Shown piece by piece: positions 1 through 64,000 of a DNA stretch of 64,000 nucleotides. The stretch's first letter is position 1, and each line of letters begins with the position of its first letter. Position numbers and translations under genes: made by a program. Origin of the DNA: Dysgonomonas hofstadii (GTDB lineage Bacteria > Bacteroidota > Bacteroidia > Bacteroidales > Dysgonomonadaceae); the NCBI RefSeq assembly GCF_014196915.1, contig NZ_JACIEP010000013.1, positions 62,001 through 126,000 on the forward strand, in the 5' to 3' direction. Below the pieces are notes generated by a model. The model was not told the origin of the DNA and made no database searches. It saw only the letters and a list, made by a program, of their open reading frames with translations.

Positions 1-721
1 CAGCTACAGCCTGCAAAACAAGCATCTCTTCCCCGTTTTTTACAACAGCTCCGTTTTCCTTACCCAGCCTCATAAACTTTGTTTCTGAAGGATTATAAAC
101 CAGATCGTACAGCAGATGTTTTGAAGATAGTAGCTCATATGGAATATCAGGTGCTTCTTCCGTTTTAGGATACATTCCTACCGGAGACGCATTAACTATC
201 ACCTTAAACTCAGACATAATATTTCCATCCAGTTCGGCATAAGTAAGCATACCCGGCTGACTTGTCCTCGACACGAAAGTTACCTCCAGCCCCAGATTCT
301 GCAAACCTTTAAGCACAGCCTTCGATGCGCCTCCTGTACCTAAAATCAGGGCTTTCTTATGATCCTCTTTATTAATCAGAGGCGAAATCGAATTCTGGAA
401 ACCAATGATATCGGAATTATATCCCTTTAATTTCACATTGCCGCCGTCTCTGATTATCTTAATTACATTGATAGCTCCTATATCTTTTGCCTGCGGATCA
501 AAATCATCCAGATACTGCATCACTTGCAGCTTATAAGGGAGAGTCACATTCATTCCTTTAAGGTTTTCATGTGACTTTATTATCTCCGGAAACAAACTGA
601 TATCCGATATTTCAAACTTAACGTATTCTGCATCTATATTCTCTACCCGGAACTTCTCATTGAAGAATTTCGGCGAGAATGAGTGTGTAAGGGGATTCCC
701 TATTATACCATACAAATCCAT
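1..721 (-). CDS. aroE: Shikimate dehydrogenase, C-terminus cut by window edge
   Basis: Reduces 3-dehydroshikimate to shikimate with NADPH in the cytosolic chorismate pathway, so it feeds the trp operon at the other end of the window. About 240 codons are visible from an ATG at 721. The N-terminus carries the substrate-binding motif GNPLTHSFSPKFFNE, followed by MNVTLPYK with the catalytic lysine. A glycine-rich nucleotide-binding loop (ALILGTGGASKAV) and a VNASPVGMYP motif come later. The last roughly 10 residues lie beyond base 1. The ompH-like gene just upstream on the same strand ends in a terminator, so aroE probably has its own promoter or depends on read-through. Identification is firm. 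Confidence 0.93.
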   Translation of the reverse strand, partial: MDLYGIIGNPLTHSFSPKFFNEKFRVENIDAEYVKFEISDISLFPEIIKSHENLKGMNVTLPYKLQVMQYLDDFDPQAKDIGAINVIKIIRDGGNVKLKGYNSDIIGFQNSISPLINKEDHKKALILGTGGASKAVLKGLQNLGLEVTFVSRTSQPGMLTYAELDGNIMSEFKVIVNASPVGMYPKTEEAPDIPYELLSSKHLLYDLVYNPSETKFMRLGKENGAVVKNGEEMLVLQAVA

Positions 722-744
722 AAAGCTAGACTTAGGTGTTATAT

Positions 745-782
745 ACAAAAAAATAGGATAACCCCAGATTGTTGTTATCCTA
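745..782 (-). terminator. Rho-independent terminator after the OmpH-like gene
   Basis: Perfect 8 bp stem AGGATAAC/GTTATCCT (755-762 with 774-781). Read on the minus strand it is followed by a run of seven T. It lies between the stop of the OmpH-like gene and the aroE start. Confidence 0.8.
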
Positions 783-802
783 ATTTCTATTTCATCAGCC
801 TG

Positions 803-1414
803 TTACTTAGACGATTCTGACTTATAGCGGCTATTCATCAGTTTTATTATCTGGTCGGTAATATTATACTGGTCTTTTGCCAACAGGATGTTATCCATAC
901 CTGTATTCGATAATATCATCTGATAATTGGCTGTCTTGTTATATTCTTCCAGATTTAAACGAACCGAATCGGCAATCTGGTTATTTACACGAATTTGTTC
1001 TTTTGCTATATCTTCCTGCAACTTCTGTGCCAATGCATGCAATTCATTTTCTTGTCTTTGGAGGCCGGCCTGTGCCTGACGGGCACGATCTTCGCTCAGG
1101 AAAGCGTTATTCTGAAGCTTTCTCTGAAAATCCTGCACATCATTTTCGAATTGTCTTTGTTTCGATTTCAGGGTAGCGTCTGCTTTTTTCGATTTTTCCA
1201 TCAACACTTCGCTGGCATCTTTATATAAATCATAATGACTTAACAGCGAATCCAAATTCACATATGCTATCGGCAATACACCTACGGAATCTCCTTCTAT
1301 AAATTTCACAGAAGAGCCACCGCCCTGGGAATTACTATTGTTACAAGATGAAAAAAAGAAAACAGACAAGGTTGCCCCTAACAGGACTTTCTTAATAACA
1401 GAGAGGTTCTTCAT
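803..1414 (-). CDS. OmpH/Skp family periplasmic chaperone, lipoprotein
   Basis: A 203-residue protein with a lipoprotein signal peptide: Lys-rich start, hydrophobic stretch and lipobox FFSSC near residue 24. The mature part resembles Skp/OmpH. It opens with IAYVNLDSLLSHYDLY, then has a long Gln/Lys/Glu-rich coiled-coil arm (about residues 65-150), then a short closing strand region. Skp proteins bind unfolded outer-membrane proteins in the periplasm as trimers, and Bacteroidota often encode several, some lipid-anchored. The gene is monocistronic, with a good promoter upstream and a terminator downstream. The family call is secure; the exact client proteins are not inferable. Confidence 0.85.
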   Translation of the reverse strand: MKNLSVIKKVLLGATLSVFFFSSCNNSNSQGGGSSVKFIEGDSVGVLPIAYVNLDSLLSHYDLYKDASEVLMEKSKKADATLKSKQRQFENDVQDFQRKLQNNAFLSEDRARQAQAGLQRQENELHALAQKLQEDIAKEQIRVNNQIADSVRLNLEEYNKTANYQMILSNTGMDNILLAKDQYNITDQIIKLMNSRYKSESSK

Positions 1415-1462
1415 TTATTTCATTCATTTAGTTAATCTAATTTAGACCCGTTGAAAGTTGTG

Positions 1463-1491
1463 CAAATATAACTAAATATATCTATTTCCAA
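1463..1491 (-). promoter_or_regulatory. Bacteroidota-type promoter for the OmpH-like gene
   Basis: On the minus strand TATATTTG (1463-1470) matches the TAnnTTTG -7 box. A TTG (1489-1491) lies 18 nt upstream, as expected for the -33 box. The start codon is about 50 nt downstream. Confidence 0.65.
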
Positions 1492-1644
1492 GAACGGTCT
1501 GGCAAAGATATATCTTTATGTTAAAACAACACTACATCGAAACCTTTAAAAGATGTAAAAAAATTGCTTTTTATCTGTTAACTCCATAATTTTATAACTG
1601 GAATAAACATTTTTCTATATAGATAATTCAAATTAAAAAAGATT

Positions 1645-3102
1645 ATGACAATAAAAGATCTGAAACCTAGTGAAGTATGGCATTACTTCTACGAACTGAC
1701 TCAAATACCGCGTCCTTCCAAGAAAGAAGAAAAAGTGATAGCATACTTGCTTGATTTTGCACGCAAGCATAATCTCGAAGCTAAAAAAGACGAGGCTGGG
1801 AACGTTCTTATAGTAAAACCTGCAACCAAAGGCCTCGAAAACCTGCCTACCGTTATTCTGCAAGGACATGTGGACATGGTGGCTGAAAAAAACAGCGATA
1901 CTATACACGATTTCGACAAAGACCCGATAGAAACCTATGTAGACGGCGATTGGCTGAAGGCTAAAGGCACCACGCTTGGTGCTGATAATGGTGTAGGTGT
2001 TGCCGCTGCCCTGGCGATACTTGCATCCGGCACGATAGAACATGGTAAGCTGGAATGTCTGTTCACTGTGGACGAAGAAACCGGGCTTACCGGAGCCTAT
2101 GCGCTTGGCAAAGACTTCCTCAACGGGGATATCCTTATTAATCTGGATACCGAAGAAGAAGGTGAAATATATATCGGCTGTGCAGGAGGAAAGATCACCA
2201 CTGCAACCTTTACCTACAAGCCGGAACCGGTACCATCCAACTACTTCTGGTTCAAAGTCCAGGTAACTGGGCTGAGTGGCGGCCATTCGGGTTCCGACAT
2301 AGACAAAGGGCTGGGTAATGCCAATAAAATACTGAACCGGTACCTGTGGGCTCTGTCCCGGAAATCCGACCTTGCCCTGGCTGGAATAAACGGAGGAAAC
2401 CTCCACAATGCCATTGCCCGTGAAGCGTATGCAGTAGCCGGTGTTCCCTACAGCAAAAAAGAAGACGTTATAGTGGAGCTGAATACACTTGCTCCCGAAA
2501 TCGAGGCTGAGCTAAAAATGGTAGATCCTAACCTGAAAATGACAGTAGGGTCAACCGATACCCCGGCCTTTATTATAGACAAAGAGACCAGTTACAATTT
2601 GCTAAATGCCATATATGCCTGTCCGCACGGAGTATTAGGAATGAGCCACGAGATTACAGGACTGGTGGAAACCTCTACCAATCTGGCTTCGGTGAAAATG
2701 AAAGAAGGCAATACTATAGTTATCACTGCCAGCCAAAGGAGTTCGACCAACTCACTGAAGGATGATGCGGCCAATATGGTAAATACTGTATTCACACTGG
2801 CGAAAGCAGATGTGCAGCATTCTGCCGGATATCCGGGCTGGAAACCGGACCCTGAATCCAAAGTATTAGGCGTAGCCAAAGAATCATACAAAAAACTATT
2901 TGGAAAAGAACCTGAAATTATGGCCATACATGCCGGACTGGAATGCGGACTGTTCCTCGAAAAATATCCGCATCTGGATATGATCTCATGCGGCCCAACC
3001 ATCAGGAATGCGCATTCTCCGGAAGAACAGATCGAAATAGCAACTGTACCTCTATGGTGGGATCTATTATTAGATATTCTGAAAAATATTCCGGCGAAAT
3101 AA
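1645..3102 (+). CDS. pepD: Cytosol non-specific dipeptidase / aminoacyl-histidine dipeptidase
   Basis: A 485-residue M20-family metallopeptidase without a signal peptide, hydrolysing a broad range of dipeptides, including Xaa-His, in the cytosol. Metal and catalytic motifs are in order: QGHVDMV (His and Asp, about residue 74), TLGADNGVG (bridging Asp, about 113), DEETGLTGA (catalytic Glu and metal Glu, about 143) and a C-terminal NAHSPEEQ with a metal His. A dimerisation/lid domain with GGHSG lies between. The length is normal for PepD. The gene stands alone and ends at a clear terminator. No close in-frame Met competes with the chosen ATG. Confidence 0.93.
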   Translation: MTIKDLKPSEVWHYFYELTQIPRPSKKEEKVIAYLLDFARKHNLEAKKDEAGNVLIVKPATKGLENLPTVILQGHVDMVAEKNSDTIHDFDKDPIETYVDGDWLKAKGTTLGADNGVGVAAALAILASGTIEHGKLECLFTVDEETGLTGAYALGKDFLNGDILINLDTEEEGEIYIGCAGGKITTATFTYKPEPVPSNYFWFKVQVTGLSGGHSGSDIDKGLGNANKILNRYLWALSRKSDLALAGINGGNLHNAIAREAYAVAGVPYSKKEDVIVELNTLAPEIEAELKMVDPNLKMTVGSTDTPAFIIDKETSYNLLNAIYACPHGVLGMSHEITGLVETSTNLASVKMKEGNTIVITASQRSSTNSLKDDAANMVNTVFTLAKADVQHSAGYPGWKPDPESKVLGVAKESYKKLFGKEPEIMAIHAGLECGLFLEKYPHLDMISCGPTIRNAHSPEEQIEIATVPLWWDLLLDILKNIPAK

Positions 3103-3130
3103 ACAGAAAAATCGACTTTCACTATATAAT

Positions 3131-3164
3131 CAGCCGTCTGGAGACTTCTTCAGGCGGCTTTTTC
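3131..3164 (+). terminator. Rho-independent terminator after pepD
   Basis: Stem AGCCGTCTG (3132-3140) pairs with CAGGCGGCT (3151-3159) with one G-T wobble, followed by five or six T. Confidence 0.85.
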
Positions 3165-3230
3165 AGTTAGCAGTTATCAGAAATACTTGTAACTCGTAAC
3201 TAAATAAAACCTGACAAACCTGACATTTTC

Positions 3231-3779
3231 TCAATCTTTCAGTCGCAATTTCATCATGATATCCGTTTGTTTGTCATCACCCAACATAAAAAAATGCTTA
3301 TCGAACTCTACAAAGCCGTTCTTACTGTAAAATTTTAATGCCTTGTGATTTTCTTCCCAGACTCCCAGCCATATATAATCCACATTTTTCTGCATGGCAA
3401 TCTGCACAGCTTTTTCGTAAAACAGTTGTCCTATCTTTTTCCCATGAAATTCAGGGAGCACATAAATACGTTCAATTTCAAGCGAATGGTCATCTTTTAA
3501 GTCGGTTTGTGATTGTCCGGAGTTTAACTTCAGATAACCGACTATATTATCATCGATCAGGGCAAAATAGAATTCTGAATCAGCATTGTTCAGCTCCTCT
3601 GTCAATCTTTCCAATGAAAAACCCTCTTCCAGATATTTTGCCATGTTTTCCTCTGTGTTTACATCAGAAAACGCTTCAAAAAATGTTCTTTTACTAATAT
3701 ACTGTAATTGGAGAAGATCGCTGATAGTTACTTCCTTTATATCTATATGGTTCATATTTTTATTACTTTCATCTGCCAT
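3231..3779 (-). CDS. GNAT family N-acetyltransferase
   Basis: About 182 residues from the Met at 3779. It transfers an acetyl group from acetyl-CoA to an amine; the substrate is unknown. The acetyl-CoA pyrophosphate loop is ERIYVLPEFHGKKIG, preceded by FYFALIDDNIVGYLKL and followed by IWLGVWEENHKALKFYSKNG with the typical C-terminal FYxKxGF motif. The frame stays open upstream to 3872, but a TATATTTG promoter box at 3850-3857 lies inside that extension. Translation therefore should start at 3779 or at the next Met (3755). The gene is a single transcription unit. The family is certain, the substrate is not. Confidence 0.85.
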   Translation of the reverse strand: MADESNKNMNHIDIKEVTISDLLQLQYISKRTFFEAFSDVNTEENMAKYLEEGFSLERLTEELNNADSEFYFALIDDNIVGYLKLNSGQSQTDLKDDHSLEIERIYVLPEFHGKKIGQLFYEKAVQIAMQKNVDYIWLGVWEENHKALKFYSKNGFVEFDKHFFMLGDDKQTDIMMKLRLKD

Positions 3780-3849
3780 TCTGAAGTAACGAAAGATCCT
3801 ATCTAAACAAAAGAAATGCCTTTCCTCGTCAGCATGGCAAAATTCGACG

Positions 3850-3857
3850 CAAATATA
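3850..3857 (-). promoter_or_regulatory. Putative -7 box for the GNAT gene
   Basis: TATATTTG on the minus strand is a perfect TAnnTTTG match. No TTG at ideal spacing was found. It decides against the upstream start at 3872. Confidence 0.45.
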
Positions 3858-3989
3858 TAAACATTCCCACATGGAAGTAAAATATCAATATCTAAAATTT
3901 CCCCGGAGATAAATAATTCCCCGTAGCATCAAGGGTAAAAGGAGGCAAAAACCAGTTAACAATGCATTTAATTCTTAATTCTTAGTTCT

Positions 3990-4559
3990 TCATTTTTCAT
4001 TTATTCTCATTCTTTCATCATTCTCAATACTCTTCCTCTCCTCTTCGGTCGCCATCCTGATGACCTGGCTGTCCTCCCCGTTCAGATGCTTATCCAGTTT
4101 AATAAACAAGTCGGCCTCATGCTGGTTATTTACATAAATAATTTGCTGCCGTAGTTTCGGCTTTTCTGCCGCTTCTTTCTCCTTGCGTTTTTCCTCCTGT
4201 TCCAGCACATATTTGATAGCTGCCAAGTTCGGTGGATATTGTTTCTTCTTTACTACCCGTGATTTTTCTATCTGCACATGCGGATTGCTTTTGGCTGGTT
4301 CATACACCACTTTTTCTTCTTCCAGTGTATAACCTTCCAGTTTCTTGCGAAGCGAAGCACGGGCGATGGACACCAGCATCTCGTCCCGCTGGCGCATGGC
4401 TTCATCCACCGCCTTTTTAAATTCGGGTTTGGTGTCGAGCCACTGGTAGTAAGTTTCGCGGGAGATACGCGCCACCATGCATAGTTCTTTTACTGTGTAA
4501 ATGTCGGATTCGATCAGGGATAGGATTTCCGATACTAGTTCTTTTGTGTACTTGGACAT
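3990..4559 (-). CDS. Orphan HTH protein, terminase-small-subunit-like
   Basis: About 189 residues starting at MSKYTKELV. The frame stays open further up to 4595, but those codons read through a palindromic repeat. The first 60 residues form a helix-turn-helix (TVKELCMVARISRETYYQWL) like those of phage terminase small subunits and transposase-type HTH proteins. A charged, helical C-terminal half contains a Lys/Glu-rich stretch. No nuclease, transposase or packaging partner is adjacent. A paralog lies at 53034-53678 with the same start (MSKYxExL), the same ISRxTxYxW motif and a similar GC-rich repeat plus TATAGATAA just upstream. The function is unknown; DNA binding is inferred from the HTH only. 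Confidence 0.7.
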   Translation of the reverse strand: MSKYTKELVSEILSLIESDIYTVKELCMVARISRETYYQWLDTKPEFKKAVDEAMRQRDEMLVSIARASLRKKLEGYTLEEEKVVYEPAKSNPHVQIEKSRVVKKKQYPPNLAAIKYVLEQEEKRKEKEAAEKPKLRQQIIYVNNQHEADLFIKLDKHLNGEDSQVIRMATEEERKSIENDERMRINEK

Positions 4560-4575
4560 AGTTTTTGTTTTTAGA

Positions 4576-4631
4576 GGCCCCTCCAACCTCCCCACAGAGG
4601 AGGCTATTCCCCCTACGGGGGTTAGGGGGCC
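4576..4631. repeat. GC-rich composite palindrome upstream of HTH gene 1
   Basis: A 56 bp element running from GGCCCCTCC to GGGGGCC. It is made of two adjacent hairpin halves: CCTCCCC...GAGGAGG and CCCCCTACGGGGG. The same two halves recur, separated by 50-70 bp, at the trpB/trpE and trpE/trpG junctions. It lies in the 5' leader of the HTH gene. Confidence 0.75.
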
Positions 4632-4731
4632 GTGGTTTTCCAGTATAGATAAACCTGTCCAGATTTGATAACAAAAAAACTCACTTTCAGTGGAATTTTG
4701 ACTAAAAATCCTTCAGAACACAACCAAAATC

Positions 4732-5445
4732 TTACAATTTCAGGTAGAACTCCCTGACCAGCGCAACAAACTCTTCCGAATAAACATGCCTTGCCTTTTC
4801 TATTACAAGGCTCGATTCTTTTACAGGCATTTGCTTTTTCGACAGTTCTACCAAAACCCGCTTAGGCATAGAATCCGGTTTGGGGTAAATATTTGTCAGT
4901 TTCGAAACATACAGATTATTTTCTTCTGCCAATAAAATAATTTTCTCCTTTTCATCGTAAGGATAGACCATCGCAAACCTCCCCTCCCTGTTCAATATAC
5001 CCGAAGATAAACCGATCAGTTCCTCTAGCGATAAGCTATCAGTATGACGGGCCAAGGTTCTGTTGTCACTGGGCGATCTTAGCGATTGGGTAAAATACGG
5101 AGGATTGGAAACTATCAGATCATATTTCCGCCGATTTTCACAAACAAATTCCTGCAACGGCCGATGAATACATTTTATCCGTCCTCTAAAAGGCGAATTA
5201 TCTACATTATCCTTAGCCTGCCCTATAGCATCTGCATCAATATCAATAGCATCAATCAATGATTTGTCATTCCTCTGAGCCATCATCAAGGCTACCAATC
5301 CTGCCCCTGTACCAATATCGAGTGCAGTATCCACTCCTGCCACATCAGTCCATGCGCCGAGCAATACACCGTCGGTACCCACTTTCATGGCACAACGGTC
5401 GTGATAAACAGTGAACTTCTTAAACCGGAAATACGGATTTGGCAT
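4732..5445 (-). CDS. trmN6: tRNA1(Val) (adenine(37)-N6)-methyltransferase
   Basis: A 237-residue class I SAM-dependent methyltransferase. It starts with the family signature FRFKKFTVYHDRCAMKVGTD and the SAM-binding motif LDIGTGAGLVALMMAQR (about residue 42). It also has an acidic motif (IDAIDIDADAI) and the N6-adenine catalytic motif SNPPYF (about residue 113). Homologs such as E. coli TrmN6 (YfiC) methylate A37 of tRNA1(Val) in the cytosol. Length and motif order are normal. The gene is transcribed divergently from lon. Confidence 0.88.
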   Translation of the reverse strand: MPNPYFRFKKFTVYHDRCAMKVGTDGVLLGAWTDVAGVDTALDIGTGAGLVALMMAQRNDKSLIDAIDIDADAIGQAKDNVDNSPFRGRIKCIHRPLQEFVCENRRKYDLIVSNPPYFTQSLRSPSDNRTLARHTDSLSLEELIGLSSGILNREGRFAMVYPYDEKEKIILLAEENNLYVSKLTNIYPKPDSMPKRVLVELSKKQMPVKESSLVIEKARHVYSEEFVALVREFYLKL

Positions 5446-5571
5446 GATATGAAGATTATAACTTTATGGCACAACTTTTGTTATATATTTAAAGCAAAGT
5501 TAGTTAATAATCTGTATTTTTACAGCCCATTTTAATGTAAACGGGCTAACACAATATAAAAGGATAAATAT

Positions 5572-8058
5572 ATGTTCAACAAGAAAAAAGATTTACTCGC
5601 TATCGAAGAGGGAAGTGAACCTGTCATCTCGATCATTACTAATGACTTCGACGACGGCGACTGCTATATAAACGAACGTGACCTGAAAGAGGAACTGGCC
5701 ATACTTCCGCTACGCAACACTGTTATATTCCCGGGTACAAGCATGCCGATTGCCGTTGCACGCAAAAAATCACTGAAACTGATAAAAGCAATAAACCGGC
5801 AAAAAGGTAAATATGTCGGCCTCATCTGCCAAAAGGACGCGGAAAACGAAGATCCCGAATTTAGCGATCTTTATCCCATGGGTGTTATCGGTGAGATAAT
5901 CCGTGTAATAGAGCTTCCCGACGATGAAAATGTAACCGTGATTTTTCAGGGTAAAAAACGTTTTGAACTGACAGAACTGACACAAACAGAACCATACCTG
6001 AAAGGCCGGCATGAAATAAAGGAAACAATCCCTGTTATCAAAACCGACACCGAGTATAAAGCCTTGCTCGATTCTATTCGCGACCTGATGATACAGATGT
6101 TGCGCATGTATGGAGAACCGCCAAAAGAATTTATACAGCGGCTGAAGTCCGATATAGTTTCACCAGTGCTAGTCAACTATTGTTGTGCCAATCTGCCCGT
6201 ATCGGGATCAGAGAAGCAGGTTCTCCTTGAAATAGATGACGACAAGGAACGTGCTTACCGCCTGTTGATGATACTGAACCGCGAGACTCAGATGATGGAA
6301 ATGAAGCTGAACATTCAGATGAAAACCAGAGAGGAACTGAACCAGCAGCAAAAAGAATATTTCCTTCAACAACAGATCAAAACCATCCAGGACGAACTGG
6401 GCGGTAATCCCCAACAGGCCGATGTAGAAGAATTCAAGCTGCGGGCAGCTAAAAAGAAATGGACGAAAGATGTAGCACAAGCTTTCGAAAAAGAAATAAG
6501 CAAACTGGAGCGTCTGCATCCGCAATCGCCGGATTATTCGATGCAATACACCTATATCGAAACTTTCCTCGACCTGCCATGGGCTGAATATACCAAAGAT
6601 AATTTCAACCTGAAGCATGCGCAGAAAGTGCTCGACCAGGATCACTTCGGACTGGAAAAAGTGAAAGAACGCATCATAGAGCATCTTGCCGTACTAAAAT
6701 TGAAAGGCGACCTCAAATCTCCGATACTTTGCCTGTATGGCCCTCCGGGAGTGGGTAAGACATCGCTGGGAAAATCTATCGCCAAAGCTTTGAACCGCAA
6801 CTATGTGCGTGTTTCGTTCGGTGGGTTGCACGATGAATCGGAAATCCGCGGACACCGTCGCACCTATATAGGAGCTATGCCGGGACGTATTATACAGAAT
6901 ATACTGAAAGCCGGCTCTTCGAACCCGGTATTTGTCCTTGACGAGATAGATAAGATCGGCAACGATTTCAGGGGCGATCCTGCGTCGGCCCTGCTCGAGG
7001 TGCTCGATCCTGAACAAAATTCGGCTTTTCACGATAATTATCTGAATGTGGAATACGATTTGTCGAAAGTGATGTTCATTGCCACAGCAAACAATCTTTC
7101 CACAATCTCGCAACCATTGCTCGACCGCATGGAGTTGATCGATGTCAGCGGATATATAATCGAAGAAAAAGTGGAGATTGCACGCCGCCATCTGATCCTT
7201 AAACAATTGGAGAATCATGGCCTGAAAAAAGACGTTATCGACATTCCGAAGAAAACAATAGAAAAGATCGTCGAAAACTATACCCGCGAATCGGGAGTAC
7301 GCGAACTGGACAAGAAGATTGCCAAAATAATGCGCAAAGTAGCCCGCAAAGTGGCTTCCGAAGAAGAATACAAGAAAGTGATCGATCCCGAAGATCTGCA
7401 GGAATACCTCGGAGCGGTAGAATATACCCGCGACCGTTATCAGGGCAATGATTATGCCGGAGTAGTTACCGGACTGGCATGGACTTCTGTCGGAGGTGAG
7501 ATACTATTTATCGAAACATCATTGAGCCGGGGCAAAGGCAGTAAACTTACCCTGACCGGAAATCTGGGCGATGTGATGAAGGAATCTGCAGTACTGGCTC
7601 TCGAATATCTTCATTCGCATGACAAGCAACTGGGGATTGACGAACGTGTTTTCGAAAACTGGAATATACACATACACGTGCCCGAAGGCGCCATTCCGAA
7701 AGACGGCCCGTCGGCAGGTATCACCATGGTGACATCGCTGGCATCGGCTCTTACTCAGCGTAGAGTGAAGCCAAATCTGGCCATGACAGGAGAGATCACG
7801 CTTCGTGGAAAGGTTCTTCCCGTGGGCGGGATACGTGAAAAAATCCTTGCGGCGAAACGCGCGGGTATAAAAGAGATCATCCTGTGTAAGGAGAACCAGA
7901 AGGACATAGATGAGATCAAACCGTTGTACCTGAAAGGTCTTAAATTCCACTATGTGGACGATATCAGACAGGTACTGAATATCGCGCTGCTCGAGGAAAA
8001 AGTAAAACATCCCCTCGACCTGACAGTAAAGGAAGAGAAGACAGAAAAAGGAAACTGA
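5572..8058 (+). CDS. lon: ATP-dependent Lon protease
   Basis: An 828-residue LonA. The N-terminal substrate-binding domain begins around [16 protein letters not shown], followed by a coiled region, an AAA+ module with Walker [10 protein letters not shown] near residue 390 and Walker B FVLDEIDK, and a C-terminal protease domain. The catalytic dyad is visible as Ser714 in DGPSAGI and Lys757 in [11 protein letters not shown], with the usual 43-residue spacing. Lon degrades misfolded and regulatory proteins in the cytosol. A short leader with a small GC hairpin (AGCCC/GGGCT, 5524-5547) precedes the gene. A terminator follows it, and a degraded copy of its last 48 bp lies at 9487-9534. Confidence 0.97.
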
Positions 8059-8077
8059 GAATAAATCAATAAATAGA

Positions 8078-8112
8078 AAAGTGTGAATCGGAGGGTTCGC
8101 ACTTTTTTTTGT
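8078..8112 (+). terminator. Rho-independent terminator after lon
   Basis: Stem GTGTGAA/TTCGCAC (one wobble) around 8081-8102, extended by AAA/TTT, and followed by eight T. Confidence 0.8.
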
Positions 8113-8161
8113 ATTATTGTATATTATTACCCTATAAATAAGAAATAGATTCTCTATACCT

Positions 8162-8764
8162 ATGGAAAACAAATTTGATCAGGAGATGTTCCGAAAAACA
8201 AATACTGAGCTAATAAAAATCGTAACTATCGACCGGGAGGATTATCAACTACTCGCTATCGAAGCCGCCGAAAACGAACTAAAAAAACGTAATATCTCCG
8301 ACTTTGAGATTGAAAGCACAAAGCAAAAAACACTTGAAGACAAAATACGAAATATTAAGATTGAAAAAAATACCGTTAATCCAGGAATAAGATTTTTCAA
8401 TTTTATAATTGATTCGCTTGTTTGGCTTATAATTGCCTTCATATTTACATTTCCTTTAAATGCCAATAATAACGGGCAAATGCTTATCGGATATATTGTG
8501 ATGCTGGGAACATATATCGGCTATTATTTCTTTCTCGAGACGAAATTCCAACAGACATTAGGTAAAATGCTCACAAAAACCAAAGTAGTGAAATACAATG
8601 AAGAGAAACCAAGCACTGCGGATATCCTGGCAAGAACGCTTTTAAGAATCATTGCTCCATTCGATCTTATTTCTTTTCTTTTCACCCGAAATGGATTACA
8701 CGATAAATTATCTCATACAAAGGTGATAAAAGTCGGCAGCAACCAAAAAACAATGGTAATATAA
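8162..8764 (+). CDS. RDD family membrane protein
   Basis: A 200-residue protein with a soluble charged N-terminal part (about 75 residues) and an RDD domain behind it. RFFNFIIDSLVWL is the R-D signature helix. Two more hydrophobic helices follow, then the conserved FFLETKFQQTLGKMLTKTKVV segment. RDD proteins sit in the inner membrane; some are implicated in ion transport, but the role here is unknown. The gene is followed after 5 nt by the AlkD-like gene, so the two are probably co-transcribed. The pair is bracketed by the lon 3' end and a degraded copy of it. Confidence 0.8.
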   Translation: MENKFDQEMFRKTNTELIKIVTIDREDYQLLAIEAAENELKKRNISDFEIESTKQKTLEDKIRNIKIEKNTVNPGIRFFNFIIDSLVWLIIAFIFTFPLNANNNGQMLIGYIVMLGTYIGYYFFLETKFQQTLGKMLTKTKVVKYNEEKPSTADILARTLLRIIAPFDLISFLFTRNGLHDKLSHTKVIKVGSNQKTMVI

Positions 8765-8769
8765 AAAAC

Positions 8770-9486
8770 ATGAAAACGAAAATAATAAAGGAAATCCGCC
8801 AGATATTAAAAGATAGTGTGGACGAAAAGACACTTAATTCCCCGAAACGTTATTTTAAAGAAGGAGAAGAACCAAAGGTCTATGGCGTACGGATGGGCGA
8901 AATCAGTAAGTTAGGCAAGCTCTTTTACAGTCAGATAAAGGATATGCCTAAACATGAAATTTTCGAAATTTGTGAAGGATTATGGAAATCAGCCTATCTT
9001 GAAGAGGCTGTTATCGCCTGTATCTTTACCGATGCCATGCACGAACAATACGAACCTTCCGATTTCAAAGTCTTCGAATACTGGGTTCAAAACTATGTAA
9101 ACAACTGGGCTGATTGCGACACCCTGTGCAACCATACGATAGGCACTTTTATAATGATGTATCCCAAATACATACATGAATTAAAAAAGTGGGCCAAATC
9201 ACCCGGTCGCTGGGAAAAGAGAGCATCGGCAGTTACCCTGATCATTCCCGCAAGAAAAGGAATGTTCCTGAATGATATATTCGAAATTGCAGACATCCTT
9301 CTCATGGACAAGGACGATATGGTGCAGAAAGGCTATGGCTGGATGCTCAAGGCAGCAAGCGAAGCCCACCGGAAAGAAGTATTTGACTATGTAATTTCTA
9401 GAAAGGCGGTAATGCCACGTACAGCCCTGCGTTATGCCATCGAGAAAATGCCGCCGGAATTAAGAGCCGAAGCAATGAAAAAATAA
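8770..9486 (+). CDS. AlkD-like DNA alkylation repair protein
   Basis: A 238-residue all-helical HEAT-like repeat protein of the AlkC/AlkD glycosylase superfamily. Recognisable segments are the N-terminal FKEGEEPKVYGVRMGEI, the central WVQNYVNNWADCDTLCNHTIG and WEKRASAVTLIIPARKG. AlkD removes bulky or cationic alkylated bases by contacting the DNA backbone, and the Trp/Asp and Arg positions in the central motif correspond to its active-site cleft. No regulatory Ada gene is nearby. Second gene of a probable two-gene unit with the RDD protein. The superfamily call is strong; the substrate range is inferred. Confidence 0.85.
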   Translation: MKTKIIKEIRQILKDSVDEKTLNSPKRYFKEGEEPKVYGVRMGEISKLGKLFYSQIKDMPKHEIFEICEGLWKSAYLEEAVIACIFTDAMHEQYEPSDFKVFEYWVQNYVNNWADCDTLCNHTIGTFIMMYPKYIHELKKWAKSPGRWEKRASAVTLIIPARKGMFLNDIFEIADILLMDKDDMVQKGYGWMLKAASEAHRKEVFDYVISRKAVMPRTALRYAIEKMPPELRAEAMKK

Positions 9487-9534
9487 AAACAAACACTCAA
9501 CTTGGCAGTAAAGGAGGAAAAGAAATAAAAAGGG
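9487..9534 (+). pseudogene. Degraded copy of the lon 3' end
   Basis: Read in one frame this gives LNLAVKEEKK then a stop, matching the Lon C-terminus [12 protein letters not shown]. By hand alignment 37 of 48 bases match 8005-8052, and many differences are synonymous-looking (CTG/TTG, GAA/GAG). It lies directly after the AlkD-like gene and forms an imperfect direct repeat around the RDD-AlkD pair. Confidence 0.5.
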
Positions 9535-9558
9535 ACTAATTAAAAAGCCGAATATTTA

Positions 9559-9849
9559 TTATAATTCAATGATATTAAACACTATAAGCAGATACTCAAT
9601 TATAATGACCAAGGAAAATAACAATCCAAAGAAAAACATAAATGAAGCCCATTTATGTTTTATTATCCAATCTTTACCTATATACTTAACCAATAAAAAG
9701 ACACCATAAATAAAACTTAGAGATATAATAACTGCTGATATATGTAACACATAAATATTATGAAAGAATGAACTGTTTATAACAAATAACAATAGTCCTA
9801 TATAAATAATTATTCTATCATTTTCTACTTTCGAAGCAATTTTTTCCAT
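9559..9849 (-). CDS. Small hypothetical membrane protein
   Basis: About 96 residues from MEKIASKVEND. Three hydrophobic segments follow: IIIYIGLLLFVINSSFF, ISAVIISLSFIYGVFLLV, and a C-terminal FMFFFGLLFSLVIII stretch. No family is recognised. The frame is open to an upstream Met at 9921, but the extra residues are AT-rich and unlike a signal, so 9849 (preceded by an A-rich AAGAAAA) is preferred. It is transcribed divergently from the DUF4199 gene. Base composition is clearly AT-richer than the neighbours, so it may be recently acquired or poorly constrained. Confidence 0.5.
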   Translation of the reverse strand: MEKIASKVENDRIIIYIGLLLFVINSSFFHNIYVLHISAVIISLSFIYGVFLLVKYIGKDWIIKHKWASFMFFFGLLFSLVIIIEYLLIVFNIIEL

Positions 9850-9962
9850 TTTTCTTATTTTATAAAAATATCTTATAAATATAATCATATTTTTGTAACA
9901 GCTATTAACACTCTCTCCCAAAAGATAAAAGCCCCGATAACATCACTTTCTAAACTATTTTG

Positions 9963-9970
9963 TACCTTTG
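9963..9970 (+). promoter_or_regulatory. Putative -7 box for DUF4199-GT2 operon
   Basis: TACCTTTG matches TAnnTTTG. It lies only about 10 nt before the start codon, implying a very short or leaderless mRNA. No -33 match was seen. Confidence 0.4.
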
Positions 9971-9978
9971 GCATCGCA

Positions 9979-10518
9979 ATGATGAACAGCCCCGATATAA
10001 AAGAAAAAGGGACCACCCTACTCCGTTATGCCATGCATTATGGTATGATACTGGGACTCTTCTGGGCATTCAAATACTTGTTCAGGATAGGCGCCGGATT
10101 TTCTGACCACATATTCATTTATGTGTTCTACCTGTTGAATGTGGGAACATTCCTGATGATATATATATTCACATTCAAATTCAAGAATGCCGACCCCGAC
10201 AATCCCAGAGGTATATTGTCGTGTATTGCGTTTGTCACGTTGGTCTGTTTCTTTGCTTCTTTCTTCGAAAGTACCATGATGTATGCGCATTTTAAACTTA
10301 TCGATCCCGGCTATTTTTATAAGATGACAGAGCCCATGGTGGAAATGGTAAACAATCTGTCTTTCCCGCCGGAGGAAGAAGAACCTTTAAGAAAATTTTT
10401 TATGGATTTGGTCACAGGCAAACCTTTATATATTGTCTCCAATTTTATAGGGAATACCATTCTCGGTCTGATACTTGGTTTGATGATGGGACTACTTATT
10501 AATAGTCAAAAGAAATAA
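9979..10518 (+). CDS. DUF4199 family membrane protein
   Basis: A 179-residue inner-membrane protein with four hydrophobic segments: two near residues 20-60, one at about 75-95 and a C-terminal glycine-rich helix (IGNTILGLILGLMMGLLI). It fits the DUF4199 family, which is widespread in Bacteroidota and commonly encoded directly before a GT2 glycosyltransferase, as here (18 nt gap). The function is unknown; co-transcription suggests it assists the polyprenyl-phosphate sugar transferase downstream. Two consecutive Met codons open the frame and either could be used. Confidence 0.75.
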   Translation: MMNSPDIKEKGTTLLRYAMHYGMILGLFWAFKYLFRIGAGFSDHIFIYVFYLLNVGTFLMIYIFTFKFKNADPDNPRGILSCIAFVTLVCFFASFFESTMMYAHFKLIDPGYFYKMTEPMVEMVNNLSFPPEEEEPLRKFFMDLVTGKPLYIVSNFIGNTILGLILGLMMGLLINSQKK

Positions 10519-10536
10519 AAGTCATATATTTGCCAT

Positions 10537-11487
10537 ATGGATATATCTGTCGTTATACCGTTGCTGAATGAAGAAGAATCTCTTGGCGAATTATACGCCT
10601 GGATAGAGCGTGTAATGCAGGAGAACGGCTATTCTTACGAGGTTATATTTGTTGACGACGGCAGCACCGACCATTCATGGGATGTGATTTGCGAACTGCG
10701 CGAAAAATCGCAAAATGTAAAAGCTATCAGGTTCCGTCGCAATTATGGCAAATCTCCGGCCTTGCATTGTGCTTTCCAAAAGGCTCAGGGAGATGTCGTT
10801 ATAACGATGGACGCCGATATGCAGGACAGTCCCGACGAAATTCCGGCGCTGTATAATATGATAAAGGCCGAAGGCTATGATATGGTATCGGGATGGAAGA
10901 AAAAACGCTACGATCCACTATCGAAGACAATTCCTACAAAGCTGTTCAATGCTACGGCACGGAAAGTGTCGGGCGTAAAGCTGCACGATTTTAACTGTGG
11001 CCTGAAATCGTATCGCAAAGAGGTGGTAAAATCTATAGAAATATATAACGATATGCACCGCTACATACCATACCTGGTAAAGATAGCAGGATTCAATAAA
11101 ATAGGAGAAAAGGTTGTACAACACCGTCCCCGCAAATTTGGAAAAAGCAAATTTGCGGGACTCAGCCGCTTTGTGAACGGATATCTCGATTTGCTCACGT
11201 TATGGTTTCTGTCGGTATTCGGCAAAAAGCCTATGCACTTTTTCGGACTATGGGGTAGCATTATGTTTTTCCTCGGTTTTGTGGCTATCATTATTGTCGG
11301 AGCCTCGAAACTATATGCCATCAACAAAGGCGTAGCGCATCCGTTGGTAACAAATTCGCCATATTTCTATATATCGCTTACCACGATGATACTGGGAACC
11401 CAGTTGTTTCTGGCCGGATTTCTGGGAGAAATTGTATCCCGGAATGCCACTACCCGAAACGATTATAAGATAGAAGAAGAACTATAA
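10537..11487 (+). CDS. GT2 glycosyltransferase, GtrB/DPM1-like
   Basis: A 316-residue family 2 glycosyltransferase. It begins DISVVIPLLNEEESL, has the nucleotide-binding VDDGSTDHSW and RRNYGKSPA motifs, and the catalytic metal motif DADMQDSPDEI. Two C-terminal transmembrane helices (about residues 230-255 and 275-300) give the dolichyl/undecaprenyl-phosphate sugar synthase layout. Such enzymes load a sugar from a nucleotide donor onto the lipid carrier at the cytoplasmic face. The sugar cannot be told from sequence. Last gene of the DUF4199 operon, with a terminator directly downstream. Confidence 0.88.
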   Translation: MDISVVIPLLNEEESLGELYAWIERVMQENGYSYEVIFVDDGSTDHSWDVICELREKSQNVKAIRFRRNYGKSPALHCAFQKAQGDVVITMDADMQDSPDEIPALYNMIKAEGYDMVSGWKKKRYDPLSKTIPTKLFNATARKVSGVKLHDFNCGLKSYRKEVVKSIEIYNDMHRYIPYLVKIAGFNKIGEKVVQHRPRKFGKSKFAGLSRFVNGYLDLLTLWFLSVFGKKPMHFFGLWGSIMFFLGFVAIIIVGASKLYAINKGVAHPLVTNSPYFYISLTTMILGTQLFLAGFLGEIVSRNATTRNDYKIEEEL

Positions 11488-11494
11488 ACTAAAT

Positions 11495-11526
11495 AGATGC
11501 CGATAGATAATACCGGCATTTTTTAT
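11495..11526 (+). terminator. Rho-independent terminator after the GT2 gene
   Basis: Stem ATGCCG (11497-11502) with CGGCAT (11514-11519), then TTTTTT. Confidence 0.75.
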
Positions 11527-11546
11527 GTATTTTGTTGTAATAAAGA

Positions 11547-11964
11547 GGTCTATTTATTTTTACTACGCGCAATCAAAGATTGCTTGTCATTCTTTTGGCC
11601 AAAGCCCCAAAAGAATGCAAAAAGTCTTTGGTGGCTCGTCCTCCGTGCTACCCGTTACAGGTTCACGGGCTAAATTAAAAGATTGTCCTGTCGGACGCTT
11701 TTAATTTCACGCCCCTTTCACCTGACGGGTGCCCAGCTCTCCGGCCTAATGCCACCGGGCGAAGCCACGAGTGCGTCAGCTTCCCGTGCATAGGTTTACA
11801 AGCCGGGCACCTGACGGCTGAAGACGGCGTGAAACCAAATACTGTTTGAGCCGCAGGCGAGTTTATTTGGTTTAGCCGGCAAAGCCAATGTCAGGTCGGC
11901 GGTAAACGAAGCACTAGCCTTTTGGTTCGTTTTGGGCAATGCCAAAATGAACAATAAATAGACC
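11547..11964. repeat. GC-rich structured element with terminal inverted repeats
   Basis: This 418 bp stretch fills the gap between the GT2 and nitroreductase genes. Its ends are a perfect 12 bp inverted repeat, GGTCTATTTATT (11547-11558) and AATAAATAGACC (11953-11964). Inside are several perfect hairpins: CATTCTTTTGG/CCAAAAGAATG (11588-11617), a nested one AAATTAAAAG + GTCC/GGAC + CTTTTAATTT (11672-11707), and AAACCAAATA/TATTTGGTTT (11832-11873). CACCTGACGG occurs twice (11719, 11808). It is clearly GC-richer than the flanking DNA. No open frame of useful length is present. It could be a MITE-like mobile element or encode a structured RNA. Confidence 0.65.
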
Positions 11965-12011
11965 AATTAAACACAACAACACATAAAAAGTAAACTTAAG
12001 ATAGAAAAATT

Positions 12012-12530
12012 ATGAGTTTGAAAGAACTAATCGAAAACCGCTATTCGGTCAGAGCTTACCTGTCGCAAATAGTAGAAGACGAAAAAATCGAATATATCCT
12101 GGAATGTGCAAGGCTAGCTCCTTCAGCCTGTAACCTGCAACCCTGGAAATTTTATGTGATCGCGGATGGCGATATGCAACAAAAAGTACACAAGGCGTAC
12201 GACAGGGATTGGTTCAAAACCGCTCCGATACAAATTATCGTTTGCGAAGACACTTCTGCTTCGTGGAAAAGGAAAAACTACGATAATAAGGATCATGCCG
12301 ATATAGATGCGGCCATAGCAGCAGAGCATATTTGCCTTGCAGCGGCTGAAATCGGTTTGGGAACATGCTGGATATGCAACTTCAATCCGCAAATTCTGAG
12401 AGAAGCATTATCCCTGCCATCACATATAGAGCCTGTAGCCATATTTCCGATAGGATATACCGACGAAGAAAGCAGCAAGCCAACCGAAAAGAAAAGAAAA
12501 CCACTTTCTGACATTACAGAATGGATATAG
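12012..12530 (+). CDS. Nitroreductase family protein
   Basis: A 172-residue flavin-dependent oxidoreductase of the nitroreductase superfamily. FMN-binding residues are visible in ENRYSVRAY (Arg-x-Ser-x-Arg) near the start, in LAPSACNLQPWKFYVI (about residue 37), and in the C-terminal AEIGLGTCWICNF / PIGYTDE region. It is of the short form that acts as a homodimer. The natural substrate is not predictable; these enzymes reduce nitro compounds, quinones or flavins with NAD(P)H. The gene stands alone between the structured element and the C10 peptidase, with no obvious promoter match. Confidence 0.87.
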   Translation: MSLKELIENRYSVRAYLSQIVEDEKIEYILECARLAPSACNLQPWKFYVIADGDMQQKVHKAYDRDWFKTAPIQIIVCEDTSASWKRKNYDNKDHADIDAAIAAEHICLAAAEIGLGTCWICNFNPQILREALSLPSHIEPVAIFPIGYTDEESSKPTEKKRKPLSDITEWI

Positions 12531-12646
12531 TTTTTGGGAGTAAATGCCCACCAATACATTAATTAATGTAAATATTTCAACAAAAAAACGATTATTAACC
12601 TAAAAAGAGTATATTTAACATAAAATTATCCTTAAACATAGAACTT

Positions 12647-13864
12647 ATGAAGAAATACTCTTCAAAAATTTTTTTGGCAATTGCTATTCTACTCTTTACT
12701 GCCTGTCAAAACACAGAAATGCAAGAAGAAATCCCGAAAAGCGATAATTTTGTAGATAAAGAAACGATCTTAGGGCTGGCTTCTCAGCTTTCGTTTACTA
12801 CTGATGACGGAAATGGACCTAAATCTTCTGTTCTGAAACAAGTAGAAGATATTGGAGTTGTTACGGGAACAGATAATTTACCATCGTGCTACATTGTAAA
12901 CTACGAAGATAGTGGATTTATCATTATGCCAGCGGATAATAGACTCACACCCGTACTGGCACACTCAGAAACAGGAAAATTTGCAATAGCCGGAGAATTA
13001 CCACCCGGTGTATCGGAATGGCTTGAAGAAACAGCAGCCTATGTAAGTTATATCAGGGAATCGGATGAAGAACAAACGGGCAATGTCGCCGATGCATGGA
13101 ACCCGATTTCGGTACAACGTATTATTATCGGTGGTGGAGGCAACGATGAATTCGAGCCAGACTGGGGACAATGCCCACAAAATGAGTTGGTAGGTCCTCT
13201 ATTGACTACAGCATGGCATCAAAGAGACGGTTTCAATAATCTTTTACAATATGGTGGATGCAATACAGACAAAACAAATGGTAGATATCCGGCCGGATGT
13301 GTTGCTATAGCAGTAGCACAGGTGATGAGATACCACGAGTTTCCTACTACTTCATATTTCTGGATCTTTATGCTGGACAGAACAGGAACAGATGAAGCAT
13401 CGCGGCTGGTTTCAGATATTGGAACAGCCTTAGGCACGGAGTATAGTTGCGAAAAGTCAAATGCTGAAACCAGCAAAGTCCCTGAAATATTAAAAAATCG
13501 ATTCGGATATAGTTCTGCCGTTTATGATCATTTTAATGTAGACATAGTGACTGCAAACCTTAAACAGAGAAGACCGGTTATACTAAGTGGAGCGCGAAAA
13601 GAATACGCTTTGGGATTACCATATAGAGGAGATGGACATGCTTGGGTATGTGACGGCTATAAGAAAAATATACAATGTGAATATGACCTTAACGGAAGGT
13701 TTAATGGTAATTATACTATGAGCACTTGGCTGTATATGAACTGGGGCTGGAATATAGATAATACTAATTATAATGGTTGGTATTCATGGAATAGTTGGGA
13801 TACCAATGATGGAGAATATAATTTCAATTATACAAAAAAAATGGTATACAACATAAAACCGTAA
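12647..13864 (+). CDS. C10 (streptopain-like) cysteine peptidase, lipoprotein
   Basis: 405 residues with a lipoprotein signal peptide (lipobox FTAC at about residues 17-20). A pro-domain of the streptopain/Spi type follows, with YIVNYEDSGFIIMPADN and a PVLAHSETGKF segment. The peptidase domain shows the nucleophile in YPAGCVAIAVAQVMRYHEFP (about residue 220) and the catalytic His in GDGHAWVCDGY (about residue 333), ending with a WGWN motif. C10 peptidases are secreted or surface proteases, such as SpeB and the Bacteroides fragilis Bfp enzymes. The stop codon is 6 nt before the first of three paralogous lipoprotein genes, so all four probably form one operon. Confidence 0.9.
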   Translation: MKKYSSKIFLAIAILLFTACQNTEMQEEIPKSDNFVDKETILGLASQLSFTTDDGNGPKSSVLKQVEDIGVVTGTDNLPSCYIVNYEDSGFIIMPADNRLTPVLAHSETGKFAIAGELPPGVSEWLEETAAYVSYIRESDEEQTGNVADAWNPISVQRIIIGGGGNDEFEPDWGQCPQNELVGPLLTTAWHQRDGFNNLLQYGGCNTDKTNGRYPAGCVAIAVAQVMRYHEFPTTSYFWIFMLDRTGTDEASRLVSDIGTALGTEYSCEKSNAETSKVPEILKNRFGYSSAVYDHFNVDIVTANLKQRRPVILSGARKEYALGLPYRGDGHAWVCDGYKKNIQCEYDLNGRFNGNYTMSTWLYMNWGWNIDNTNYNGWYSWNSWDTNDGEYNFNYTKKMVYNIKP

Positions 13865-13870
13865 GAAATT

Positions 13871-14353
13871 ATGAAGAAGTATATTTTAATTTTCTCAATA
13901 CTAGCTATATTGACAGCATGTGATAAAGATCCAGTTGAATTTGTTTATAGTCTTCACTGTATAGTAGTAGACCAAGACGGGAATGATCTTTTAAATCCAG
14001 ACACACAGGGTGCTATAGAGATTTCCAAAATAGAGATTTACTACTTAAAAAACGGGGAGTTTTCTAAATATTATGATCGTAATCTGGATAGTCCTAAAGG
14101 ATATCGGGTTAGCAAGCATGAACTAGATGACGATCATGAATACAAATGCACTTTTTTCCTTTCCCCATATGAAGAATATAAGGGAAAGAAAACGCTTACC
14201 ATTGTAAAATGGAATGAAAATGAATCGGATACTATTGTTTCAGAAATACATAAAGATGGAGGCTTGGCTATAACTACAAACTTTGAACTGAACGGAAGTT
14301 CTGATATAGAATGGATAGCCTCTCGTACCTTTAAACTGGTAAAAAAGAGGTAA
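13871..14353 (+). CDS. Tandem lipoprotein paralog 1 after C10 peptidase
   Basis: 160 residues. Signal peptide with lipobox LTACDK, then a beta-rich domain containing VDQDGNDLLNPDT, KIEIYYLKNGEF, WNENESDTIV and a final TFKLVK. No named family was recognised with certainty. It is one of three adjacent paralogs (13871, 14357, 14857) behind a C10 peptidase. B. fragilis C10 peptidases are known to have co-encoded lipoprotein inhibitors, so an inhibitor or immunity role is a reasonable inference. It is not shown by sequence, since no clear match to the Spi/staphostatin domains is visible. A 60+ bp block is identical to paralog 3. Confidence 0.7.
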   Translation: MKKYILIFSILAILTACDKDPVEFVYSLHCIVVDQDGNDLLNPDTQGAIEISKIEIYYLKNGEFSKYYDRNLDSPKGYRVSKHELDDDHEYKCTFFLSPYEEYKGKKTLTIVKWNENESDTIVSEIHKDGGLAITTNFELNGSSDIEWIASRTFKLVKKR

Positions 14354-14356
14354 TAT

Positions 14357-14860
14357 ATGAAAAAATATATTTTAATTTTCTCAATACTTGCTATATTGAC
14401 AGCATGCGATAAAAATAATGAAGAAGCAATTGTTGATTTTGATTTATTTTTCACAATCGTTGATCAGGATGGAAATGATCTTTTAAATCCTTCTACTGAG
14501 AATTCTATTGAAGTACATAAAATAGAGATATATCATCTTAAAAATGGTGAATATATTAGGCTATACAACAATACCTCGAGTGGTCGGAATGCATATTCAC
14601 TTAGAGAACCAGAAGCCGGAGAAAAGACTGGATATATACTAGGTATAGCACTTTCAGTCTATGAAGAATACGAAAAGAATAAATCGGTAACCGTTATTAA
14701 ATGGAATGAAAACGAGTCGGATACAATAATTTCAACAATAACAACACATGGAAATATTACAGGTGTCTATGAATTTACATATAATAATATTAGTGACGAA
14801 GACCTTGAAAAGGTGGGCTATCGCACATACAAACTGGTAAAAGAAAGAAAAGGGGAGTGA
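14357..14860 (+). CDS. Tandem lipoprotein paralog 2
   Basis: 167 residues. The first 18 residues (MKKYILIFSILAILTACD) are identical to paralog 1, and the DNA there is nearly identical too. The mature domain keeps VDQDGNDLLNPST, KIEIYHLKNGEY and KWNENESDTI but diverges in the middle, where residues 75-95 replace the block shared by paralogs 1 and 3. The gap to paralog 1 is only 3 nt. Its stop overlaps the GTG start of paralog 3. A translationally coupled operon is likely. Confidence 0.7.
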   Translation: MKKYILIFSILAILTACDKNNEEAIVDFDLFFTIVDQDGNDLLNPSTENSIEVHKIEIYHLKNGEYIRLYNNTSSGRNAYSLREPEAGEKTGYILGIALSVYEEYEKNKSVTVIKWNENESDTIISTITTHGNITGVYEFTYNNISDEDLEKVGYRTYKLVKERKGE

Positions 14861-15354
14861 GGAAATATATATTAATATGTGCAGTACTTTTCGTATTGAA
14901 CTCATGTGATAAAGATGTAAACTCAATGGTTATTGACATGTCCTTATCCTGCATAGTAATAGACCAAGATGGCAACGATTTATTGAACCCAGATACAGAA
15001 GGGGCTATTGATACTTCGAAAATAGAAAAATATTATTTAAGAAATGGGGAATTCATCAAATTTTATTATAATAATCTGGATAGTCCTAAAGGATATCGGG
15101 TTAGCAAGCATGAACTAGATGACGATCATGAATACATATGCGGTTTTGGACTTTCTCCATATGAAGAATATGAAGGAAATAAGACACTCACTATTATCAA
15201 ATGGAACGAAAATGAGTCAGATACTATTGTTATAGATGTATATAAAAACGGAGGGATAGTTCAGGCTAGTAATATTCATATCAATGGCAGTAAGAATATA
15301 GACTGGATAGCACCAGCCACATTTAAACTTGTAAAAGAGAGGAAAAAAGAGTGA
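14857..15354 (+). CDS. Tandem lipoprotein paralog 3 (GTG start)
   Basis: 165 residues starting at a GTG that overlaps the previous stop (GTGA). The signal peptide has lipobox LNSCDK. The mature domain has IVIDQDGNDLLNPDTEGA, a YYLRNGEFIKF segment and KWNENESDTIV. The block 15072-15135 is identical in DNA to paralog 1 (14083-14146), which points to recent duplication or gene conversion. Directly behind its stop another GTGA with AAGAAATAC recurs, apparently the remnant of a fourth start. Function unknown; the peptidase-inhibitor hypothesis is inference from context. Confidence 0.7.
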   Translation: MRKYILICAVLFVLNSCDKDVNSMVIDMSLSCIVIDQDGNDLLNPDTEGAIDTSKIEKYYLRNGEFIKFYYNNLDSPKGYRVSKHELDDDHEYICGFGLSPYEEYEGNKTLTIIKWNENESDTIVIDVYKNGGIVQASNIHINGSKNIDWIAPATFKLVKERKKE

Positions 15355-15383
15355 AGAAATACGTACGGGGGCTATGGATATAG
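15351..15383 (+). pseudogene. Possible remnant start of a fourth lipoprotein copy
   Basis: GTG AAG AAA TAC overlaps the stop of paralog 3 exactly as the GTG of paralog 3 overlaps the stop of paralog 2. The frame (MKKYVRGLWI) stops after ten residues and runs into mntP. This may be a deletion scar; it is too short to be sure. Confidence 0.3.
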
Positions 15384-15979
15384 CCCCATTAATCATACTG
15401 GCAATAGGCCTTTCGATGGACAGCCTGATAATAGCGCTGACCAGCGGAGCCATTATTAAGAACCATGAGGTAGTCAATGTGCTGAAGATTGCCGGCATGC
15501 TGGCTTTCATACAGATGAACCTTACCATATTCGGCTGGCTGATAGGTTCTACTTTTGTCCGTTACATCGATAAATACGACCATTGGATCGCCTTTGCTAT
15601 ACTATTGTTCTTAGGCATACGAGTCATTGTTTCAGCCATTAAAGAAGAGGAAAGCACACCATTCAACCCACTGAATTTCAAAGTAATGCTAAGTCTGGCT
15701 ATTGCCACCAGCATAGATGCTACGGCTGTTGGATTATCCTTGTCGCTGGTGAACATAGATATCTTAAAGCCAGCTATTATCATTGGTATAGTAACATTAC
15801 TTATTTCATCGTTGGGAATCATTTTCGGATCGAAAGTTGGCAAACGTTATAATCTGCGCATCAATATTCTTGGAGGCATCATACTCATTCTCATAGCTTT
15901 CAGCATTCTGGCCGAACATACTGTCCTCACCGGTCATACTGCGCTACATGATTTGTTTACAATCACAAAGTCTTGTTAA
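15374..15979 (+). CDS. mntP: MntP-family manganese efflux pump
   Basis: A 201-residue integral membrane protein with six hydrophobic helices in two related halves. The signature Asp-containing helices are present: LIILAIGLSMDSLIIALTSG (about residues 6-25) and MLSLAIATSIDATAVGLSL (about residues 105-123). MntP exports Mn2+ from the cytoplasm, with these Asp residues thought to bind the ion. The start codon is 19 nt behind lipoprotein paralog 3, so read-through from the peptidase operon is possible. No Mn riboswitch was noticed. Family assignment is firm. Confidence 0.88.
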   Translation: MDIAPLIILAIGLSMDSLIIALTSGAIIKNHEVVNVLKIAGMLAFIQMNLTIFGWLIGSTFVRYIDKYDHWIAFAILLFLGIRVIVSAIKEEESTPFNPLNFKVMLSLAIATSIDATAVGLSLSLVNIDILKPAIIIGIVTLLISSLGIIFGSKVGKRYNLRINILGGIILILIAFSILAEHTVLTGHTALHDLFTITKSC

Positions 15980-16039
15980 ATAAACGAAACAACCGAACGA
16001 AGATTTACTGGAGATGTTATTAACTAAAATACAAGTTGC

Positions 16040-16047
16040 TATATTTG
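16040..16047 (+). promoter_or_regulatory. Putative -7 box for the DUF4834 gene
   Basis: TATATTTG, a perfect TAnnTTTG match, 29 nt before the start codon. No -33 match. Confidence 0.4.
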
Positions 16048-16075
16048 CTTTTAGTTATAAACAAATTATTTAAGA

Positions 16076-16318
16076 ATGGGATTTATACTCTTTATATTTT
16101 TCACTATACTCCTGCTGGTAATAGCATTGTTTTTATCTATGGTAAAAGGTGTATGGTCTTTAATTTCAGGCAAGCCTTCTTCAATGGGAAACCCTGAAGG
16201 CAGAAGATATTCTTCATGGAACAGGGAACAACATAATTCATATACTTCGGACAATCAAAAGAAAATTTTTCCGAAAGATGAAGGGGAATATGTCTCCTAT
16301 GAGGAGATAAAAGACTGA
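16076..16318 (+). CDS. DUF4834 family small membrane protein
   Basis: 80 residues: one N-terminal transmembrane helix (FILFIFFTILLLVIALFL), then a basic and polar tail ending in EGEYVSYEEIKD, which is typical of DUF4834. Members are small Bacteroidota proteins often found beside DUF721 and recF, as here, although this gene is convergent with them. Function unknown. It is followed by a strong bidirectional terminator. Confidence 0.7.
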   Translation: MGFILFIFFTILLLVIALFLSMVKGVWSLISGKPSSMGNPEGRRYSSWNREQHNSYTSDNQKKIFPKDEGEYVSYEEIKD

Positions 16319-16337
16319 TATATAGAATAAAACAGAA

Positions 16338-16378
16338 AAGGGAAAGGGAGATAAATCTTATATTTATCTCCCTTTTTA
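16338..16378. terminator. Bidirectional terminator between DUF4834 and thioesterase
   Basis: Perfect 14 bp stem AAAGGGAGATAAAT/ATTTATCTCCCTTT (16343-16356 with 16362-16375) with a five-base loop. T-rich tracts follow on both strands. It separates convergent genes. Confidence 0.88.
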
Positions 16379-16380
16379 TA

Positions 16381-16812
16381 CTAATATTCCAGTTTTTCAT
16401 ATTTCGATATAGCTTCCCGCCAATCGTCGGGAATAGGCATCGAAGCTTGTGTATGCGCATTATAGGTAACGAATACCGACTGGCAACGGCACTTAATATC
16501 ACCGTTTTTCACATTGCGTATCTGTTGCAGGAATACACCGCTTTTATCACCCAGCTTAATAATTTTTGAATCCACTACTATCTTTTCCTTGTAGAATATA
16601 GGCGATAGAAAATCCACTTCGATATGAGCGACAACAATAAGTCCGTCTGTCCAGCTTATAGAAGTAGGACGTATCCTGTCGAAGTAATCGGTCTTGCCGA
16701 GGTCAAAATAGCTAAAGTAAATATTATTGTTGATATGCCCCATTGCATCTATATCATTGAAACGAATCTGAACAGGCAATGTGGTATTGAATGTCTCTGG
16801 TTTGATTTCCAT
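16381..16812 (-). CDS. Hotdog-fold acyl-CoA thioesterase
   Basis: 143 residues of the 4-hydroxybenzoyl-CoA thioesterase-like (4HBT/YbgC) family. RFNDIDAMGHINNNIYFSYF contains the catalytic Asp and the HINN motif, followed by the long hotdog helix with DYFDRIRP. The beta-sheet half has VEVDFLSPIFYKEKI and GVFLQQIRN. It hydrolyses acyl-CoA thioesters in the cytosol; the acyl specificity is unknown. Third gene of a minus-strand unit recF - DUF721 - thioesterase (11 nt gap), with a shared terminator below. Confidence 0.85.
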   Translation of the reverse strand: MEIKPETFNTTLPVQIRFNDIDAMGHINNNIYFSYFDLGKTDYFDRIRPTSISWTDGLIVVAHIEVDFLSPIFYKEKIVVDSKIIKLGDKSGVFLQQIRNVKNGDIKCRCQSVFVTYNAHTQASMPIPDDWREAISKYEKLEY

Positions 16813-16823
16813 TTTTTATTTTT

Positions 16824-17117
16824 CTATCTGAATATTATATCACTCACAACATACATTCCTGCATGTTCATTTATTTTATTTATCAATTGTTCTTTTGCCA
16901 TCAATAATTCTGACCGCAATACCGAAGAACTCAACGATACATACAAAACTCCGTTCCGCAGGTAGATATTTGTCGTATAAGAAGAGATCATCGTTCCCAG
17001 AAGTTTTGACCAACCCGTTACGGCACGGCTTTCGGCCAGCTTCTTTTTTATAAACTGGTTCTCTTCGAAGTATTGCTTCAATACTTCTCCTATGCTTTCG
17101 GTATTCCGTTTTCTCAT
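16824..17117 (-). CDS. DUF721 domain protein
   Basis: 97 residues of the DUF721/DciA-like family. Features are an N-terminal helix (IGEVLKQYFEENQFIKKKL), a central WSKLLGTMISSYTTNIYLRNGVLYV segment that is the core of the fold, and the typical LLMAKEQLINKINE C-terminus. Homologous DciA proteins in other bacteria assist loading of the replicative helicase. In Bacteroidota DUF721 is regularly encoded with recF, as here, with a 4 nt overlap (ATGA) to recF. A role in DNA replication or repair is thus plausible but inferred. Confidence 0.8.
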   Translation of the reverse strand: MRKRNTESIGEVLKQYFEENQFIKKKLAESRAVTGWSKLLGTMISSYTTNIYLRNGVLYVSLSSSVLRSELLMAKEQLINKINEHAGMYVVSDIIFR

Positions 17118-18223
17118 AGGGCGGCTACATTTTTCTGCGTCACTATACCATCGGCGACCTCGTAAAGGTGATAATCGTTGCTTGTCTGCGACAATATGTC
17201 GGAAAGATGTTCCCGGTTTGTGTCTGTAATAAATATCTGGCCGAAATCTTTATCCAGCACAAGCTTTATTATCTGCTCCACACGTGAAGCGTCCAGTTTA
17301 TCGAATATATCATCCAGCAAAAGAACAGGAGTGGTAGATGTAGCTTTTTTCAAAAAGTCGAATTGTGCGAATTTAAGTGCTACCACATAGGTCTTGTTCT
17401 GCCCCTGCGATCCTACACGCTTTATGGAATAATCATCCATCCGCATATCCAGATCGTCTTTATGAATACCGGCAGTTGTATAACCCAGTATTTTATCTTT
17501 CTCACGCCTTTCCTTCAGCAGTTTCGCGAAATCTTCAGTATCGAAATGCGATTCGTATGCTAGAGATACCTTCTCGTGAGAAAGACAGATAAAATCATAG
17601 AACTTCTGGAATATGGGTATAAACTTATCGATAAAGTCTTTCCTCTTTCTGAAAATAATCACACCTTCCTCAATCAGTTGGTCGTCCCAAAGGCCAATCA
17701 ATGTTTCATCAATAAACCCATCGGTCTTCAACAAAGCATTTCGTTGCTGAAGTGCCTTGTTATAACGGATAAGCGAGTGCAGATATTCTTTATCGAACTG
17801 GGAAAGGAACTGGTCTATAAAACGACGGCGCTCGTCACTCCCGCCATTTATAAGTTCGGTATCCGATGGCGAAACCATTACCAAAGGCAGTACCCCTATA
17901 TGATCCGACAGGCGTTCATACTCTTTTTTGTTCCGTTTAAACTGTTTTTTCTGCCTGCGGCGCAGACTACAGAAAAACTCTTCGGGTTTATTATCGAGAT
18001 TATACCAGCCTTGTATAACTGCAAACTCGGCATCATGCTTTATATTCTGCGAGTCTATCGGGTTATTATAGCTCTTGCTGAAAGAAAGGTAATATATCGC
18101 ATCCAGCAGATTTGTTTTGCCCATACCATTACTGCCCAAAAAACAATTGATCTTGGGAGACAAAGCCAGTTCGGCCTGTTCTATATTTTTATAATTGAGT
18201 ATGGATAAACGTTCTAATAACAT
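17114..18223 (-). CDS. recF: DNA replication/repair protein RecF
   Basis: About 369 residues from MLLERLSILNYKNIEQAEL. The frame could be extended by three codons to a TTG at 18232, but the ATG at 18223 fits the family. Walker A is GSNGMGKTN (about residue 30), the RecF signature LSxxRRRFIDQF appears as GGSDERRRFIDQFLSQFD, and the ABC-type signature plus Walker B lie in VGSQGQNKT and TPVLLLDDIFDKLD near the C-terminus. RecF binds gapped DNA and helps load RecA. Heads the recF - DUF721 - thioesterase unit. Confidence 0.93.
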   Translation of the reverse strand: MLLERLSILNYKNIEQAELALSPKINCFLGSNGMGKTNLLDAIYYLSFSKSYNNPIDSQNIKHDAEFAVIQGWYNLDNKPEEFFCSLRRRQKKQFKRNKKEYERLSDHIGVLPLVMVSPSDTELINGGSDERRRFIDQFLSQFDKEYLHSLIRYNKALQQRNALLKTDGFIDETLIGLWDDQLIEEGVIIFRKRKDFIDKFIPIFQKFYDFICLSHEKVSLAYESHFDTEDFAKLLKERREKDKILGYTTAGIHKDDLDMRMDDYSIKRVGSQGQNKTYVVALKFAQFDFLKKATSTTPVLLLDDIFDKLDASRVEQIIKLVLDKDFGQIFITDTNREHLSDILSQTSNDYHLYEVADGIVTQKNVAAL

Positions 18224-18279
18224 TGCATGCAATAAATAATCCGGATTACAAAAGTACGATTTTTTACGAAGTTAGGAAT

Positions 18280-18319
18280 TAAAAAGAGGCCGATTGTGAT
18301 AAATATCAATCGGCCTCTC
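18280..18319 (-). terminator. Rho-independent terminator after the GH97 gene
   Basis: Perfect 12 bp stem AGAGGCCGATTG (18285-18296) with CAATCGGCCTCT (18307-18318). On the minus strand it is followed by five T. Confidence 0.88.
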
Positions 18320-18343
18320 ATCGGTTTGTCGTAATAGCATGTA

Positions 18344-20350
18344 TTACATGTCTTTATAAATCTTCGCTACAAATCCTCCTCCCGGAGCCATTTTTATCTT
18401 AATTCGTTTATCAGAGGCAATATTGATCGTTTCTTCTTTGTAATCTCTCGCTGCTTTATGGGCATTAACTCCATCGCGGAATATTTCGGCCTTGAATTTT
18501 CCTTCACCGAGAAAAGAAAGATCGAGATCGAGTTCCCTCGCATCCCAGTTAGTGAGAGAGCCTAAATACCATACGCCGTCCTTCTGGCGGGCAATGGTAA
18601 TATATTTGGCAATTTCACCGTTCAGGGCAATCGTCTGATCCCAAACCGTAGGAATTTCAGCAATGAACTTTGTGCACTCCGGTTCCTTTTCATAGTTCGA
18701 AGGAGTATCACACAACATATTCAATGGTGATTCGAATATTACATATTCTGCCAGCTGCCGGCAACGTGTACCCTGGCTCATCGGCTCGGTATAAATACTT
18801 CTGAAGTTTTTCCTGATCGCATTGCGCATAGCACCCTGGGTATAATCCAACGGGCCGGCAACCATACGAATAAAAGGAAGGGTAACATCATAGGTGACCT
18901 GATCGGTAGAATCCTTTGCCCATTTCATTTCTTCGAGCCCATGCACCCCTTCGAAGTTAACCACGTTAGGGTATGTACGTTGCAATCCCGTTGGCTTGGA
19001 TGTTCCGTGTATATCGATCAACAGATTATATTTGGCACCCGTTTCGGCAGCCCGGCGGTTAAAATCGATCATCAACTGGTCGTCCCTGTCCATAAAATCT
19101 ATCTTGAATCCTTTTACGCCCATCGCAGCATAATGCCTGCTGACATTATCCATATCCTTATCGAAGGCAAAATAGCCCGCCCACAAGATAATACCCACAT
19201 TCCGCTCTTTAGCATACGCGACAAGCCCGGGAATATCTATTTCGGGAATGACCTTCATCAGGTCGGCTTCTCCGTGAACAGACCATCCTTCATCCAGTAT
19301 CACATACTCTATTCCATACTTAGATGCAAAATCTATATAGTACCTGTATGTCTCATTGTTAATACCGGCTTCAAAATCGACACCGTAAATATTCCAGTCG
19401 TTCCACCATTCCCATGCTACTTTTCCGGGTTTTATCCACGATGGATCGGTAACTTTCGACGGACTGGCCAGTTTATATATAATATCGCTGTCGGCCAGTT
19501 CATAATCGTTTTCCGAAACTATGATTACACGCCATGGAAATTGATCCGACGGATTCATCCTGGCGATATAGGATTCACGATCCCTTACAACTCCTTTTAA
19601 TCCGCGTACTTCCTGTACTATTTTCTTAGGGTATGCCGGAAATACACCTTTCAGTGTTGTAGAGTTATCTTTATTATGTAAATATAAACCGGGATAATTT
19701 AAAAGATCGGCCTCTGTTATGCATATCTTCTTACCATTCGCTCCTTCAACAACCAGAGGCAGAAAGGATACACGGTCTTTATTCCACTGCGAGAGCAAGA
19801 CATGTTCATATATATTCTGGAAAGAGCTATAAAACTGATCATCAAATTTATTCTTTTCGCGTCCTTTTGCATAAGGGATATAAGCTTTTGTATCGGCCGG
19901 GAAATTAAACTCAACCACCTCTTCTTCTACTATATATGGATCCTTCTGATGTAATACAAATTTATAAGCAATAGCTTCATCAAAAGCTCTGAAAACGATA
20001 TCAAAATCGCCTTTGAACTTTAAATATAATTCGTTATATATACTTTCGATTTCCTTTCTTTTATATATCGGTGGCTGTATAACTTCCTCAAATATTTTTG
20101 CCGATGATTTGGATAGTTGCGGCTTATCACCCAATATTCTCCCATCGGCTAAGCTTAATGATATTTGTGAATAACCGACCATAATATCGCCATCATGTAT
20201 CACCGTGTATTTTATTGCTTCTTTATCTATAATAATCTTTGCCTGTAATTTACTGTCCGGTGACTTCAGTATAAATTCCTTCTGGGCAGATAAGCCCAAA
20301 GACAAAGCAAATAACAGTATAGTTAGAAGTATATTTTTCAAGGTATCCAT
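18344..20350 (-). CDS. Glycoside hydrolase family 97 (alpha-glucosidase/alpha-galactosidase)
   Basis: About 668 residues from MDTLKNILLTILLFALS, which is a signal peptide ending near LSAQ. This start is preferred over the upstream Met at 20398. An N-terminal beta-sandwich is followed by the TIM barrel (WEWWNDWNIYGVDFEAGIN, GFKIDFMDRDDQ, IDIHGTSKPTGLQRTYPN, VNFEGVHGLE) and a C-terminal sheet with the LGSLTNWDAREL motif. GH97 enzymes release terminal alpha-linked glucose or galactose in the periplasm. The Asp-rich FKIDFMDRDDQ and the absence of Glu right after the His in DIHGTS might favour a retaining galactosidase-type enzyme, but I cannot settle that. It lies behind the SusCD-led cluster, separated by a terminator. 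Confidence 0.88.
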   Translation of the reverse strand: MDTLKNILLTILLFALSLGLSAQKEFILKSPDSKLQAKIIIDKEAIKYTVIHDGDIMVGYSQISLSLADGRILGDKPQLSKSSAKIFEEVIQPPIYKRKEIESIYNELYLKFKGDFDIVFRAFDEAIAYKFVLHQKDPYIVEEEVVEFNFPADTKAYIPYAKGREKNKFDDQFYSSFQNIYEHVLLSQWNKDRVSFLPLVVEGANGKKICITEADLLNYPGLYLHNKDNSTTLKGVFPAYPKKIVQEVRGLKGVVRDRESYIARMNPSDQFPWRVIIVSENDYELADSDIIYKLASPSKVTDPSWIKPGKVAWEWWNDWNIYGVDFEAGINNETYRYYIDFASKYGIEYVILDEGWSVHGEADLMKVIPEIDIPGLVAYAKERNVGIILWAGYFAFDKDMDNVSRHYAAMGVKGFKIDFMDRDDQLMIDFNRRAAETGAKYNLLIDIHGTSKPTGLQRTYPNVVNFEGVHGLEEMKWAKDSTDQVTYDVTLPFIRMVAGPLDYTQGAMRNAIRKNFRSIYTEPMSQGTRCRQLAEYVIFESPLNMLCDTPSNYEKEPECTKFIAEIPTVWDQTIALNGEIAKYITIARQKDGVWYLGSLTNWDARELDLDLSFLGEGKFKAEIFRDGVNAHKAARDYKEETINIASDKRIKIKMAPGGGFVAKIYKDM

Positions 20351-20461
20351 ATAAGTAATTATTTTGAGGTTAGAGTTCAGGCGCACATTCCACAACAATA
20401 TAAATATCTAATATTTAGATAATTACATCACAATAGCAAGATTAAAACGTTATAAAATTTT

Positions 20462-20498
20462 AACGAAAACACCCTCCACTACGTTAGTGGAGGGTGCC
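20462..20498 (-). terminator. Rho-independent terminator after the SusCD cluster
   Basis: Perfect 12 bp stem CACCCTCCACTA/TAGTGGAGGGTG (20470-20481 with 20485-20496), three-base loop, then TTTT on the minus strand. It separates the susC-led operon from GH97. Confidence 0.85.
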
Positions 20499-20566
20499 TC
20501 AAGTAGTGTTCTAGTAAAAGAAAATTTTACCAAATAAAACTATATCACATAGTCTGTTTCCATTAA

Positions 20567-21649
20567 TTACTTCTTTACTATAGAAATATTATAGTGATGC
20601 AGAGCCGCTAGAGCGGAGTAGGTACCACTAGCAACAGGTATAACAGAAGTAGAAACACCATACAAACCACAGACAGAATAACCTGACCAAGTTCCACTAT
20701 CGGTAAAAGTAAAGCTTACATCATTGGGGTTGCTGTCCTTGACTCCCTTATAATAGTAAGCTGCACCCCACGTTATGTTACCAGGCAAAGAATAAAGCAA
20801 TATTGAAAGTCTCCTGCTACTATTATTTGGATCTGGTCCCATATCTTGTGATGGATATATCTCAAGGTTCTTATTCGAAGTATTATATACCACTCTCATC
20901 GTGCTATTCAGGCCTAATCCTGTAACATCATATTGATTATCAACCTCAGCCTCACTAAAAATAAGATCCTTATTATAGTCAACGGTACCACTCGCACTAG
21001 TGTTATACGTCATTTCCCATTCACCTAACAAGTCAGCATACAAAAGCTCTTGTGTTATATTTATTGTTTTCTGATCCTGATGTCCGTCTTCATATGTTAT
21101 AGCTACAACAATCTTCGAAGTTCTTTCTTCACTATTTGGGTCAACGGTAACCCTTAGATACTTATTACCTTCTACAGTTACCGCTTCAACTCTTACCCAA
21201 CTATCCTGAGGAGATAGAGTAAAAGACGCATTACCTGAATAAGGGATGTCTCTCGTTTCTCCGACAAGAGGAAAAACCGAATCTGCGTCTTCGGCATTAA
21301 CTAACCGGAAAAGTGCTGACAACTGCATTACAGCCATTTCTATAGTTTCACTTCCTGACTTGATAACAACAACTCCGTTACGACCCCCGATATTATTATT
21401 CGCACCCACAGATACTGTTATCGTTTTACCTGATACAGAAATACCTATCCAGTCCTGTTCGGTAGTCGCCGTCACGCTTTCTTCAGCCTCAAGCTTGATA
21501 TAACCTGTCCCGCCTTCCTGTTCGAAGAGTACATTTGATTCTATTACTTTCATTTTTTTGGCAGGAACATCTACACCAGTATCTTTCTCACAAGAAGCTA
21601 ACAATAGCCCCAAAGTAATAAAGATGAATATATTAAATATTTTTTTCAT
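20567..21649 (-). CDS. BACON-domain surface lipoprotein
   Basis: 360 residues with lipoprotein signal (lipobox LLASC). Two consecutive BACON-like beta domains (about residues 38-110 and 115-200) follow, the first recognisable from GTGYIKLEAEES, TEQDWIGISVSGKTITVSV and RNGVVVIKSG. The C-terminal part (LLGEWEMTYNTSASG onward) looks like a beta-barrel or lipocalin-type domain. BACON modules in Bacteroidota surface proteins are thought to act in glycan or mucin binding or as spacers. Last gene of the susC-led operon, 43 nt behind DUF4302. Likely a surface-exposed accessory protein; the ligand is unknown. Confidence 0.75.
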   Translation of the reverse strand: MKKIFNIFIFITLGLLLASCEKDTGVDVPAKKMKVIESNVLFEQEGGTGYIKLEAEESVTATTEQDWIGISVSGKTITVSVGANNNIGGRNGVVVIKSGSETIEMAVMQLSALFRLVNAEDADSVFPLVGETRDIPYSGNASFTLSPQDSWVRVEAVTVEGNKYLRVTVDPNSEERTSKIVVAITYEDGHQDQKTINITQELLYADLLGEWEMTYNTSASGTVDYNKDLIFSEAEVDNQYDVTGLGLNSTMRVVYNTSNKNLEIYPSQDMGPDPNNSSRRLSILLYSLPGNITWGAAYYYKGVKDSNPNDVSFTFTDSGTWSGYSVCGLYGVSTSVIPVASGTYSALAALHHYNISIVKK

Positions 21650-21692
21650 AATAGTCTATTATTTATTCTGTTTACATTAAGCAATAGTTCCT

Positions 21693-23021
21693 TTACTGCT
21701 TCTGGAATGACATATCCGTGTAAGAATTTGCAGCATTAGTACCATAATTGGAAGTACCCTGCCTGCGGATAACCCTGAATCCAGCAGTCACGTTCGTTAA
21801 AGATCCACTCGGGTCTCTTGTCATACTAATTAGGCCGGTCGATGTTAATTTACCCCAAAAGCGTCCGTAAGCATCGCCCAGACCGGCATAGAAGTTTCCG
21901 GCAGTACCAGTAGGAGGCATTATCATCGGATACAGGTTATAATTATCATCAGTACCCACCGACAACACAGTGTGCGCACCTATACACAACCGAGCTGTGC
22001 TCTTATCAAATTGCAATATTGTTACAGCACCGGTTATACCTTTTGTAAAGTTTTCAGCAATATACGACCTGCCATTTACATGTTGCACCAGGTTAATAGT
22101 CTCGTTATAGACGACACCCGAAAGATTCGTATATTTAAATGTATATGTACCCAGATATTCGCTATATTTCACATATTCTGCCGGAATAGTCATCTGGATA
22201 ACAATACCTGTTGCGCCATTATCGGTACATGTGAATGTTGCACTAGCTACGTCCCACACAAAGTTTTGAGCTTCTTTTCCTTCGACTACCAATGGCTCGA
22301 GAAACTTCAAGCCTGTTGTAGTATAGATTACACTTTTCAAATAATCTACATTTTCATACGAAAATGAAAATTGCCTGGTTTCAAGTACCGATCCTTTGGC
22401 TATTACATTAGCTCCCGAAAAGATAGAAAATTCAGGGTAATCAAGAGACTGATTGTAGACTGTATTCACATCTTGAAGATATTCATCCCAGGTAACATCA
22501 TCCGCCAGACGGTGCATTTCCATAATATTTCCATATTTCTTACCTCTGAGAATTACCAGATCGTCATAAGCTTCCATGATGGTAAACTCAAAGTCACCTT
22601 TGTAAGTTGTGTAACTTCCGTGTTGCTCATGATAGTAATGAAGGAATGAGTTATATGTATCGAACGATAATGTAATACTCATATCCTGCTCCAGTTTGTA
22701 ATAGGAGGTTATCTGTGTGTATGGGTCTATAGCAGGAGCTATATCATACAGTGCATTCTGATCAACAGCAGCGGTTACTTCTCCGTTTTCAAACTTTAAC
22801 AGATAGTTGAAAGCTCCTCTTCTTGTTGCATCTGTATCACCTGCAATATATTCAAGCACCCATCCCTTAGAAGGAGTGGTTAATATTTTCTCATAGAGCA
22901 ACTGAGCCTCATTCAATCTTTCCGACGCGGATTTGCCAAAGATATCCTCTTCTTCATGCAGACAGGATGGCATCAACAGAATTCCGGCGAAAAACAATAT
23001 ATAATATTTTAGATTTCTCAT
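21693..23021 (-). CDS. DUF4302 lipoprotein
   Basis: About 442 residues. The start at ATG 23021 is preferred; a TTG at 23030 extends the frame. The signal peptide has lipobox LMPSC. The N-terminus shows the family pattern FGKSASERLNEAQLLYEKIL, then SKGWVLEYIAGD and a long beta-rich region. DUF4302 proteins are encoded in Bacteroidota SusCD clusters next to a putative zinc metallopeptidase, which is the order seen here (9 nt gap). They are presumed surface lipoproteins; no activity is established from sequence. Confidence 0.8.
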   Translation of the reverse strand: MRNLKYYILFFAGILLMPSCLHEEEDIFGKSASERLNEAQLLYEKILTTPSKGWVLEYIAGDTDATRRGAFNYLLKFENGEVTAAVDQNALYDIAPAIDPYTQITSYYKLEQDMSITLSFDTYNSFLHYYHEQHGSYTTYKGDFEFTIMEAYDDLVILRGKKYGNIMEMHRLADDVTWDEYLQDVNTVYNQSLDYPEFSIFSGANVIAKGSVLETRQFSFSYENVDYLKSVIYTTTGLKFLEPLVVEGKEAQNFVWDVASATFTCTDNGATGIVIQMTIPAEYVKYSEYLGTYTFKYTNLSGVVYNETINLVQHVNGRSYIAENFTKGITGAVTILQFDKSTARLCIGAHTVLSVGTDDNYNLYPMIMPPTGTAGNFYAGLGDAYGRFWGKLTSTGLISMTRDPSGSLTNVTAGFRVIRRQGTSNYGTNAANSYTDMSFQKQ

Positions 23022-23030
23022 AATATTCAA

Positions 23031-23906
23031 TTATTTATAAAGTGTATTCAAATCTATTGTTTCTATTTCTTTTTTACGCCTGCCGACAATATCTCTCATC
23101 TCGTAAATATCTATCCCCCAGCTATCTTTATAATAATTATAAACGATCTCAAATTTCTTATTTATTATTTTTGCACCATCAGTTCCTGCCGTAGCTAGAA
23201 AACCTGCCCATTCTTCCGGAGTACTGACTACAAATATTGAATAAACTTCAACAAAATCCTCAGTTGGGGAACTGGTAGCATACGCTGAAATACAACCACC
23301 TTTCAAAGCATCAGCCAGGGACGTACTTGTCCAATTGTCACTCTGATACATCCCCGGAGTCAACTGGTCGAATGCAGGGTCAGTTAATTTCTTTTGCTGG
23401 AATATATGAGCATACTCGTGATGCATCGTCTTTATATAGCGCATAAGGGTAGAAGCATTTCCTATTGTAATGGCATTCACATTAAAGAATGATATTCTTA
23501 ATCCTCCTTCGGCTTCTCCCAGCACTACAGAGCCATTACTTTTCCAACCCGGATTACCTACATAGTGCAAAACGCGAGGTGCATACTGGCGGAAAAATGC
23601 AGAGCCAACATGTTCTTCATAGGGCTCGATCCATAAGTAACGGGCGGCATATGTCAATGCCTTCGATTTTTCAAAATCGGCGGGGATCAAGTCGTAATCG
23701 TAATTAGAATACATGTCCACATAATTATAAATAACCCTTATATTATAAGGCTTTACATAATATCTATCCAGCCATTCGTCGAATTCATTTTGCTCTTTGA
23801 TAACATTATCATCGAAAATACTATAACTCGTATCCAATTCATCCCCACAAGAAGAGAAGGATAGCGTAAATAGTAATATTTGTAAAAATATAAATATTTT
23901 TTTCAT
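23031..23906 (-). CDS. Putative zinc-binding metallopeptidase lipoprotein
   Basis: About 291 residues from MKKIFIFLQILLFTLSFSSC (lipoprotein signal). The start at 23906 is chosen because the extra ten upstream codons do not look like a signal. The active-site motif is HHEYAHIFQQ (HExxH, about residue 170), with a downstream FVEVYSIFV glutamate as likely third ligand. It fits the 'putative zinc-binding metallopeptidase' family that travels with SusCD and DUF4302. Its substrate is unknown; protein or glycoprotein trimming at the surface is an inference. The gap to susD is 33 nt. Confidence 0.8.
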   Translation of the reverse strand: MKKIFIFLQILLFTLSFSSCGDELDTSYSIFDDNVIKEQNEFDEWLDRYYVKPYNIRVIYNYVDMYSNYDYDLIPADFEKSKALTYAARYLWIEPYEEHVGSAFFRQYAPRVLHYVGNPGWKSNGSVVLGEAEGGLRISFFNVNAITIGNASTLMRYIKTMHHEYAHIFQQKKLTDPAFDQLTPGMYQSDNWTSTSLADALKGGCISAYATSSPTEDFVEVYSIFVVSTPEEWAGFLATAGTDGAKIINKKFEIVYNYYKDSWGIDIYEMRDIVGRRKKEIETIDLNTLYK

Positions 23907-23939
23907 ACTGTTCTTGGTTAATTTTACGTTATACAATCT

Positions 23940-25538
23940 TTATCGAGGATTTGCCGGACAACCAGCATTTAATATTTCCTGCGGGATTTGCATAGCTCTG
24001 CGCTTATCCTGATAGGTTATCGAGTCTGATACTGATACTACCATGTGGCCTTTGTCAACAAGACGCCTGTGTACAGTTATTCCATAGCGTTTAACATCGA
24101 ACCAGCGTTTACCTTCACCTACCAATAAAACTCGTTTCAGATGCAATACATAATGCAACAACCATTCCTGATCTGTCCCATATTCTATCTGATACAATGA
24201 AGGATGTAAAGGCTTTTTCGGTGTCGGATATTCTAACAGATTATTTAAACCTACCGGATCTTCATAAACCTCTTTATAGGAATGATACGGCATATTTTTA
24301 TAAAAGTCTATGATACTCTGATAAGAAGGATTACTATTCGTATAATTGGTAATAAATGTAGTCAGGTCCTGATAGGCTTTGGTATACTGTTTTGTAAGGA
24401 TATAAGCTTCTGCCCGGTGCAACAAGACTTCATCGGTAGTAAAATTAACAACACTTGTATGTGTATATCCTGTACGCGCAACAGGGTCGGTATACTCAAA
24501 GAAATATCCTATTTTGCGATGGAATAGTTTATTTGTATTCGAATTCCACCATGTTTTTATGTAGATATTATTATGATTACCCCACGGACCAGAAGATTGA
24601 AGTGTTTCGTATTTGGCTATTAACATGGAATGAGAAAACTTATTTCCGGTGCTATAAGGACCTGTACCAGCCGTACACCAACCCGAAATAGGGTAGGATG
24701 CAAGCAATGTGGCCGGACTGTTTTTATCTACATACGCATTCGAAACATCTGTTGTATTCAGGTCCATACCGGTCATAGCCTGCCAGTCTCTGAGTACCTG
24801 AGCAGGATCACTACCCAGAACTTTTGTGGAATATTCTATAACTTTATCAAAATTCCCTACTGCCAGATAATATTTTGCAGCAAAAGCATAGGCAGCGCTT
24901 ACATTGAAATGGAATTTAACCTGAGTATATATACTGTTATCTATGTCAGGTAAAGCAGCTTCAATATCTTCTCCTATCTTTTTATAAAATTCTTCAACGG
25001 TTCCTCTGTCATAATCAGGTTTAACTGTTGTTTCCGGAGCAGTCATATACACTAATCCCGGATCAGTGCTACTAGTTTCTCCATATGGAAGGCAGAAAAG
25101 ATTAGCCAGTTCAAAGTGATTCCATGCACGGGCAATCAACGCTTCAGCCCTTGCTGCTTTCAACGTTGCAGGAAATCCCATTTCTTCCATAACTGCCAGT
25201 GCCTGGTTACAGGAGGCTATTGCTTTATAACCTAACTCCCAGGAACGATAATTTGTATCATTTCCCGACCTGCTTGGCTGATCTTTCAGAGTCCAAAGAT
25301 CTTCCATATAATTGTTATAATTCAGGTTCCAATCATGGTTATCAATGTTATCACTCCAATATTCACACATCATGGCCGTGTTATTATTGGGATATGCCGA
25401 AACCAGCAATGCAATAACTTCACTTTCTGTATCCACTTCCGCCCGGTTATCCGGAAGGGTATCCAAATAGTCATCACAAGATGACATAAAGATCAAAAAT
25501 GATACCAGGAAGAGTCCTATTTTTAATATATTTTTCAT
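23940..25538 (-). CDS. SusD/RagB family nutrient-binding outer membrane lipoprotein
   Basis: 532 residues with lipobox MSSCDDYLD, the usual SusD start (CDxYLDTLPDNRAEVDTE). The TPR-rich helical scaffold follows, with ARAEALIARAWNHFELANLFCLPYG (about residue 120), typical of SusD_1-like members, and a C-terminal GKRWFDVKRYGI motif of the RagB/SusD domain. It forms the lid of the SusC transporter at the cell surface and captures the glycan or peptide. Encoded 21 nt behind susC. Identification is firm; the ligand is not predictable. Confidence 0.93.
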   Translation of the reverse strand: MKNILKIGLFLVSFLIFMSSCDDYLDTLPDNRAEVDTESEVIALLVSAYPNNNTAMMCEYWSDNIDNHDWNLNYNNYMEDLWTLKDQPSRSGNDTNYRSWELGYKAIASCNQALAVMEEMGFPATLKAARAEALIARAWNHFELANLFCLPYGETSSTDPGLVYMTAPETTVKPDYDRGTVEEFYKKIGEDIEAALPDIDNSIYTQVKFHFNVSAAYAFAAKYYLAVGNFDKVIEYSTKVLGSDPAQVLRDWQAMTGMDLNTTDVSNAYVDKNSPATLLASYPISGWCTAGTGPYSTGNKFSHSMLIAKYETLQSSGPWGNHNNIYIKTWWNSNTNKLFHRKIGYFFEYTDPVARTGYTHTSVVNFTTDEVLLHRAEAYILTKQYTKAYQDLTTFITNYTNSNPSYQSIIDFYKNMPYHSYKEVYEDPVGLNNLLEYPTPKKPLHPSLYQIEYGTDQEWLLHYVLHLKRVLLVGEGKRWFDVKRYGITVHRRLVDKGHMVVSVSDSITYQDKRRAMQIPQEILNAGCPANPR

Positions 25539-25559
25539 ATTTCTATCTTTTTTATATGA

Positions 25560-28500
25560 TTAAAAACCTAATCTGACAGAGAAAGTAAACTGTCTAGGCA
25601 CCGGTGCAGCAACACCTCCCGAATTAATAAATTCCGGATCTTGTCCATTCAGTTTTTTGTCAGCATATATCAGGAATAAATTTGTAGCCAAGAATCTTAA
25701 AGATGCATTTTTCACATAAGGTCCTAACCATGCTTTAGGCACATCATAAGTCAACGATATATCTTTCAAGCGGATAAAGTCACCTTTAGCTACACGTTCA
25801 GTCGAATAGTTATATGCACTGTAAGCGTTTGTCATATTACTGTATTTATTATACTGACGGGTATTCAATATAACAGGTATCGTTGTATACTCTTCGTCTC
25901 CTGGCATTATCCATCGGTTTTTGAACTCTTTCGGTGTAGCTGTCAGGTCTGTATAACGTGCACTAAACACAGGGTCTAGTCTGATTACGCTTCCGAACTG
26001 ATATGTGAAGAATACTCCGAGAGAGAAGTTCTTGTAACGGAATGTATTTTGGAATCCTCCTGTAACAGTAGGATCTACCGGTCCTTCATATTTCAGATAT
26101 CCCAGTTTGTCGGGATCACTCAACTGAAGATCGATACCAGTAGTCGTTTCTTCTCCGTTCTCATCCAGGAATACAGGGAGACCGATTTCATTCAGTCTAA
26201 CGAATGGTATAGAGAATACTCCCCGCTGAGGATAACCTTCGAATGGACTACGTCCTCTGACAAGGTCAAATACCCTTGTTCCCGATGAGGTAAGTTTAGT
26301 AATATTTGTTTTTGTAAAACCAAAGATGAAATCGGTAGTCCAGCTAAAATCTTTCATCTGTATATTCTTCGTATTCAAAGTAGCTTCAAGTCCCCACGAA
26401 TGCATTTCTGCATCATTGGCACGTTTCATAATTTCACCACCGACACCCCAGGTGTTTACATAACCGATAAGGTCATAATTTTTTCTATCGTACCATGCAA
26501 AATCAAGGTTAATACGGTTGTTTATAAATCCTGCCTGAAGGCTTACATTAATCTCGTGCTTTTTTTCGTAGGTCAATTCTGTATTTGCCAGATAATTAAT
26601 AGTTAAACCAGTTTCCTGGATATCTGTAAATGGCCTGTATGGCTTGTAAGCCTGTATTTCGACCTCACTACTTGACATGGAACCTGGAGGCAAGTCTCCA
26701 ACCATACTATAACTACCTTTAATTTGCAGATGAGATAATGTAGGTTGCCATTTCTTAAAGAATTCTTCTTCATATATATTCCACGCCAATCCGACGTTCC
26801 ATGTAGGAAGCCAGCGTGCACTACGTGATCTACCCAGTTTATTGGAGCCTTCGTAACGGAAAGTACCAGAGAGCACATATTTACCTAAATAACTATATGT
26901 TGCCTGACCGATATATGCCGCATTTCTTGTCCGTGAATTATTAAGGCTATAATATGAATTACCTTGTTCAATTCCCTGCTTAAAGAATTCATATACATAA
27001 AACGGTATTTCACCCATCGAATACTGCATTCCCCATCCTGTAAAAGCCGATTCATTCCTGTTGGCCGAATTCAGTTCCATACTGGCAAATGCGTTTACGA
27101 TATGCACATCATTGAATGTCTGATTCCAGTCTGCAGATAAACGCAAGTCATAACCATGCATTTTATAATCATTACGATACCATATACCTCCATTAGGCAA
27201 GATAGACATTGGCAATTCGTATGTAAAGTCCGGATTGTTATACAATAGCGGATTTGCTTTTTGTATAGTTGGGTCATCCATAGCTCTGTATGACCGTGCC
27301 TGGTTAGAATCGTCATGTATATAGTGGTCTCTTGTAGTCAGGTCATACTTGAATGCACCTAAAGCTCTCAGTGTGATATTGGATATAGGATTATAGGTAA
27401 ATTCTCCCTGGAATCTCAATGTGGTCACATCATATTCCATACGATTCTTTTCCAACTCATCTAAAATATTGAATGAGGCATAATTCGATTGATAAAATTC
27501 ATTCGGATCAAGCGCTCTGGAAGTATTTAATGCATAGCTGTACGGATTGATGTCGAAATCTCTTTTTACATATCCGTAGACTGCATTCGCGTCGGAAGAC
27601 AATGTTCCCGGCGCTTTCTGATTACGATAAGCGGCATTGGCACCTAACTTGAACGACAAGTTATGCAAAATCTTATGAGTTGCATTAACACTAGCTGTAT
27701 AGCGTTTTACATTACTTTGCTTGTACCATCCCGGATCAAGCATAGCCCCTATTGATGCATATATAGAAGATTTTTCCGATCCCGAAGATATACTGACCGT
27801 ATGATTATGCATCACACTGTTTTGGAATAATTCATCAAACCAGTTTGTATTTCTCATTTCAGCTTCCCTAAGGTAAGCATTACGTGCCTCATCTGAGTGC
27901 TCGAGCAAGAAAGTTCCTGTTGTAGGGTTATAAGTATTCATCATTTGATACATCTTACCATACACACCGCTGTCTGCTGAACGGAACGATTGAGAAAAAT
28001 TCAGCCATCCTTTCGATTCCATTTCCCTGTATATACCCATTTGCTGCTGAGAGTCCATAATATTGAAGTCCCTATACATAGGTTTAACCCTCATAGTAAA
28101 CTCTCCGGTATAATTTATGGAATGCTGGCCTGCAACTCCTTTTTTTGTTGTAACTACAATTACACCACCCATGGCACGTGCACCATATACTGATGTAGCG
28201 GAACCGTCTTTCAATATCTGAATTTCAGCAATATCTTCGGCGTTTAGACCTGCGATCGCAGAACTAATCAGCGTGTTCGCATTACCAGAAGACAAGTCAT
28301 CGGCACTTACGTTGATCGCATCCTCCATTATAATACCATCCACAACCCATAACGGCTTAGAGTCTCCATAAATGGAAGTCGCTCCACGCACACGGATCTT
28401 AGGCGCTGCACCAAATGTTCCCGATACATTTTGGATAGAAACCCCTGCCGAACGTCCTTCCAGTGCACGGGTAATTTCAGGCATACCGTCGATCTTAATA

Positions 28501-28886
28501 TCTTCGCTTTTCAAACGATCGGTAGCCCCTGTAAACAAACGTTTATCCATTGATGTCATCCCTGTAACAACTACCTCAGTTAACTCCGTTGAGGCGGATG
28601 CCATTACAACACGCATGTTAGGACTAATCTTCACATCAGCTGTTGTATGCCCGACATAAGAGAATGTCAATGTTGTAACATTATTTGCAACTGCAATCTG
28701 GAACTTTCCGTCAACATCAGTAATAGTACCGGTGGTAGTCCCTTTTACAGACACAGTTGCGCCGATAATAGGTTCTCCGGACTCATCTACTACAGACCCT
28801 TTCACTACTTGAGTTTGGGCTAGAGCTATACCTACCCCCAAAAACAAAAATAGGGCAATAATTCCCATTTTTTTCATAAGCGTCAT
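25560..28886 (-). CDS. SusC/RagA family TonB-dependent outer membrane transporter
   Basis: 1108 residues. Signal peptide (MGIIALFLFLGVGIALAQ), then a carboxypeptidase-regulatory-like beta-sandwich (VVKGSVVDESGEPIIGATVS), the plug domain (RVRGATSIYGDSKPLWVVDG, then ILKDGSATSVYGARAMGGVI) and a long beta-barrel ending in FSVRLGF with a terminal Phe. It imports oligomers across the outer membrane using TonB energy, paired with SusD. Start is given at 28886; the ATG three codons in (28877) is equally possible. A terminator-like hairpin and a (CT)26 tract lie upstream and could affect expression. Confidence 0.95.
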   Translation of the reverse strand: MTLMKKMGIIALFLFLGVGIALAQTQVVKGSVVDESGEPIIGATVSVKGTTTGTITDVDGKFQIAVANNVTTLTFSYVGHTTADVKISPNMRVVMASASTELTEVVVTGMTSMDKRLFTGATDRLKSEDIKIDGMPEITRALEGRSAGVSIQNVSGTFGAAPKIRVRGATSIYGDSKPLWVVDGIIMEDAINVSADDLSSGNANTLISSAIAGLNAEDIAEIQILKDGSATSVYGARAMGGVIVVTTKKGVAGQHSINYTGEFTMRVKPMYRDFNIMDSQQQMGIYREMESKGWLNFSQSFRSADSGVYGKMYQMMNTYNPTTGTFLLEHSDEARNAYLREAEMRNTNWFDELFQNSVMHNHTVSISSGSEKSSIYASIGAMLDPGWYKQSNVKRYTASVNATHKILHNLSFKLGANAAYRNQKAPGTLSSDANAVYGYVKRDFDINPYSYALNTSRALDPNEFYQSNYASFNILDELEKNRMEYDVTTLRFQGEFTYNPISNITLRALGAFKYDLTTRDHYIHDDSNQARSYRAMDDPTIQKANPLLYNNPDFTYELPMSILPNGGIWYRNDYKMHGYDLRLSADWNQTFNDVHIVNAFASMELNSANRNESAFTGWGMQYSMGEIPFYVYEFFKQGIEQGNSYYSLNNSRTRNAAYIGQATYSYLGKYVLSGTFRYEGSNKLGRSRSARWLPTWNVGLAWNIYEEEFFKKWQPTLSHLQIKGSYSMVGDLPPGSMSSSEVEIQAYKPYRPFTDIQETGLTINYLANTELTYEKKHEINVSLQAGFINNRINLDFAWYDRKNYDLIGYVNTWGVGGEIMKRANDAEMHSWGLEATLNTKNIQMKDFSWTTDFIFGFTKTNITKLTSSGTRVFDLVRGRSPFEGYPQRGVFSIPFVRLNEIGLPVFLDENGEETTTGIDLQLSDPDKLGYLKYEGPVDPTVTGGFQNTFRYKNFSLGVFFTYQFGSVIRLDPVFSARYTDLTATPKEFKNRWIMPGDEEYTTIPVILNTRQYNKYSNMTNAYSAYNYSTERVAKGDFIRLKDISLTYDVPKAWLGPYVKNASLRFLATNLFLIYADKKLNGQDPEFINSGGVAAPVPRQFTFSVRLGF

Positions 28887-28965
28887 TAAGTTTAAGATTA
28901 AAACTAGTGTAATTAGTATGTGATACTTAACATATTTATGTACCTTACTATATTTTTTTAAACAA

Positions 28966-29008
28966 TAAAAGGATAGCCGTTCATAAAAATGAGCGGTTAT
29001 CCTTTTTT
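28966..29008. terminator. Terminator-like hairpin between the microsatellite and susC
   Basis: AAAGGATAGCCGTTCA (28968-28983) pairs with TGAGCGGTTATCCTTT (28990-29005), 14 of 16 positions. It is followed by T on the plus strand, and on the minus strand by CCTTTTATT. On the minus strand it would sit in the susC leader. Confidence 0.6.
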
Positions 29009-29031
29009 ATATGTATATAATAAGCGTTTAC

Positions 29032-29087
<56 letters not shown>

Positions 29088-29512
29088 ATAAAACAATGCT
29101 AACTTCCAAATTTTCAGAAAGAAAACTTGGATAACACATTGTATTATTTGTCCATCTATTTGGTGTTTTCATATTATTTTAAAGCTCTTAGTTTAATTTG
29201 TCAGACTATAAATAATAAGAAGAGATATTAAAGATAGATATGGGGTATAAATTCCTAAAGAATTACATCCTTTTGGTTATAATATATTCATTCCCATTTT
29301 TATTTACACAAATTTAACCACATTTTTACTTTACTTAACAAATCTATTGTGTAAAGTAGAAATTACAAATCATTAAGAATACATATAAATTTAATAATCA
29401 AACATTTACAAATATATCATTTTCGGAATAAAGTAGACTTTTATTAGGGAGATAATATAAAAAAAACTAAATTTGAAGCATTGAATTATATGCTTAAGAC
29501 GCTTCTCGATAC

Positions 29513-29520
29513 TAAATTTG
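29513..29520 (+). promoter_or_regulatory. Putative -7 box for the DUF6377 regulator
   Basis: TAAATTTG within ACTAAATTTGA, 52 nt before the start. The same 11-mer occurs 45 bp upstream (29466). No -33 match. Confidence 0.35.
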
Positions 29521-29571
29521 ATGATTGTTTAATTTTAATAACTAATTTCAACATATCAACAACCATACGAA

Positions 29572-31179
29572 ATGAAAGACATAATCATTACAATATTACT
29601 TATTTTTATAAATATCAGCCTGTATTCAGCAAATTCAGACGGCCTCCTGAAAATACTTGATCAAGAAATCGGCAAACGCGATGAATACATGAATATAAAA
29701 GAGTCAAAAATAGACAGCCTGAGAAAATTAATAAAAAAAGATATACCATTAGGTGAAGAATATCGGATCAACAAACAAATATTTGAAGAGTATCATACGT
29801 ATAAATATGATTCAGCGATGTATTATATCGCCAGGAATAAGGAAATTGCAGACTTCATGGAAAACAACAAATATAAGGACGAGGTCAGAATCAGCCAATC
29901 ACAATTATTGTCAACAGCAGGTTTAATCAACGAATCGATTACTAATATTTCGCAACTGGACCGGAGCAAACTAGACAATTCATTACTTCTTATCTATTAC
30001 GAAACAATGGAAAGTATTTATTATACTGCAAAAAACTATTCAAATGACAGTATATATACTCCACAATACGAAAAAATAGAACGTGCATATATAGATTCCG
30101 TATACAGCCTACTACCTGAAGGCTCTATCAATCAAATATATTACAGCGGCTATAAACGATTGGTGAATAATCAATTGGAAGAGGCGAAAGAAATACTACT
30201 CAATTTATTGGAAAATTTACCTGAAAACGTGAGACTATATGCTATTATTTGCAGCAATCTGGCCACTATAAACAGGCTGCAGGATAATAATAGGGACTAT
30301 GAAAAATACCTTATACTGGCTGCCATTTCCGATCAGATATGCGCCTTGAAAGAAAATTCAGCAATGCAAAGGCTCGCCATCTTCCTTTCACAAAACAAAC
30401 CCGAAGAATTAACAAGAGCCTATCAATACATCAATTACTCAATGGAAGATGCCAGTTTCTACAACAGTCGCTTACGCACAGTACAGGTGGCTCAGAACAT
30501 GCCTATTATAATTAAAGCATATCAATTGAAAAGTGAAGAAGAAAACCGCAACCTGCGTGCATCATTGATAATAATAAGTATTTTACTTCTCGTTTTGATA
30601 GGACTATTAACCTATGTATACAGGCAGGTGCAAATAGTGAAAAAGAACAGAAAAGAATTATATACTTTAAATAATCAGTTAAACAAACTAAATAACAACC
30701 TGCAAAGCGCGAACAGAATAAGGGAAGAATCCATTAGTCTTTTTATCGATCTAAGCTCATCATATCTCAATAAAATGGACTCTTTCAGGGAAACTGTAAA
30801 GAGGAAGATACTGGCTAAACAAATAGATGACCTATATTCGATGAGTACTACTACCGAATCGATACAGTCGGTACAGGATACATTTTTGCAGACTTTCGAC
30901 AACGCATTTTTAAGACTTTATCCCGATTTTCTGGAGGAATTCAACAAACTGCTTTCAGATGAAGGAAAGGTAAAGTTGAAAAAAGGAGAACTCCTCAATT
31001 CTGAACTGCGTGTATTCGCTTTAATAAAATTGGGAATACGCGATAGCTCCAAAATAGCGTCGTTCCTGCATTTTTCTCCACAAACTATATATAATTACAG
31101 GAATAAAGTAAAAAACTACTCTATCGTAGACAGGAATAATTTCGAAAAATATGTACAGGAAATAGGCGAAATAATGTAG
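29572..31179 (+). CDS. DUF6377 membrane-anchored transcriptional regulator
   Basis: 535 residues. Signal/anchor sequence at the N-terminus (IIITILLIFINISLYSA), a periplasmic TPR-like helical region starting LLKILDQEIGKRDEYMNIKE (about residues 25-320), and one transmembrane helix (SLIIISILLLVLIGLLTYVY, about 332-350). A cytosolic coiled coil follows, then a C-terminal HTH (LRVFALIKLGIRDSSKIASFLHFSP..., about 480-520). Such proteins are encoded beside SusCD loci and are believed to sense a periplasmic sugar or peptide and switch the locus on. Divergent from susC, so it is the likely regulator of this locus. Confidence 0.82.
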   Translation: MKDIIITILLIFINISLYSANSDGLLKILDQEIGKRDEYMNIKESKIDSLRKLIKKDIPLGEEYRINKQIFEEYHTYKYDSAMYYIARNKEIADFMENNKYKDEVRISQSQLLSTAGLINESITNISQLDRSKLDNSLLLIYYETMESIYYTAKNYSNDSIYTPQYEKIERAYIDSVYSLLPEGSINQIYYSGYKRLVNNQLEEAKEILLNLLENLPENVRLYAIICSNLATINRLQDNNRDYEKYLILAAISDQICALKENSAMQRLAIFLSQNKPEELTRAYQYINYSMEDASFYNSRLRTVQVAQNMPIIIKAYQLKSEEENRNLRASLIIISILLLVLIGLLTYVYRQVQIVKKNRKELYTLNNQLNKLNNNLQSANRIREESISLFIDLSSSYLNKMDSFRETVKRKILAKQIDDLYSMSTTTESIQSVQDTFLQTFDNAFLRLYPDFLEEFNKLLSDEGKVKLKKGELLNSELRVFALIKLGIRDSSKIASFLHFSPQTIYNYRNKVKNYSIVDRNNFEKYVQEIGEIM

Positions 31180-31185
31180 CTTCTT

Positions 31186-31797
31186 TTATAATAGTTTAAA
31201 TGTATAACCCTGTTCTTTGAGCCATTTAATACTTTCCGGCATAGCATATTTCATGTTTTTTTCAGCCTTCAGCGAATCGTGAAACACAATAACAGATCCG
31301 TCACGGGTATATTTTTTCACATTCTCAAAAACCCTCTCCGGGGTCATATATTTACTGTAATCCCTTGTAACAACATCCCACATTATTATCTTGTAATACC
31401 TGCGTAAGGTAAAGAACTGAGGTATCCGCATATGCCCGTGAGGGGGCCTGAACAAGTTGGAGTCTATGTACCCGGATGCCAGTCTCGTGTTATCTAAATA
31501 CCGTTTCGAAAATTTACGAATACCCTGTATATGGTTGAACGTATGATTCCCTACCCGATGCCCTCTGTCGAGAACCATCTTGTAAATATCGGGGTACTTT
31601 CTTACATTGTCTCCTACACAAAAGAAAGTTGCTTTCACATCGTATTTATCCAATACATCCAATACCCATGGAGTAATATCCGGGATGGGGCCGTCATCGA
31701 AAGTCAGGTATACCGTTTTTTCTCCTTCGACAGGTTTACGCCAAACGGCCCCGGGAAACAGTAAACGGTATAATATAGGGGGTTGCTCTATGAACAT
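31186..31797 (-). CDS. Polysaccharide deacetylase (NodB homology)
   Basis: About 203 residues from MFIEQPPILYRLLFP; the frame also has a TTG two codons upstream. NodB-domain motifs are complete: VYLTFDDGPIPD (catalytic base and metal Asp), GHRVGNHTFNH (metal His pair), RPPHGH, a WDVVTRD strand and IVFHDS (catalytic His). It removes N- or O-acetyl groups from cell-surface polysaccharide or peptidoglycan. No clear signal peptide, although the hydrophobic N-terminus may associate with the membrane. The terminator of the GT117 gene overlaps its leader. Confidence 0.88.
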   Translation of the reverse strand: MFIEQPPILYRLLFPGAVWRKPVEGEKTVYLTFDDGPIPDITPWVLDVLDKYDVKATFFCVGDNVRKYPDIYKMVLDRGHRVGNHTFNHIQGIRKFSKRYLDNTRLASGYIDSNLFRPPHGHMRIPQFFTLRRYYKIIMWDVVTRDYSKYMTPERVFENVKKYTRDGSVIVFHDSLKAEKNMKYAMPESIKWLKEQGYTFKLL

Positions 31798-31801
31798 GTC
31801 C

Positions 31802-31841
31802 AAAAAAATCGGGTTTCCATATTATCTTATATGAAAACCCG
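31802..31841 (-). terminator. Rho-independent terminator after the GT117 gene
   Basis: CGGGTTTCCATAT (31810-31822) pairs with ATATGAAAACCCG (31829-31841), one mismatch. Seven T follow on the minus strand. Confidence 0.8.
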
Positions 31842-31851
31842 TATATCTTTT

Positions 31852-34800
31852 TTAATTATTCTGTTGATAATATTTTTGTAAAAGTGCAGGACTGTATTTC
31901 TGCATTAGTCCGGCTGTGCGTTCCATCAATTGACCATCTTCCTGACGGGCAACTGTATCTTCATTCAGCATATAGCGTCTCATAGTTATACGCATCAAGG
32001 CATCAAGCGGATGGTTCCGGTCACTGAAGCTTACCCTGTTAACAAGGAAAACTTCTGTACTTGCCAGTATTTTATCCAGGAATGGTTTATATTTTTCAAT
32101 ATCATAATGCTGGTATATATCCAATATCTGTATCTGAATATTCAGCATATCCCTGATATTGGTACTACAGCTTATCATATCACTTTGTTTCATACCTGCA
32201 TACCATTGCAGATTCCCTTCTGCCCTATACAGTATCTCTTCGATTATTTTCTGTGCTTTTTCAGGATGTCCCAAGCGATAGTAATTCTCTGCATACTCAA
32301 CAGACTCTGCTCCCCGCGGCACAGTATTTCCCGGAAGTACTTCTACTGACCGGTCAAGAGCAATAAGCGCTCTTTCATCATCTCCTTTTTCCAGAAGAGC
32401 CCTGATCAGATAAGAAAACATCAAACGGAAAGAACGGCATAACCTCAGATTGTTTTCGTCCAGATATACATTAGGGTTTTCAATTCCTCCCCATTTGTAC
32501 CTGTTCACCATATTCTCGAACATCGCATCTACATTTACACCAGTACTGTCTATCACGCCCGGGGTTATGCGGCAGATAATCCCTTCATAGGCCGATTGAT
32601 CCATTAATTTTAATGGAGGCTCACCAATAGTTACCGCATAATAAATAGGACGTTTCCAGTCATCTTTATTTATATTATAGAGCATCTCCATAATCATTAT
32701 TTCCTGTCTGTAAATGCCACCTTTATTATCTCCCAGATTGAATATGAACTCATTCTTAGGTTGGGAACCCAAAGCTGCCCAGTCTATTTTCGATTCATCG
32801 ACCGGCATTTTGAGAATACTGCTAGGTATAACCACACCTTTATCGAGACCGAAAGGATTGCGTGGTGCATAATTATCTTTTGTCCTCAATATTTCCAGTG
32901 CATCACCCAATAACATAGTGTCCTTATATGCCTGCGTATCGTAATAATCACTATAATTAACACGGGCCAGCCTGTTCTCACCGGATGCTAATTCCCGTTG
33001 CAAAACGCTCTCTATATCTTTTTTAGACAAAACATAAGCCGATTGTCCCTTCGAACCCTGATAACGGTCTTCTTCCCATTCTATTGGCAATGGTGGTGAA
33101 TCATATGCCTGACGGCGCATCTGATCTACATACCAGTCTGTTTGCAGATAGCTGAGGTTGGTTACACGTACATCGGTACGGAAGCCTTCCACTTCCTGAG
33201 CATACCATAACGGGAATGTATCGTTGTCACCCATCGTAAATAATATACTGTTAGGCTCACATCCACGCAGGTAATTCATCCCGAAATCGCGCATAGTGTA
33301 TCTGTCCGAACGGTCATGATCGTCCCAGTTCTGGCTCGCCATTTGTATAGGAACAAGCAAAGACACCACTGAAACTATTGCCGCAGCAGGTGTTTCAGGC
33401 AATACCTTTTGCAATAACCGCCACAAGAACGCCACACCAAACCCTATCCAGATACAGAACGCATAGAACGAACCGGCATACGCATAGTCACGTTCACGCG
33501 GTTCGAACGGTTGCTGGTTCAGGTATACGATAATGGCAATACCTGTCATAAAGAACAGCATAAATGTGACAAGGAATTGCTGCTCTCCTTTCTTGCCCCT
33601 TGTCAACTGGTAAGCTATACCCAGAATACCAAGGATGAGAGGGAGCATATAATACTTATTATGGCCTTTATTTTCTGCAATATCCGGTGGCAGATTGTTC
33701 TGAGGCCCACGCCCCAGCCATTCATCGAGAAAACCGATGCCGGTGATCCAGTTTCCATCAGCCAGATTACCTACGGACTGAATATCGTTCTGACGCCCCG
33801 AAAAGTTCCACATAAAATAGCGGAAGTACATGAAATTCAGCTGGTAATCGAAGAAGAACTTCAGGTTTTCGAACATGGTTGGTGGCACAGAAGTGTCTTT
33901 TATTCCCGCCCATATCTGATAGCCAAGCATATGTCTGCTTTCGGTAGAATACATACGAGGCATAAACATTGTGTTATCATATCCGTATGTAGGGACAGTG
34001 CCTGTTACCACATATTCATCTTTCTGATCGGGAGATTTTTTCACTACCTTATCATACGTTTTTTTCTCACTCGCAGGAGGTTCGAGCCTGCCATTAGCAT
34101 CTCTTTTTTCGGAAGAAGCATACGTCTTACCATAAAACAACGGACGGTCTCCGTATTGTTCACGATTCAGATAGCTTGCCAATGTAAATACATTCTCAGG
34201 AGAGTTCTGATCCATCGGTGTATTTGCGATGGAACGGATAGGAATCAGGGCAAATGACGAATAACCGATCAGTATCACCATAAGGCAAAGCACTGCAGTA
34301 TTCAGTAACCTTGTGTTAATGCCCTTATATAGAAACAAGAGCGCTGTAAGACCTGCGATCAGAACCAGCCACAACAATGCATTGTCACTGATAAGTACTA
34401 CTCCGCTAAGCGTCATGGAAATGACAGTCGCAATCTTTGCCCGCTTTACATTGCCTTTTTGGGACATTGTTTCATATAGAGCCCAGATTATGGAAATTAC
34501 AACAAGCAGGATGTAAATAAGCGAACCTGTATTGTAAGAGAATCCGAAACTGTTGACAAACAGCATTTCGAACCATCCCCCTACACGGGTAAAACCCGGA
34601 ATGATACCATACATCAGCACCACGATAAGGAACACCGATACGGCCAACGCAATTAAAGTTCCTTTGAGGTCTATATTCTTAGCTTTCTTGAAGTAATATA
34701 CCAGCCCGATTGCCGGAATACAAAGCAGGTTCAATAAGTGGACACCGATAGACAAACCCATCGCGTATGCGATCAGTATCAGCCATTTATCGGAGCCCGG

Positions 34801-35316
34801 CTGGTCGGCACGGTTTTCCCATTTCAGTATCAGCCAGAATACCAATGCAGTAAACATGGAAGAATAGGCATAAACCTCTCCTTCGACTGCCGAAAACCAG
34901 AATGTATCGGTGAATGTATATGTAAGGGCACCGACAAGGCCGCTACCCATGATAGCGATAAATTGCCCTGTTGTCATTTCTTTACTATCGTCACTGTATA
35001 TCAGCTTCTTTGCCAGATGCGTAATTGTCCAGAAAAGGAACAAAATAGTTGCCGCACTAAGCAAAGCCGACATAGCGTTCACCATCATCGCCACCTGACT
35101 GGGATCAGAAGCAAACAGTGAGAAAAATTTACCTGTCAGCATAAAGAACGGTGCACCCGGCGGATGGCCTACTTCCAGTTTATAGGCCGAGGTGATAAAC
35201 TCCCCGCAATCCCAGAAGCTGGCAGTTGGTTCAATGGTCATTAGGTAAACCACAGCAGCCACCGCAAAGCTGAACCAGCCAAGGATGTTGTTTATCAGGT
35301 TATATCTTTTCATCAT
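31852..35316 (-). CDS. GT117 (DUF2723) integral membrane glycosyltransferase
   Basis: 1154 residues. The N-terminal half is polytopic with about a dozen hydrophobic segments. It starts with the family hallmark VYLMTIEPTASFWDCGEFI, where the acidic residues correspond to the catalytic region of GT-C enzymes, followed by KLEVGHPPGAPFF. Around residues 600-640 a second motif QPFEPRERDYAYAGSFYAF appears, then a soluble domain with MGDNDTFPLWYAQEVEG and TPR-like helices to the C-terminus. DUF2723 proteins are now classed as GT117 and are likely protein O-glycosyltransferases of Bacteroidota. A TATCTTTG promoter box lies upstream. Confidence 0.88.
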   Translation of the reverse strand: MMKRYNLINNILGWFSFAVAAVVYLMTIEPTASFWDCGEFITSAYKLEVGHPPGAPFFMLTGKFFSLFASDPSQVAMMVNAMSALLSAATILFLFWTITHLAKKLIYSDDSKEMTTGQFIAIMGSGLVGALTYTFTDTFWFSAVEGEVYAYSSMFTALVFWLILKWENRADQPGSDKWLILIAYAMGLSIGVHLLNLLCIPAIGLVYYFKKAKNIDLKGTLIALAVSVFLIVVLMYGIIPGFTRVGGWFEMLFVNSFGFSYNTGSLIYILLVVISIIWALYETMSQKGNVKRAKIATVISMTLSGVVLISDNALLWLVLIAGLTALLFLYKGINTRLLNTAVLCLMVILIGYSSFALIPIRSIANTPMDQNSPENVFTLASYLNREQYGDRPLFYGKTYASSEKRDANGRLEPPASEKKTYDKVVKKSPDQKDEYVVTGTVPTYGYDNTMFMPRMYSTESRHMLGYQIWAGIKDTSVPPTMFENLKFFFDYQLNFMYFRYFMWNFSGRQNDIQSVGNLADGNWITGIGFLDEWLGRGPQNNLPPDIAENKGHNKYYMLPLILGILGIAYQLTRGKKGEQQFLVTFMLFFMTGIAIIVYLNQQPFEPRERDYAYAGSFYAFCIWIGFGVAFLWRLLQKVLPETPAAAIVSVVSLLVPIQMASQNWDDHDRSDRYTMRDFGMNYLRGCEPNSILFTMGDNDTFPLWYAQEVEGFRTDVRVTNLSYLQTDWYVDQMRRQAYDSPPLPIEWEEDRYQGSKGQSAYVLSKKDIESVLQRELASGENRLARVNYSDYYDTQAYKDTMLLGDALEILRTKDNYAPRNPFGLDKGVVIPSSILKMPVDESKIDWAALGSQPKNEFIFNLGDNKGGIYRQEIMIMEMLYNINKDDWKRPIYYAVTIGEPPLKLMDQSAYEGIICRITPGVIDSTGVNVDAMFENMVNRYKWGGIENPNVYLDENNLRLCRSFRLMFSYLIRALLEKGDDERALIALDRSVEVLPGNTVPRGAESVEYAENYYRLGHPEKAQKIIEEILYRAEGNLQWYAGMKQSDMISCSTNIRDMLNIQIQILDIYQHYDIEKYKPFLDKILASTEVFLVNRVSFSDRNHPLDALMRITMRRYMLNEDTVARQEDGQLMERTAGLMQKYSPALLQKYYQQNN

Positions 35317-35380
35317 AGCGTTTAGAATATATAATGGTGAATAGTATTATTCGATTGTTATTTTAAAGATAATTTGGGTG

Positions 35381-35388
35381 CAAAGATA
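35381..35388 (-). promoter_or_regulatory. Putative -7 box for the GT117 gene
   Basis: TATCTTTG on the minus strand, 65 nt before the start codon. No -33 match. Confidence 0.4.
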
Positions 35389-35482
35389 GCTAAAAGCCTG
35401 AAAGTTTCGTTTTTCGCCGCTTGCTTTTTATATATCAAATTAAAAAACTTCTTAAAATAGAATTATTTAGCCTATAATTTAT

Positions 35483-35490
35483 TATATTTG
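35483..35490 (+). promoter_or_regulatory. Putative -7 box for the plug/DUF6146 genes
   Basis: TATATTTG, perfect TAnnTTTG, 29 nt before the first plug/DUF6146 gene. Confidence 0.45.
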
Positions 35491-35518
35491 AGAATAATAA
35501 CTTTCAATTTGGTAAGCC

Positions 35519-36178
35519 ATGAAAAAGATTATACTCGTATTGTTAGTTGTTTTGCCTGTTTTGGGATTTGGGCAGGATGGAATTAAGATAACAGATAATA
35601 TGTTATTAAATAATAAGGGGACCGTAAAAATACCTCTTATAAAAGACCCCTATCATATTCCTCAGGCTCCCATAAAATTAATAATACATCCTCGTATACC
35701 AATTGAAGAAAGGATATCCCCTTTAATTGTCCTGAATGGGATTATAATGGAAGAGTCTTTTGATTTAAATGAAATTTCTGTCAATGATATTTATGCCATT
35801 AAAGTATATAAAGACGAGCAAGCAACTGCTTTATTTGGGACTCAAGGAAAGAACGGAGTTATCTGGATATCTACAATTCCTCCCATTGAATACGAAACCA
35901 TCGTTTTCGCCCCCGGCTATGAAACCTTCTTAGCCTCACAAAAATCAAAGGATTTTTATTCCAAATCTTACCTGAAGACTAAAAATCTATTGATGGTCAG
36001 CGAATGGAACTACAGATGCAATAATCCATCCATCTACAATCCTAAAATATACGAAGCCAGTATCGATTACGAAGCCAATACAAATTATGGACTAAATGTG
36101 GAATATGAACTATATATGTTTTTCCGGTTTATGGAGAAAGAAAATAACATATCGTTGATCGGTGATAAAATAAGTTAG
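35519..36178 (+). CDS. Barrel-less TonB-plug + DUF6146 protein, copy 1
   Basis: 219 residues with a signal peptide (IILVLLVVLPVLGFGQ). Residues about 60-120 look like the C-terminal half of a SusC plug: PLIVLNGIIM, DLNEISVNDIYAIKVYKDEQ, then ATALFGTQGKNGVIWIST. Residues about 123-215 match DUF6146 (YETIVFAPGYETFL, MVSEWNYRCNNPSIYN, YGLNVEYELYMFFRFME). No carboxypeptidase-like domain or beta-barrel follows, so it cannot be a transporter. It might be a periplasmic partner that uses the plug fold for binding. Paired with a paralog 4 nt downstream. Confidence 0.75.
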   Translation: MKKIILVLLVVLPVLGFGQDGIKITDNMLLNNKGTVKIPLIKDPYHIPQAPIKLIIHPRIPIEERISPLIVLNGIIMEESFDLNEISVNDIYAIKVYKDEQATALFGTQGKNGVIWISTIPPIEYETIVFAPGYETFLASQKSKDFYSKSYLKTKNLLMVSEWNYRCNNPSIYNPKIYEASIDYEANTNYGLNVEYELYMFFRFMEKENNISLIGDKIS

Positions 36179-36182
36179 CATT

Positions 36183-36917
36183 ATGAAAAAGATTTTAGTA
36201 ATACTATTAATAATAGCACCTGTCTTGTGCTTCGCCCAATCGAAGAATGAGGGTAAAATTGTAGACAAGTTCCCTTTGAAGGATTTAAGGTTGGATATGC
36301 CATTATATATTGTGGACGGAGTTAGCATGAAAGATAGTTTTAATCTTGACAGCCTCAATTGCGATCAAATTGATAACTTTGAAATCCTGAAACACCCCTA
36401 TTCATCAGCGATATATGGGCTAAGAGGCATGAATGGAGTGTATATTATTACAACAAAGATTGGAAAATATAAAGATGCCGCCCAAAATATAAAAATTGAT
36501 GACCGAATGCTTTCTTTAAACATTAGTCGATTGTCAATGAATAGGAAAGAGCCTCCTCTCCATAATATAGCAGAAGCTTTGTCTGGTTGTCTATGTGATC
36601 CTGTTTTTATAAGACCTGAGGATAAATACGAAACCATCGTTTTCGCCCCGGGTTATGAAACATTCTTAGCTACGCAAAAATCAAAAGATTTTTATTCCAA
36701 ATCTTACCTGAAGACTAAAAATCTATTGATGGTCAGCGAATGGAACTACAGATGTAATAATCCATCCATTTATAACCCCAGAATATACGAAGCGACTATC
36801 GATTATGATACGAAAACGGATTATGGACTGGATGTGGAATATGAACTATATATGTTTTTCCGGTTTATGGAGAAAGAAAATCGCATGTCATTGATCAATG
36901 ATATAGCTAAATTATAA
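36183..36917 (+). CDS. Barrel-less TonB-plug + DUF6146 protein, copy 2
   Basis: 244 residues with a signal peptide (ILVILLIIAPVLCFAQ). Plug-like segment at about residues 38-95: MPLYIVDGVSMKDSFNLD, then SSAIYGLRGMNGVYIITTK. DUF6146-like domain at about 148-240. Its last 90 codons are almost identical to copy 1 in DNA as well as protein, while the plug parts have diverged. That suggests recent duplication or gene conversion of the 3' half. Copies 1 and 2 are 4 nt apart and surely co-transcribed. The following gene has another plug insertion. Confidence 0.75.
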   Translation: MKKILVILLIIAPVLCFAQSKNEGKIVDKFPLKDLRLDMPLYIVDGVSMKDSFNLDSLNCDQIDNFEILKHPYSSAIYGLRGMNGVYIITTKIGKYKDAAQNIKIDDRMLSLNISRLSMNRKEPPLHNIAEALSGCLCDPVFIRPEDKYETIVFAPGYETFLATQKSKDFYSKSYLKTKNLLMVSEWNYRCNNPSIYNPRIYEATIDYDTKTDYGLDVEYELYMFFRFMEKENRMSLINDIAKL

Positions 36918-36941
36918 TAAATATCGACATCCGATTATAAT

Positions 36942-37097
36942 AAAGAGGCTGTCCCAAAAGTAAGATTACACTATCAAAGTGTTACTTTCTTTTGTCATTC
37001 TGAGTGTAACGAAGAATCTCAACTCTCAAAAGAAGATCCTTCACTTCGTTCAGGATGACAGAAAGAAATTAAAAATTACTTTTGGGACAGCCTCTTT
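36942..37097. repeat. 156 bp inverted-repeat element with nested TCATTCTGA palindrome
   Basis: The ends are a perfect 22 bp inverted repeat, 36942-36963 and 37076-37097 (core GAGGCTGTCCCAAAAGT), followed by eight T, so it may also terminate transcription of the plug/DUF6146 genes. Inside is a second palindrome, TGTCATTCTGA...AACGAAG / CTTCG...CAGGATGACA (about 36993-37061), whose relative lies at 59793-59851. Confidence 0.8.
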
Positions 37098-37179
37098 TTT
37101 TTATCATCTGCCCTCAACCATTCACCAAGCGAAACGATTGTTTTGCCCGTTCTTGTAAAAGTGTTAATATATTTTTATC

Positions 37180-37187
37180 TACATTTG
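37180..37187 (+). promoter_or_regulatory. Putative -7 box for the DUF4139/plug gene
   Basis: TACATTTG, TAnnTTTG match, 33 nt before the start. Confidence 0.4.
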
Positions 37188-37219
37188 AGAAAAACAATAA
37201 ATTATAAAACTATATACTT

Positions 37220-39058
37220 ATGAGAAAAAAAGCACTTTCAATTCTTGTCCTACTAGCTATTTTCATCTCCTTAAAGGGATATGCACAGGATAAGAAAACC
37301 GTAAAAGCCAAACTGAACGAAGCGACCGTATTCTTTCAGGGGGCTGAACTAATGCACAGCGCGTCCTATACACTGGTAAAAGGTGAAAATGAAATCTATA
37401 TTGAAGGGCTTAGTCCGAATATAGACAAAAACAGCCTGAAAATAAAGACGACCAACAACGTGATTGTATCGGCTTACGAATTCTCTGTGGATTACCTTTC
37501 AGAAGGTAAATCATTGAATGTAAAAACAAAAAAACTGAACGACTCTATTGAATATTACGGGAAGAAACTCGACGAAATAAACACCGACATCAAGATCACC
37601 AAAAACCTGATAGATCTGCTGCAAAAGGGCACAGATAAAAATGTTGCCGGATCGGAGAAAGGACTTGGCATAGACGAACTGGTAAAGACAATGGATTATT
37701 ATAAAAATAAATCCCTCGAACTGCAAAACACCCAGACAGCCAATAGCAAGAAAAAAGAGGAATATGACAATGCTATTGACAGGCTTGAAAACCAACTGGA
37801 ACAGGAATCGTTGAAAAACAATAAAACATCGGGCGTTCTCCGTCTTAATCTGTCGGCACCACTGGCTACCAACTGCAATTTTACAGTCTCGTATTATACA
37901 ACAGCAGCAGCATGGGCACCTTACTATGATATCAATATCGCATCGACAGACAAGCCTATAAAAATACTGATGAAATCGAAAGTACGCCAGACAACAGGTT
38001 TGGATTGGGAGAAAGTTAAACTGACTTTGTCTTCGGCAGTGCCTAGTAATGGGAAGATAGCGCCATTGTTCAATTCATGGTTTTTGAATTTTCAAAGTAA
38101 CTTATCTCGCGCAAATTCCTCTAATGGCTATTTTAACCTTGGCATGGCGCAAAACTCTTATTCATATAAGGGAGATCAACTTGAAGAAGTAGCTGTCGCC
38201 GCCCCACAAATGAGAATAAGGGGAGAAGCATCTTTGAATGATAATGTTCAGCCTCTATATGTTGTTGACGGAGAGGTCGCTGATGCCGATTACTTCAAAT
38301 CACTCGATCCAAATATGATAAAAGACGTAAATGTGCTGAAAGATGCATCTTCTACAGCAATATACGGTTCACGTGCATCAAACGGGGTAATTATGGTCAC
38401 CACAAAGAGCAGTATGGACGACTTTGTGACCGAAAAAGAAACCGACCTGAATATGGTTTTCAATATCGATATGCCTTATACTATTCCGGGCAATGGCAAA
38501 GAACAAAGTATCGACCTGCAAAACAAGGAAACCGATGCCGAATATAAATATTATTGTGCGCCTAAGCTGGATACCGAAACATATCTGCTGGCTGAAATAT
38601 CTAACTGGGAACAACTGAAACTCCTCAGTGGAAAAGCTAATATTACTTACGACGGCACCTATGTAGGCGAAACGCTCATCAATGCCAATTCTACTCAAAA
38701 GCAACTTACCCTTACACTGGGAACAGACAAACGGGTGAGTGTAAAACGGGAGAAATTGCAGGATTTCAGCAGTACGAAATTCTTAGGTAACGACACTAAA
38801 CAGGTATTCACTTATCGCCTGACGGTACGCAACGGACAAAATAAACCTATAAAAATGACCTTGAAAGATCAGTACCCGCTTTCTACCCAAAAGAATATCG
38901 AAGTGGAACTACTGACGAAAGATACTACCCCGTGGACTGCCAACATCGAAGACCTGGGCGTTATCACCTGGGAAGAAGAAATAAAAGCAGGGGAAACAAA
39001 AGTATATCAGATAAGCTACAGTGTGAAATATCCGAAAGGAAGCAGGCTGAATCTGTGA
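37220..39058 (+). CDS. DUF4139 (MuiA-like) protein with inserted TonB-plug domain
   Basis: 612 residues with a signal peptide (ALSILVLLAIFISLKGYAQ). A DUF4140-like N-terminal strand region (EATVFFQGAELMHSA) comes first, then a coiled coil (about residues 90-195) and the DUF4139 beta domain from about residue 205. The DUF4139 domain is interrupted at about residues 318-398 by a SusC-like plug segment: PQMRIRGEASLN, QPLYVVDGEVADADYFKSLD, then VLKDASSTAIYGSRASNGV. DUF4139 then resumes to the C-terminus. MuiA-type proteins are periplasmic or envelope proteins of uncertain function. The insertion matches the domain type of the two genes before it. Confidence 0.85.
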   Translation: MRKKALSILVLLAIFISLKGYAQDKKTVKAKLNEATVFFQGAELMHSASYTLVKGENEIYIEGLSPNIDKNSLKIKTTNNVIVSAYEFSVDYLSEGKSLNVKTKKLNDSIEYYGKKLDEINTDIKITKNLIDLLQKGTDKNVAGSEKGLGIDELVKTMDYYKNKSLELQNTQTANSKKKEEYDNAIDRLENQLEQESLKNNKTSGVLRLNLSAPLATNCNFTVSYYTTAAAWAPYYDINIASTDKPIKILMKSKVRQTTGLDWEKVKLTLSSAVPSNGKIAPLFNSWFLNFQSNLSRANSSNGYFNLGMAQNSYSYKGDQLEEVAVAAPQMRIRGEASLNDNVQPLYVVDGEVADADYFKSLDPNMIKDVNVLKDASSTAIYGSRASNGVIMVTTKSSMDDFVTEKETDLNMVFNIDMPYTIPGNGKEQSIDLQNKETDAEYKYYCAPKLDTETYLLAEISNWEQLKLLSGKANITYDGTYVGETLINANSTQKQLTLTLGTDKRVSVKREKLQDFSSTKFLGNDTKQVFTYRLTVRNGQNKPIKMTLKDQYPLSTQKNIEVELLTKDTTPWTANIEDLGVITWEEEIKAGETKVYQISYSVKYPKGSRLNL

Positions 39059-39065
39059 TCAAATA

Positions 39066-39131
39066 GTAGTCAGAGTAGTTAAGTAGTCAAAATAGCCAGA
39101 AAAATGTACTACTTGACTACTTTGACTACCA
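39066..39131. repeat. Imperfect inverted repeat (TAGTCA type) between convergent genes
   Basis: The arms 39066-39089 and 39106-39131 pair with only a few mismatches; the repeated unit is like GTAGTCAAAGTAGT. It probably acts as a hairpin between the convergent DUF4139 and ABC permease genes. A similar arrangement is at 58346-58411. Confidence 0.6.
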
Positions 39132-39145
39132 GCTATATTAACTAC

Positions 39146-40465
39146 TTATTTATAATTCAACCATTTAAACATCTCAGCAAAAGTTACTTTTTTGCCATAC
39201 ATCAATATACCGACACGGTATATCTTAGCAGCCAGCTTAACCATCAGTACAGCCGCAACAAACAGCAATACGACAGACACAAGAAGTTCCCACAGCGGAA
39301 TTTCGAATGGAGCACGTACCATCATCACCACAGGAGATGTAAACGGTATCAGCGAGCACCAGAATGCCATAGCTCCTTCTGGGTTACGGGCAGCAGCAAA
39401 GCCTGTGTAGAATGACACTAATAAAATGATAGTCAAAGGCATCATCAGCTGTTGAGCTTCCTGCGAATCGTTAGCAGCCGAGCCAAACATAGCATACAAG
39501 GAAGAGAACAAAAGGTATCCGCCGACAAAATACAGGATGAGACAAACAGCTACCTGTATCCAGTTTACACTGAATAATTCTTTCATTGCTACACCCATAT
39601 CCATATTATTGTTCATTATTGCACCAAGCTGCTGAGTATCCATGGTGGATATCATTTCCGTATTCAGTCCGAAATACATTTGCACGGCAAACATAATTCC
39701 ACCACCGACAAACAGCCACACCACCAATTGCAGCAACCCCACCAATCCGACTCCGATTATTTTACCCATCATCAGGTCAAATGGTTTTACCGATGAAATA
39801 ATAACCTCTATGATACGGTTGGTCTTTTCCTCCACTACGCTTTGCACCACCATCTGGCCATACATCATAATGAAAAAGAACATACAGAAAGTAAGCCCCA
39901 TACCCACAATAGATGCCATCTCGCCAAGTGTTTCTGTTTCTTTACCTGTTTCGTCCCATCGTATAGTGGAAACGCTTATCTTATCTTTCGATTTCAATAT
40001 CTGTTGCAAATCGGCAACGATGGTAGTATCAAGATTACTATTGGCCGTAAAATCATCTATTTTTTTATTTCGAACGGCTTCGGTCAGTGTATTGTTTATA
40101 TACGCAGTAAGCTCCCGAGGTGGCTGTTGCTTTTCTGAAAAAAATGTTACTGCATTAGGATTCGCATTGAGATCTCCCGTTATTTGCAGCAATGCGGTCG
40201 ACTTTTCTTTCGAAGTTGTATCATTTGCTGTCAAGGGGATAAATTCATAACTTTTCGAATTTTGGAACAACCGGGCATACATTCCGGTGTCATCAATCAC
40301 ATAAACTTTATTGATATCGTCATTATCACTTACTTTCATCAATAATGCCGGCAGGAACATCATAGCGGCAAATAACAACGGAGTTAACAAAGTCGTCAGA
40401 ATAAAAGCCTTTGTTTTTACTCTGGAAGAAAATTCTCTTTCTATTATAATTCCTAATGCGCTCAT
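39146..40465 (-). CDS. ABC transporter permease, NatB-like
   Basis: 439 residues. One N-terminal transmembrane helix (AFILTTLLTPLLFAAMMFL), a large extracytoplasmic domain (about residues 50-175), then five or six C-terminal helices (for example MGLTFCMFFFIMMYGQMVVQSVVEEKTNR, a family hallmark with the cytoplasmic EEKTNRIIEVI segment). This is the ABC-2 exporter layout of NatB/YhaP proteins. It overlaps the ATP-binding gene by 4 nt. The exported substrate is unknown; Na+ or drug export is the usual annotation. Confidence 0.87.
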   Translation of the reverse strand: MSALGIIIEREFSSRVKTKAFILTTLLTPLLFAAMMFLPALLMKVSDNDDINKVYVIDDTGMYARLFQNSKSYEFIPLTANDTTSKEKSTALLQITGDLNANPNAVTFFSEKQQPPRELTAYINNTLTEAVRNKKIDDFTANSNLDTTIVADLQQILKSKDKISVSTIRWDETGKETETLGEMASIVGMGLTFCMFFFIMMYGQMVVQSVVEEKTNRIIEVIISSVKPFDLMMGKIIGVGLVGLLQLVVWLFVGGGIMFAVQMYFGLNTEMISTMDTQQLGAIMNNNMDMGVAMKELFSVNWIQVAVCLILYFVGGYLLFSSLYAMFGSAANDSQEAQQLMMPLTIILLVSFYTGFAAARNPEGAMAFWCSLIPFTSPVVMMVRAPFEIPLWELLVSVVLLFVAAVLMVKLAAKIYRVGILMYGKKVTFAEMFKWLNYK

Positions 40466-41373
40466 TGTTCTTTTGTTGATACGATTTGTATAAATATGTC
40501 ATTCATAGATGGAAGTTCTTCCTCGAAGGTCAATACTTCGTATTTTCGAGTAACCTCTTGTAATAGTTCCGAATTAGAGGCCTCATCATTCCGCTGTATA
40601 CGGACTTCAGTCGATCCGTTATTCGTATTTTGCGAGAGAACCGAGAAATGAGCAGACTCCATATCAAAACTGTCTCCAGCAACATCCAGTTTGAATATAT
40701 GCTTTCTGTAGCGGGCGCGTATTTCTTTCACATTACCCTGCAACACAGCCTTGGATTTGTTTATCAGTGTGATTTCGTCACAAAGTTCCTCTACCGATTC
40801 CATATTATGTGTAGACAGGATAATGGTCTTGCCTTGTGCTTTCAGTTCCAGCAGTTCATTTTTCAACAACTCAGCATTTACGGGGTCGAATCCGCTGAAC
40901 GGTTCATCCAAGATATACAAATCAGGTTCATGAATCACTGTAGCAATGAACTGTATTTTTTGCTGCATTCCTTTCGACAACTCTTCCACTTTCTTATTTT
41001 CCCACGAAAGGATATCGAATTTCTTCAGCCAGTAGTTTGTCTTCGTCTTAGCCTCTTCCATGGACAATCCTCTCAAACGGGCAAGGAAAATAATATGCTC
41101 ACCGACTTTCATTTTCTTGTATAATCCACGTTCTTCGGGCAGATATCCGATATTGAAGATATCTCCAGCTTCGGACTCCCTGCCATTAAGAAAAACTTTA
41201 CCCTCGTCAGGAGCGGTTATCCTGTTAATAATGCGGATCAAGGAAGATTTACCCGCCCCATTAGGGCCGAGCAAGCCGTAAATGCAACCTTTAGGAACCT
41301 GTATACTTACTCCGTTAAGAGCCGTATGATTCCCATATTGCTTTACTATGTCTTGTGTTTCAAGATAAAACAT
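40462..41373 (-). CDS. ABC transporter ATP-binding protein, NatA-like
   Basis: 303 residues with a complete nucleotide-binding domain: Walker A GLLGPNGAGKSS (about residue 32), Q-loop YLPEERGLY, signature LSKGMQQK, Walker B LYILDEPFSGFDP and the H-loop STHNME. The C-terminal 90 residues form the small DUF4162-like domain usual for ABC-2 exporter ATPases. Transcribed ahead of the NatB-like permease with ATGA overlap, so the two make a two-gene exporter operon acting at the inner membrane. No cognate membrane-fusion protein is adjacent. Confidence 0.9.
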   Translation of the reverse strand: MFYLETQDIVKQYGNHTALNGVSIQVPKGCIYGLLGPNGAGKSSLIRIINRITAPDEGKVFLNGRESEAGDIFNIGYLPEERGLYKKMKVGEHIIFLARLRGLSMEEAKTKTNYWLKKFDILSWENKKVEELSKGMQQKIQFIATVIHEPDLYILDEPFSGFDPVNAELLKNELLELKAQGKTIILSTHNMESVEELCDEITLINKSKAVLQGNVKEIRARYRKHIFKLDVAGDSFDMESAHFSVLSQNTNNGSTEVRIQRNDEASNSELLQEVTRKYEVLTFEEELPSMNDIFIQIVSTKEQ

Positions 41374-41463
41374 TGTGTATATATTTGATTAAGTTTATTT
41401 TTAAACTATTAGTCGTTATGTAGTTGCGAAAATCACAGATAAGGTGTTAATATTCTTATATTC

Positions 41464-43473
41464 TTACCACCTCAATATAATCCGTTCACCCAATATCTTG
41501 GCCAGTGCTTTTTTAATCTCCTCCAATTCTTTCAGTTGTTGCATCAGTGAAATAGTTGTATCCATATCACCTTCTTTTTGACTGGCTGCCATTTCTTCTT
41601 TTATCTTGACAATTCTTTTGGTTATATGAGCATCTTTCAATTCGGTGAGTACCCGGGGTACATTTTTATACAGGTGTTTTTCTTCAGCCATAGGGGTGTC
41701 CTCCCGCTTTGCATTTTCGCCGAACTGCTTGGTATGTACCTTGCTAAGCTGATATTTATCGCTCAATATATCTGCTGTTATCCTGCTTATATCTGGTTCG
41801 GGGTGAGCGAGAAAATATCTGCTTGGGTTAAAATCCGGTTTTTCACTGTTTGTTACCGCCTCACTCAATATCTGTGCATACAAAGGATTGGTAAACCACA
41901 ATCTATCGCGCTCCAGATCGAATTTCACAAATTCGATAACCCGCATATCAAATTCCGATAGTTCTTCCTGACCTTCTTCCGCCGGTTCTTCCCTCAACCG
42001 GAGCATTCCGTAACGGATAACATAATAAAGGATCGCCAGCTCGTATTTATCGATAGGAGTCTTTGTTACACCCTTTTTGACTGTATTATGCACAACAGGC
42101 GCCGAGAGATCATTACTTACAGCCAGCATTTCACTTGCTGCTATCCGCGAACCTGTTTTTTCGAGATAAGCCAGTCGCTTTTTAGTTACTTCCTGTGTGA
42201 GTATCCGTTCGTCAATATCCATCAGTATACTGCAATCCTTAATATACACCGTACGGATTATATTATCGGGAATGATGGAAATACTATTTACTATATCCGT
42301 GATCAGATTAGCCCGTTTTATCGGATCTCCTCCGGCATCTTCTAACAACAATTGCGTTTTGAAGCGAATAAAATCAACTTCATGCTCTTTTATATATTCG
42401 TTGAATGATGCCGCATTCTGTTTTTTTGCAAATGAATCCGGGTCTTCACCATCGGGCAGCAATACCACCTTTACATTCATCCCGTCTTCCAGCAAAAGGT
42501 CAATTCCACGTAGAGCGGCCTTAATCCCTGCTGCATCACCGTCGTAAATAACAGTAATATTGGTTGTAAAACGATGAATCAGGCGTATCTGTCCATGAGT
42601 AAGCGCCGTACCTGACGAAGCCACCACATTTTCGATTCCTGCCTGATGCATGGATATAACATCGGTATATCCTTCCACCAGATAACAACAGTCTGTTTTT
42701 GTTATAGCCTGTTTGGCAAAGTAGATACCATAAAGTTCATTCCCTTTGTGATAAATCTCACTTTCGGGTGAGTTGATGTATTTTCCTGTATTCTCCGCTT
42801 TCTTCAGTATACGTCCGCCAAAGGCTATGACTTTTCCCGACAACGTATGTACCGGGAACATTACCCTGCCGCGGAAACGGTCGATCAAAGCGTTATTATT
42901 CTCACTTTCTATTGTCAGTCCGGTCTTTACAAGGTATTCCTTTTTATACCCTGCCCGCAGAGCTTCCTGAGAGAAAGCATCCTTTTGTTCAAGGCTATAT
43001 CCCAACTGGAATTTTTCTACGATATCTTCTCTGAATCCACGTTCCTTGAAATAACTAAGTCCTACCGATTTTCCTTCGATATGCTCGTGCAGGATATTTT
43101 TAAAATAGTCACGGGCATAATCATTCAGTATAAAAAGACTTTCACGATCATTCTGAGCCTGCTTTTGTTCATCGGTAAGTTCCCGTTCCTGTATCTCGAT
43201 ATTATATTTCTTCGCCAGATAGCGAAGCGAATCAAAATAAGATAACTGTTCATGCTTCATAATGAAGTGAACAGCCGAACCGCCCTCTCCACAGGCAAAA
43301 CATTTACAGATATTTTTCGCAGGAGACACATAAAAAGATGGCGTTTTATCTTCATGGAAAGGACATAGACCCACATAGTTTATTCCCCTACGCTTTAGCG
43401 TAACAAACTGGGATACCACATCCACGATCTGTGCAGCATCTATTATACGGTCTATGGTAACTTGATCTATCAT
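41464..43473 (-). CDS. dnaG: DNA primase
   Basis: 669 residues. N-terminal CHC2 zinc finger (CPFHEDKTPSFYV, then CKCFACGEGG), RNA polymerase core with the basic RGRVMFPVHTLSGKVIAFGGR motif, and TOPRIM motifs VEGYTDVISMHQAG and YDGDAAGIKAAL carrying the metal-binding Glu and Asp residues. The C-terminal helicase-binding region extends to IILRW. It makes RNA primers at the replication fork. Length is normal for Bacteroidota DnaG. The sigma/rpsU neighbours of the proteobacterial arrangement are absent. Confidence 0.96.
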   Translation of the reverse strand: MIDQVTIDRIIDAAQIVDVVSQFVTLKRRGINYVGLCPFHEDKTPSFYVSPAKNICKCFACGEGGSAVHFIMKHEQLSYFDSLRYLAKKYNIEIQERELTDEQKQAQNDRESLFILNDYARDYFKNILHEHIEGKSVGLSYFKERGFREDIVEKFQLGYSLEQKDAFSQEALRAGYKKEYLVKTGLTIESENNNALIDRFRGRVMFPVHTLSGKVIAFGGRILKKAENTGKYINSPESEIYHKGNELYGIYFAKQAITKTDCCYLVEGYTDVISMHQAGIENVVASSGTALTHGQIRLIHRFTTNITVIYDGDAAGIKAALRGIDLLLEDGMNVKVVLLPDGEDPDSFAKKQNAASFNEYIKEHEVDFIRFKTQLLLEDAGGDPIKRANLITDIVNSISIIPDNIIRTVYIKDCSILMDIDERILTQEVTKKRLAYLEKTGSRIAASEMLAVSNDLSAPVVHNTVKKGVTKTPIDKYELAILYYVIRYGMLRLREEPAEEGQEELSEFDMRVIEFVKFDLERDRLWFTNPLYAQILSEAVTNSEKPDFNPSRYFLAHPEPDISRITADILSDKYQLSKVHTKQFGENAKREDTPMAEEKHLYKNVPRVLTELKDAHITKRIVKIKEEMAASQKEGDMDTTISLMQQLKELEEIKKALAKILGERIILRW

Positions 43474-43693
43474 TTTGTGAGTACGAAAGTACTAAAAATA
43501 TCTTGATGCGGGTAATTAAATAATGTGAAGTCACTGTATTTGATATTCGTTTAAAAGTTACAGGTTTGCCTCGCCTTTGCTTCGGCGATTGCTAATTCAA
43601 TTCACTAAAGCAAAAACGGGGCAATAAACAATCACAGGAGCAAAGCGTATGTAATCTGCATTTTTTGGGGGGAAGTTTATCTATGTAAGAAAG

Positions 43694-43742
43694 GAATTAT
43701 GAATTATGAATTATGAATTATGAATTATGAATTATGAATTAT
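43694..43742. repeat. Seven tandem GAATTAT heptamers
   Basis: Seven perfect direct copies of GAATTAT, ended by GAGTTAA. Confidence 0.9.
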
Positions 43743-43761
43743 GAGTTAAAATAACTGATTA

Positions 43762-43855
43762 TACTTTGCGACTTTGCGTCTTTGCGAGAAAATCTGTCAG
43801 GAATGTCAGGTTTTAACAAAACAAGTTTCTCGCAAAGACGCAGAGACGCAAAGTA
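43762..43855. repeat. CTTTGCG inverted repeat
   Basis: The arms 43762-43790 and 43827-43855 are 29 nt each and complementary except about three positions; the core is TTTGCGTCTTTGCGAGAA. Loop of 36 nt. Probably a palindromic interspersed repeat. Confidence 0.75.
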
Positions 43856-44028
43856 TGAGATTGTTCACTGTTCACTGAATAAAGTGTCAGGTTTTGGTTG
43901 AAAATACTGCAAAAGTGTAACTTTTGTAACTTTTTTGAAACACAGAGTAAAAAGAGTCGCCGGAGTTCTTTGTTGATTACCATCATTGGCACATTGAACG
44001 GAGCGTAGCGAAGTGTCAGGTTTGCACA

Positions 44029-44288
44029 GTACATGGCAAAAAATAGAATATAAACCTATACTGCCCTTACAGGGCGCCCTTTCAGTATTTATGTTTCCCG
44101 ACCCAAGGCGTTGCCATTGGGCTATATTATGTAGCCCTTTCAGGCCATCCGGAAAGATAATAGGCTGAAAGCCTGATATATTCTAGCCCGGGGCAACGCC
44201 CCGGGTACTGATAACCCAAGAGGTTGCGCCCTGTAAGGGAAACATAATAAGTCTTTTAGATATATGTAATATATTTTTTGTCATGTAC
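44029..44288. mobile_element. MITE-like element, copy 1
   Basis: 260 bp, non-coding, with terminal inverted repeats beginning GTACATGGCAAAAAATA and ending TATTTTTTGTCATGTAC. It is nearly identical to the copy at 53831-54077, apart from a small insertion near 44075 and scattered substitutions. Internal hairpins include CCCTTACAGGGCG/CGCCCTGTAAGGG and AGCCCGGGGC/GCCCCGGGT. The 9 bp TCAGGTTTG flanks it on both sides (44016-44024 and 44292-44300), four nt outside the left end and three nt outside the right end. Confidence 0.82.
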
Positions 44289-44620
44289 TTCTCAGGTTTG
44301 TCAGATTTTACATTCTCCACTTACGATCTGTTACAGGGGCAGAAATAATGACGGATGCCACATGAAAAGGAATATAGGCAATCTTTGATCGTACGTAGGA
44401 AAAAAAATAATTGAACTATTATACAAAACAGGCAATATGACAGCAAATATAAAATCATGTAAATCGAAGAAGAACGATAGTTTTATCTATACACGATAAA
44501 CACAACTATCAGAAAGACATATGAAAAGATATAAAATCCATCTATATCCATTAAGGAACCCCTATATACTAATAATATTAAAAAAGCATCTGTCAATCTG
44601 ATATCCTGCGCTCTTTTTCT

Positions 44621-44628
44621 TATATTTG
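44621..44628 (+). promoter_or_regulatory. Putative -7 box for the DsbD-like gene
   Basis: TATATTTG, perfect TAnnTTTG, 39 nt before the start codon. Confidence 0.45.
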
Positions 44629-44666
44629 TTCCTCAATATTGAAATACATATAAAAAAGAATTTCTT

Positions 44667-46709
44667 ATGAAGAAATCACTATTTACCCTGATATTATTTA
44701 TTCTATCTTTTACTTACGGTTTTGCGCAGGAACCAGCCAAATCTTCAATAAAATTAATTGACAAAGGAAACGGGGAGATCGAATTAACCACCAGTTTTAA
44801 AATCGATCCTACATGGCATCTTTATGACATCCATATCCCTGACGGAGGGCCTATGCCAACCAGCCTTTCTGTAGACAAACTTAAAGGTGCGACTAAAGTG
44901 GGGAGTTTTAAAGCTGTAAATTCCAAATTAAAAAAGAGTTATGATGAGATATTCCAGATGGAAGTGGGCTACTATGAAAACGAAGCCACTTTTGTCCAAC
45001 GGTTCAAAGTAACTGATAAAGCCGCCTTTCTATTGGAAGGCGATCTCCGCAGCCAGGTATGTAGTGAAGTTGACGGACAATGTATTCCGATTAAGATAGA
45101 TTTTAATTATACATCTAAAGACCTGCCTGCAACACTTACTGTTGCAGCGGCAAATGCGACAGAACAACCAGTAGAAGAAAAACCGGTTGAACAGGCTACA
45201 GAACCTATACCATCCGATTCTCTAACTCAGACGGTAACAAATACGTCCTCTGGCAATACAGATTTATGGACACCTGTTATAAAAGAACTAAGAGACTACG
45301 GAGCAGAAGGTGACACTTCCGATCTGTCTTTATTGTGGATATTTATCGTAGGTATGGGAGGGGGCTTTATAGCCCTGTTAACCCCTTGTGTGTGGCCAAT
45401 GATCCCTATGACTGTCAGCTTCTTCCTGAAAAGAAATAAAAAAGACAGAGGCAAAGCCATTAAAGATGCGATTACTTATGGGCTTGGTATAATAATAATA
45501 TACGTGGCTTTGGGTCTTATAATTACAGCGATATTCGGGCCAAGTGCGTTGAACGATCTGTCTACCAGTGCTATTTTCAATCTTTTATTTTTTGGTCTGC
45601 TTGTTATTTTTGCCATTTCGTTCTTTGGCGCCTTTGAGATGGTGCTACCTTCTTCATGGACGAATAAAATGGATCAGAAAGCAGATTCCACTACCGGAAT
45701 ACTCAGTATCTTCTTCATGGCCTTCACTTTAGCACTCGTATCTTTCTCGTGTACGGGGCCTATCATTGGAACTTTACTGGTGCAGGCTTTTACCTCCGGC
45801 AGTATTGTAGCACCAGCAATAGGAATGTTTGGCTTTGCATTTGCCCTGGCGATTCCATTTTCCTTATTCGCTATATTTCCCTCATGGCTCGAAAGTATGC
45901 CGAAGTCGGGAGGATGGCTAAATTCAGTAAAGGTCGTTCTCGGTTTTCTCGAACTGGCATTGGCGTTGAAATTCTTATCGGTTGCCGATCTTGCTTATGG
46001 ATGGGGAATTCTCGATCGCGAAGTATTCCTTGCGTTGTGGATCGTCATTTTTGTTTTACTTGGGGTGTATCTCTTGGGGAAATTGAAACTCCCTCACGAC
46101 AGTGACCTCAAACATGTGTCTGTTTCCCGTCTGTTCCTGGCTATCGTATCTTTTGCTTTTGCCGTTTACATGATACCTGGATTATGGGGTGCTCCATTGA
46201 AAGCAATCAGCGCATTTTCACCTCCTTTGATCACACAAGATTTCAACCTGTATAAAGGAGAGGTGCATGCTAAATTCGACGATTATGAGGCAGGCATGGA
46301 TTATGCAAAGAAAAACAATAAGCCTGTCATCATAGACTTCTCAGGTTATGGTTGTGTGAATTGCCGGAAAATGGAGGCATCGGTCTGGACTGATCCGAAA
46401 GTAAAAGACATTCTCGAAAAAGATTATGTATTGATCACCCTAATGGTGGACGACAAGAAGAAACTACCCGAAATAATAGAAGTGGAGGAAAACGGAAAAA
46501 CAACAAAACTGAAGACTATTGGCGACAAATGGAGCTATCTCCAACGCCATAAATTCGGAACAAATTCGCAACCATATTATGTATTGCTCGATACCGAAGG
46601 TAAACCTATCGGAAAATCATATGCATATAACGAAGATATACAAAAATATATTCAATTCCTGAATCAGGGACTGACCAACTTCAAGAAAATACAGGATACA
46701 AAACAATAA
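44667..46709 (+). CDS. DsbD-family thiol:disulfide interchange protein
   Basis: 680 residues. Signal peptide (SLFTLILFILSFTYGFAQ), an N-terminal DsbD-alpha-like domain (to about residue 160), a Pro/Glu/Thr-rich linker, eight hydrophobic helices of the CcdA type (about 228-525), and a C-terminal thioredoxin domain with SGYGCVNCRKME (CxxC near residue 563). The two membrane cysteines needed to pass electrons are visible in LLTPCVWPMIP and SFSCTGPIIG. It carries reducing power from cytosolic thioredoxin to the periplasm for cytochrome c maturation or disulfide repair. A promoter box and a terminator bound it as a single-gene unit. Confidence 0.92.
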   Translation: MKKSLFTLILFILSFTYGFAQEPAKSSIKLIDKGNGEIELTTSFKIDPTWHLYDIHIPDGGPMPTSLSVDKLKGATKVGSFKAVNSKLKKSYDEIFQMEVGYYENEATFVQRFKVTDKAAFLLEGDLRSQVCSEVDGQCIPIKIDFNYTSKDLPATLTVAAANATEQPVEEKPVEQATEPIPSDSLTQTVTNTSSGNTDLWTPVIKELRDYGAEGDTSDLSLLWIFIVGMGGGFIALLTPCVWPMIPMTVSFFLKRNKKDRGKAIKDAITYGLGIIIIYVALGLIITAIFGPSALNDLSTSAIFNLLFFGLLVIFAISFFGAFEMVLPSSWTNKMDQKADSTTGILSIFFMAFTLALVSFSCTGPIIGTLLVQAFTSGSIVAPAIGMFGFAFALAIPFSLFAIFPSWLESMPKSGGWLNSVKVVLGFLELALALKFLSVADLAYGWGILDREVFLALWIVIFVLLGVYLLGKLKLPHDSDLKHVSVSRLFLAIVSFAFAVYMIPGLWGAPLKAISAFSPPLITQDFNLYKGEVHAKFDDYEAGMDYAKKNNKPVIIDFSGYGCVNCRKMEASVWTDPKVKDILEKDYVLITLMVDDKKKLPEIIEVEENGKTTKLKTIGDKWSYLQRHKFGTNSQPYYVLLDTEGKPIGKSYAYNEDIQKYIQFLNQGLTNFKKIQDTKQ

Positions 46710-46720
46710 AACATACAGGA

Positions 46721-46751
46721 GAAGCAGATTATCAATGAATCTGCTTTTTCT
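46721..46751 (+). terminator. Rho-independent terminator after the DsbD-like gene
   Basis: Stem AGCAGATT (46723-46730) with AATCTGCT (46738-46745), then TTTTTCTTT. Confidence 0.8.
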
Positions 46752-46769
46752 TTAAACTCCGGATAAGCT

Positions 46770-47561
46770 ATGCACACAAAAGAACAGAAAATGGAAGCTT
46801 TCGGCCGCCTACTCGACATCATGGATGAGTTGAGGGTTAAATGCCCGTGGGATGCCAAACAAACTAACGAAAGCCTGCGGACAAATACAATCGAAGAAAC
46901 CTATGAACTCTGTGAAGCAATTATACAAAACAGTGACGAAGCAATAAAAAAAGAACTGGGTGATGTGCTTTTACATGTCGTTTTTTATGCTAAAATAGGC
47001 GAAGAAAAAGAGACATTTGACATAGCCGACGTATGCAACACCCTATGTGACAAGCTCATATTCCGTCATCCTCATGTATTCGGCGATGAAGCTGCCAATA
47101 CGGCCGGAGAAGTGGAAAAATCATGGGAACAGATCAAACTGAAAGAAAAAGGAGGAAACAAGACCATTCTTGAAGGTGTGCCGGCTTCATTGCCATCTAT
47201 AGCCAAGGCTCACCGCATACAGGATAAAGCTCGCAATGCCGGGTTCGACTGGGAGAAAAAAGAAGATGTTTGGGATAAGGTATCCGAAGAATTATCAGAA
47301 CTGAAAACTGAAATATCGAATATGGACGAAGACAAGATAGAAGCTGAATTCGGGGATATGTTCTTCAGCCTGATAAATGCGGCACGCCTTTATAAAGTGA
47401 ACCCTGACAATGCACTGGAACGTACCAATCAGAAATTCATACACCGCTTCAATTATATAGAACAAGAAGCCCGGAAACAAGATAAAAAACTAAAAGATAT
47501 GACATTATCCGAGATGGATATCTTATGGGAAGAGGCTAAGAAAAAAGAAAAAGGAGTATAA
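46770..47561 (+). CDS. mazG: Nucleoside triphosphate pyrophosphohydrolase MazG
   Basis: 263 residues with two MazG domains. The N-terminal one has LRVKCPWDAKQTNESLRTN, EETYELCEAI and KKELGDVLLHVVFYA (the EExxE and ExxD metal ligands). The C-terminal one has RNAGFDWEKKEDVW, EELSELKTEI and EAEFGDMFFSLINAAR. It hydrolyses NTPs and dNTPs to NMP and PPi, a house-cleaning role; in E. coli it also affects (p)ppGpp levels. Length and motif order are as in E. coli MazG. Downstream lies a convergent glycosyltransferase. Confidence 0.93.
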   Translation: MHTKEQKMEAFGRLLDIMDELRVKCPWDAKQTNESLRTNTIEETYELCEAIIQNSDEAIKKELGDVLLHVVFYAKIGEEKETFDIADVCNTLCDKLIFRHPHVFGDEAANTAGEVEKSWEQIKLKEKGGNKTILEGVPASLPSIAKAHRIQDKARNAGFDWEKKEDVWDKVSEELSELKTEISNMDEDKIEAEFGDMFFSLINAARLYKVNPDNALERTNQKFIHRFNYIEQEARKQDKKLKDMTLSEMDILWEEAKKKEKGV

Positions 47562-47573
47562 AACTATACTCCT
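47547..47573 (-). terminator. Terminator for the glycosyltransferase gene
   Basis: Stem GGAGTATA/TATACTCC (47553-47560 with 47565-47572). On the minus strand it is followed by TTTTTCTTTTTTC. It overlaps the end of mazG. Confidence 0.7.
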
Positions 47574-47604
47574 CAAAATTTTGTCTTTATAATTTTGTCT
47601 TCAT

Positions 47605-48714
47605 CTATTTGCCCTTGGTATTGTTCCAAAAGTCTAAATATTTTTTGGCTACAGTGATATAATCATGATTTTCCTCTACGAATAAACGACTTTTTTTCGA
47701 AATCTCAGGAATTTCCTGTTTATTTAACACTAACCACTCCAGTTTGTCATACACATCATCTTCCGAAGGATGCACATTTATAATTGGCTGATTGTCTTTA
47801 TCATCGTACAAATCATATATATAAGGTTCGCCGCCACCAACAAGCACCTTTCCCTGAGCCATTGCCAGCAGGGCATTCATCGCAGGAGTGTGTGAATACA
47901 ACTGATCCAATACTACATGAGCCTGCGACATCAACTGCTGATAAACATCGTAACTTACTGACTCGACCCGCGTAACAATCACTTTATCCTCATATTTATC
48001 TTTAATCCGGGCTAAAGCACTTTCCATTACATCTGTCCCCTTGAATTTCTCCCGGACTTTATTTACTCCAATAAAGAAGTTCACTTTCTCAGGTTCTTCT
48101 TTAATCTCCTGAAATTCTATTTCCGATGTATTTAACGGAAGCGGTATATACCTTAATCTGTCAGGAAAGAACGGCTGATAAGAACAATAGTATTCGTAAA
48201 GACAGGCGGCAATACCATCAACTGACTTGGCCAGTTTTTTATTAAAGACCTCCAGCGGAGTACTTATCCATTTATCGATAAACTGTTGATTAAAATCAAC
48301 ATTAATAGGATTCCCATCTACAAAAAATTCGGAGTAATCGAAAATTTTGTTTCCCAGACAAGCTCTTACCCAATACGAATCATCACCAAAAGCCCCCATA
48401 AAAATCTTTCCATTATTCTTCCGGAGCTTTTTGTACAGGTAATTGTTTACTCTCACATTCTGAGTAGTGAAGCATGGATTTATCAACTGTACGACATCAT
48501 AGTCTTTAAAGTGTTTAAACTTATCGATAACTGACAACATGCTTGTCAACGTATCAATAAGTTCTGAACTTTTTCGGCTTAAATCTATATCGCGTGGATA
48601 ATTTTTAAAACCATCCCCGTCAGAAGCGGTCAACACTTCATGCCCCAAATGCCGCAATCCTTCAGCCAGTGTGAGATGTGCGCGGCTATATTCGCCTATT
48701 AAAAGTATTCTCAT
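47605..48714 (-). CDS. GT-B type glycosyltransferase
   Basis: 369 residues with a GT-B fold outline. The N-terminal Rossmann half starts MRILLIGEYSRAHLTLAEGLRHLGHEV. The C-terminal donor-binding half includes FFIGVNKVREKFKGTDVMESAL, YQQLMSQAHVVLDQLYSHT and MNALLAMAQGKVLVGGGEPY, the usual order of glycosyltransferase group 1 proteins. No signal peptide, so it is cytosolic. The acceptor is unknown and no other polysaccharide genes are next to it, which is unusual for surface-glycan transferases. Confidence 0.8.
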   Translation of the reverse strand: MRILLIGEYSRAHLTLAEGLRHLGHEVLTASDGDGFKNYPRDIDLSRKSSELIDTLTSMLSVIDKFKHFKDYDVVQLINPCFTTQNVRVNNYLYKKLRKNNGKIFMGAFGDDSYWVRACLGNKIFDYSEFFVDGNPINVDFNQQFIDKWISTPLEVFNKKLAKSVDGIAACLYEYYCSYQPFFPDRLRYIPLPLNTSEIEFQEIKEEPEKVNFFIGVNKVREKFKGTDVMESALARIKDKYEDKVIVTRVESVSYDVYQQLMSQAHVVLDQLYSHTPAMNALLAMAQGKVLVGGGEPYIYDLYDDKDNQPIINVHPSEDDVYDKLEWLVLNKQEIPEISKKSRLFVEENHDYITVAKKYLDFWNNTKGK

Positions 48715-48832
48715 TTCTTTGTCTAATTCCGGCGTAAAGATAATATAAATAATACAAACCGATAATTGATTAGTCTTATTTTTCAGAATACCAAGCAGCT
48801 AGATCCTTTTCAGGTAATTATCCTTCGTTTTA

Positions 48833-49435
48833 TTATTTGATATCTTTACTCTTTATTACCGGAGTATTATTTTCATCTATAAAAAGTACAGGAAAATAGT
48901 CATCATTTCGCCAATTGATGTTTTGTTTATTGATATCCTTAGTCTTATAGGCTCTGATACAATACTTATCTCCCTGCTCCGGGCGTTCTGCCAATATCGT
49001 TTTTTTCCGGCATGTTATTTTATCTGTTTCCGGAATACTATCCAACAAGGTTTCTTTGGCGATATTTTTTATATAATGCTTATTGTAGCGATGTGTGTCA
49101 TTCGTAAAAACGGCATATGTGTATCCGTTCTCCTCTCCGACCGGCACAGCCACACAGATATGGAAAGCTCCGGGCTCTGCCATCTTCCTCTTCTGCAGAT
49201 TCATCTTTATTGCTTTAAACAGGATTGTACCTACAGCAAACAATAATAAATAGGGAATCGCCGAGATTGAAATCAGCTTATCCATATTGAACAGATACAA
49301 TATACCAACCAGTCCGCCGAACATTAACACGATTGGCGCTATTATAGCTCCGTCCTTCCACCACGTGGTATTGCTCAGATAGCTTTTCTTAAACTTTATA
49401 TCTTTTTCCAGCTTTGCATAATCGTCAGCTCTCAT
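48833..49435 (-). CDS. Hypothetical membrane protein with two TM helices
   Basis: 200 residues. A short charged N-terminus is followed by two hydrophobic helices (IIAPIVLMFGGLVGILYLF and ISAIPYLLLFAVGTILF, about residues 30-70) and then a soluble domain of about 130 residues with strands such as HICVAVPVGEENGYTYAVF and YFPVLFID. No family recognised. It stands alone upstream of the divergent relA-like gene. Probably anchored in the inner membrane with a cytosolic C-terminal domain, judging by the basic QKRK after helix 2. Confidence 0.6.
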   Translation of the reverse strand: MRADDYAKLEKDIKFKKSYLSNTTWWKDGAIIAPIVLMFGGLVGILYLFNMDKLISISAIPYLLLFAVGTILFKAIKMNLQKRKMAEPGAFHICVAVPVGEENGYTYAVFTNDTHRYNKHYIKNIAKETLLDSIPETDKITCRKKTILAERPEQGDKYCIRAYKTKDINKQNINWRNDDYFPVLFIDENNTPVIKSKDIK

Positions 49436-49577
49436 ATACTATAATCCGTTTAATTTGTTAAAAACACAAAGTTAAAAGGCTTTGCAAATAAATATGTCAC
49501 AAAAAGCATAAAGTTTCTAAAAGTAAAAAAGAATAAACATCTGTTATGAAAAAGACGTTATAGTATCAGAAAAGCAT

Positions 49578-49585
49578 TAATTTTG
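49578..49585 (+). promoter_or_regulatory. Putative -7 box for the RelA-like gene
   Basis: TAATTTTG, TAnnTTTG match, 50 nt before the start. Confidence 0.4.
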
Positions 49586-49634
49586 CATCTGGTTAGTAAA
49601 ATAAACATTACCTTCTTTATACGCTCAATACACA

Positions 49635-51848
49635 ATGGATACTAACGGTTACCCTACTTATAATGCGACAGGTCTTACCCTCTCTAAATTCAAGAGGCTG
49701 ATGAAAGGGCTGTATGTCAATCTTACACCTGACGAACTTCAGAAACTAAAGATAGTTGTGAAGAAAGCTTTAGCGGAAGGCGTATACAAACAGGATGAAA
49801 AAATTGGCAGCGTAACTGATCTTACTGTGAGTACCTGTATAATACTGACAGAAGAACTGGGCATGAAAGGAGCTTCCATTATAGCCCTTATACTCTACCG
49901 GCCTGTCATATCTAAATCGATCACTACCGACGAGATAAAGAAACTATTCGGAACAGATATACACGACATTGTCACAGGACTGCTAAAGGTCAACGCCCTC
50001 GATGTGAACGAGTCTGTAATGGCTTCAGACAATTACATAAAGTTATTGATCTCACTGGCCGAAGATATGCGGGTAATCCTTATAAAGATCGCCAGCCGCC
50101 TGCATATGATCAGATGTGCCGAAAGCTACGATGAAAAACATCGCGTGCAACTGGCCATCGAAGTATCATCTTTATATACCCCTCTTGCCCACAAACTGGG
50201 GCTCTATAAAATAAAGACCGAAATGGAAGATCTTTATCTGAAATATACGGATAGGGATGCTTATGATTTTGTACAGGAAAAACTGAGCGAAAGCAAGGAA
50301 GCCCGTGACAAGTTTATCTCAGAATTCATCGAACCTGTAAACAGAAAGCTAAAAGAAACAGGTCTGAAATATGAAATAAAAGGACGGGTAAAATCTATAT
50401 CTTCCATAAATAACAAGTTAAAGAAGCAAAAGATAGATTTCGAATCAGTATACGACCTCTTTGCCATACGCATCATTCTCGACTCGCCTCAGGAAAAGGA
50501 AAAAGCCGAATGCTGGCAAGCTTATTCTGTCGTAACAGATATGTACACACCTAACCCGAAAAGGTTGAAAGACTGGCTGTCTATACCCAAAAGTAACGGT
50601 TACGAATCGTTGCATACTACAGTGATGGGACCAGAGTCGCGCTGGGTAGAAGTGCAGATACGTACCCGCCGGATGGACGAGATCGCCGAACGGGGACTTG
50701 CCGCGCACTGGAAATACAAGGGTGTGAAAAGCCAGTCGAAAATGGATGACTGGCTCACCAGCCTGCGGGAAATGCTGGAAAACAAAGACCTCGACAGCGG
50801 AGAAAAACTGGAAAACTTTAAGCTCGACGTCTACGACGAAGAAATATATGTTTTCACGCCAAAAGGAGATTTACACAAACTGCCGGCGAATGCCTCTGTT
50901 CTCGACTTTGCATTTTCCATTCACTCGCGTGTAGGTTCAACCTGTGTTTCGGGAAAAATCAACGGACGAAATGTATCGATCCGGCATAAACTGAAAAATG
51001 GCGATCAGATAGAGATCATTACTTCGCCTAACCAGTCGCCAAAACGGGACTGGCTCAACTTTGTAGTTACCTCAAAGGCCAAAAATAAGATACGCCAGAG
51101 CCTGAAAGAAGAAGATAACAAGCAGGTAGAAATTGCCAAAGAGCTGTTTCAACGCCGGGTAAAGAATCGTAAGATAGAAATAAACGATTCTATTATGATG
51201 CGCCTGATCAAAAAGTTAGGCTTTAAGACTGTTACCGATTTTTACATCAGGATCGCAGAAGAGAACCTTGATGTGAACTCGGTAATAGACCAGTATCTCG
51301 ATCTGGAAAAGAAAGAGACTGAGCAACACGAAAAGCACGGAACTATCAGCGCCGAGAATTATGTAGCCTATCAGTCGGATGAAATAAAGGAGCTGACAAG
51401 CAAGGAAGAACTCGTCATCGACCAGAATCTGACAGGAGTGGACTACAAATTAGCTAAATGCTGTAACCCTATATACGGCGATGAGATATTCGGATTCGTC
51501 TCTTCGCAGGGCATCAAAATACACCGGAAGAACTGTCCGAATGCCAATGATATGCTATCCCGCTTTTCCTACAGGGTAATCCCTGCCCGTTGGACAGGAA
51601 AATCAGGGTCACTGTATACCGTAACCTTACGGATAATAGGAAATGACGATATAGGTATTATCAACAACCTGACTTCCATCATTGCAAAAGAGCAGGGCAT
51701 AAGCATGCGTTCTATAAGTATCGATTCAAACGACGGATTGTTTCATGGAAATATTTCCGTTATGCTCAACAACACCGATATGCTGAACGGCCTGATGAAA
51801 AAACTCAAGGGTGTAAAAGGGATAAAGGAAGTAAGCCGGATAAATTAA
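49635..51848 (+). CDS. RelA/SpoT (p)ppGpp synthetase with degenerate HD domain
   Basis: 737 residues with the long RSH layout: HD-like region (about 20-190), synthetase (about 225-360), TGS (about 395-455), helical region and C-terminal ACT (about 660-737). The synthetase motifs are complete: YDLFAIRIIL, KDWLSIPKSNGYESLHTT and WVEVQIRTRRMDEIAERG. In the HD region the place of the hydrolase HDxxED signature reads LILYRPVISKSITT, so the metal-binding His-Asp pair is absent, although the later KIASRLHMIR and TPLAHKLGL segments remain. It therefore probably makes (p)ppGpp but cannot degrade it. A second bifunctional RSH would be expected elsewhere. Confidence 0.88.
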   Translation: MDTNGYPTYNATGLTLSKFKRLMKGLYVNLTPDELQKLKIVVKKALAEGVYKQDEKIGSVTDLTVSTCIILTEELGMKGASIIALILYRPVISKSITTDEIKKLFGTDIHDIVTGLLKVNALDVNESVMASDNYIKLLISLAEDMRVILIKIASRLHMIRCAESYDEKHRVQLAIEVSSLYTPLAHKLGLYKIKTEMEDLYLKYTDRDAYDFVQEKLSESKEARDKFISEFIEPVNRKLKETGLKYEIKGRVKSISSINNKLKKQKIDFESVYDLFAIRIILDSPQEKEKAECWQAYSVVTDMYTPNPKRLKDWLSIPKSNGYESLHTTVMGPESRWVEVQIRTRRMDEIAERGLAAHWKYKGVKSQSKMDDWLTSLREMLENKDLDSGEKLENFKLDVYDEEIYVFTPKGDLHKLPANASVLDFAFSIHSRVGSTCVSGKINGRNVSIRHKLKNGDQIEIITSPNQSPKRDWLNFVVTSKAKNKIRQSLKEEDNKQVEIAKELFQRRVKNRKIEINDSIMMRLIKKLGFKTVTDFYIRIAEENLDVNSVIDQYLDLEKKETEQHEKHGTISAENYVAYQSDEIKELTSKEELVIDQNLTGVDYKLAKCCNPIYGDEIFGFVSSQGIKIHRKNCPNANDMLSRFSYRVIPARWTGKSGSLYTVTLRIIGNDDIGIINNLTSIIAKEQGISMRSISIDSNDGLFHGNISVMLNNTDMLNGLMKKLKGVKGIKEVSRIN

Positions 51849-51866
51849 ACATCCGGCTATTTTTTC
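51834..51866 (+). terminator. Rho-independent terminator after the RelA-like gene
   Basis: Perfect stem AGCCGGAT (51834-51841) with ATCCGGCT (51851-51858), then six T. It overlaps the stop codons of both convergent genes. Confidence 0.82.
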
Positions 51867-52846
51867 TCAAAAGTTTCCGGATACTTAACCGGATATAATA
51901 TATCCCCGCCCAACAGACGAATATAAGTAGAAAATTCCCGCTGCCCTTCTTTCAGTTCAATCACGCGGCAGCCGTTCTTTCCAAGGTTATTGTAGACTGT
52001 TTTTCCTCCGGAATAACGCCCATAAGCCAGATAAATCCCATGATATTCACCTATGTAGTCATTGTCATGATCGTGCCCCACAAATGTACCCATCACATCT
52101 CCCGCCTGGCGCATTGCCGAAAACATTCCCGTATTCAGTACCCCGTTACATTCTTTTTCGTCCTTACTTCCAATAAGTTCGTCATACTTAGCGGCCTTCA
52201 TTATAGGATATTCAGCCAAAGGAATATGAAAGAACGCCAGGGCCGGATAAGGTTTTCCCTTATTCTCTTTTGTGTAAGCGGCACTTTCGGCACGGTACCA
52301 GTCTATCTGGCCGTAATCGAACCAGTCATAGCCTTTTATCCCCTTCACTTGCGAGTAAGCTCCCGAATCGAAGAAATAAAGCAATCCGCCGATACTGTCA
52401 TTCCCATTGTTCCTTACCTCTAAAATATAATTACCGACACCTTTCAGCGACTTATCTCCCGCCCGGGCAAGACAATGAGGCTTTTGCACAACATAGTCCA
52501 TTATTTCCTGACGCGACATAGCAAATTCATCATCATGATTTCCAAAAACATAAGCCCATGGAATCCCTCTTTTTGCCACCGGATCGAAGACATCATCCAA
52601 GCCTTCCTTCACAGGTTTTGCCCATATAACATCCCCGGTGAATACAACCAGATCGGGCTTTTCTGTTTCCAAAACTTCATTTATCAGTTCCAGAGCGACA
52701 GCCGATTCCTTACTTAGTTTTTTGTAATGGACATCAGTAAACTGGACGATTTTAAAATCTCCATTCTCATTAAATCTCAGAGCTTTGGGTTGCGCCTGCA
52801 TCAGGAATGCACAGGACAAAAAGAAAATAATGCTTAAACAACGCAT
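51857..52846 (-). CDS. Secreted calcineurin-like metallophosphoesterase
   Basis: 329 residues with a signal peptide (LSIIFFLSCAFLMQAQ). The di-metal motifs are complete and in order: KIVQFTDVHYK, VVFTGDVIWAK, YVFGNHDDEFA, ALAFFHIPLAEYP and MGTFVGHDHDND. The family includes purple-acid-phosphatase-like and PhoD-like enzymes of the envelope; the natural substrate (phosphomonoester, diester or pyrophosphate) is not predictable. Single gene, convergent with the RelA-like gene with which it shares a terminator hairpin. Confidence 0.88.
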   Translation of the reverse strand: MRCLSIIFFLSCAFLMQAQPKALRFNENGDFKIVQFTDVHYKKLSKESAVALELINEVLETEKPDLVVFTGDVIWAKPVKEGLDDVFDPVAKRGIPWAYVFGNHDDEFAMSRQEIMDYVVQKPHCLARAGDKSLKGVGNYILEVRNNGNDSIGGLLYFFDSGAYSQVKGIKGYDWFDYGQIDWYRAESAAYTKENKGKPYPALAFFHIPLAEYPIMKAAKYDELIGSKDEKECNGVLNTGMFSAMRQAGDVMGTFVGHDHDNDYIGEYHGIYLAYGRYSGGKTVYNNLGKNGCRVIELKEGQREFSTYIRLLGGDILYPVKYPETFEKK

Positions 52847-53033
52847 GGTGAATATATTTCAGGTTATACATAAAATTTACAAACAGACAAAGGTGACAAG
52901 TTTTTCTCTCTTTTCAAAAAAACTTTTTCTTTTTTGTATTAAAGTCGTTTCAGCTTTTTATTGAGCCACAGAGTAAAAAACAGGATGAGTTATAAAACAA
53001 AAAGTTACAAAAGTTACACTTTTACACCTTTTT

Positions 53034-53678
53034 TCACGTTGTTTCTTTTATGCTGTATTTTCGCTTCCTGTGACTTTTACAATATCCTTTATCACTCAGT
53101 ATCTTTATACTGTTTTTAATATTCTTTACTGACGTATTTTTCGTATCGGCCGGAATCTTATTATCCGCTACCGCTTGCTCCCGGTCAGTGTCATTCATGC
53201 TTTTTTCAGGAATTTCCGGCGCTTCGGTTTTGGCTTCGACAATTTTACGATTTTCCTCCTGTCCGTCATTCTTCATTTTTAATTTTTCATTCTTCATTTT
53301 TAATTTATGATCCGCTCTGTCCAGTACCATTTTTATAGTTCTCAGGTCGGGAAGACTCTCTTTCTTCCGGATTATCCTCGATTTGAATTTCAGATTGCCG
53401 GAATCCATTTCATCAGGAATATATGTGTCTTTTTCTTCGGTGACCGTATGTCGCTCAAGCCGCTCTTTGATAGAAGAATAGGCCATCGACAACAATACTT
53501 CGCCACGATATTCCATCGCGTCTTCTATCTCTTCACTGAAAGAGGGGTTTTCACGCTTCCATTTATAAAACGTGTTCCTGCTGATCCCCGTCGCTTTGCA
53601 GATATCCGACACGCTGCATAATTCGTCTGCGATCAGTGTGGTGATCCTTTTTGCTAATGTTTCGTTATACTTTGACAT
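53034..53678 (-). CDS. Orphan HTH protein, terminase-small-subunit-like, copy 2
   Basis: About 214 residues from MSKYNETLAKRI; the frame opens further to 53702 but those codons read repeat DNA. HTH region: SVSDICKATGISRNTFYKW, like the protein at 3990-4559. Around residues 125-140 the sequence is the low-complexity KLKMKNEKLKMKN, encoded by an AT-rich repeat (ATTTTTAATTTTTCATTCTT) of a type usually found between genes. The remaining C-terminus is charged and poorly ordered. No phage or transposase genes adjoin it. DNA binding is likely; the role is unknown. Confidence 0.65.
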   Translation of the reverse strand: MSKYNETLAKRITTLIADELCSVSDICKATGISRNTFYKWKRENPSFSEEIEDAMEYRGEVLLSMAYSSIKERLERHTVTEEKDTYIPDEMDSGNLKFKSRIIRKKESLPDLRTIKMVLDRADHKLKMKNEKLKMKNDGQEENRKIVEAKTEAPEIPEKSMNDTDREQAVADNKIPADTKNTSVKNIKNSIKILSDKGYCKSHRKRKYSIKETT

Positions 53679-53691
53679 AATTGTATTTTTT

Positions 53692-53760
53692 GGCCCCTCC
53701 ATTGCCTCGCCTTCGCTTCGGCGAACGTTGTTTCTCCCCTTGGGGCAGGGCTGTTCTCCC
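53692..53760. repeat. GC-rich palindromic repeat upstream of HTH gene 2
   Basis: Starts GGCCCCTCC like the element upstream of HTH gene 1. It contains GCCTTCGCTTCGGCG and CTCCCCTTGGGGCAGGG hairpins and is followed by TATAGATAACC, parallel to TATAGATAAACC at 4644. Divergent relative of the composite palindrome. Confidence 0.6.
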
Positions 53761-53830
53761 TATAGATAACCGGCAAAGCAGATCGATAATATTTTTAAGT
53801 TAAAAATCCTTATCCGGGTTCTTTTTATAA

Positions 53831-54077
53831 GTACATGACAAAAAATAGAATATAAACCTATACTGCCCTTACAGGGTTTATGTTTCCCGCCCCAAGGCGT
53901 TGCCATTGGGCTATATTATATAGCCCTTTCAGGCCATCCGGAAAGGAAATAGGCTGAAAGCCTGATATATTCTAGCCCGGGGCAACGCCCCGGGTACTGA
54001 TAACCCAAGAGGTTACGCCCTGTAAGGGCAATATAATAAGCCTTTTAGATATATGTAAAATATTTTTTGTCATGTAC
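53831..54077. mobile_element. MITE-like element, copy 2
   Basis: 247 bp, nearly identical to 44029-44288. Terminal inverted repeats GTACATGACAAAAAATA and its complement. The 9 bp GTTCTTTTT flanks it (53818-53826 and 54081-54089), again four nt outside the left end and three nt outside the right end. The right end overlaps the 3' end of the small membrane protein gene and supplies its TGA stop. Confidence 0.85.
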
Positions 54078-54384
54078 TGTGTTCTTTTTCATGTACTGTG
54101 TTCTTTTTATAGTATCCAACCGGAGTTTCCTTTATCCGGTTTATGGTTTTTTCCAATTCATCGTTCTGATTTTCCAGTTGTTCGTTTTCATGTTTGTATA
54201 CCGATAATAATTTCCACAGGCAGAACAGGAGTAAAAACAGGGATGTAAAAAACAGGATAGTGAGAACCGATATTATAAAGGCAGGAGGCTTGAAAAGTAA
54301 ACTGGCACACAAGCCTATTGTGATTATTCCCCAGATAAAAAATAGTGTGATTACACAGAATACGACCGGTCTTTGTTTTTTCAT
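54070..54384 (-). CDS. Small membrane protein with coiled coil, 3' end altered by MITE
   Basis: About 104 residues from MKKQRPVVFCVITLFF; the upstream Met at 54426 is less likely. Two transmembrane helices (about residues 6-27 and 35-58) are followed by a short coiled coil (YKHENEQLENQNDELEKTINRI). The last residues, KKNTVHEKEHST, are read from a 19 bp tandem repeat, and the stop codon lies in the terminal repeat of the MITE-like element. The original C-terminus was therefore probably different. Family unknown. Confidence 0.55.
   Translation of the reverse strand: MKKQRPVVFCVITLFFIWGIITIGLCASLLFKPPAFIISVLTILFFTSLFLLLFCLWKLLSVYKHENEQLENQNDELEKTINRIKETPVGYYKKNTVHEKEHST
54071..54108. repeat. 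19 bp tandem duplication at the right MITE end
   Basis: CATGTACTGTGTTCTTTTT occurs twice in direct tandem (54071-54089, 54090-54108). Each unit joins the last 7 bp of the MITE to TGT and the 9 bp flank. Confidence 0.85.
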
Positions 54385-54431
54385 ACAGTTAAAAAAGAAG
54401 CATGGAACATGATCCACTCGCAACAAGAGGC

Positions 54432-54524
54432 TCTGGTAAACCTTTAGGAACGAGATTCACATGCCCATGCCCATACAGGCATGAACAACTGTAAACCTCT
54501 CTTGTTCCTATAAATTTTACCAGA
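54432..54524. repeat. Long imperfect hairpin upstream of the small membrane gene
   Basis: The arm 54432-54455 (TCTGGTAAACC...AGGAACGAGA) pairs with 54499-54524 (complement TCTGGTAAAATTTATAGGAAC...AGA). An inner hairpin is CATGCC/GGCATG (54460-54483). It lies in the leader of the minus-strand gene and could be a structured RNA or a palindromic repeat. Confidence 0.5.
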
Positions 54525-54754
54525 ATTTCTTGCTACAAGAGAAATTAATTATTCACGTATATTTTTTTCGCAACGCTTTGCAAATTATGTCAGATACAAA
54601 GTTAGCATTTTCCAGTCAACTTTAAAAAGAATTCAGTTTTTACTGATAGCTCTGAGATTAACGTGAGTCCAATCCTTTGTGGTAGAAAAGGAAGTTTAAC
54701 CACAAAGAACACGGAGTTTGCCACAAAGGCCGCAAAAAAAAAATCATCTCTTTA

Positions 54755-54784
54755 TTTGTTACTTTCATTTTTTTTATAACTTTG
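54755..54784 (+). promoter_or_regulatory. trp operon promoter
   Basis: -33 box TTTG (54755-54758), 18 nt spacer, -7 box TAACTTTG (54777-54784). Both match the Bacteroidota consensus. Transcription would begin near 54790, about 15 nt before the leader peptide. Confidence 0.75.
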
Positions 54785-54805
54785 CAAAAACAAAAAGAAA
54801 GAAGA

Positions 54806-54865
54806 ATGAATTTTCTATTAACAAATACATTTTGGTGGTGGCACTCTCAACTCAAAAAGTCGTGA
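54806..54865 (+). CDS. trpL: trp leader peptide
   Basis: A 19-codon frame, MNFLLTNTFWWWHSQLKKS, preceded by an A/G-rich AAAGAAAGAAGA. Codons 10-12 (54833-54841) are TGG TGG TGG, which is hard to explain by chance in a short leader right behind a promoter. The stop codon (54863-54865) lies inside GTCGTGAG, which can pair with the loop and 3' arm of the terminator. This is the layout of a ribosome-stalling attenuation leader. When charged tRNA-Trp is scarce the ribosome should stall at the Trp codons and let the operon be read. Confidence 0.85.
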   Translation: MNFLLTNTFWWWHSQLKKS

Positions 54866-54940
54866 GCCAAACTGGTATGTATTAATGAATGGAAAGTATG
54901 AAATACAAAGCCTGTCGTAACTCACGACAGGCTTTTTTTT
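54859..54940 (+). promoter_or_regulatory. trp attenuator with alternative pairing
   Basis: Two exclusive folds are visible. The terminator is AAAGCCTGTCGT (54907-54918) with ACGACAGGCTTT (54924-54935), 12 perfect pairs, loop AACTC, then a run of eight T. The antiterminator has an inner stem TGTATT (54878-54883) with AATACA (54902-54907), possibly extended by GG/CC (54874-54875 with 54911-54912), and an outer stem GTCGTGAG (54859-54866) with CTCACGAC (54921-54928). A ribosome at the leader stop would cover the left side of the antiterminator and favour termination; one stalled at the Trp codons would not. Fold energies were not computed. Confidence 0.8.
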
Positions 54941-54966
54941 ATAAGAAAAAAATAACACCAGATAAA

Positions 54967-56148
54967 ATGGAAAAATTTGCAGTAGACATCAACGGTTTTT
55001 ATGGAGAATTCGGAGGGGCATATATCCCTGAAATTCTTTACGATAATGTGGAAACATTAAAGAATTCATATCTGAAAGTGATCAACGATCCCTCTTTTCA
55101 GAAAGAATATAATGACCTGCTAAGGGATTATGTAGGCCGTCCTTCCCCACTCTATCTGGCTAACAGATTATCGGAAAAATATGGTTGTAAGATTTATCTG
55201 AAGCGCGAAGACCTCAACCATACGGGTTCGCATAAGATAAACAATGCCATCGGGCAAATCCTGCTTGCACGCCGTATGGGAAAAACCCGTATCATTGCCG
55301 AAACTGGAGCCGGACAGCACGGCGTAGCAACGGCGACCGTATGCGCACTGATGAATATGCAATGCATTGTGTATATGGGGAAAACCGATGTGGAACGCCA
55401 AAAACTGAATGTGCAGAAAATGGAGATGCTGGGCGCAACGGTCGTTCCTGTAACCAGCGGCAATATGACACTGAAAGATGCCACAAACGAAGCAATCCGC
55501 GACTGGTGCTGCAATCCATCCGATACGTATTATGTGATCGGTTCCACAGTAGGGCCTCATCCCTACCCCGATATGGTTGCCCGCTTGCAATCGGTTATCA
55601 GTGACGAAATACGCAGGCAACTGAAAGAAAAGGAAGGCCGCGAAACCCCCGATTATGTAATGGCCTGCGTTGGTGGTGGCAGCAATGCAGCCGGTACAAT
55701 TTTCCATTTCATCGATGAACCCGGTGTAAAGATCGTATTGGCCGAAGCAGCAGGAAAAGGAATAGACACCGGAGAATCGGCTGCAACTATCCACCTCGGA
55801 AAACTGGGTATTATCCACGGCAGCAAAACACTTATCATGCAATCGGAAGACGGGCAGATCGAAGAGCCTTATTCCATTTCGGCAGGACTCGACTACCCGG
55901 GAATCGGCCCTATGCATGCCTGTATGGCAAAAGCAGGCAGATCGAGAGTGCTGGCTGTAACTGACGACGAAGCGATGCAGGCAGCTTTCGAACTGACAAA
56001 GCTGGAAGGAATTATCCCCGCCATCGAATCGGCCCATGCATTAGGTGCACTGGATAAAATGAGTTTCAAGGCTGACGATGTTGTCGTGCTTTGTCTATCC
56101 GGTAGAGGAGATAAGGATATGGAAACGTATATAAATTATGCCCCCTAA
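54967..56148 (+). CDS. trpB: Tryptophan synthase beta subunit
   Basis: 393 residues. Condenses indole with serine in a PLP-dependent reaction, normally in an alpha2beta2 complex with TrpA. PLP lysine in [13 protein letters not shown], catalytic Glu in [14 protein letters not shown], the phosphate-binding [12 protein letters not shown] loop and the C-terminal [11 protein letters not shown] are all present. The start is set at [19 protein letters not shown]. The frame is open upstream to 54889, but those 26 codons read the attenuator terminator and are surely untranslated. The stop codon TAA (56146) lies inside a GC-rich palindrome (half A). First structural gene of the trp operon, which is an unusual place for trpB. 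Confidence 0.95.
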
Positions 56149-56262
56149 ATCCCCCAAGGGGGACTTGCAATATAGATAACAATTTAGTATTTGTAATTAA
56201 TGTACACTATTATATGATGACAATAGCAAAAGACCTCCCTTACGAGGAGGATGGGAGGGGTC
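56140..56262. repeat. Composite palindrome at trpB/trpE junction
   Basis: Half A, GCCCCCTAAATCCCCCAAGG (56140-56159, ending GGGGGAC at 56164), contains the trpB stop codon. Half B, GACCTCCCTTACGAGGAGGA (56232-56251, continuing to GGGAGGGGTC at 56262), lies inside the trpE reading frame. The ends are inverted relative to each other. The trpE start codon is in the 67 bp between the halves. Confidence 0.75.
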
Positions 56263-57665
56263 AATACTCCATAATCGTCAAAACCAAAAACCTCCTTGCC
56301 GACCTGCAAACGCCTGTAGGCATCTACCTGAAAGTTCGGGACATTTATCCTGAGTCGGCATTACTCGAAAGTTCGGACTATCACGGAGGAGAAAATAGTT
56401 ATTCATTTATCGGCATCAGCCCGATCGCACGGTTCAGGGTTGATAATGATGAAATAACATATACCTACCCTGACAATGCGACCAAAAAAGAAAAACTGTC
56501 CGACCAGGAAAAACTGACGGATAAATTCAACGCCTTTATCCATCAATTTGATGTACAGGGCGAAAACAAAACAAATATCAACGGCTTTTTCGGTTACACT
56601 TCTTACGATGCCATCCGCTACTTTGAAGCGGTAGATCCTAGAAACAATAAATTAAACAACTCCGATATTCCCGAATTCTATTATATACTTTATCGCTTCA
56701 TTCTGGTTATAAACCACTTGAAAAATGAACTCACTATTGTAGAAAATATCGTCGAAGGCTCCGTAGAAAAGACATCGGAACTCGAAGCCATCCTCACCAA
56801 TAATAATATTGCTTCTTACAATTTCGAGACCATCGGCAACGAGCAGACCATGATCACGGACGAAGAGCATCAGGAAATGATAAAAAAAGGAATCGCCCAT
56901 TGCAAGCGTGGTGATGTTTTCCAGATCGTTCTGTCGAGATGCTTTACCCAGAAATTCGCTGGCGACGATTTTAAAGTATATCGCTCGCTCCGCTCCATCA
57001 ACCCCTCACCTTACTTGTTTTATTTCGATTTCGGTTCGTTCCGCATCTTCGGCTCATCACCCGAAACCCATTGCAAAATCACAAAAGGCAAAGCATATAT
57101 CGATCCCATCGCAGGAACTTACTTCCGTACCGGCGACGATGAAAAAGACCGCATATTATCTGAAGACTTACTGAAAGACGAGAAAGAGAACGCCGAGCAT
57201 GTGATGCTTGTAGATCTTGCCCGTAACGACCTTAGCCGCAACTGCCACGATGTAAAAGTCGAATTTTATAAGAACGTACAATTCTATTCGCATGTGATCC
57301 ATCTGGTTTCGCGCGTCAGTGGTATTGTAAACCAAGATAGAAATAATATTTCGGTATTTGCAGACACTTTTCCTGCCGGAACGCTTTCAGGGGCACCGAA
57401 AGTAAGGGCTATGCAACTGATCCGCGACATTGAAAAGCAGATGCGGGGCGTATATGGCGGCTGCATCGGGTATATCGGGTTCAACGGCGACCTGAACCAG
57501 GCCATCACGATACGTACTTTCCTCAGCCGCAACAACATCCTTTACTATCAGGCAGGAGGTGGAATCGTTTCCAAATCGAACCCTGAGACTGAAGTGATGG
57601 AAGTAAAGAATAAACTGGGAGCATTAACAAAGGCTGTAAAAGCAGCGGTTGAACTAAAAAATTAG
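56214..57665 (+). CDS. trpE: Anthranilate synthase component I
   Basis: 483 residues. Converts chorismate to anthranilate with ammonia supplied by TrpG. Feedback (Trp-binding) motif LLESS near residue 51, then chorismate-binding motifs IVLSRCFTQKF, PSPYLFYFDFG, PIAGTYFRTG, HVMLVDLARNDLSR and FPAGTLSGAPKVRAMQLI, ending GGCIGYIGFNGDLNQAI. The first 20 residues (MMTIAKDLPYEEDGRGQYSI) precede the usual N-terminus. Residues LPYEEDGRG are read from half B of a palindromic repeat, and no later ATG is available before the core, so the repeat is translated. Stop TAG at 57663 touches the next copy of the element. Confidence 0.95.
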   Translation: MMTIAKDLPYEEDGRGQYSIIVKTKNLLADLQTPVGIYLKVRDIYPESALLESSDYHGGENSYSFIGISPIARFRVDNDEITYTYPDNATKKEKLSDQEKLTDKFNAFIHQFDVQGENKTNINGFFGYTSYDAIRYFEAVDPRNNKLNNSDIPEFYYILYRFILVINHLKNELTIVENIVEGSVEKTSELEAILTNNNIASYNFETIGNEQTMITDEEHQEMIKKGIAHCKRGDVFQIVLSRCFTQKFAGDDFKVYRSLRSINPSPYLFYFDFGSFRIFGSSPETHCKITKGKAYIDPIAGTYFRTGDDEKDRILSEDLLKDEKENAEHVMLVDLARNDLSRNCHDVKVEFYKNVQFYSHVIHLVSRVSGIVNQDRNNISVFADTFPAGTLSGAPKVRAMQLIRDIEKQMRGVYGGCIGYIGFNGDLNQAITIRTFLSRNNILYYQAGGGIVSKSNPETEVMEVKNKLGALTKAVKAAVELKN

Positions 57666-57775
57666 GCCCCCTAATCCCCCGGAGGGGGACTTAAACGATA
57701 AGAAAATGACTAAAATGACAAATACAACAGATCAATCAGGCCATTCCCTCCCCTCTGGGGAGGACAGGAGGGGCC
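57665..57775. repeat. Composite palindrome at trpE/trpG junction
   Basis: Half A, GGCCCCCTAATCCCCCGGAG (57665-57684, to GGGGGAC at 57690). Half B, GGCC then CCCTCCCCTCTGGGGAGG (57739-57763), ending AGGAGGGGCC at 57775, lies inside trpG. The trpG start codon is between the halves, as in the trpB/trpE copy. Confidence 0.78.
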
Positions 57776-58338
57776 GTATCCTAATTTTCGACAACTACGA
57801 TTCATTCACCTATAACCTTGTTCATCTGGTAAAGGAACTGGGATACACGGATGTGGATGTTTACAGAAATGATAAAATTTCTCTTGAGGAGGCAGAAAAA
57901 TACGATAAAATCATACTGTCCCCGGGCCCGGGCATTCCTTCCGAAGCCGGACTGCTTTTACCCCTTATAAAAGAATATGCCGGAAAGAAACCTATTTTAG
58001 GCGTGTGTTTAGGACATCAGGCGATCGGAGAAGCTTTCGGGGCTACACTTACCAATCTGGAAGATGTATATCACGGGGTTGCCACTAAAATAAAACGGAT
58101 AAAGCCCGATTATATATTTGAAGGACTGGACGATGAACTGGAAGTTGGCCGATATCATTCATGGATAGTCGAGAATAAGAATATACCTGACTGTTTCGAA
58201 ATTACGGCAGTCGATGAGAAAGGGCAGATTATGGCTCTTCGTCATAAAGAATATGACATTCACGGTGTGCAATTCCATCCCGAATCAGTACTGACTCCTG
58301 AGGGAGAAATAATAGTAAAGAATTTTCTAAGTAAATAA
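57706..58338 (+). CDS. trpG: Anthranilate synthase component II (glutamine amidotransferase)
   Basis: 210 residues, class I amidotransferase that releases ammonia from glutamine for TrpE. Catalytic triad: Cys in GVCLGHQAIGEAFG, and His plus Glu in HGVQFHPESVLTPEG. The oxyanion region is LSPGPGIPSEAG. The normal start of the family, RILIFDNYDSFTYNLVHLV, is preceded here by about 24 extra residues. Among these LPSGEDRRG is read from half B of a GC-rich palindrome, in the same frame as LPYEEDGRG in TrpE. Met1 (57706) or Met4 (57715) must be used because no later ATG precedes the core. Not fused to TrpD. Confidence 0.94.
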   Translation: MTKMTNTTDQSGHSLPSGEDRRGRILIFDNYDSFTYNLVHLVKELGYTDVDVYRNDKISLEEAEKYDKIILSPGPGIPSEAGLLLPLIKEYAGKKPILGVCLGHQAIGEAFGATLTNLEDVYHGVATKIKRIKPDYIFEGLDDELEVGRYHSWIVENKNIPDCFEITAVDEKGQIMALRHKEYDIHGVQFHPESVLTPEGEIIVKNFLSK

Positions 58339-58345
58339 CCATAAT

Positions 58346-58411
58346 AGTTGACTAGTAAACGAGATACAAGATACGACCCAAAAGACTCGCCTACTCGTTT
58401 ACATGTCAACT
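58346..58411. repeat. Inverted repeat between trpG and trpB2
   Basis: AGTTGACTAGTAAACGAG (58346-58363) pairs with CTCGTTTACATGTCAACT (58394-58411) at 16 of 18 positions. No T tract follows, so it is not a typical terminator. Similar in style to 39066-39131. Confidence 0.65.
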
Positions 58412-58427
58412 TGTTAACTAAAAAATC

Positions 58428-59786
58428 ATGAACAAAAAAATCTTATTAAGCGAAAACGACATTCCAAGAAGCTGGTACAACATTATTGCGGATATGAAAA
58501 ACAAACCGCTGCTTCCTCTCCATCCGGGAACAAAAAAACCTTTGGAAGTAAGTGATCTGGAACCAATATTTGCAACAGAGCTTGCCAAACAGGAATTGAA
58601 CTATACCGACCGGTGGATAGAAATCCCCGAACCGATACGCGAACTGTATAAGAATTATCGTCCTACGCCGTTGGTACGCGCCTATGGCCTAGAAAAAGCA
58701 CTGGATACTCCGGCACATATCTATTTTAAGAATGAAAGCGTCAGCCCGGTAGGTTCGCACAAACTGAATTCGGCAATAGCACAGGCATATTACTGTAAGG
58801 AACAGGGAGTAACAAATATCACAACCGAAACAGGCGCAGGGCAATGGGGTGCTGCCTTATCGTATGCTGCAAACCATTTCGGACTGGATCTGGCGGTTTA
58901 TATGGTAAAAATCAGCTATCACCAGAAACCTTACCGCCGCTCGATCATGCAAACATACGGTGCAGAGGTTATAGCATCGCCTAGTATGAGCACCAAAGCC
59001 GGACGCAAGATCATTACAGATAACCCGACTTATCAGGGGAGCCTTGGTACAGCTATCTCCGAAGCTATCGAACTGGCTCTAAACACACCGAATTGTAAAT
59101 ATACATTAGGCAGCGTATTAAACCACGTAGCCCTTCATCAGACAATTATCGGACTGGAAGCAGAGAAACAAATGGAAATAGCAGGCGAATATCCCGATGT
59201 AGTGATCGGCTGCTTTGGCGGTGGATCTAACTTCTCAGGTATTACGTTCCCATTCCTGCGTCACAAACTGACCGAAGGTAAAGATGTCCGCCTTGTTGCG
59301 GCAGAACCGGCATCGTGCCCGAAATTAACCCGTGGTAAATTCGAGTACGACTTCGGTGATGAAGCCGGATATACTCCGCTTTTACCGATGTACACATTAG
59401 GACACAATTTTGCGCCGGCCAACATTCATGCGGGAGGACTCCGTTATCATGGAGCAGGAACAATTGTCAGCCAATTGAAAAAAGACGGATATATAGAAGC
59501 TGTGGACGTGAAGCAGCTCGATACATTCGAAGCTGGTATACTATTTGCAAAAGCAGAAGGTATAATTCCGGCACCCGAATCTTCTCATGCAATAAGCGCG
59601 GCTATTCAGGAAGCATTGAAGGCGAAAGAAGAAGGAAAACAAAGAACAATCCTGTTCAATCTATCTGGCCACGGACTGATCGACATGGCTGCTTATGACC
59701 GTTATTTCGATGGTGAACTGACTAATCATGAGTTGTCCGATGAAGAGATTGCGAAGACAACAGATGCTTTGGAGAAATTAGTGTGA
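58428..59786 (+). CDS. trpB2: TrpB2-type tryptophan synthase beta-like protein
   Basis: 452 residues, longer than TrpB1. It has the TrpB2 hallmarks: the N-terminal extension with DIPRSWYNIIADMKN and LEPIFATELAKQELN, RPTPLVRAYGLEKAL, the PLP lysine in SPVGSHKLNSAIAQAYY, ETGAGQWGAALSYAA, VKISYHQKPYRRSIMQTYGA and FGGGSNFSGITFPFL. TrpB2 enzymes bind serine and indole but usually do not associate with TrpA in the standard way, and are suggested to salvage indole. Having it inside the trp operon beside a normal trpB means two beta subunits are made together. Confidence 0.92.
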   Translation: MNKKILLSENDIPRSWYNIIADMKNKPLLPLHPGTKKPLEVSDLEPIFATELAKQELNYTDRWIEIPEPIRELYKNYRPTPLVRAYGLEKALDTPAHIYFKNESVSPVGSHKLNSAIAQAYYCKEQGVTNITTETGAGQWGAALSYAANHFGLDLAVYMVKISYHQKPYRRSIMQTYGAEVIASPSMSTKAGRKIITDNPTYQGSLGTAISEAIELALNTPNCKYTLGSVLNHVALHQTIIGLEAEKQMEIAGEYPDVVIGCFGGGSNFSGITFPFLRHKLTEGKDVRLVAAEPASCPKLTRGKFEYDFGDEAGYTPLLPMYTLGHNFAPANIHAGGLRYHGAGTIVSQLKKDGYIEAVDVKQLDTFEAGILFAKAEGIIPAPESSHAISAAIQEALKAKEEGKQRTILFNLSGHGLIDMAAYDRYFDGELTNHELSDEEIAKTTDALEKLV

Positions 59787-59792
59787 GAATAA

Positions 59793-59851
59793 TTGTCATT
59801 CTGAGAGAAACGAAGAATCTAAGAGAGATGCTTCGTTCCTCAGCATGACAA
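59793..59851. repeat. TCATTCTGA palindrome between trpB2 and trpD
   Basis: TTGTCATTCTGAGAGAAACG (59793-59812) opens an imperfect inverted repeat closed by CTTCGTTCCTCAGCATGACAA (59831-59851). Relative of the inner palindrome at about 36993-37061. Confidence 0.75.
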
Positions 59852-59864
59852 AGAATAAAAAAAC

Positions 59865-60863
59865 ATGAAACAGATACTCAACAGACTCTTTGAACACCAA
59901 TACCTCAACCGTTGTGAGGCAAAGGAAATACTGACCAATATGGCGGACGGGAAATATAACGATTCGGAAATAGCCGCGTTTATCAGCGTATTCCTGATGC
60001 GTAGTATCAGCGTGGACGAGTTCCTCGGATTCTCCGATGCCTTATTGGATCTGCGGGCGAATGTAGATGCGCTGGCAATATACAATCCGATCGATATTGT
60101 AGGTACGGGAGGCGATAATAAGAATACATTCAACATATCCACCCTCGCCTGCTTTGTGGTTGCAGCATCCGGATATAAAGTCGCTAAACACGGAAACTAC
60201 GGAGCGACATCGGTGAGTGGGGCTTCCAATGTGATGGAACAACACGGGGTGAAATTCACTTCAGACGTAAGCAAACTGGAAGAATCGCTCGATAAGGTCA
60301 ATATTGCCTATATGCATGCTCCGTTATTCAATAATGCTTTAAAGGTTGTCGCTCCCGTCCGTAAGGCACTGGGGGTACGCACATTCTTTAATATGCTGGG
60401 ACCTGTGGTCAATCCCATCAGGCCTAAACGCACTGTATTAGGTGTTTTTAACCTGAAAATGGCGCGTCTGTATTTTTATATGTATCAGCAGACAGATGTG
60501 GATTATTCAATCGTTCACAGTCTCGATGGTTATGATGAAATTTCGCTGACCGGAGATTTCAAAATAATTAATAAATTTGAAGAGAATATCTTTACCCCTG
60601 AACAGATTGGTTTTGAAAGGTGCAACGAAACCGACTTATACGGGGGTGAAACACCAGAAGATGCAGCAAAAATATTTGACAACGTGGTAAACAACACAGC
60701 GACGGCAGCACAGAAGAATGCGGTAATAGCCAATGCGGCGGTAGCTATACAGACTATCAATCCTCAACAATCTTTTGCGGATGCTATGGCAGAAGCGAGA
60801 GAATCGATAGATAGCGGCCGATTGAAAGAAACATTCAGCAAATTTTTGGAATTAAATACCTGA
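59865..60863 (+). CDS. trpD: Anthranilate phosphoribosyltransferase
   Basis: 332 residues. Joins anthranilate with PRPP. Signatures: the N-terminal helical domain (LTNMADGKYNDSEIAAFISV), the PRPP loop IDIVGTGGDNKNTFNIST, KHGNYGATSVSGASNVMEQHG with the anthranilate-binding region, and the later RKALGVRTFFNMLGPVVNP. The C-terminal LYGGETPEDAAKIFDNVVNN is also typical. Length is normal. It lies behind trpB2 (78 nt, with a palindromic repeat in between) and is followed 5 nt later by the chorismate-mutase-like gene. Confidence 0.95.
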   Translation: MKQILNRLFEHQYLNRCEAKEILTNMADGKYNDSEIAAFISVFLMRSISVDEFLGFSDALLDLRANVDALAIYNPIDIVGTGGDNKNTFNISTLACFVVAASGYKVAKHGNYGATSVSGASNVMEQHGVKFTSDVSKLEESLDKVNIAYMHAPLFNNALKVVAPVRKALGVRTFFNMLGPVVNPIRPKRTVLGVFNLKMARLYFYMYQQTDVDYSIVHSLDGYDEISLTGDFKIINKFEENIFTPEQIGFERCNETDLYGGETPEDAAKIFDNVVNNTATAAQKNAVIANAAVAIQTINPQQSFADAMAEARESIDSGRLKETFSKFLELNT

Positions 60864-60868
60864 AGATT

Positions 60869-61195
60869 ATGAATGAACAACAAAATATAGCAAATTGCCA
60901 TTCTTTGGATGAAATAAAAAATCAGATTGAAGATATCGATTTCGAATTGAGCAACCTTATTATAAAACGCAGTCAATATCTTTCTCAGATTAAAAAATTT
61001 AAGGACCCGATAAAGAATATTACAGACATAAACAAAACGGATATTCTTTCCAAAATAAAGACATTGACAAACGAAAAAGATGTGAACCCTGTTATAATAG
61101 AAAAGATTTACAACTCGATTGTCAGCATCTTCCGGGAGCAACATCTAAAAGAGAATGATGCTTTGTATGAGGAACTAAAAAAGCACTATTATTAA
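60869..61195 (+). CDS. Chorismate mutase (AroQ-like) small protein
   Basis: 108 residues, all helical, resembling the AroQ-type chorismate mutase fold: SLDEIKNQIEDIDFELSNLIIKR (helix 1 with the Asp and the basic residue of the active site), then a connecting loop and PVIIEKIYNSIVSIFREQHLKEN. AroQ enzymes convert chorismate to prephenate; close relatives cleave isochorismate. Some active-site positions cannot be judged by eye, so activity is uncertain. Its place in the trp operon is odd, since it would pull chorismate away from TrpE toward Phe/Tyr. Confidence 0.7.
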   Translation: MNEQQNIANCHSLDEIKNQIEDIDFELSNLIIKRSQYLSQIKKFKDPIKNITDINKTDILSKIKTLTNEKDVNPVIIEKIYNSIVSIFREQHLKENDALYEELKKHYY

Positions 61196-61207
61196 GAGCC
61201 AGTTTAA

Positions 61208-61783
61208 ATGAAGAAAGTACTTATAATCAACGGTCACCCCGACAAAGAAAGCTTTTGTTTTGGACTGCACCAAAGCTACAAAAAAGGCTCACTGGCAAAA
61301 GGGAATGAAGTAAAAGAAATTATTCTTGCCAAAATGGATTTCAACCCGATCCTGCAATATGGCTATCGCAAGCGAACCCAACTGGAGCCCGATTTGCTGG
61401 ATGCATGGGAAAAATTGCAATGGGCTGAGCATATTGTCTGGATATACCCCACATGGTGGGCTTCGCCTCCCGCTTTACTTAAAGGTTTCATCGAACGTAT
61501 CTTCCTGCCGGGATTTACATTCGAGTATCAGGATAAGTCGCCTTTTCCCAAAAAGCTTTTCATGGGAAAGACTTCCGAAATAATAAGCACAATGGATGCT
61601 CCCGTCTTTTATTATAAATGGATAGTAAAAGATATAGGCGGAAAAATGATCCGGAAAAATATAGGCGCATTCTGTGGGATAAAAAACATCCGTACCACCT
61701 ATCTGGCCGTTATAAAAACATCGACACCGGAACAACGGAAAAAGTGGTTAAATAAGATAGAACTTATTGCACAAAAACAATGA
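61208..61783 (+). CDS. NAD(P)H oxidoreductase, NQO1/KefF-like flavodoxin fold
   Basis: 191 residues of the flavodoxin-like NAD(P)H dehydrogenase (quinone) family. N-terminal FMN/FAD phosphate loop VLIINGHPDKESFCFGLH, then WAEHIVWIYPTWWASPPALLKGFIERIFLPGFTFEY, the family's central signature, and a lid region. Such proteins reduce quinones with NAD(P)H as dimers; some (KefF) regulate transporters. No known step in Trp synthesis needs it. Its stop overlaps the MFS gene (ATGA), so the two are translationally coupled inside the trp operon. Confidence 0.87.
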   Translation: MKKVLIINGHPDKESFCFGLHQSYKKGSLAKGNEVKEIILAKMDFNPILQYGYRKRTQLEPDLLDAWEKLQWAEHIVWIYPTWWASPPALLKGFIERIFLPGFTFEYQDKSPFPKKLFMGKTSEIISTMDAPVFYYKWIVKDIGGKMIRKNIGAFCGIKNIRTTYLAVIKTSTPEQRKKWLNKIELIAQKQ

Positions 61784-62961
61784 ACGAAACAAATTTAAAA
61801 ACAGTATCGAACAGCCGTATCAGGCTGGCTGTCTTCTGTTTGTATTTTTGCTCGGGTATCTGCTTCTCAAGCTGGGCAAGCCGTATTCCGGATATTAAGA
61901 CATCACTGGGACTGGGAGATGCCGCATGGGGTACAATCTTATTAATGATACCCATCGGACAGATTTGCGGCATGACCATATCGGGACTTTTGGTATCGAA
62001 AGTAGGCAGTAAACGTATATTCCCGATAGCCCTGACAGGTTATGCAGGAGCATTACTGCTGGTCGGAATCTCCGCCAGTGAGTACGCCCTGATCATAAGC
62101 CTGATCATATTCGGATTCTTCGGTAATTTTACGAATATATCGATCAACACGCAATCGGTAACCGTAGAAAGGATGTACAACAGACCGATAATGGCTTCTT
62201 TCCATGGAGGCTGGAGCCTTGCCGGACTTACCGGAGCTGCGATAGGATTGCTTATGTCATCGCTGCAACTGGCGCCCTTCTATCATTTTTGCATTATAGG
62301 TATACTTGTTTTCATCACATTATTAATAAACAGGCCTTTTTTACAGCCCGACCTGAAAAAGGAAAAAGACCCGGAGGAAACAGCTTCTAAAAAGAAAAGT
62401 AAACCGGAAACATTTTTGTTTCTACTGGGGATCGTAGGATTTTGCGGAATGGCTGCCGAAGGAGCAATGTCCGACTGGAGCGGGTTATACCTGATAGATG
62501 TTGTGGGAACACCGAGCAATATAGCACCCATTGGCCTTGCCGCTTACATGGTGACAATGGCTTCGGGCAGGTTCCTGATCGATAAAGCGACCCAGAAGTG
62601 GGGACGCAAACGGGTGCTTCAGGCGGGAGGAACACTTATTACCATAGGCTTGTTCTCGGCTGTGGCCCTGCCTCATTTCATCACCACCATTATCGCATTC
62701 ATGATCATTGGGTTTGGTACGGCAGGCATAGTGCCCAGCATATACAGCGTAGCCGGGCAGAGAACCAAAATATCTACAAGTATAGCCCTGACGATTGTAT
62801 CGAGTGTCAGTTTCCTGGGCTTCCTGATGGGGCCTCCGCTCATAGGCTATATATCCAGTGTCACCAATTTAAGATATTCTTATGCGCTGATAGGCTTATT
62901 CGGCATCTGCATTGTTGTACTGGCATCACTGATAAAAATTCTTAAAGTAGACAAACGGTAA
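61780..62961 (+). CDS. MFS transporter, YbjJ-like
   Basis: 393 residues with about twelve hydrophobic helices in two halves joined by a charged loop (about residues 195-207). The N-terminal SSWASRIPDIKTSLGLGDAAWG and the SKVGSKRIFP loop between helices 2 and 3 match the YbjJ/FucP-like branch of the major facilitator superfamily. The corresponding loop in the second half is KATQKWGRKRVLQAGG. The substrate is unknown; inside a trp operon, export or uptake of an aromatic compound is an attractive but unproven idea. Coupled to the preceding oxidoreductase and 6 nt before trpC. Confidence 0.85.
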   Translation: MNETNLKTVSNSRIRLAVFCLYFCSGICFSSWASRIPDIKTSLGLGDAAWGTILLMIPIGQICGMTISGLLVSKVGSKRIFPIALTGYAGALLLVGISASEYALIISLIIFGFFGNFTNISINTQSVTVERMYNRPIMASFHGGWSLAGLTGAAIGLLMSSLQLAPFYHFCIIGILVFITLLINRPFLQPDLKKEKDPEETASKKKSKPETFLFLLGIVGFCGMAAEGAMSDWSGLYLIDVVGTPSNIAPIGLAAYMVTMASGRFLIDKATQKWGRKRVLQAGGTLITIGLFSAVALPHFITTIIAFMIIGFGTAGIVPSIYSVAGQRTKISTSIALTIVSSVSFLGFLMGPPLIGYISSVTNLRYSYALIGLFGICIVVLASLIKILKVDKR

Positions 62962-62967
62962 ATAGAT

Positions 62968-63759
62968 ATGGCAAACATATTAGATAAAATAATAGCAAAT
63001 AAAAAGATCGAGGTCGAAAGACAGAAAAAGCAATACAGCATTAAAGACATGATGCATTTTATTGCAGACTCCGTAGAAAAACCGGAATCATTTAAAGAGG
63101 CTTTGGTAAATTCCAAAACAGGTATTATCGCGGAATTTAAACGCCGCTCGCCTTCACGCGACTGGATTTTTAAGGATGCCACGGTAGAAGATGTTATTCC
63201 TTTATATTCACAAAACGGAGCGAGTGCGATTTCTGTCCTGACCGATATGGACTTTTTTGGCGGTAATCTGGCCGATCTGGAAAAAGCCAGAAGCCTTACA
63301 AACACTCCCTTGTTGCGAAAAGATTTTGTAATAGATGAATACCAGCTTTATCAGGCGGCGTGGAAAGGGGCAAGCGCTATATTATTGATCGCCTCTGCCT
63401 TAACAACAGAAGAGACTAAGAAACTAGCGACAAAAGCAAAAGAGCTGGGATTGGATGTCTTGTTAGAGATACATAACGAAGAGGAACTGGCCCAAATCAA
63501 TGACAAAGTTGATGTAGTAGGAGTGAATAACCGTAATCTCGGAACATTTGTAACCGATATACAGATATCGTTCGATCTGGCAAATAAAATTCCTGACGAG
63601 TTTGTGAAAATATCGGAAAGCGGCATATCGCAACCCCAGACTGTTATCGACCTGCAAGCAGTTGGCTATAAAGGCTTCCTTATGGGCGAAAACTTTATGA
63701 AGACAAGCAATCCGGGAAAAGCATTGGAAGAATTTATAAAACAACTAAGCCCCTCCTAA
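62968..63759 (+). CDS. trpC: Indole-3-glycerol-phosphate synthase
   Basis: 263 residues, single-domain TIM barrel (not fused to TrpF). Motifs: IIAEFKRRSPSRDWI with the catalytic Lys/Glu strand, LTDMDFFGG, PLLRKDFVIDEYQ (catalytic Lys), LLEIHNEEEL, VGVNNRNLGTF and ISESGI. It closes the indole ring from CdRP in the cytosol. The C-terminus reads LSPS and the TAA stop (63757) lies inside another GC-rich palindrome half, like the trpB stop. Confidence 0.95.
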   Translation: MANILDKIIANKKIEVERQKKQYSIKDMMHFIADSVEKPESFKEALVNSKTGIIAEFKRRSPSRDWIFKDATVEDVIPLYSQNGASAISVLTDMDFFGGNLADLEKARSLTNTPLLRKDFVIDEYQLYQAAWKGASAILLIASALTTEETKKLATKAKELGLDVLLEIHNEEELAQINDKVDVVGVNNRNLGTFVTDIQISFDLANKIPDEFVKISESGISQPQTVIDLQAVGYKGFLMGENFMKTSNPGKALEEFIKQLSPS

Positions 63760-63779
63760 CCTCCCCAAGGGGAGGAATA
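63749..63779. repeat. Palindrome half A at trpC/trpF junction
   Basis: GCCCCTCCTAACCTCCCC (63749-63766) followed by AAGGGGAGGA; hairpin CCTCCCC/GGGGAGG. It contains the trpC stop codon. No half B is seen in the visible part of trpF. Confidence 0.7.
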
Positions 63780-63807
63780 TTTATTTCTACTTAATTTGCT
63801 ATAAATG

Positions 63808-64000
63808 ATGAAGATAAAAGTGTGCGGGATGAAATATTCCGACAATATAAAAGAATTAAGCCTGCTGCCTATCGATTATATGGGATTGATCTTTTATGAT
63901 AAATCGCCCCGGTATATAGATAGTCTGAATGGCAGCGATGTGGATGCAGTACCGCAAACGATAAAGCTGGCCGGAGTATTTGTAGATGCGGAAATAGAAT
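63808..64000 (+). CDS. trpF: Phosphoribosylanthranilate isomerase, 3' part beyond window
   Basis: The first 64 codons are visible, MKIKVCGMKYSDNIKELSLL onward, with the conserved Lys-x-Cys-Gly-Met start (catalytic Cys) and the strand DYMGLIFYDKSPRYI, typical of TrpF (usually MGFIFxxxSPRY). Another Met precedes directly at 63805. It isomerises PRA to CdRP, the substrate of the TrpC encoded upstream. Cut by the window end; trpA probably follows. Confidence 0.92.
   Translation, partial: MKIKVCGMKYSDNIKELSLLPIDYMGLIFYDKSPRYIDSLNGSDVDAVPQTIKLAGVFVDAEIE

Follow-up and report, generated by a model that had tools for sequence, protein, structure and literature searches.

A conserved Bacteroid-trp attenuator before trpB of Dysgonomonas hofstadii, with comparative support for a proposed antiterminator on the terminator loop and 3' arm

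We analyzed a window of 64,000 nucleotides from Dysgonomonas hofstadii in which a block of tryptophan genes, trpB through trpC, lies behind a promoter, a short leader gene, and an intrinsic terminator (Table 1). Gene order and strand suggest that the block would be read as one transcript. Both the 19-codon leader with three consecutive TGG codons and the 12-bp terminator, whose eight T include three stem bases, can be read directly from the DNA, as the original prediction had it. The leader stop codon also lies where it was said to lie, inside a stretch complementary to the terminator: GTCGTGAG (54859-54866) is the perfect complement of CTCACGAC (54921-54928). Segments 1 to 4 are numbered as in Table 1, and their pairings are written 1:2, 2:3, 2:4, and 3:4, the last being the terminator. 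The leader RNA has a minimum free energy (MFE) of -43.9 kcal/mol (z -5.9), and none of 200 shuffles was equally stable. Upstream, we take the TTTG to be the -33 element. The motif TAnnTTTG, given as a Bacteroidetes promoter motif in a section of PMC6414381, is present in 67 of 69 relatives, no more than 60 nt 5' of the leader ATG, and in 15 of 690 shuffles, which supports the promoter first proposed from the sequence of this leader.

Table 1. Features of the trp leader and of the genes behind it; all positions are those of the window.
Feature	Position	Strand	Details and basis
Promoter, Bacteroidota-type	54755..54784	+	TTTG 54755-54758, 18-nt spacer, -7 box TAACTTTG 54777-54784; read from sequence
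Rfam RF01692 (Bacteroid-trp) match	54783..54916	+	model positions 1-131 of 131; 52.4 bits, cut-off 49
Leader peptide gene, MNFLLTNTFWWWHSQLKKS	54806..54865	+	ATG 54806, TGA 54863-54865, 19 codons
Three consecutive Trp codons (TGG TGG TGG), proposed stall site	54833..54841	+	sequence
Segment 1, partner of 54858-54865 when ribosome-free	54845..54852	+	helix 5 of alignment
Segment 2, GUCGUGAG, putative antiterminator strand with leader stop codon UGA	54859..54866	+	comparison of leaders
Terminator	54907-54940	+	12 bp
Segment 3, terminator 5' arm	54907..54918	+	70-leader alignment
Terminator loop	54919-54923	+	sequence
CUCACGAC, last three loop bases and start of 3' arm, complement of segment 2	54921..54928	+	alignment
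Segment 4, terminator 3' arm with eight-T run	54924..54940	+	arm 54924-54935, T run 54933-54940; sequence, folding, alignment
trpB, tryptophan synthase beta, likely start ATG 54967 not 54889	54967..56148	+	TIGR00263, 583.9 bits, cut-off 392.45
trpE	56214 (start)	+	NCBIfam match below curated cut-off
trpG	57706 (start)	+	NCBIfam match
trpB2, TrpB-like second beta subunit	58428-59783	+	TIGR01415, 608.5 bits, cut-off 518.85; among trp genes
trpD	59865 (start)	+	NCBIfam match
Chorismate-mutase-like	60869 (start)	+	NCBIfam match below curated cut-off
NAD(P)H-oxidoreductase-like	61208 (start)	+	NCBIfam match below curated cut-off
MFS transporter	61780 (start)	+	NCBIfam match below curated cut-off
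trpC	62968 (start)	+	NCBIfam match; downstream gene block 56214..63759

The trpB frame does run back through the terminator, as had been noted: it is open to an ATG at 54889, 26 codons before the ATG at 54967, and the intervening stretch (54889-54966) contains the terminator. An ATG stands at the match start in 57 of 80 relatives, which fits a start at 54967, and an in-frame upstream start is also present in 38 of 80. Judged by this comparison, 54967 is a plausible start of trpB.

The leader matches the Rfam family RF01692 over the whole model and above the gathering cut-off, and it resembles that family in standing before trpB and further trp genes, in its phylum (Bacteroidota), and in its proposed logic. 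No Rfam family besides RF01692 reached the gathering level within the window. The attenuator is real and conserved and belongs to a known family; its kind is not new. Bacteroid-trp is listed in a row of Table 1 in Weinberg et al. 2010 (PMC2864571), and a section of a 2019 paper (PMC6414381) places such an element before the Flavobacterium psychrophilum trp operon and compares it with that of E. coli. With the family listed in Rfam and an E. coli-type logic already printed in that section, the original prediction overstated the novelty in calling such attenuation rarely documented in the phylum. In the open-licence literature, represented by excerpts of PMC2864571, PMC4833913, PMC2965389, PMC6414381, and PMC4977773, we found no experiment on this leader. 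The RF01692 model differs from the element described here in stopping at 54916, inside the terminator 5' arm, so that it covers only part of the terminator and omits the 2:4 pairing.

Conservation was examined in two samples of loci. A search with TrpB, made without Rfam, kept the best 80 of 312 loci, and their upstream regions were scanned. A leader with adjacent Trp codons (WW) and an ATG start precedes 71 of these 80, the conserved leader ORF with a run of regulatory codons that marks an attenuator; none was found in 80 reverse complements, and two were found in 400 mononucleotide shuffles. A terminator is present in 70 of the 71, and the stop segment forms a duplex of -8 kcal/mol or lower with the loop and 3' arm in 66 of the TrpB-sampled loci and with the 5' arm in nine. 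Among RF01692 loci, WW lies inside the leader ORF in 115 of 117, and an intrinsic terminator lies between the leader and the first gene in 116 of 117 under a rule relaxed after a first pass (94 of 117 before the change); the one exception runs off its contig. Aligned upstream regions, the check proposed with the original prediction, keep the Trp codons, the terminator, and the stop-codon segment among relatives. Nine of the 80 loci yielded no automatic leader: three were read by eye, two are cut by a contig end (L133, L168), and four have no such leader despite a full upstream region (L150, L153, L179, L181). The alignment used below, A1, comprises 70 leaders; L120 (WRW) and L142 and L156 (GTG start) were added by eye, L130, L174, and L175, whose leader stop does not fall in the segment, were excluded from it and from the folding test, and a further row was removed as a duplicate.

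Among the best 80 of 312 loci, the closest named relatives by TrpB are Dysgonomonas, at up to 93% identity, interspersed with a few records labelled Prevotella sp. RF01692 matches at E 0.01 or better were obtained in 19 of 25 genomes at genus level, 72 of 101 at family level, and 47 of 395 at phylum level, the own genome being included each time. Two of 18 good same-genus genomes are without a match. One (G007) carries a WWW leader, read by eye, that falls below the RF01692 threshold; in the other (G023; L130/L198) the leader is decayed, with the stop shifted downstream, segment 2 altered, and the terminator intact. Apibacter belongs to the Flavobacteriales. At two Apibacter loci (L137, L142), TrpB is 84% and 81% identical to that of the window and the leader is similar, with a GTG start at L142; a transfer of the trp operon and its attenuator involving Apibacter is possible on this comparison.

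The pairings were assessed in A1, where the leaders have three Trp codons in 50 cases and two in 20. The terminator is paired in 99.2% of cells, with 11 of its 12 pairs changed on both sides, and the inner 1:2 helix (helix 5) in 96.4%, with four of six pairs so changed; the rest of the large hairpin is weak, its helices being paired in 39.5 to 66.6%. The 2:4 helix is paired in 94.4% of cells, a figure slightly favoured by the exclusion of L130, L174, and L175. Its covariation is 0.278, compared with 0.216 in shuffles (0 of 500 reach the native value) and at most 0.109 when the helix is slid; its counts of double-change pairs and of further pair types are unremarkable, being reached by 156 and 464 of 500 shuffles, respectively. 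Across RF01692 loci, 2:4 is stronger than 2:3 in 108 of 116, and the native 2:4 mean is -11.0 versus -5.4 (sd 2.4) for a shuffled segment. When leaders were scored one by one in a wide-window duplex test (stop region of 35 nt), 2:4 exceeded 95% of shuffles in only 31 of 70. These comparisons and duplex calculations support an antiterminator that would pair segment 2 with the terminator loop and 3' arm rather than with the 5' arm.

The stop codon itself appears to be part of this pairing. UGA or UAA letters occur in segment 2 of all 70 aligned leaders, including nine in which the reading-frame stop is elsewhere, which suggests that the letters may be conserved for pairing. In 100 RF01692 loci scored (17 of 117 were skipped because the motif was not recognisable), the stop base forms a G-C pair with its loop partner in 55 and an A-T pair in 43. 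Tree counts weaken this covariation as strong independent support: the 70-row TrpB tree holds one change, and a 107-row tree holds four changes of the stop base and six of the loop base, with one independent pair on well-supported branches and four on all. With so few changes, the covariation is only modest evidence. In the one independent pair of the 70-row tree, changes of the stop base and of segment 1 do not coincide.

Folding along the growing transcript indicates when the 2:4 helix could act. When a ribosome is placed on the second Trp codon of the own leader, the MFE structure is 2:4 for transcript ends 54925 to 54931, and the terminator replaces it from 54932. With the ribosome on the first Trp codon, 2:4 appears in the MFE structure before the terminator is complete in all 67 leaders folded, compared with an early 2:4 helix in 34 of 335 controls in which the stretch from leader to terminator was shuffled. 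A ribosome at the leader stop leaves the terminator to form in 64 of 67. Once the transcript is full-length, terminator probability is at least 0.999 even with a stalled ribosome. The folding-energy comparison proposed with the original prediction thus gives 2:4 as the MFE only before the terminator is made; the helix is conserved and the earliest fold in 67 of 67, and is never the stable fold at full length. Equilibrium folding consequently fails as a model of the switch. Because the terminator always wins at full length, the antiterminator must act kinetically, by being first, and on these models it would work only if trapped in time.

From the anatomy, conservation, and pairings established above, we infer a cycle of ribosome stalling, kinetic trapping, termination, and read-through. 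With ample charged tRNA-Trp, the ribosome would reach the leader stop and, through its footprint on the leader RNA, cover segments 1 and 2, allowing the terminator (3:4) to form. When Trp is short, the ribosome would stall at the three UGG codons and cover segment 1, leaving segment 2 free. As the polymerase completes the terminator loop, segment 2 could then capture the loop and 3' arm through the eight 2:4 pairs while the terminator is still incomplete, and transcription would continue into trpB. If there is no translation, 1:2 would form and the terminator would win. We assign a probability of roughly 0.8 to this reading, a ribosome-mediated transcription attenuator of the Bacteroid-trp family with a 2:4 antiterminator.

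An unlikely variant retains the attenuator and has the antiterminator sequester the terminator 5' arm as well (GGU/GCC and UGUAUU/AAUACA in addition to segment 2). The forced 2:4 fold of the own sequence does include 5' arm pairs, at -18.5 kcal/mol, the proportion of paired cells is slightly higher than in shuffles (55.4% versus 53.9%; 9 of 500 reach it), and in 8 of 116 RF01692 loci the stop segment pairs equally well or better with the 5' arm. However, covariation over the 70 leaders is no different from that of shuffles (0.157 versus 0.158), a slide by -1 scores as high (0.168), and 2:3 exceeds 95% of shuffles in none of the 70 Trp leaders. A longer antiterminator on both terminator arms is unsupported beyond the close kin of the own sequence. 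Accordingly, of the competing antiterminator on both arms that the original prediction described, the pairing with the loop and 3' arm is supported and that with the 5' arm is not. Its appeal to E. coli trp logic fares similarly: ribosome-mediated trp attenuation is the best reading, but with a 2:4 rather than a 2:3 antiterminator. The E. coli trp leader (RF00513) likewise has a short peptide, tandem Trp codons, a 1:2 hairpin, and an intrinsic terminator. Its antiterminator is a 2:3 pairing that uses the 5' arm, which the comparison does not support here; the element described here also differs in having the leader stop within the putative antiterminator strand and in a genome without a TrpR match. 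RF00513 was not among the Rfam matches up to E = 1.

Less probable still is a terminator that is constitutive or under another regulator, with the Trp codons merely reflecting conservation of the RNA sequence. Such a terminator would fit the dominance of the full-length terminator in every folded state, yet it is at odds with the WW codons kept in the leader ORFs of both samples (115 of 117 and 71 of 80), with the lack of any further gathering-level Rfam family in the window, and with the leaders carrying their own cognate codons before hisG and pheA-like genes of relatives (see below). It also conflicts with the regulator genes of the genome: in an assembly 99.7% complete, neither TrpR (PF01371) nor TRAP (PF02081) was matched, while positive controls were detected. 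A trp operon controlled by TrpR or TRAP was rejected on the same grounds.

Leaders for other amino acids occur in the same group. His leaders (HHH) precede hisG in all eight genus and family relatives (L221-L228; controls 0/8 and 0/80) and, at class level, in 18 of 29 loci, of which 17 also have a terminator (L272-L300; controls 0/29 and 0/290), one of 31 genomes with hisG having yielded no locus; the hisG of the own genome (L220) has no His leader upstream. A Phe-rich leader and terminator precede a pheA-like gene in all eight genus and family relatives (L245-L248, L250-L253; controls 1/8 and 3/80), and the own genome has a Phe leader peptide, MNNFSFTYFFFFYFYFKSKTGFCM, with a terminator upstream of its PDT gene (L249, G000:C4). 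At class level, where their spread is less certain, Phe-rich leaders stand in 7 of 19 loci (own included; four with a terminator; controls 2/19 and 1/190). In family loci, 2:3 is stronger than 2:4 in 8/8 His and 8/8 Phe cases and exceeds 95% of shuffles in 3/8 and 8/8, respectively; the class-level loci show a stronger 2:3 in 9 of 17 cases for His and 1 of 4 for Phe. A terminator stands before leuA at all nine loci (L229-L237), and a short Ile/Leu-rich peptide, MLSVHSIIISSLIILWRNLG, missed by the automatic filter, was read by eye upstream of leuA in the own genome (L237). An Rfam scan of 20 of the 34 His-, Phe-, and Leu-type loci gave no gathering-level match. A 2004 survey by Vitreschak et al. 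(FEMS Microbiol Lett 234:357) reportedly made a comparative prediction of amino-acid leader attenuators, as is done here for leader peptides, and its abstract is said to name Bacteroidetes/Chlorobi.

Together, these findings firmly place the candidate in a known family and offer its 2:4 topology as something testable. What they add to the family model would be a switch whose antiterminator contests the loop and 3' arm of the terminator and must prevail through timing. At about even odds, Bacteroidota may use leader-peptide attenuators broadly, for Trp, His, Phe, and perhaps Leu/Ile, in two designs: a classical 2:3 form, clearest for Phe in the family, and the Trp 2:4 form, which starts on the terminator loop and uses the strand holding the leader stop. 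The odds of this two-design reading are reduced by the class-level His leaders, which favour 2:3 in only 9 of 17. If it is true, the terminating ribosome would mask exactly the strand able to prevent termination. The His and Phe leader attenuators of Bacteroidota, without an Rfam match in the loci tested, merit cataloguing.
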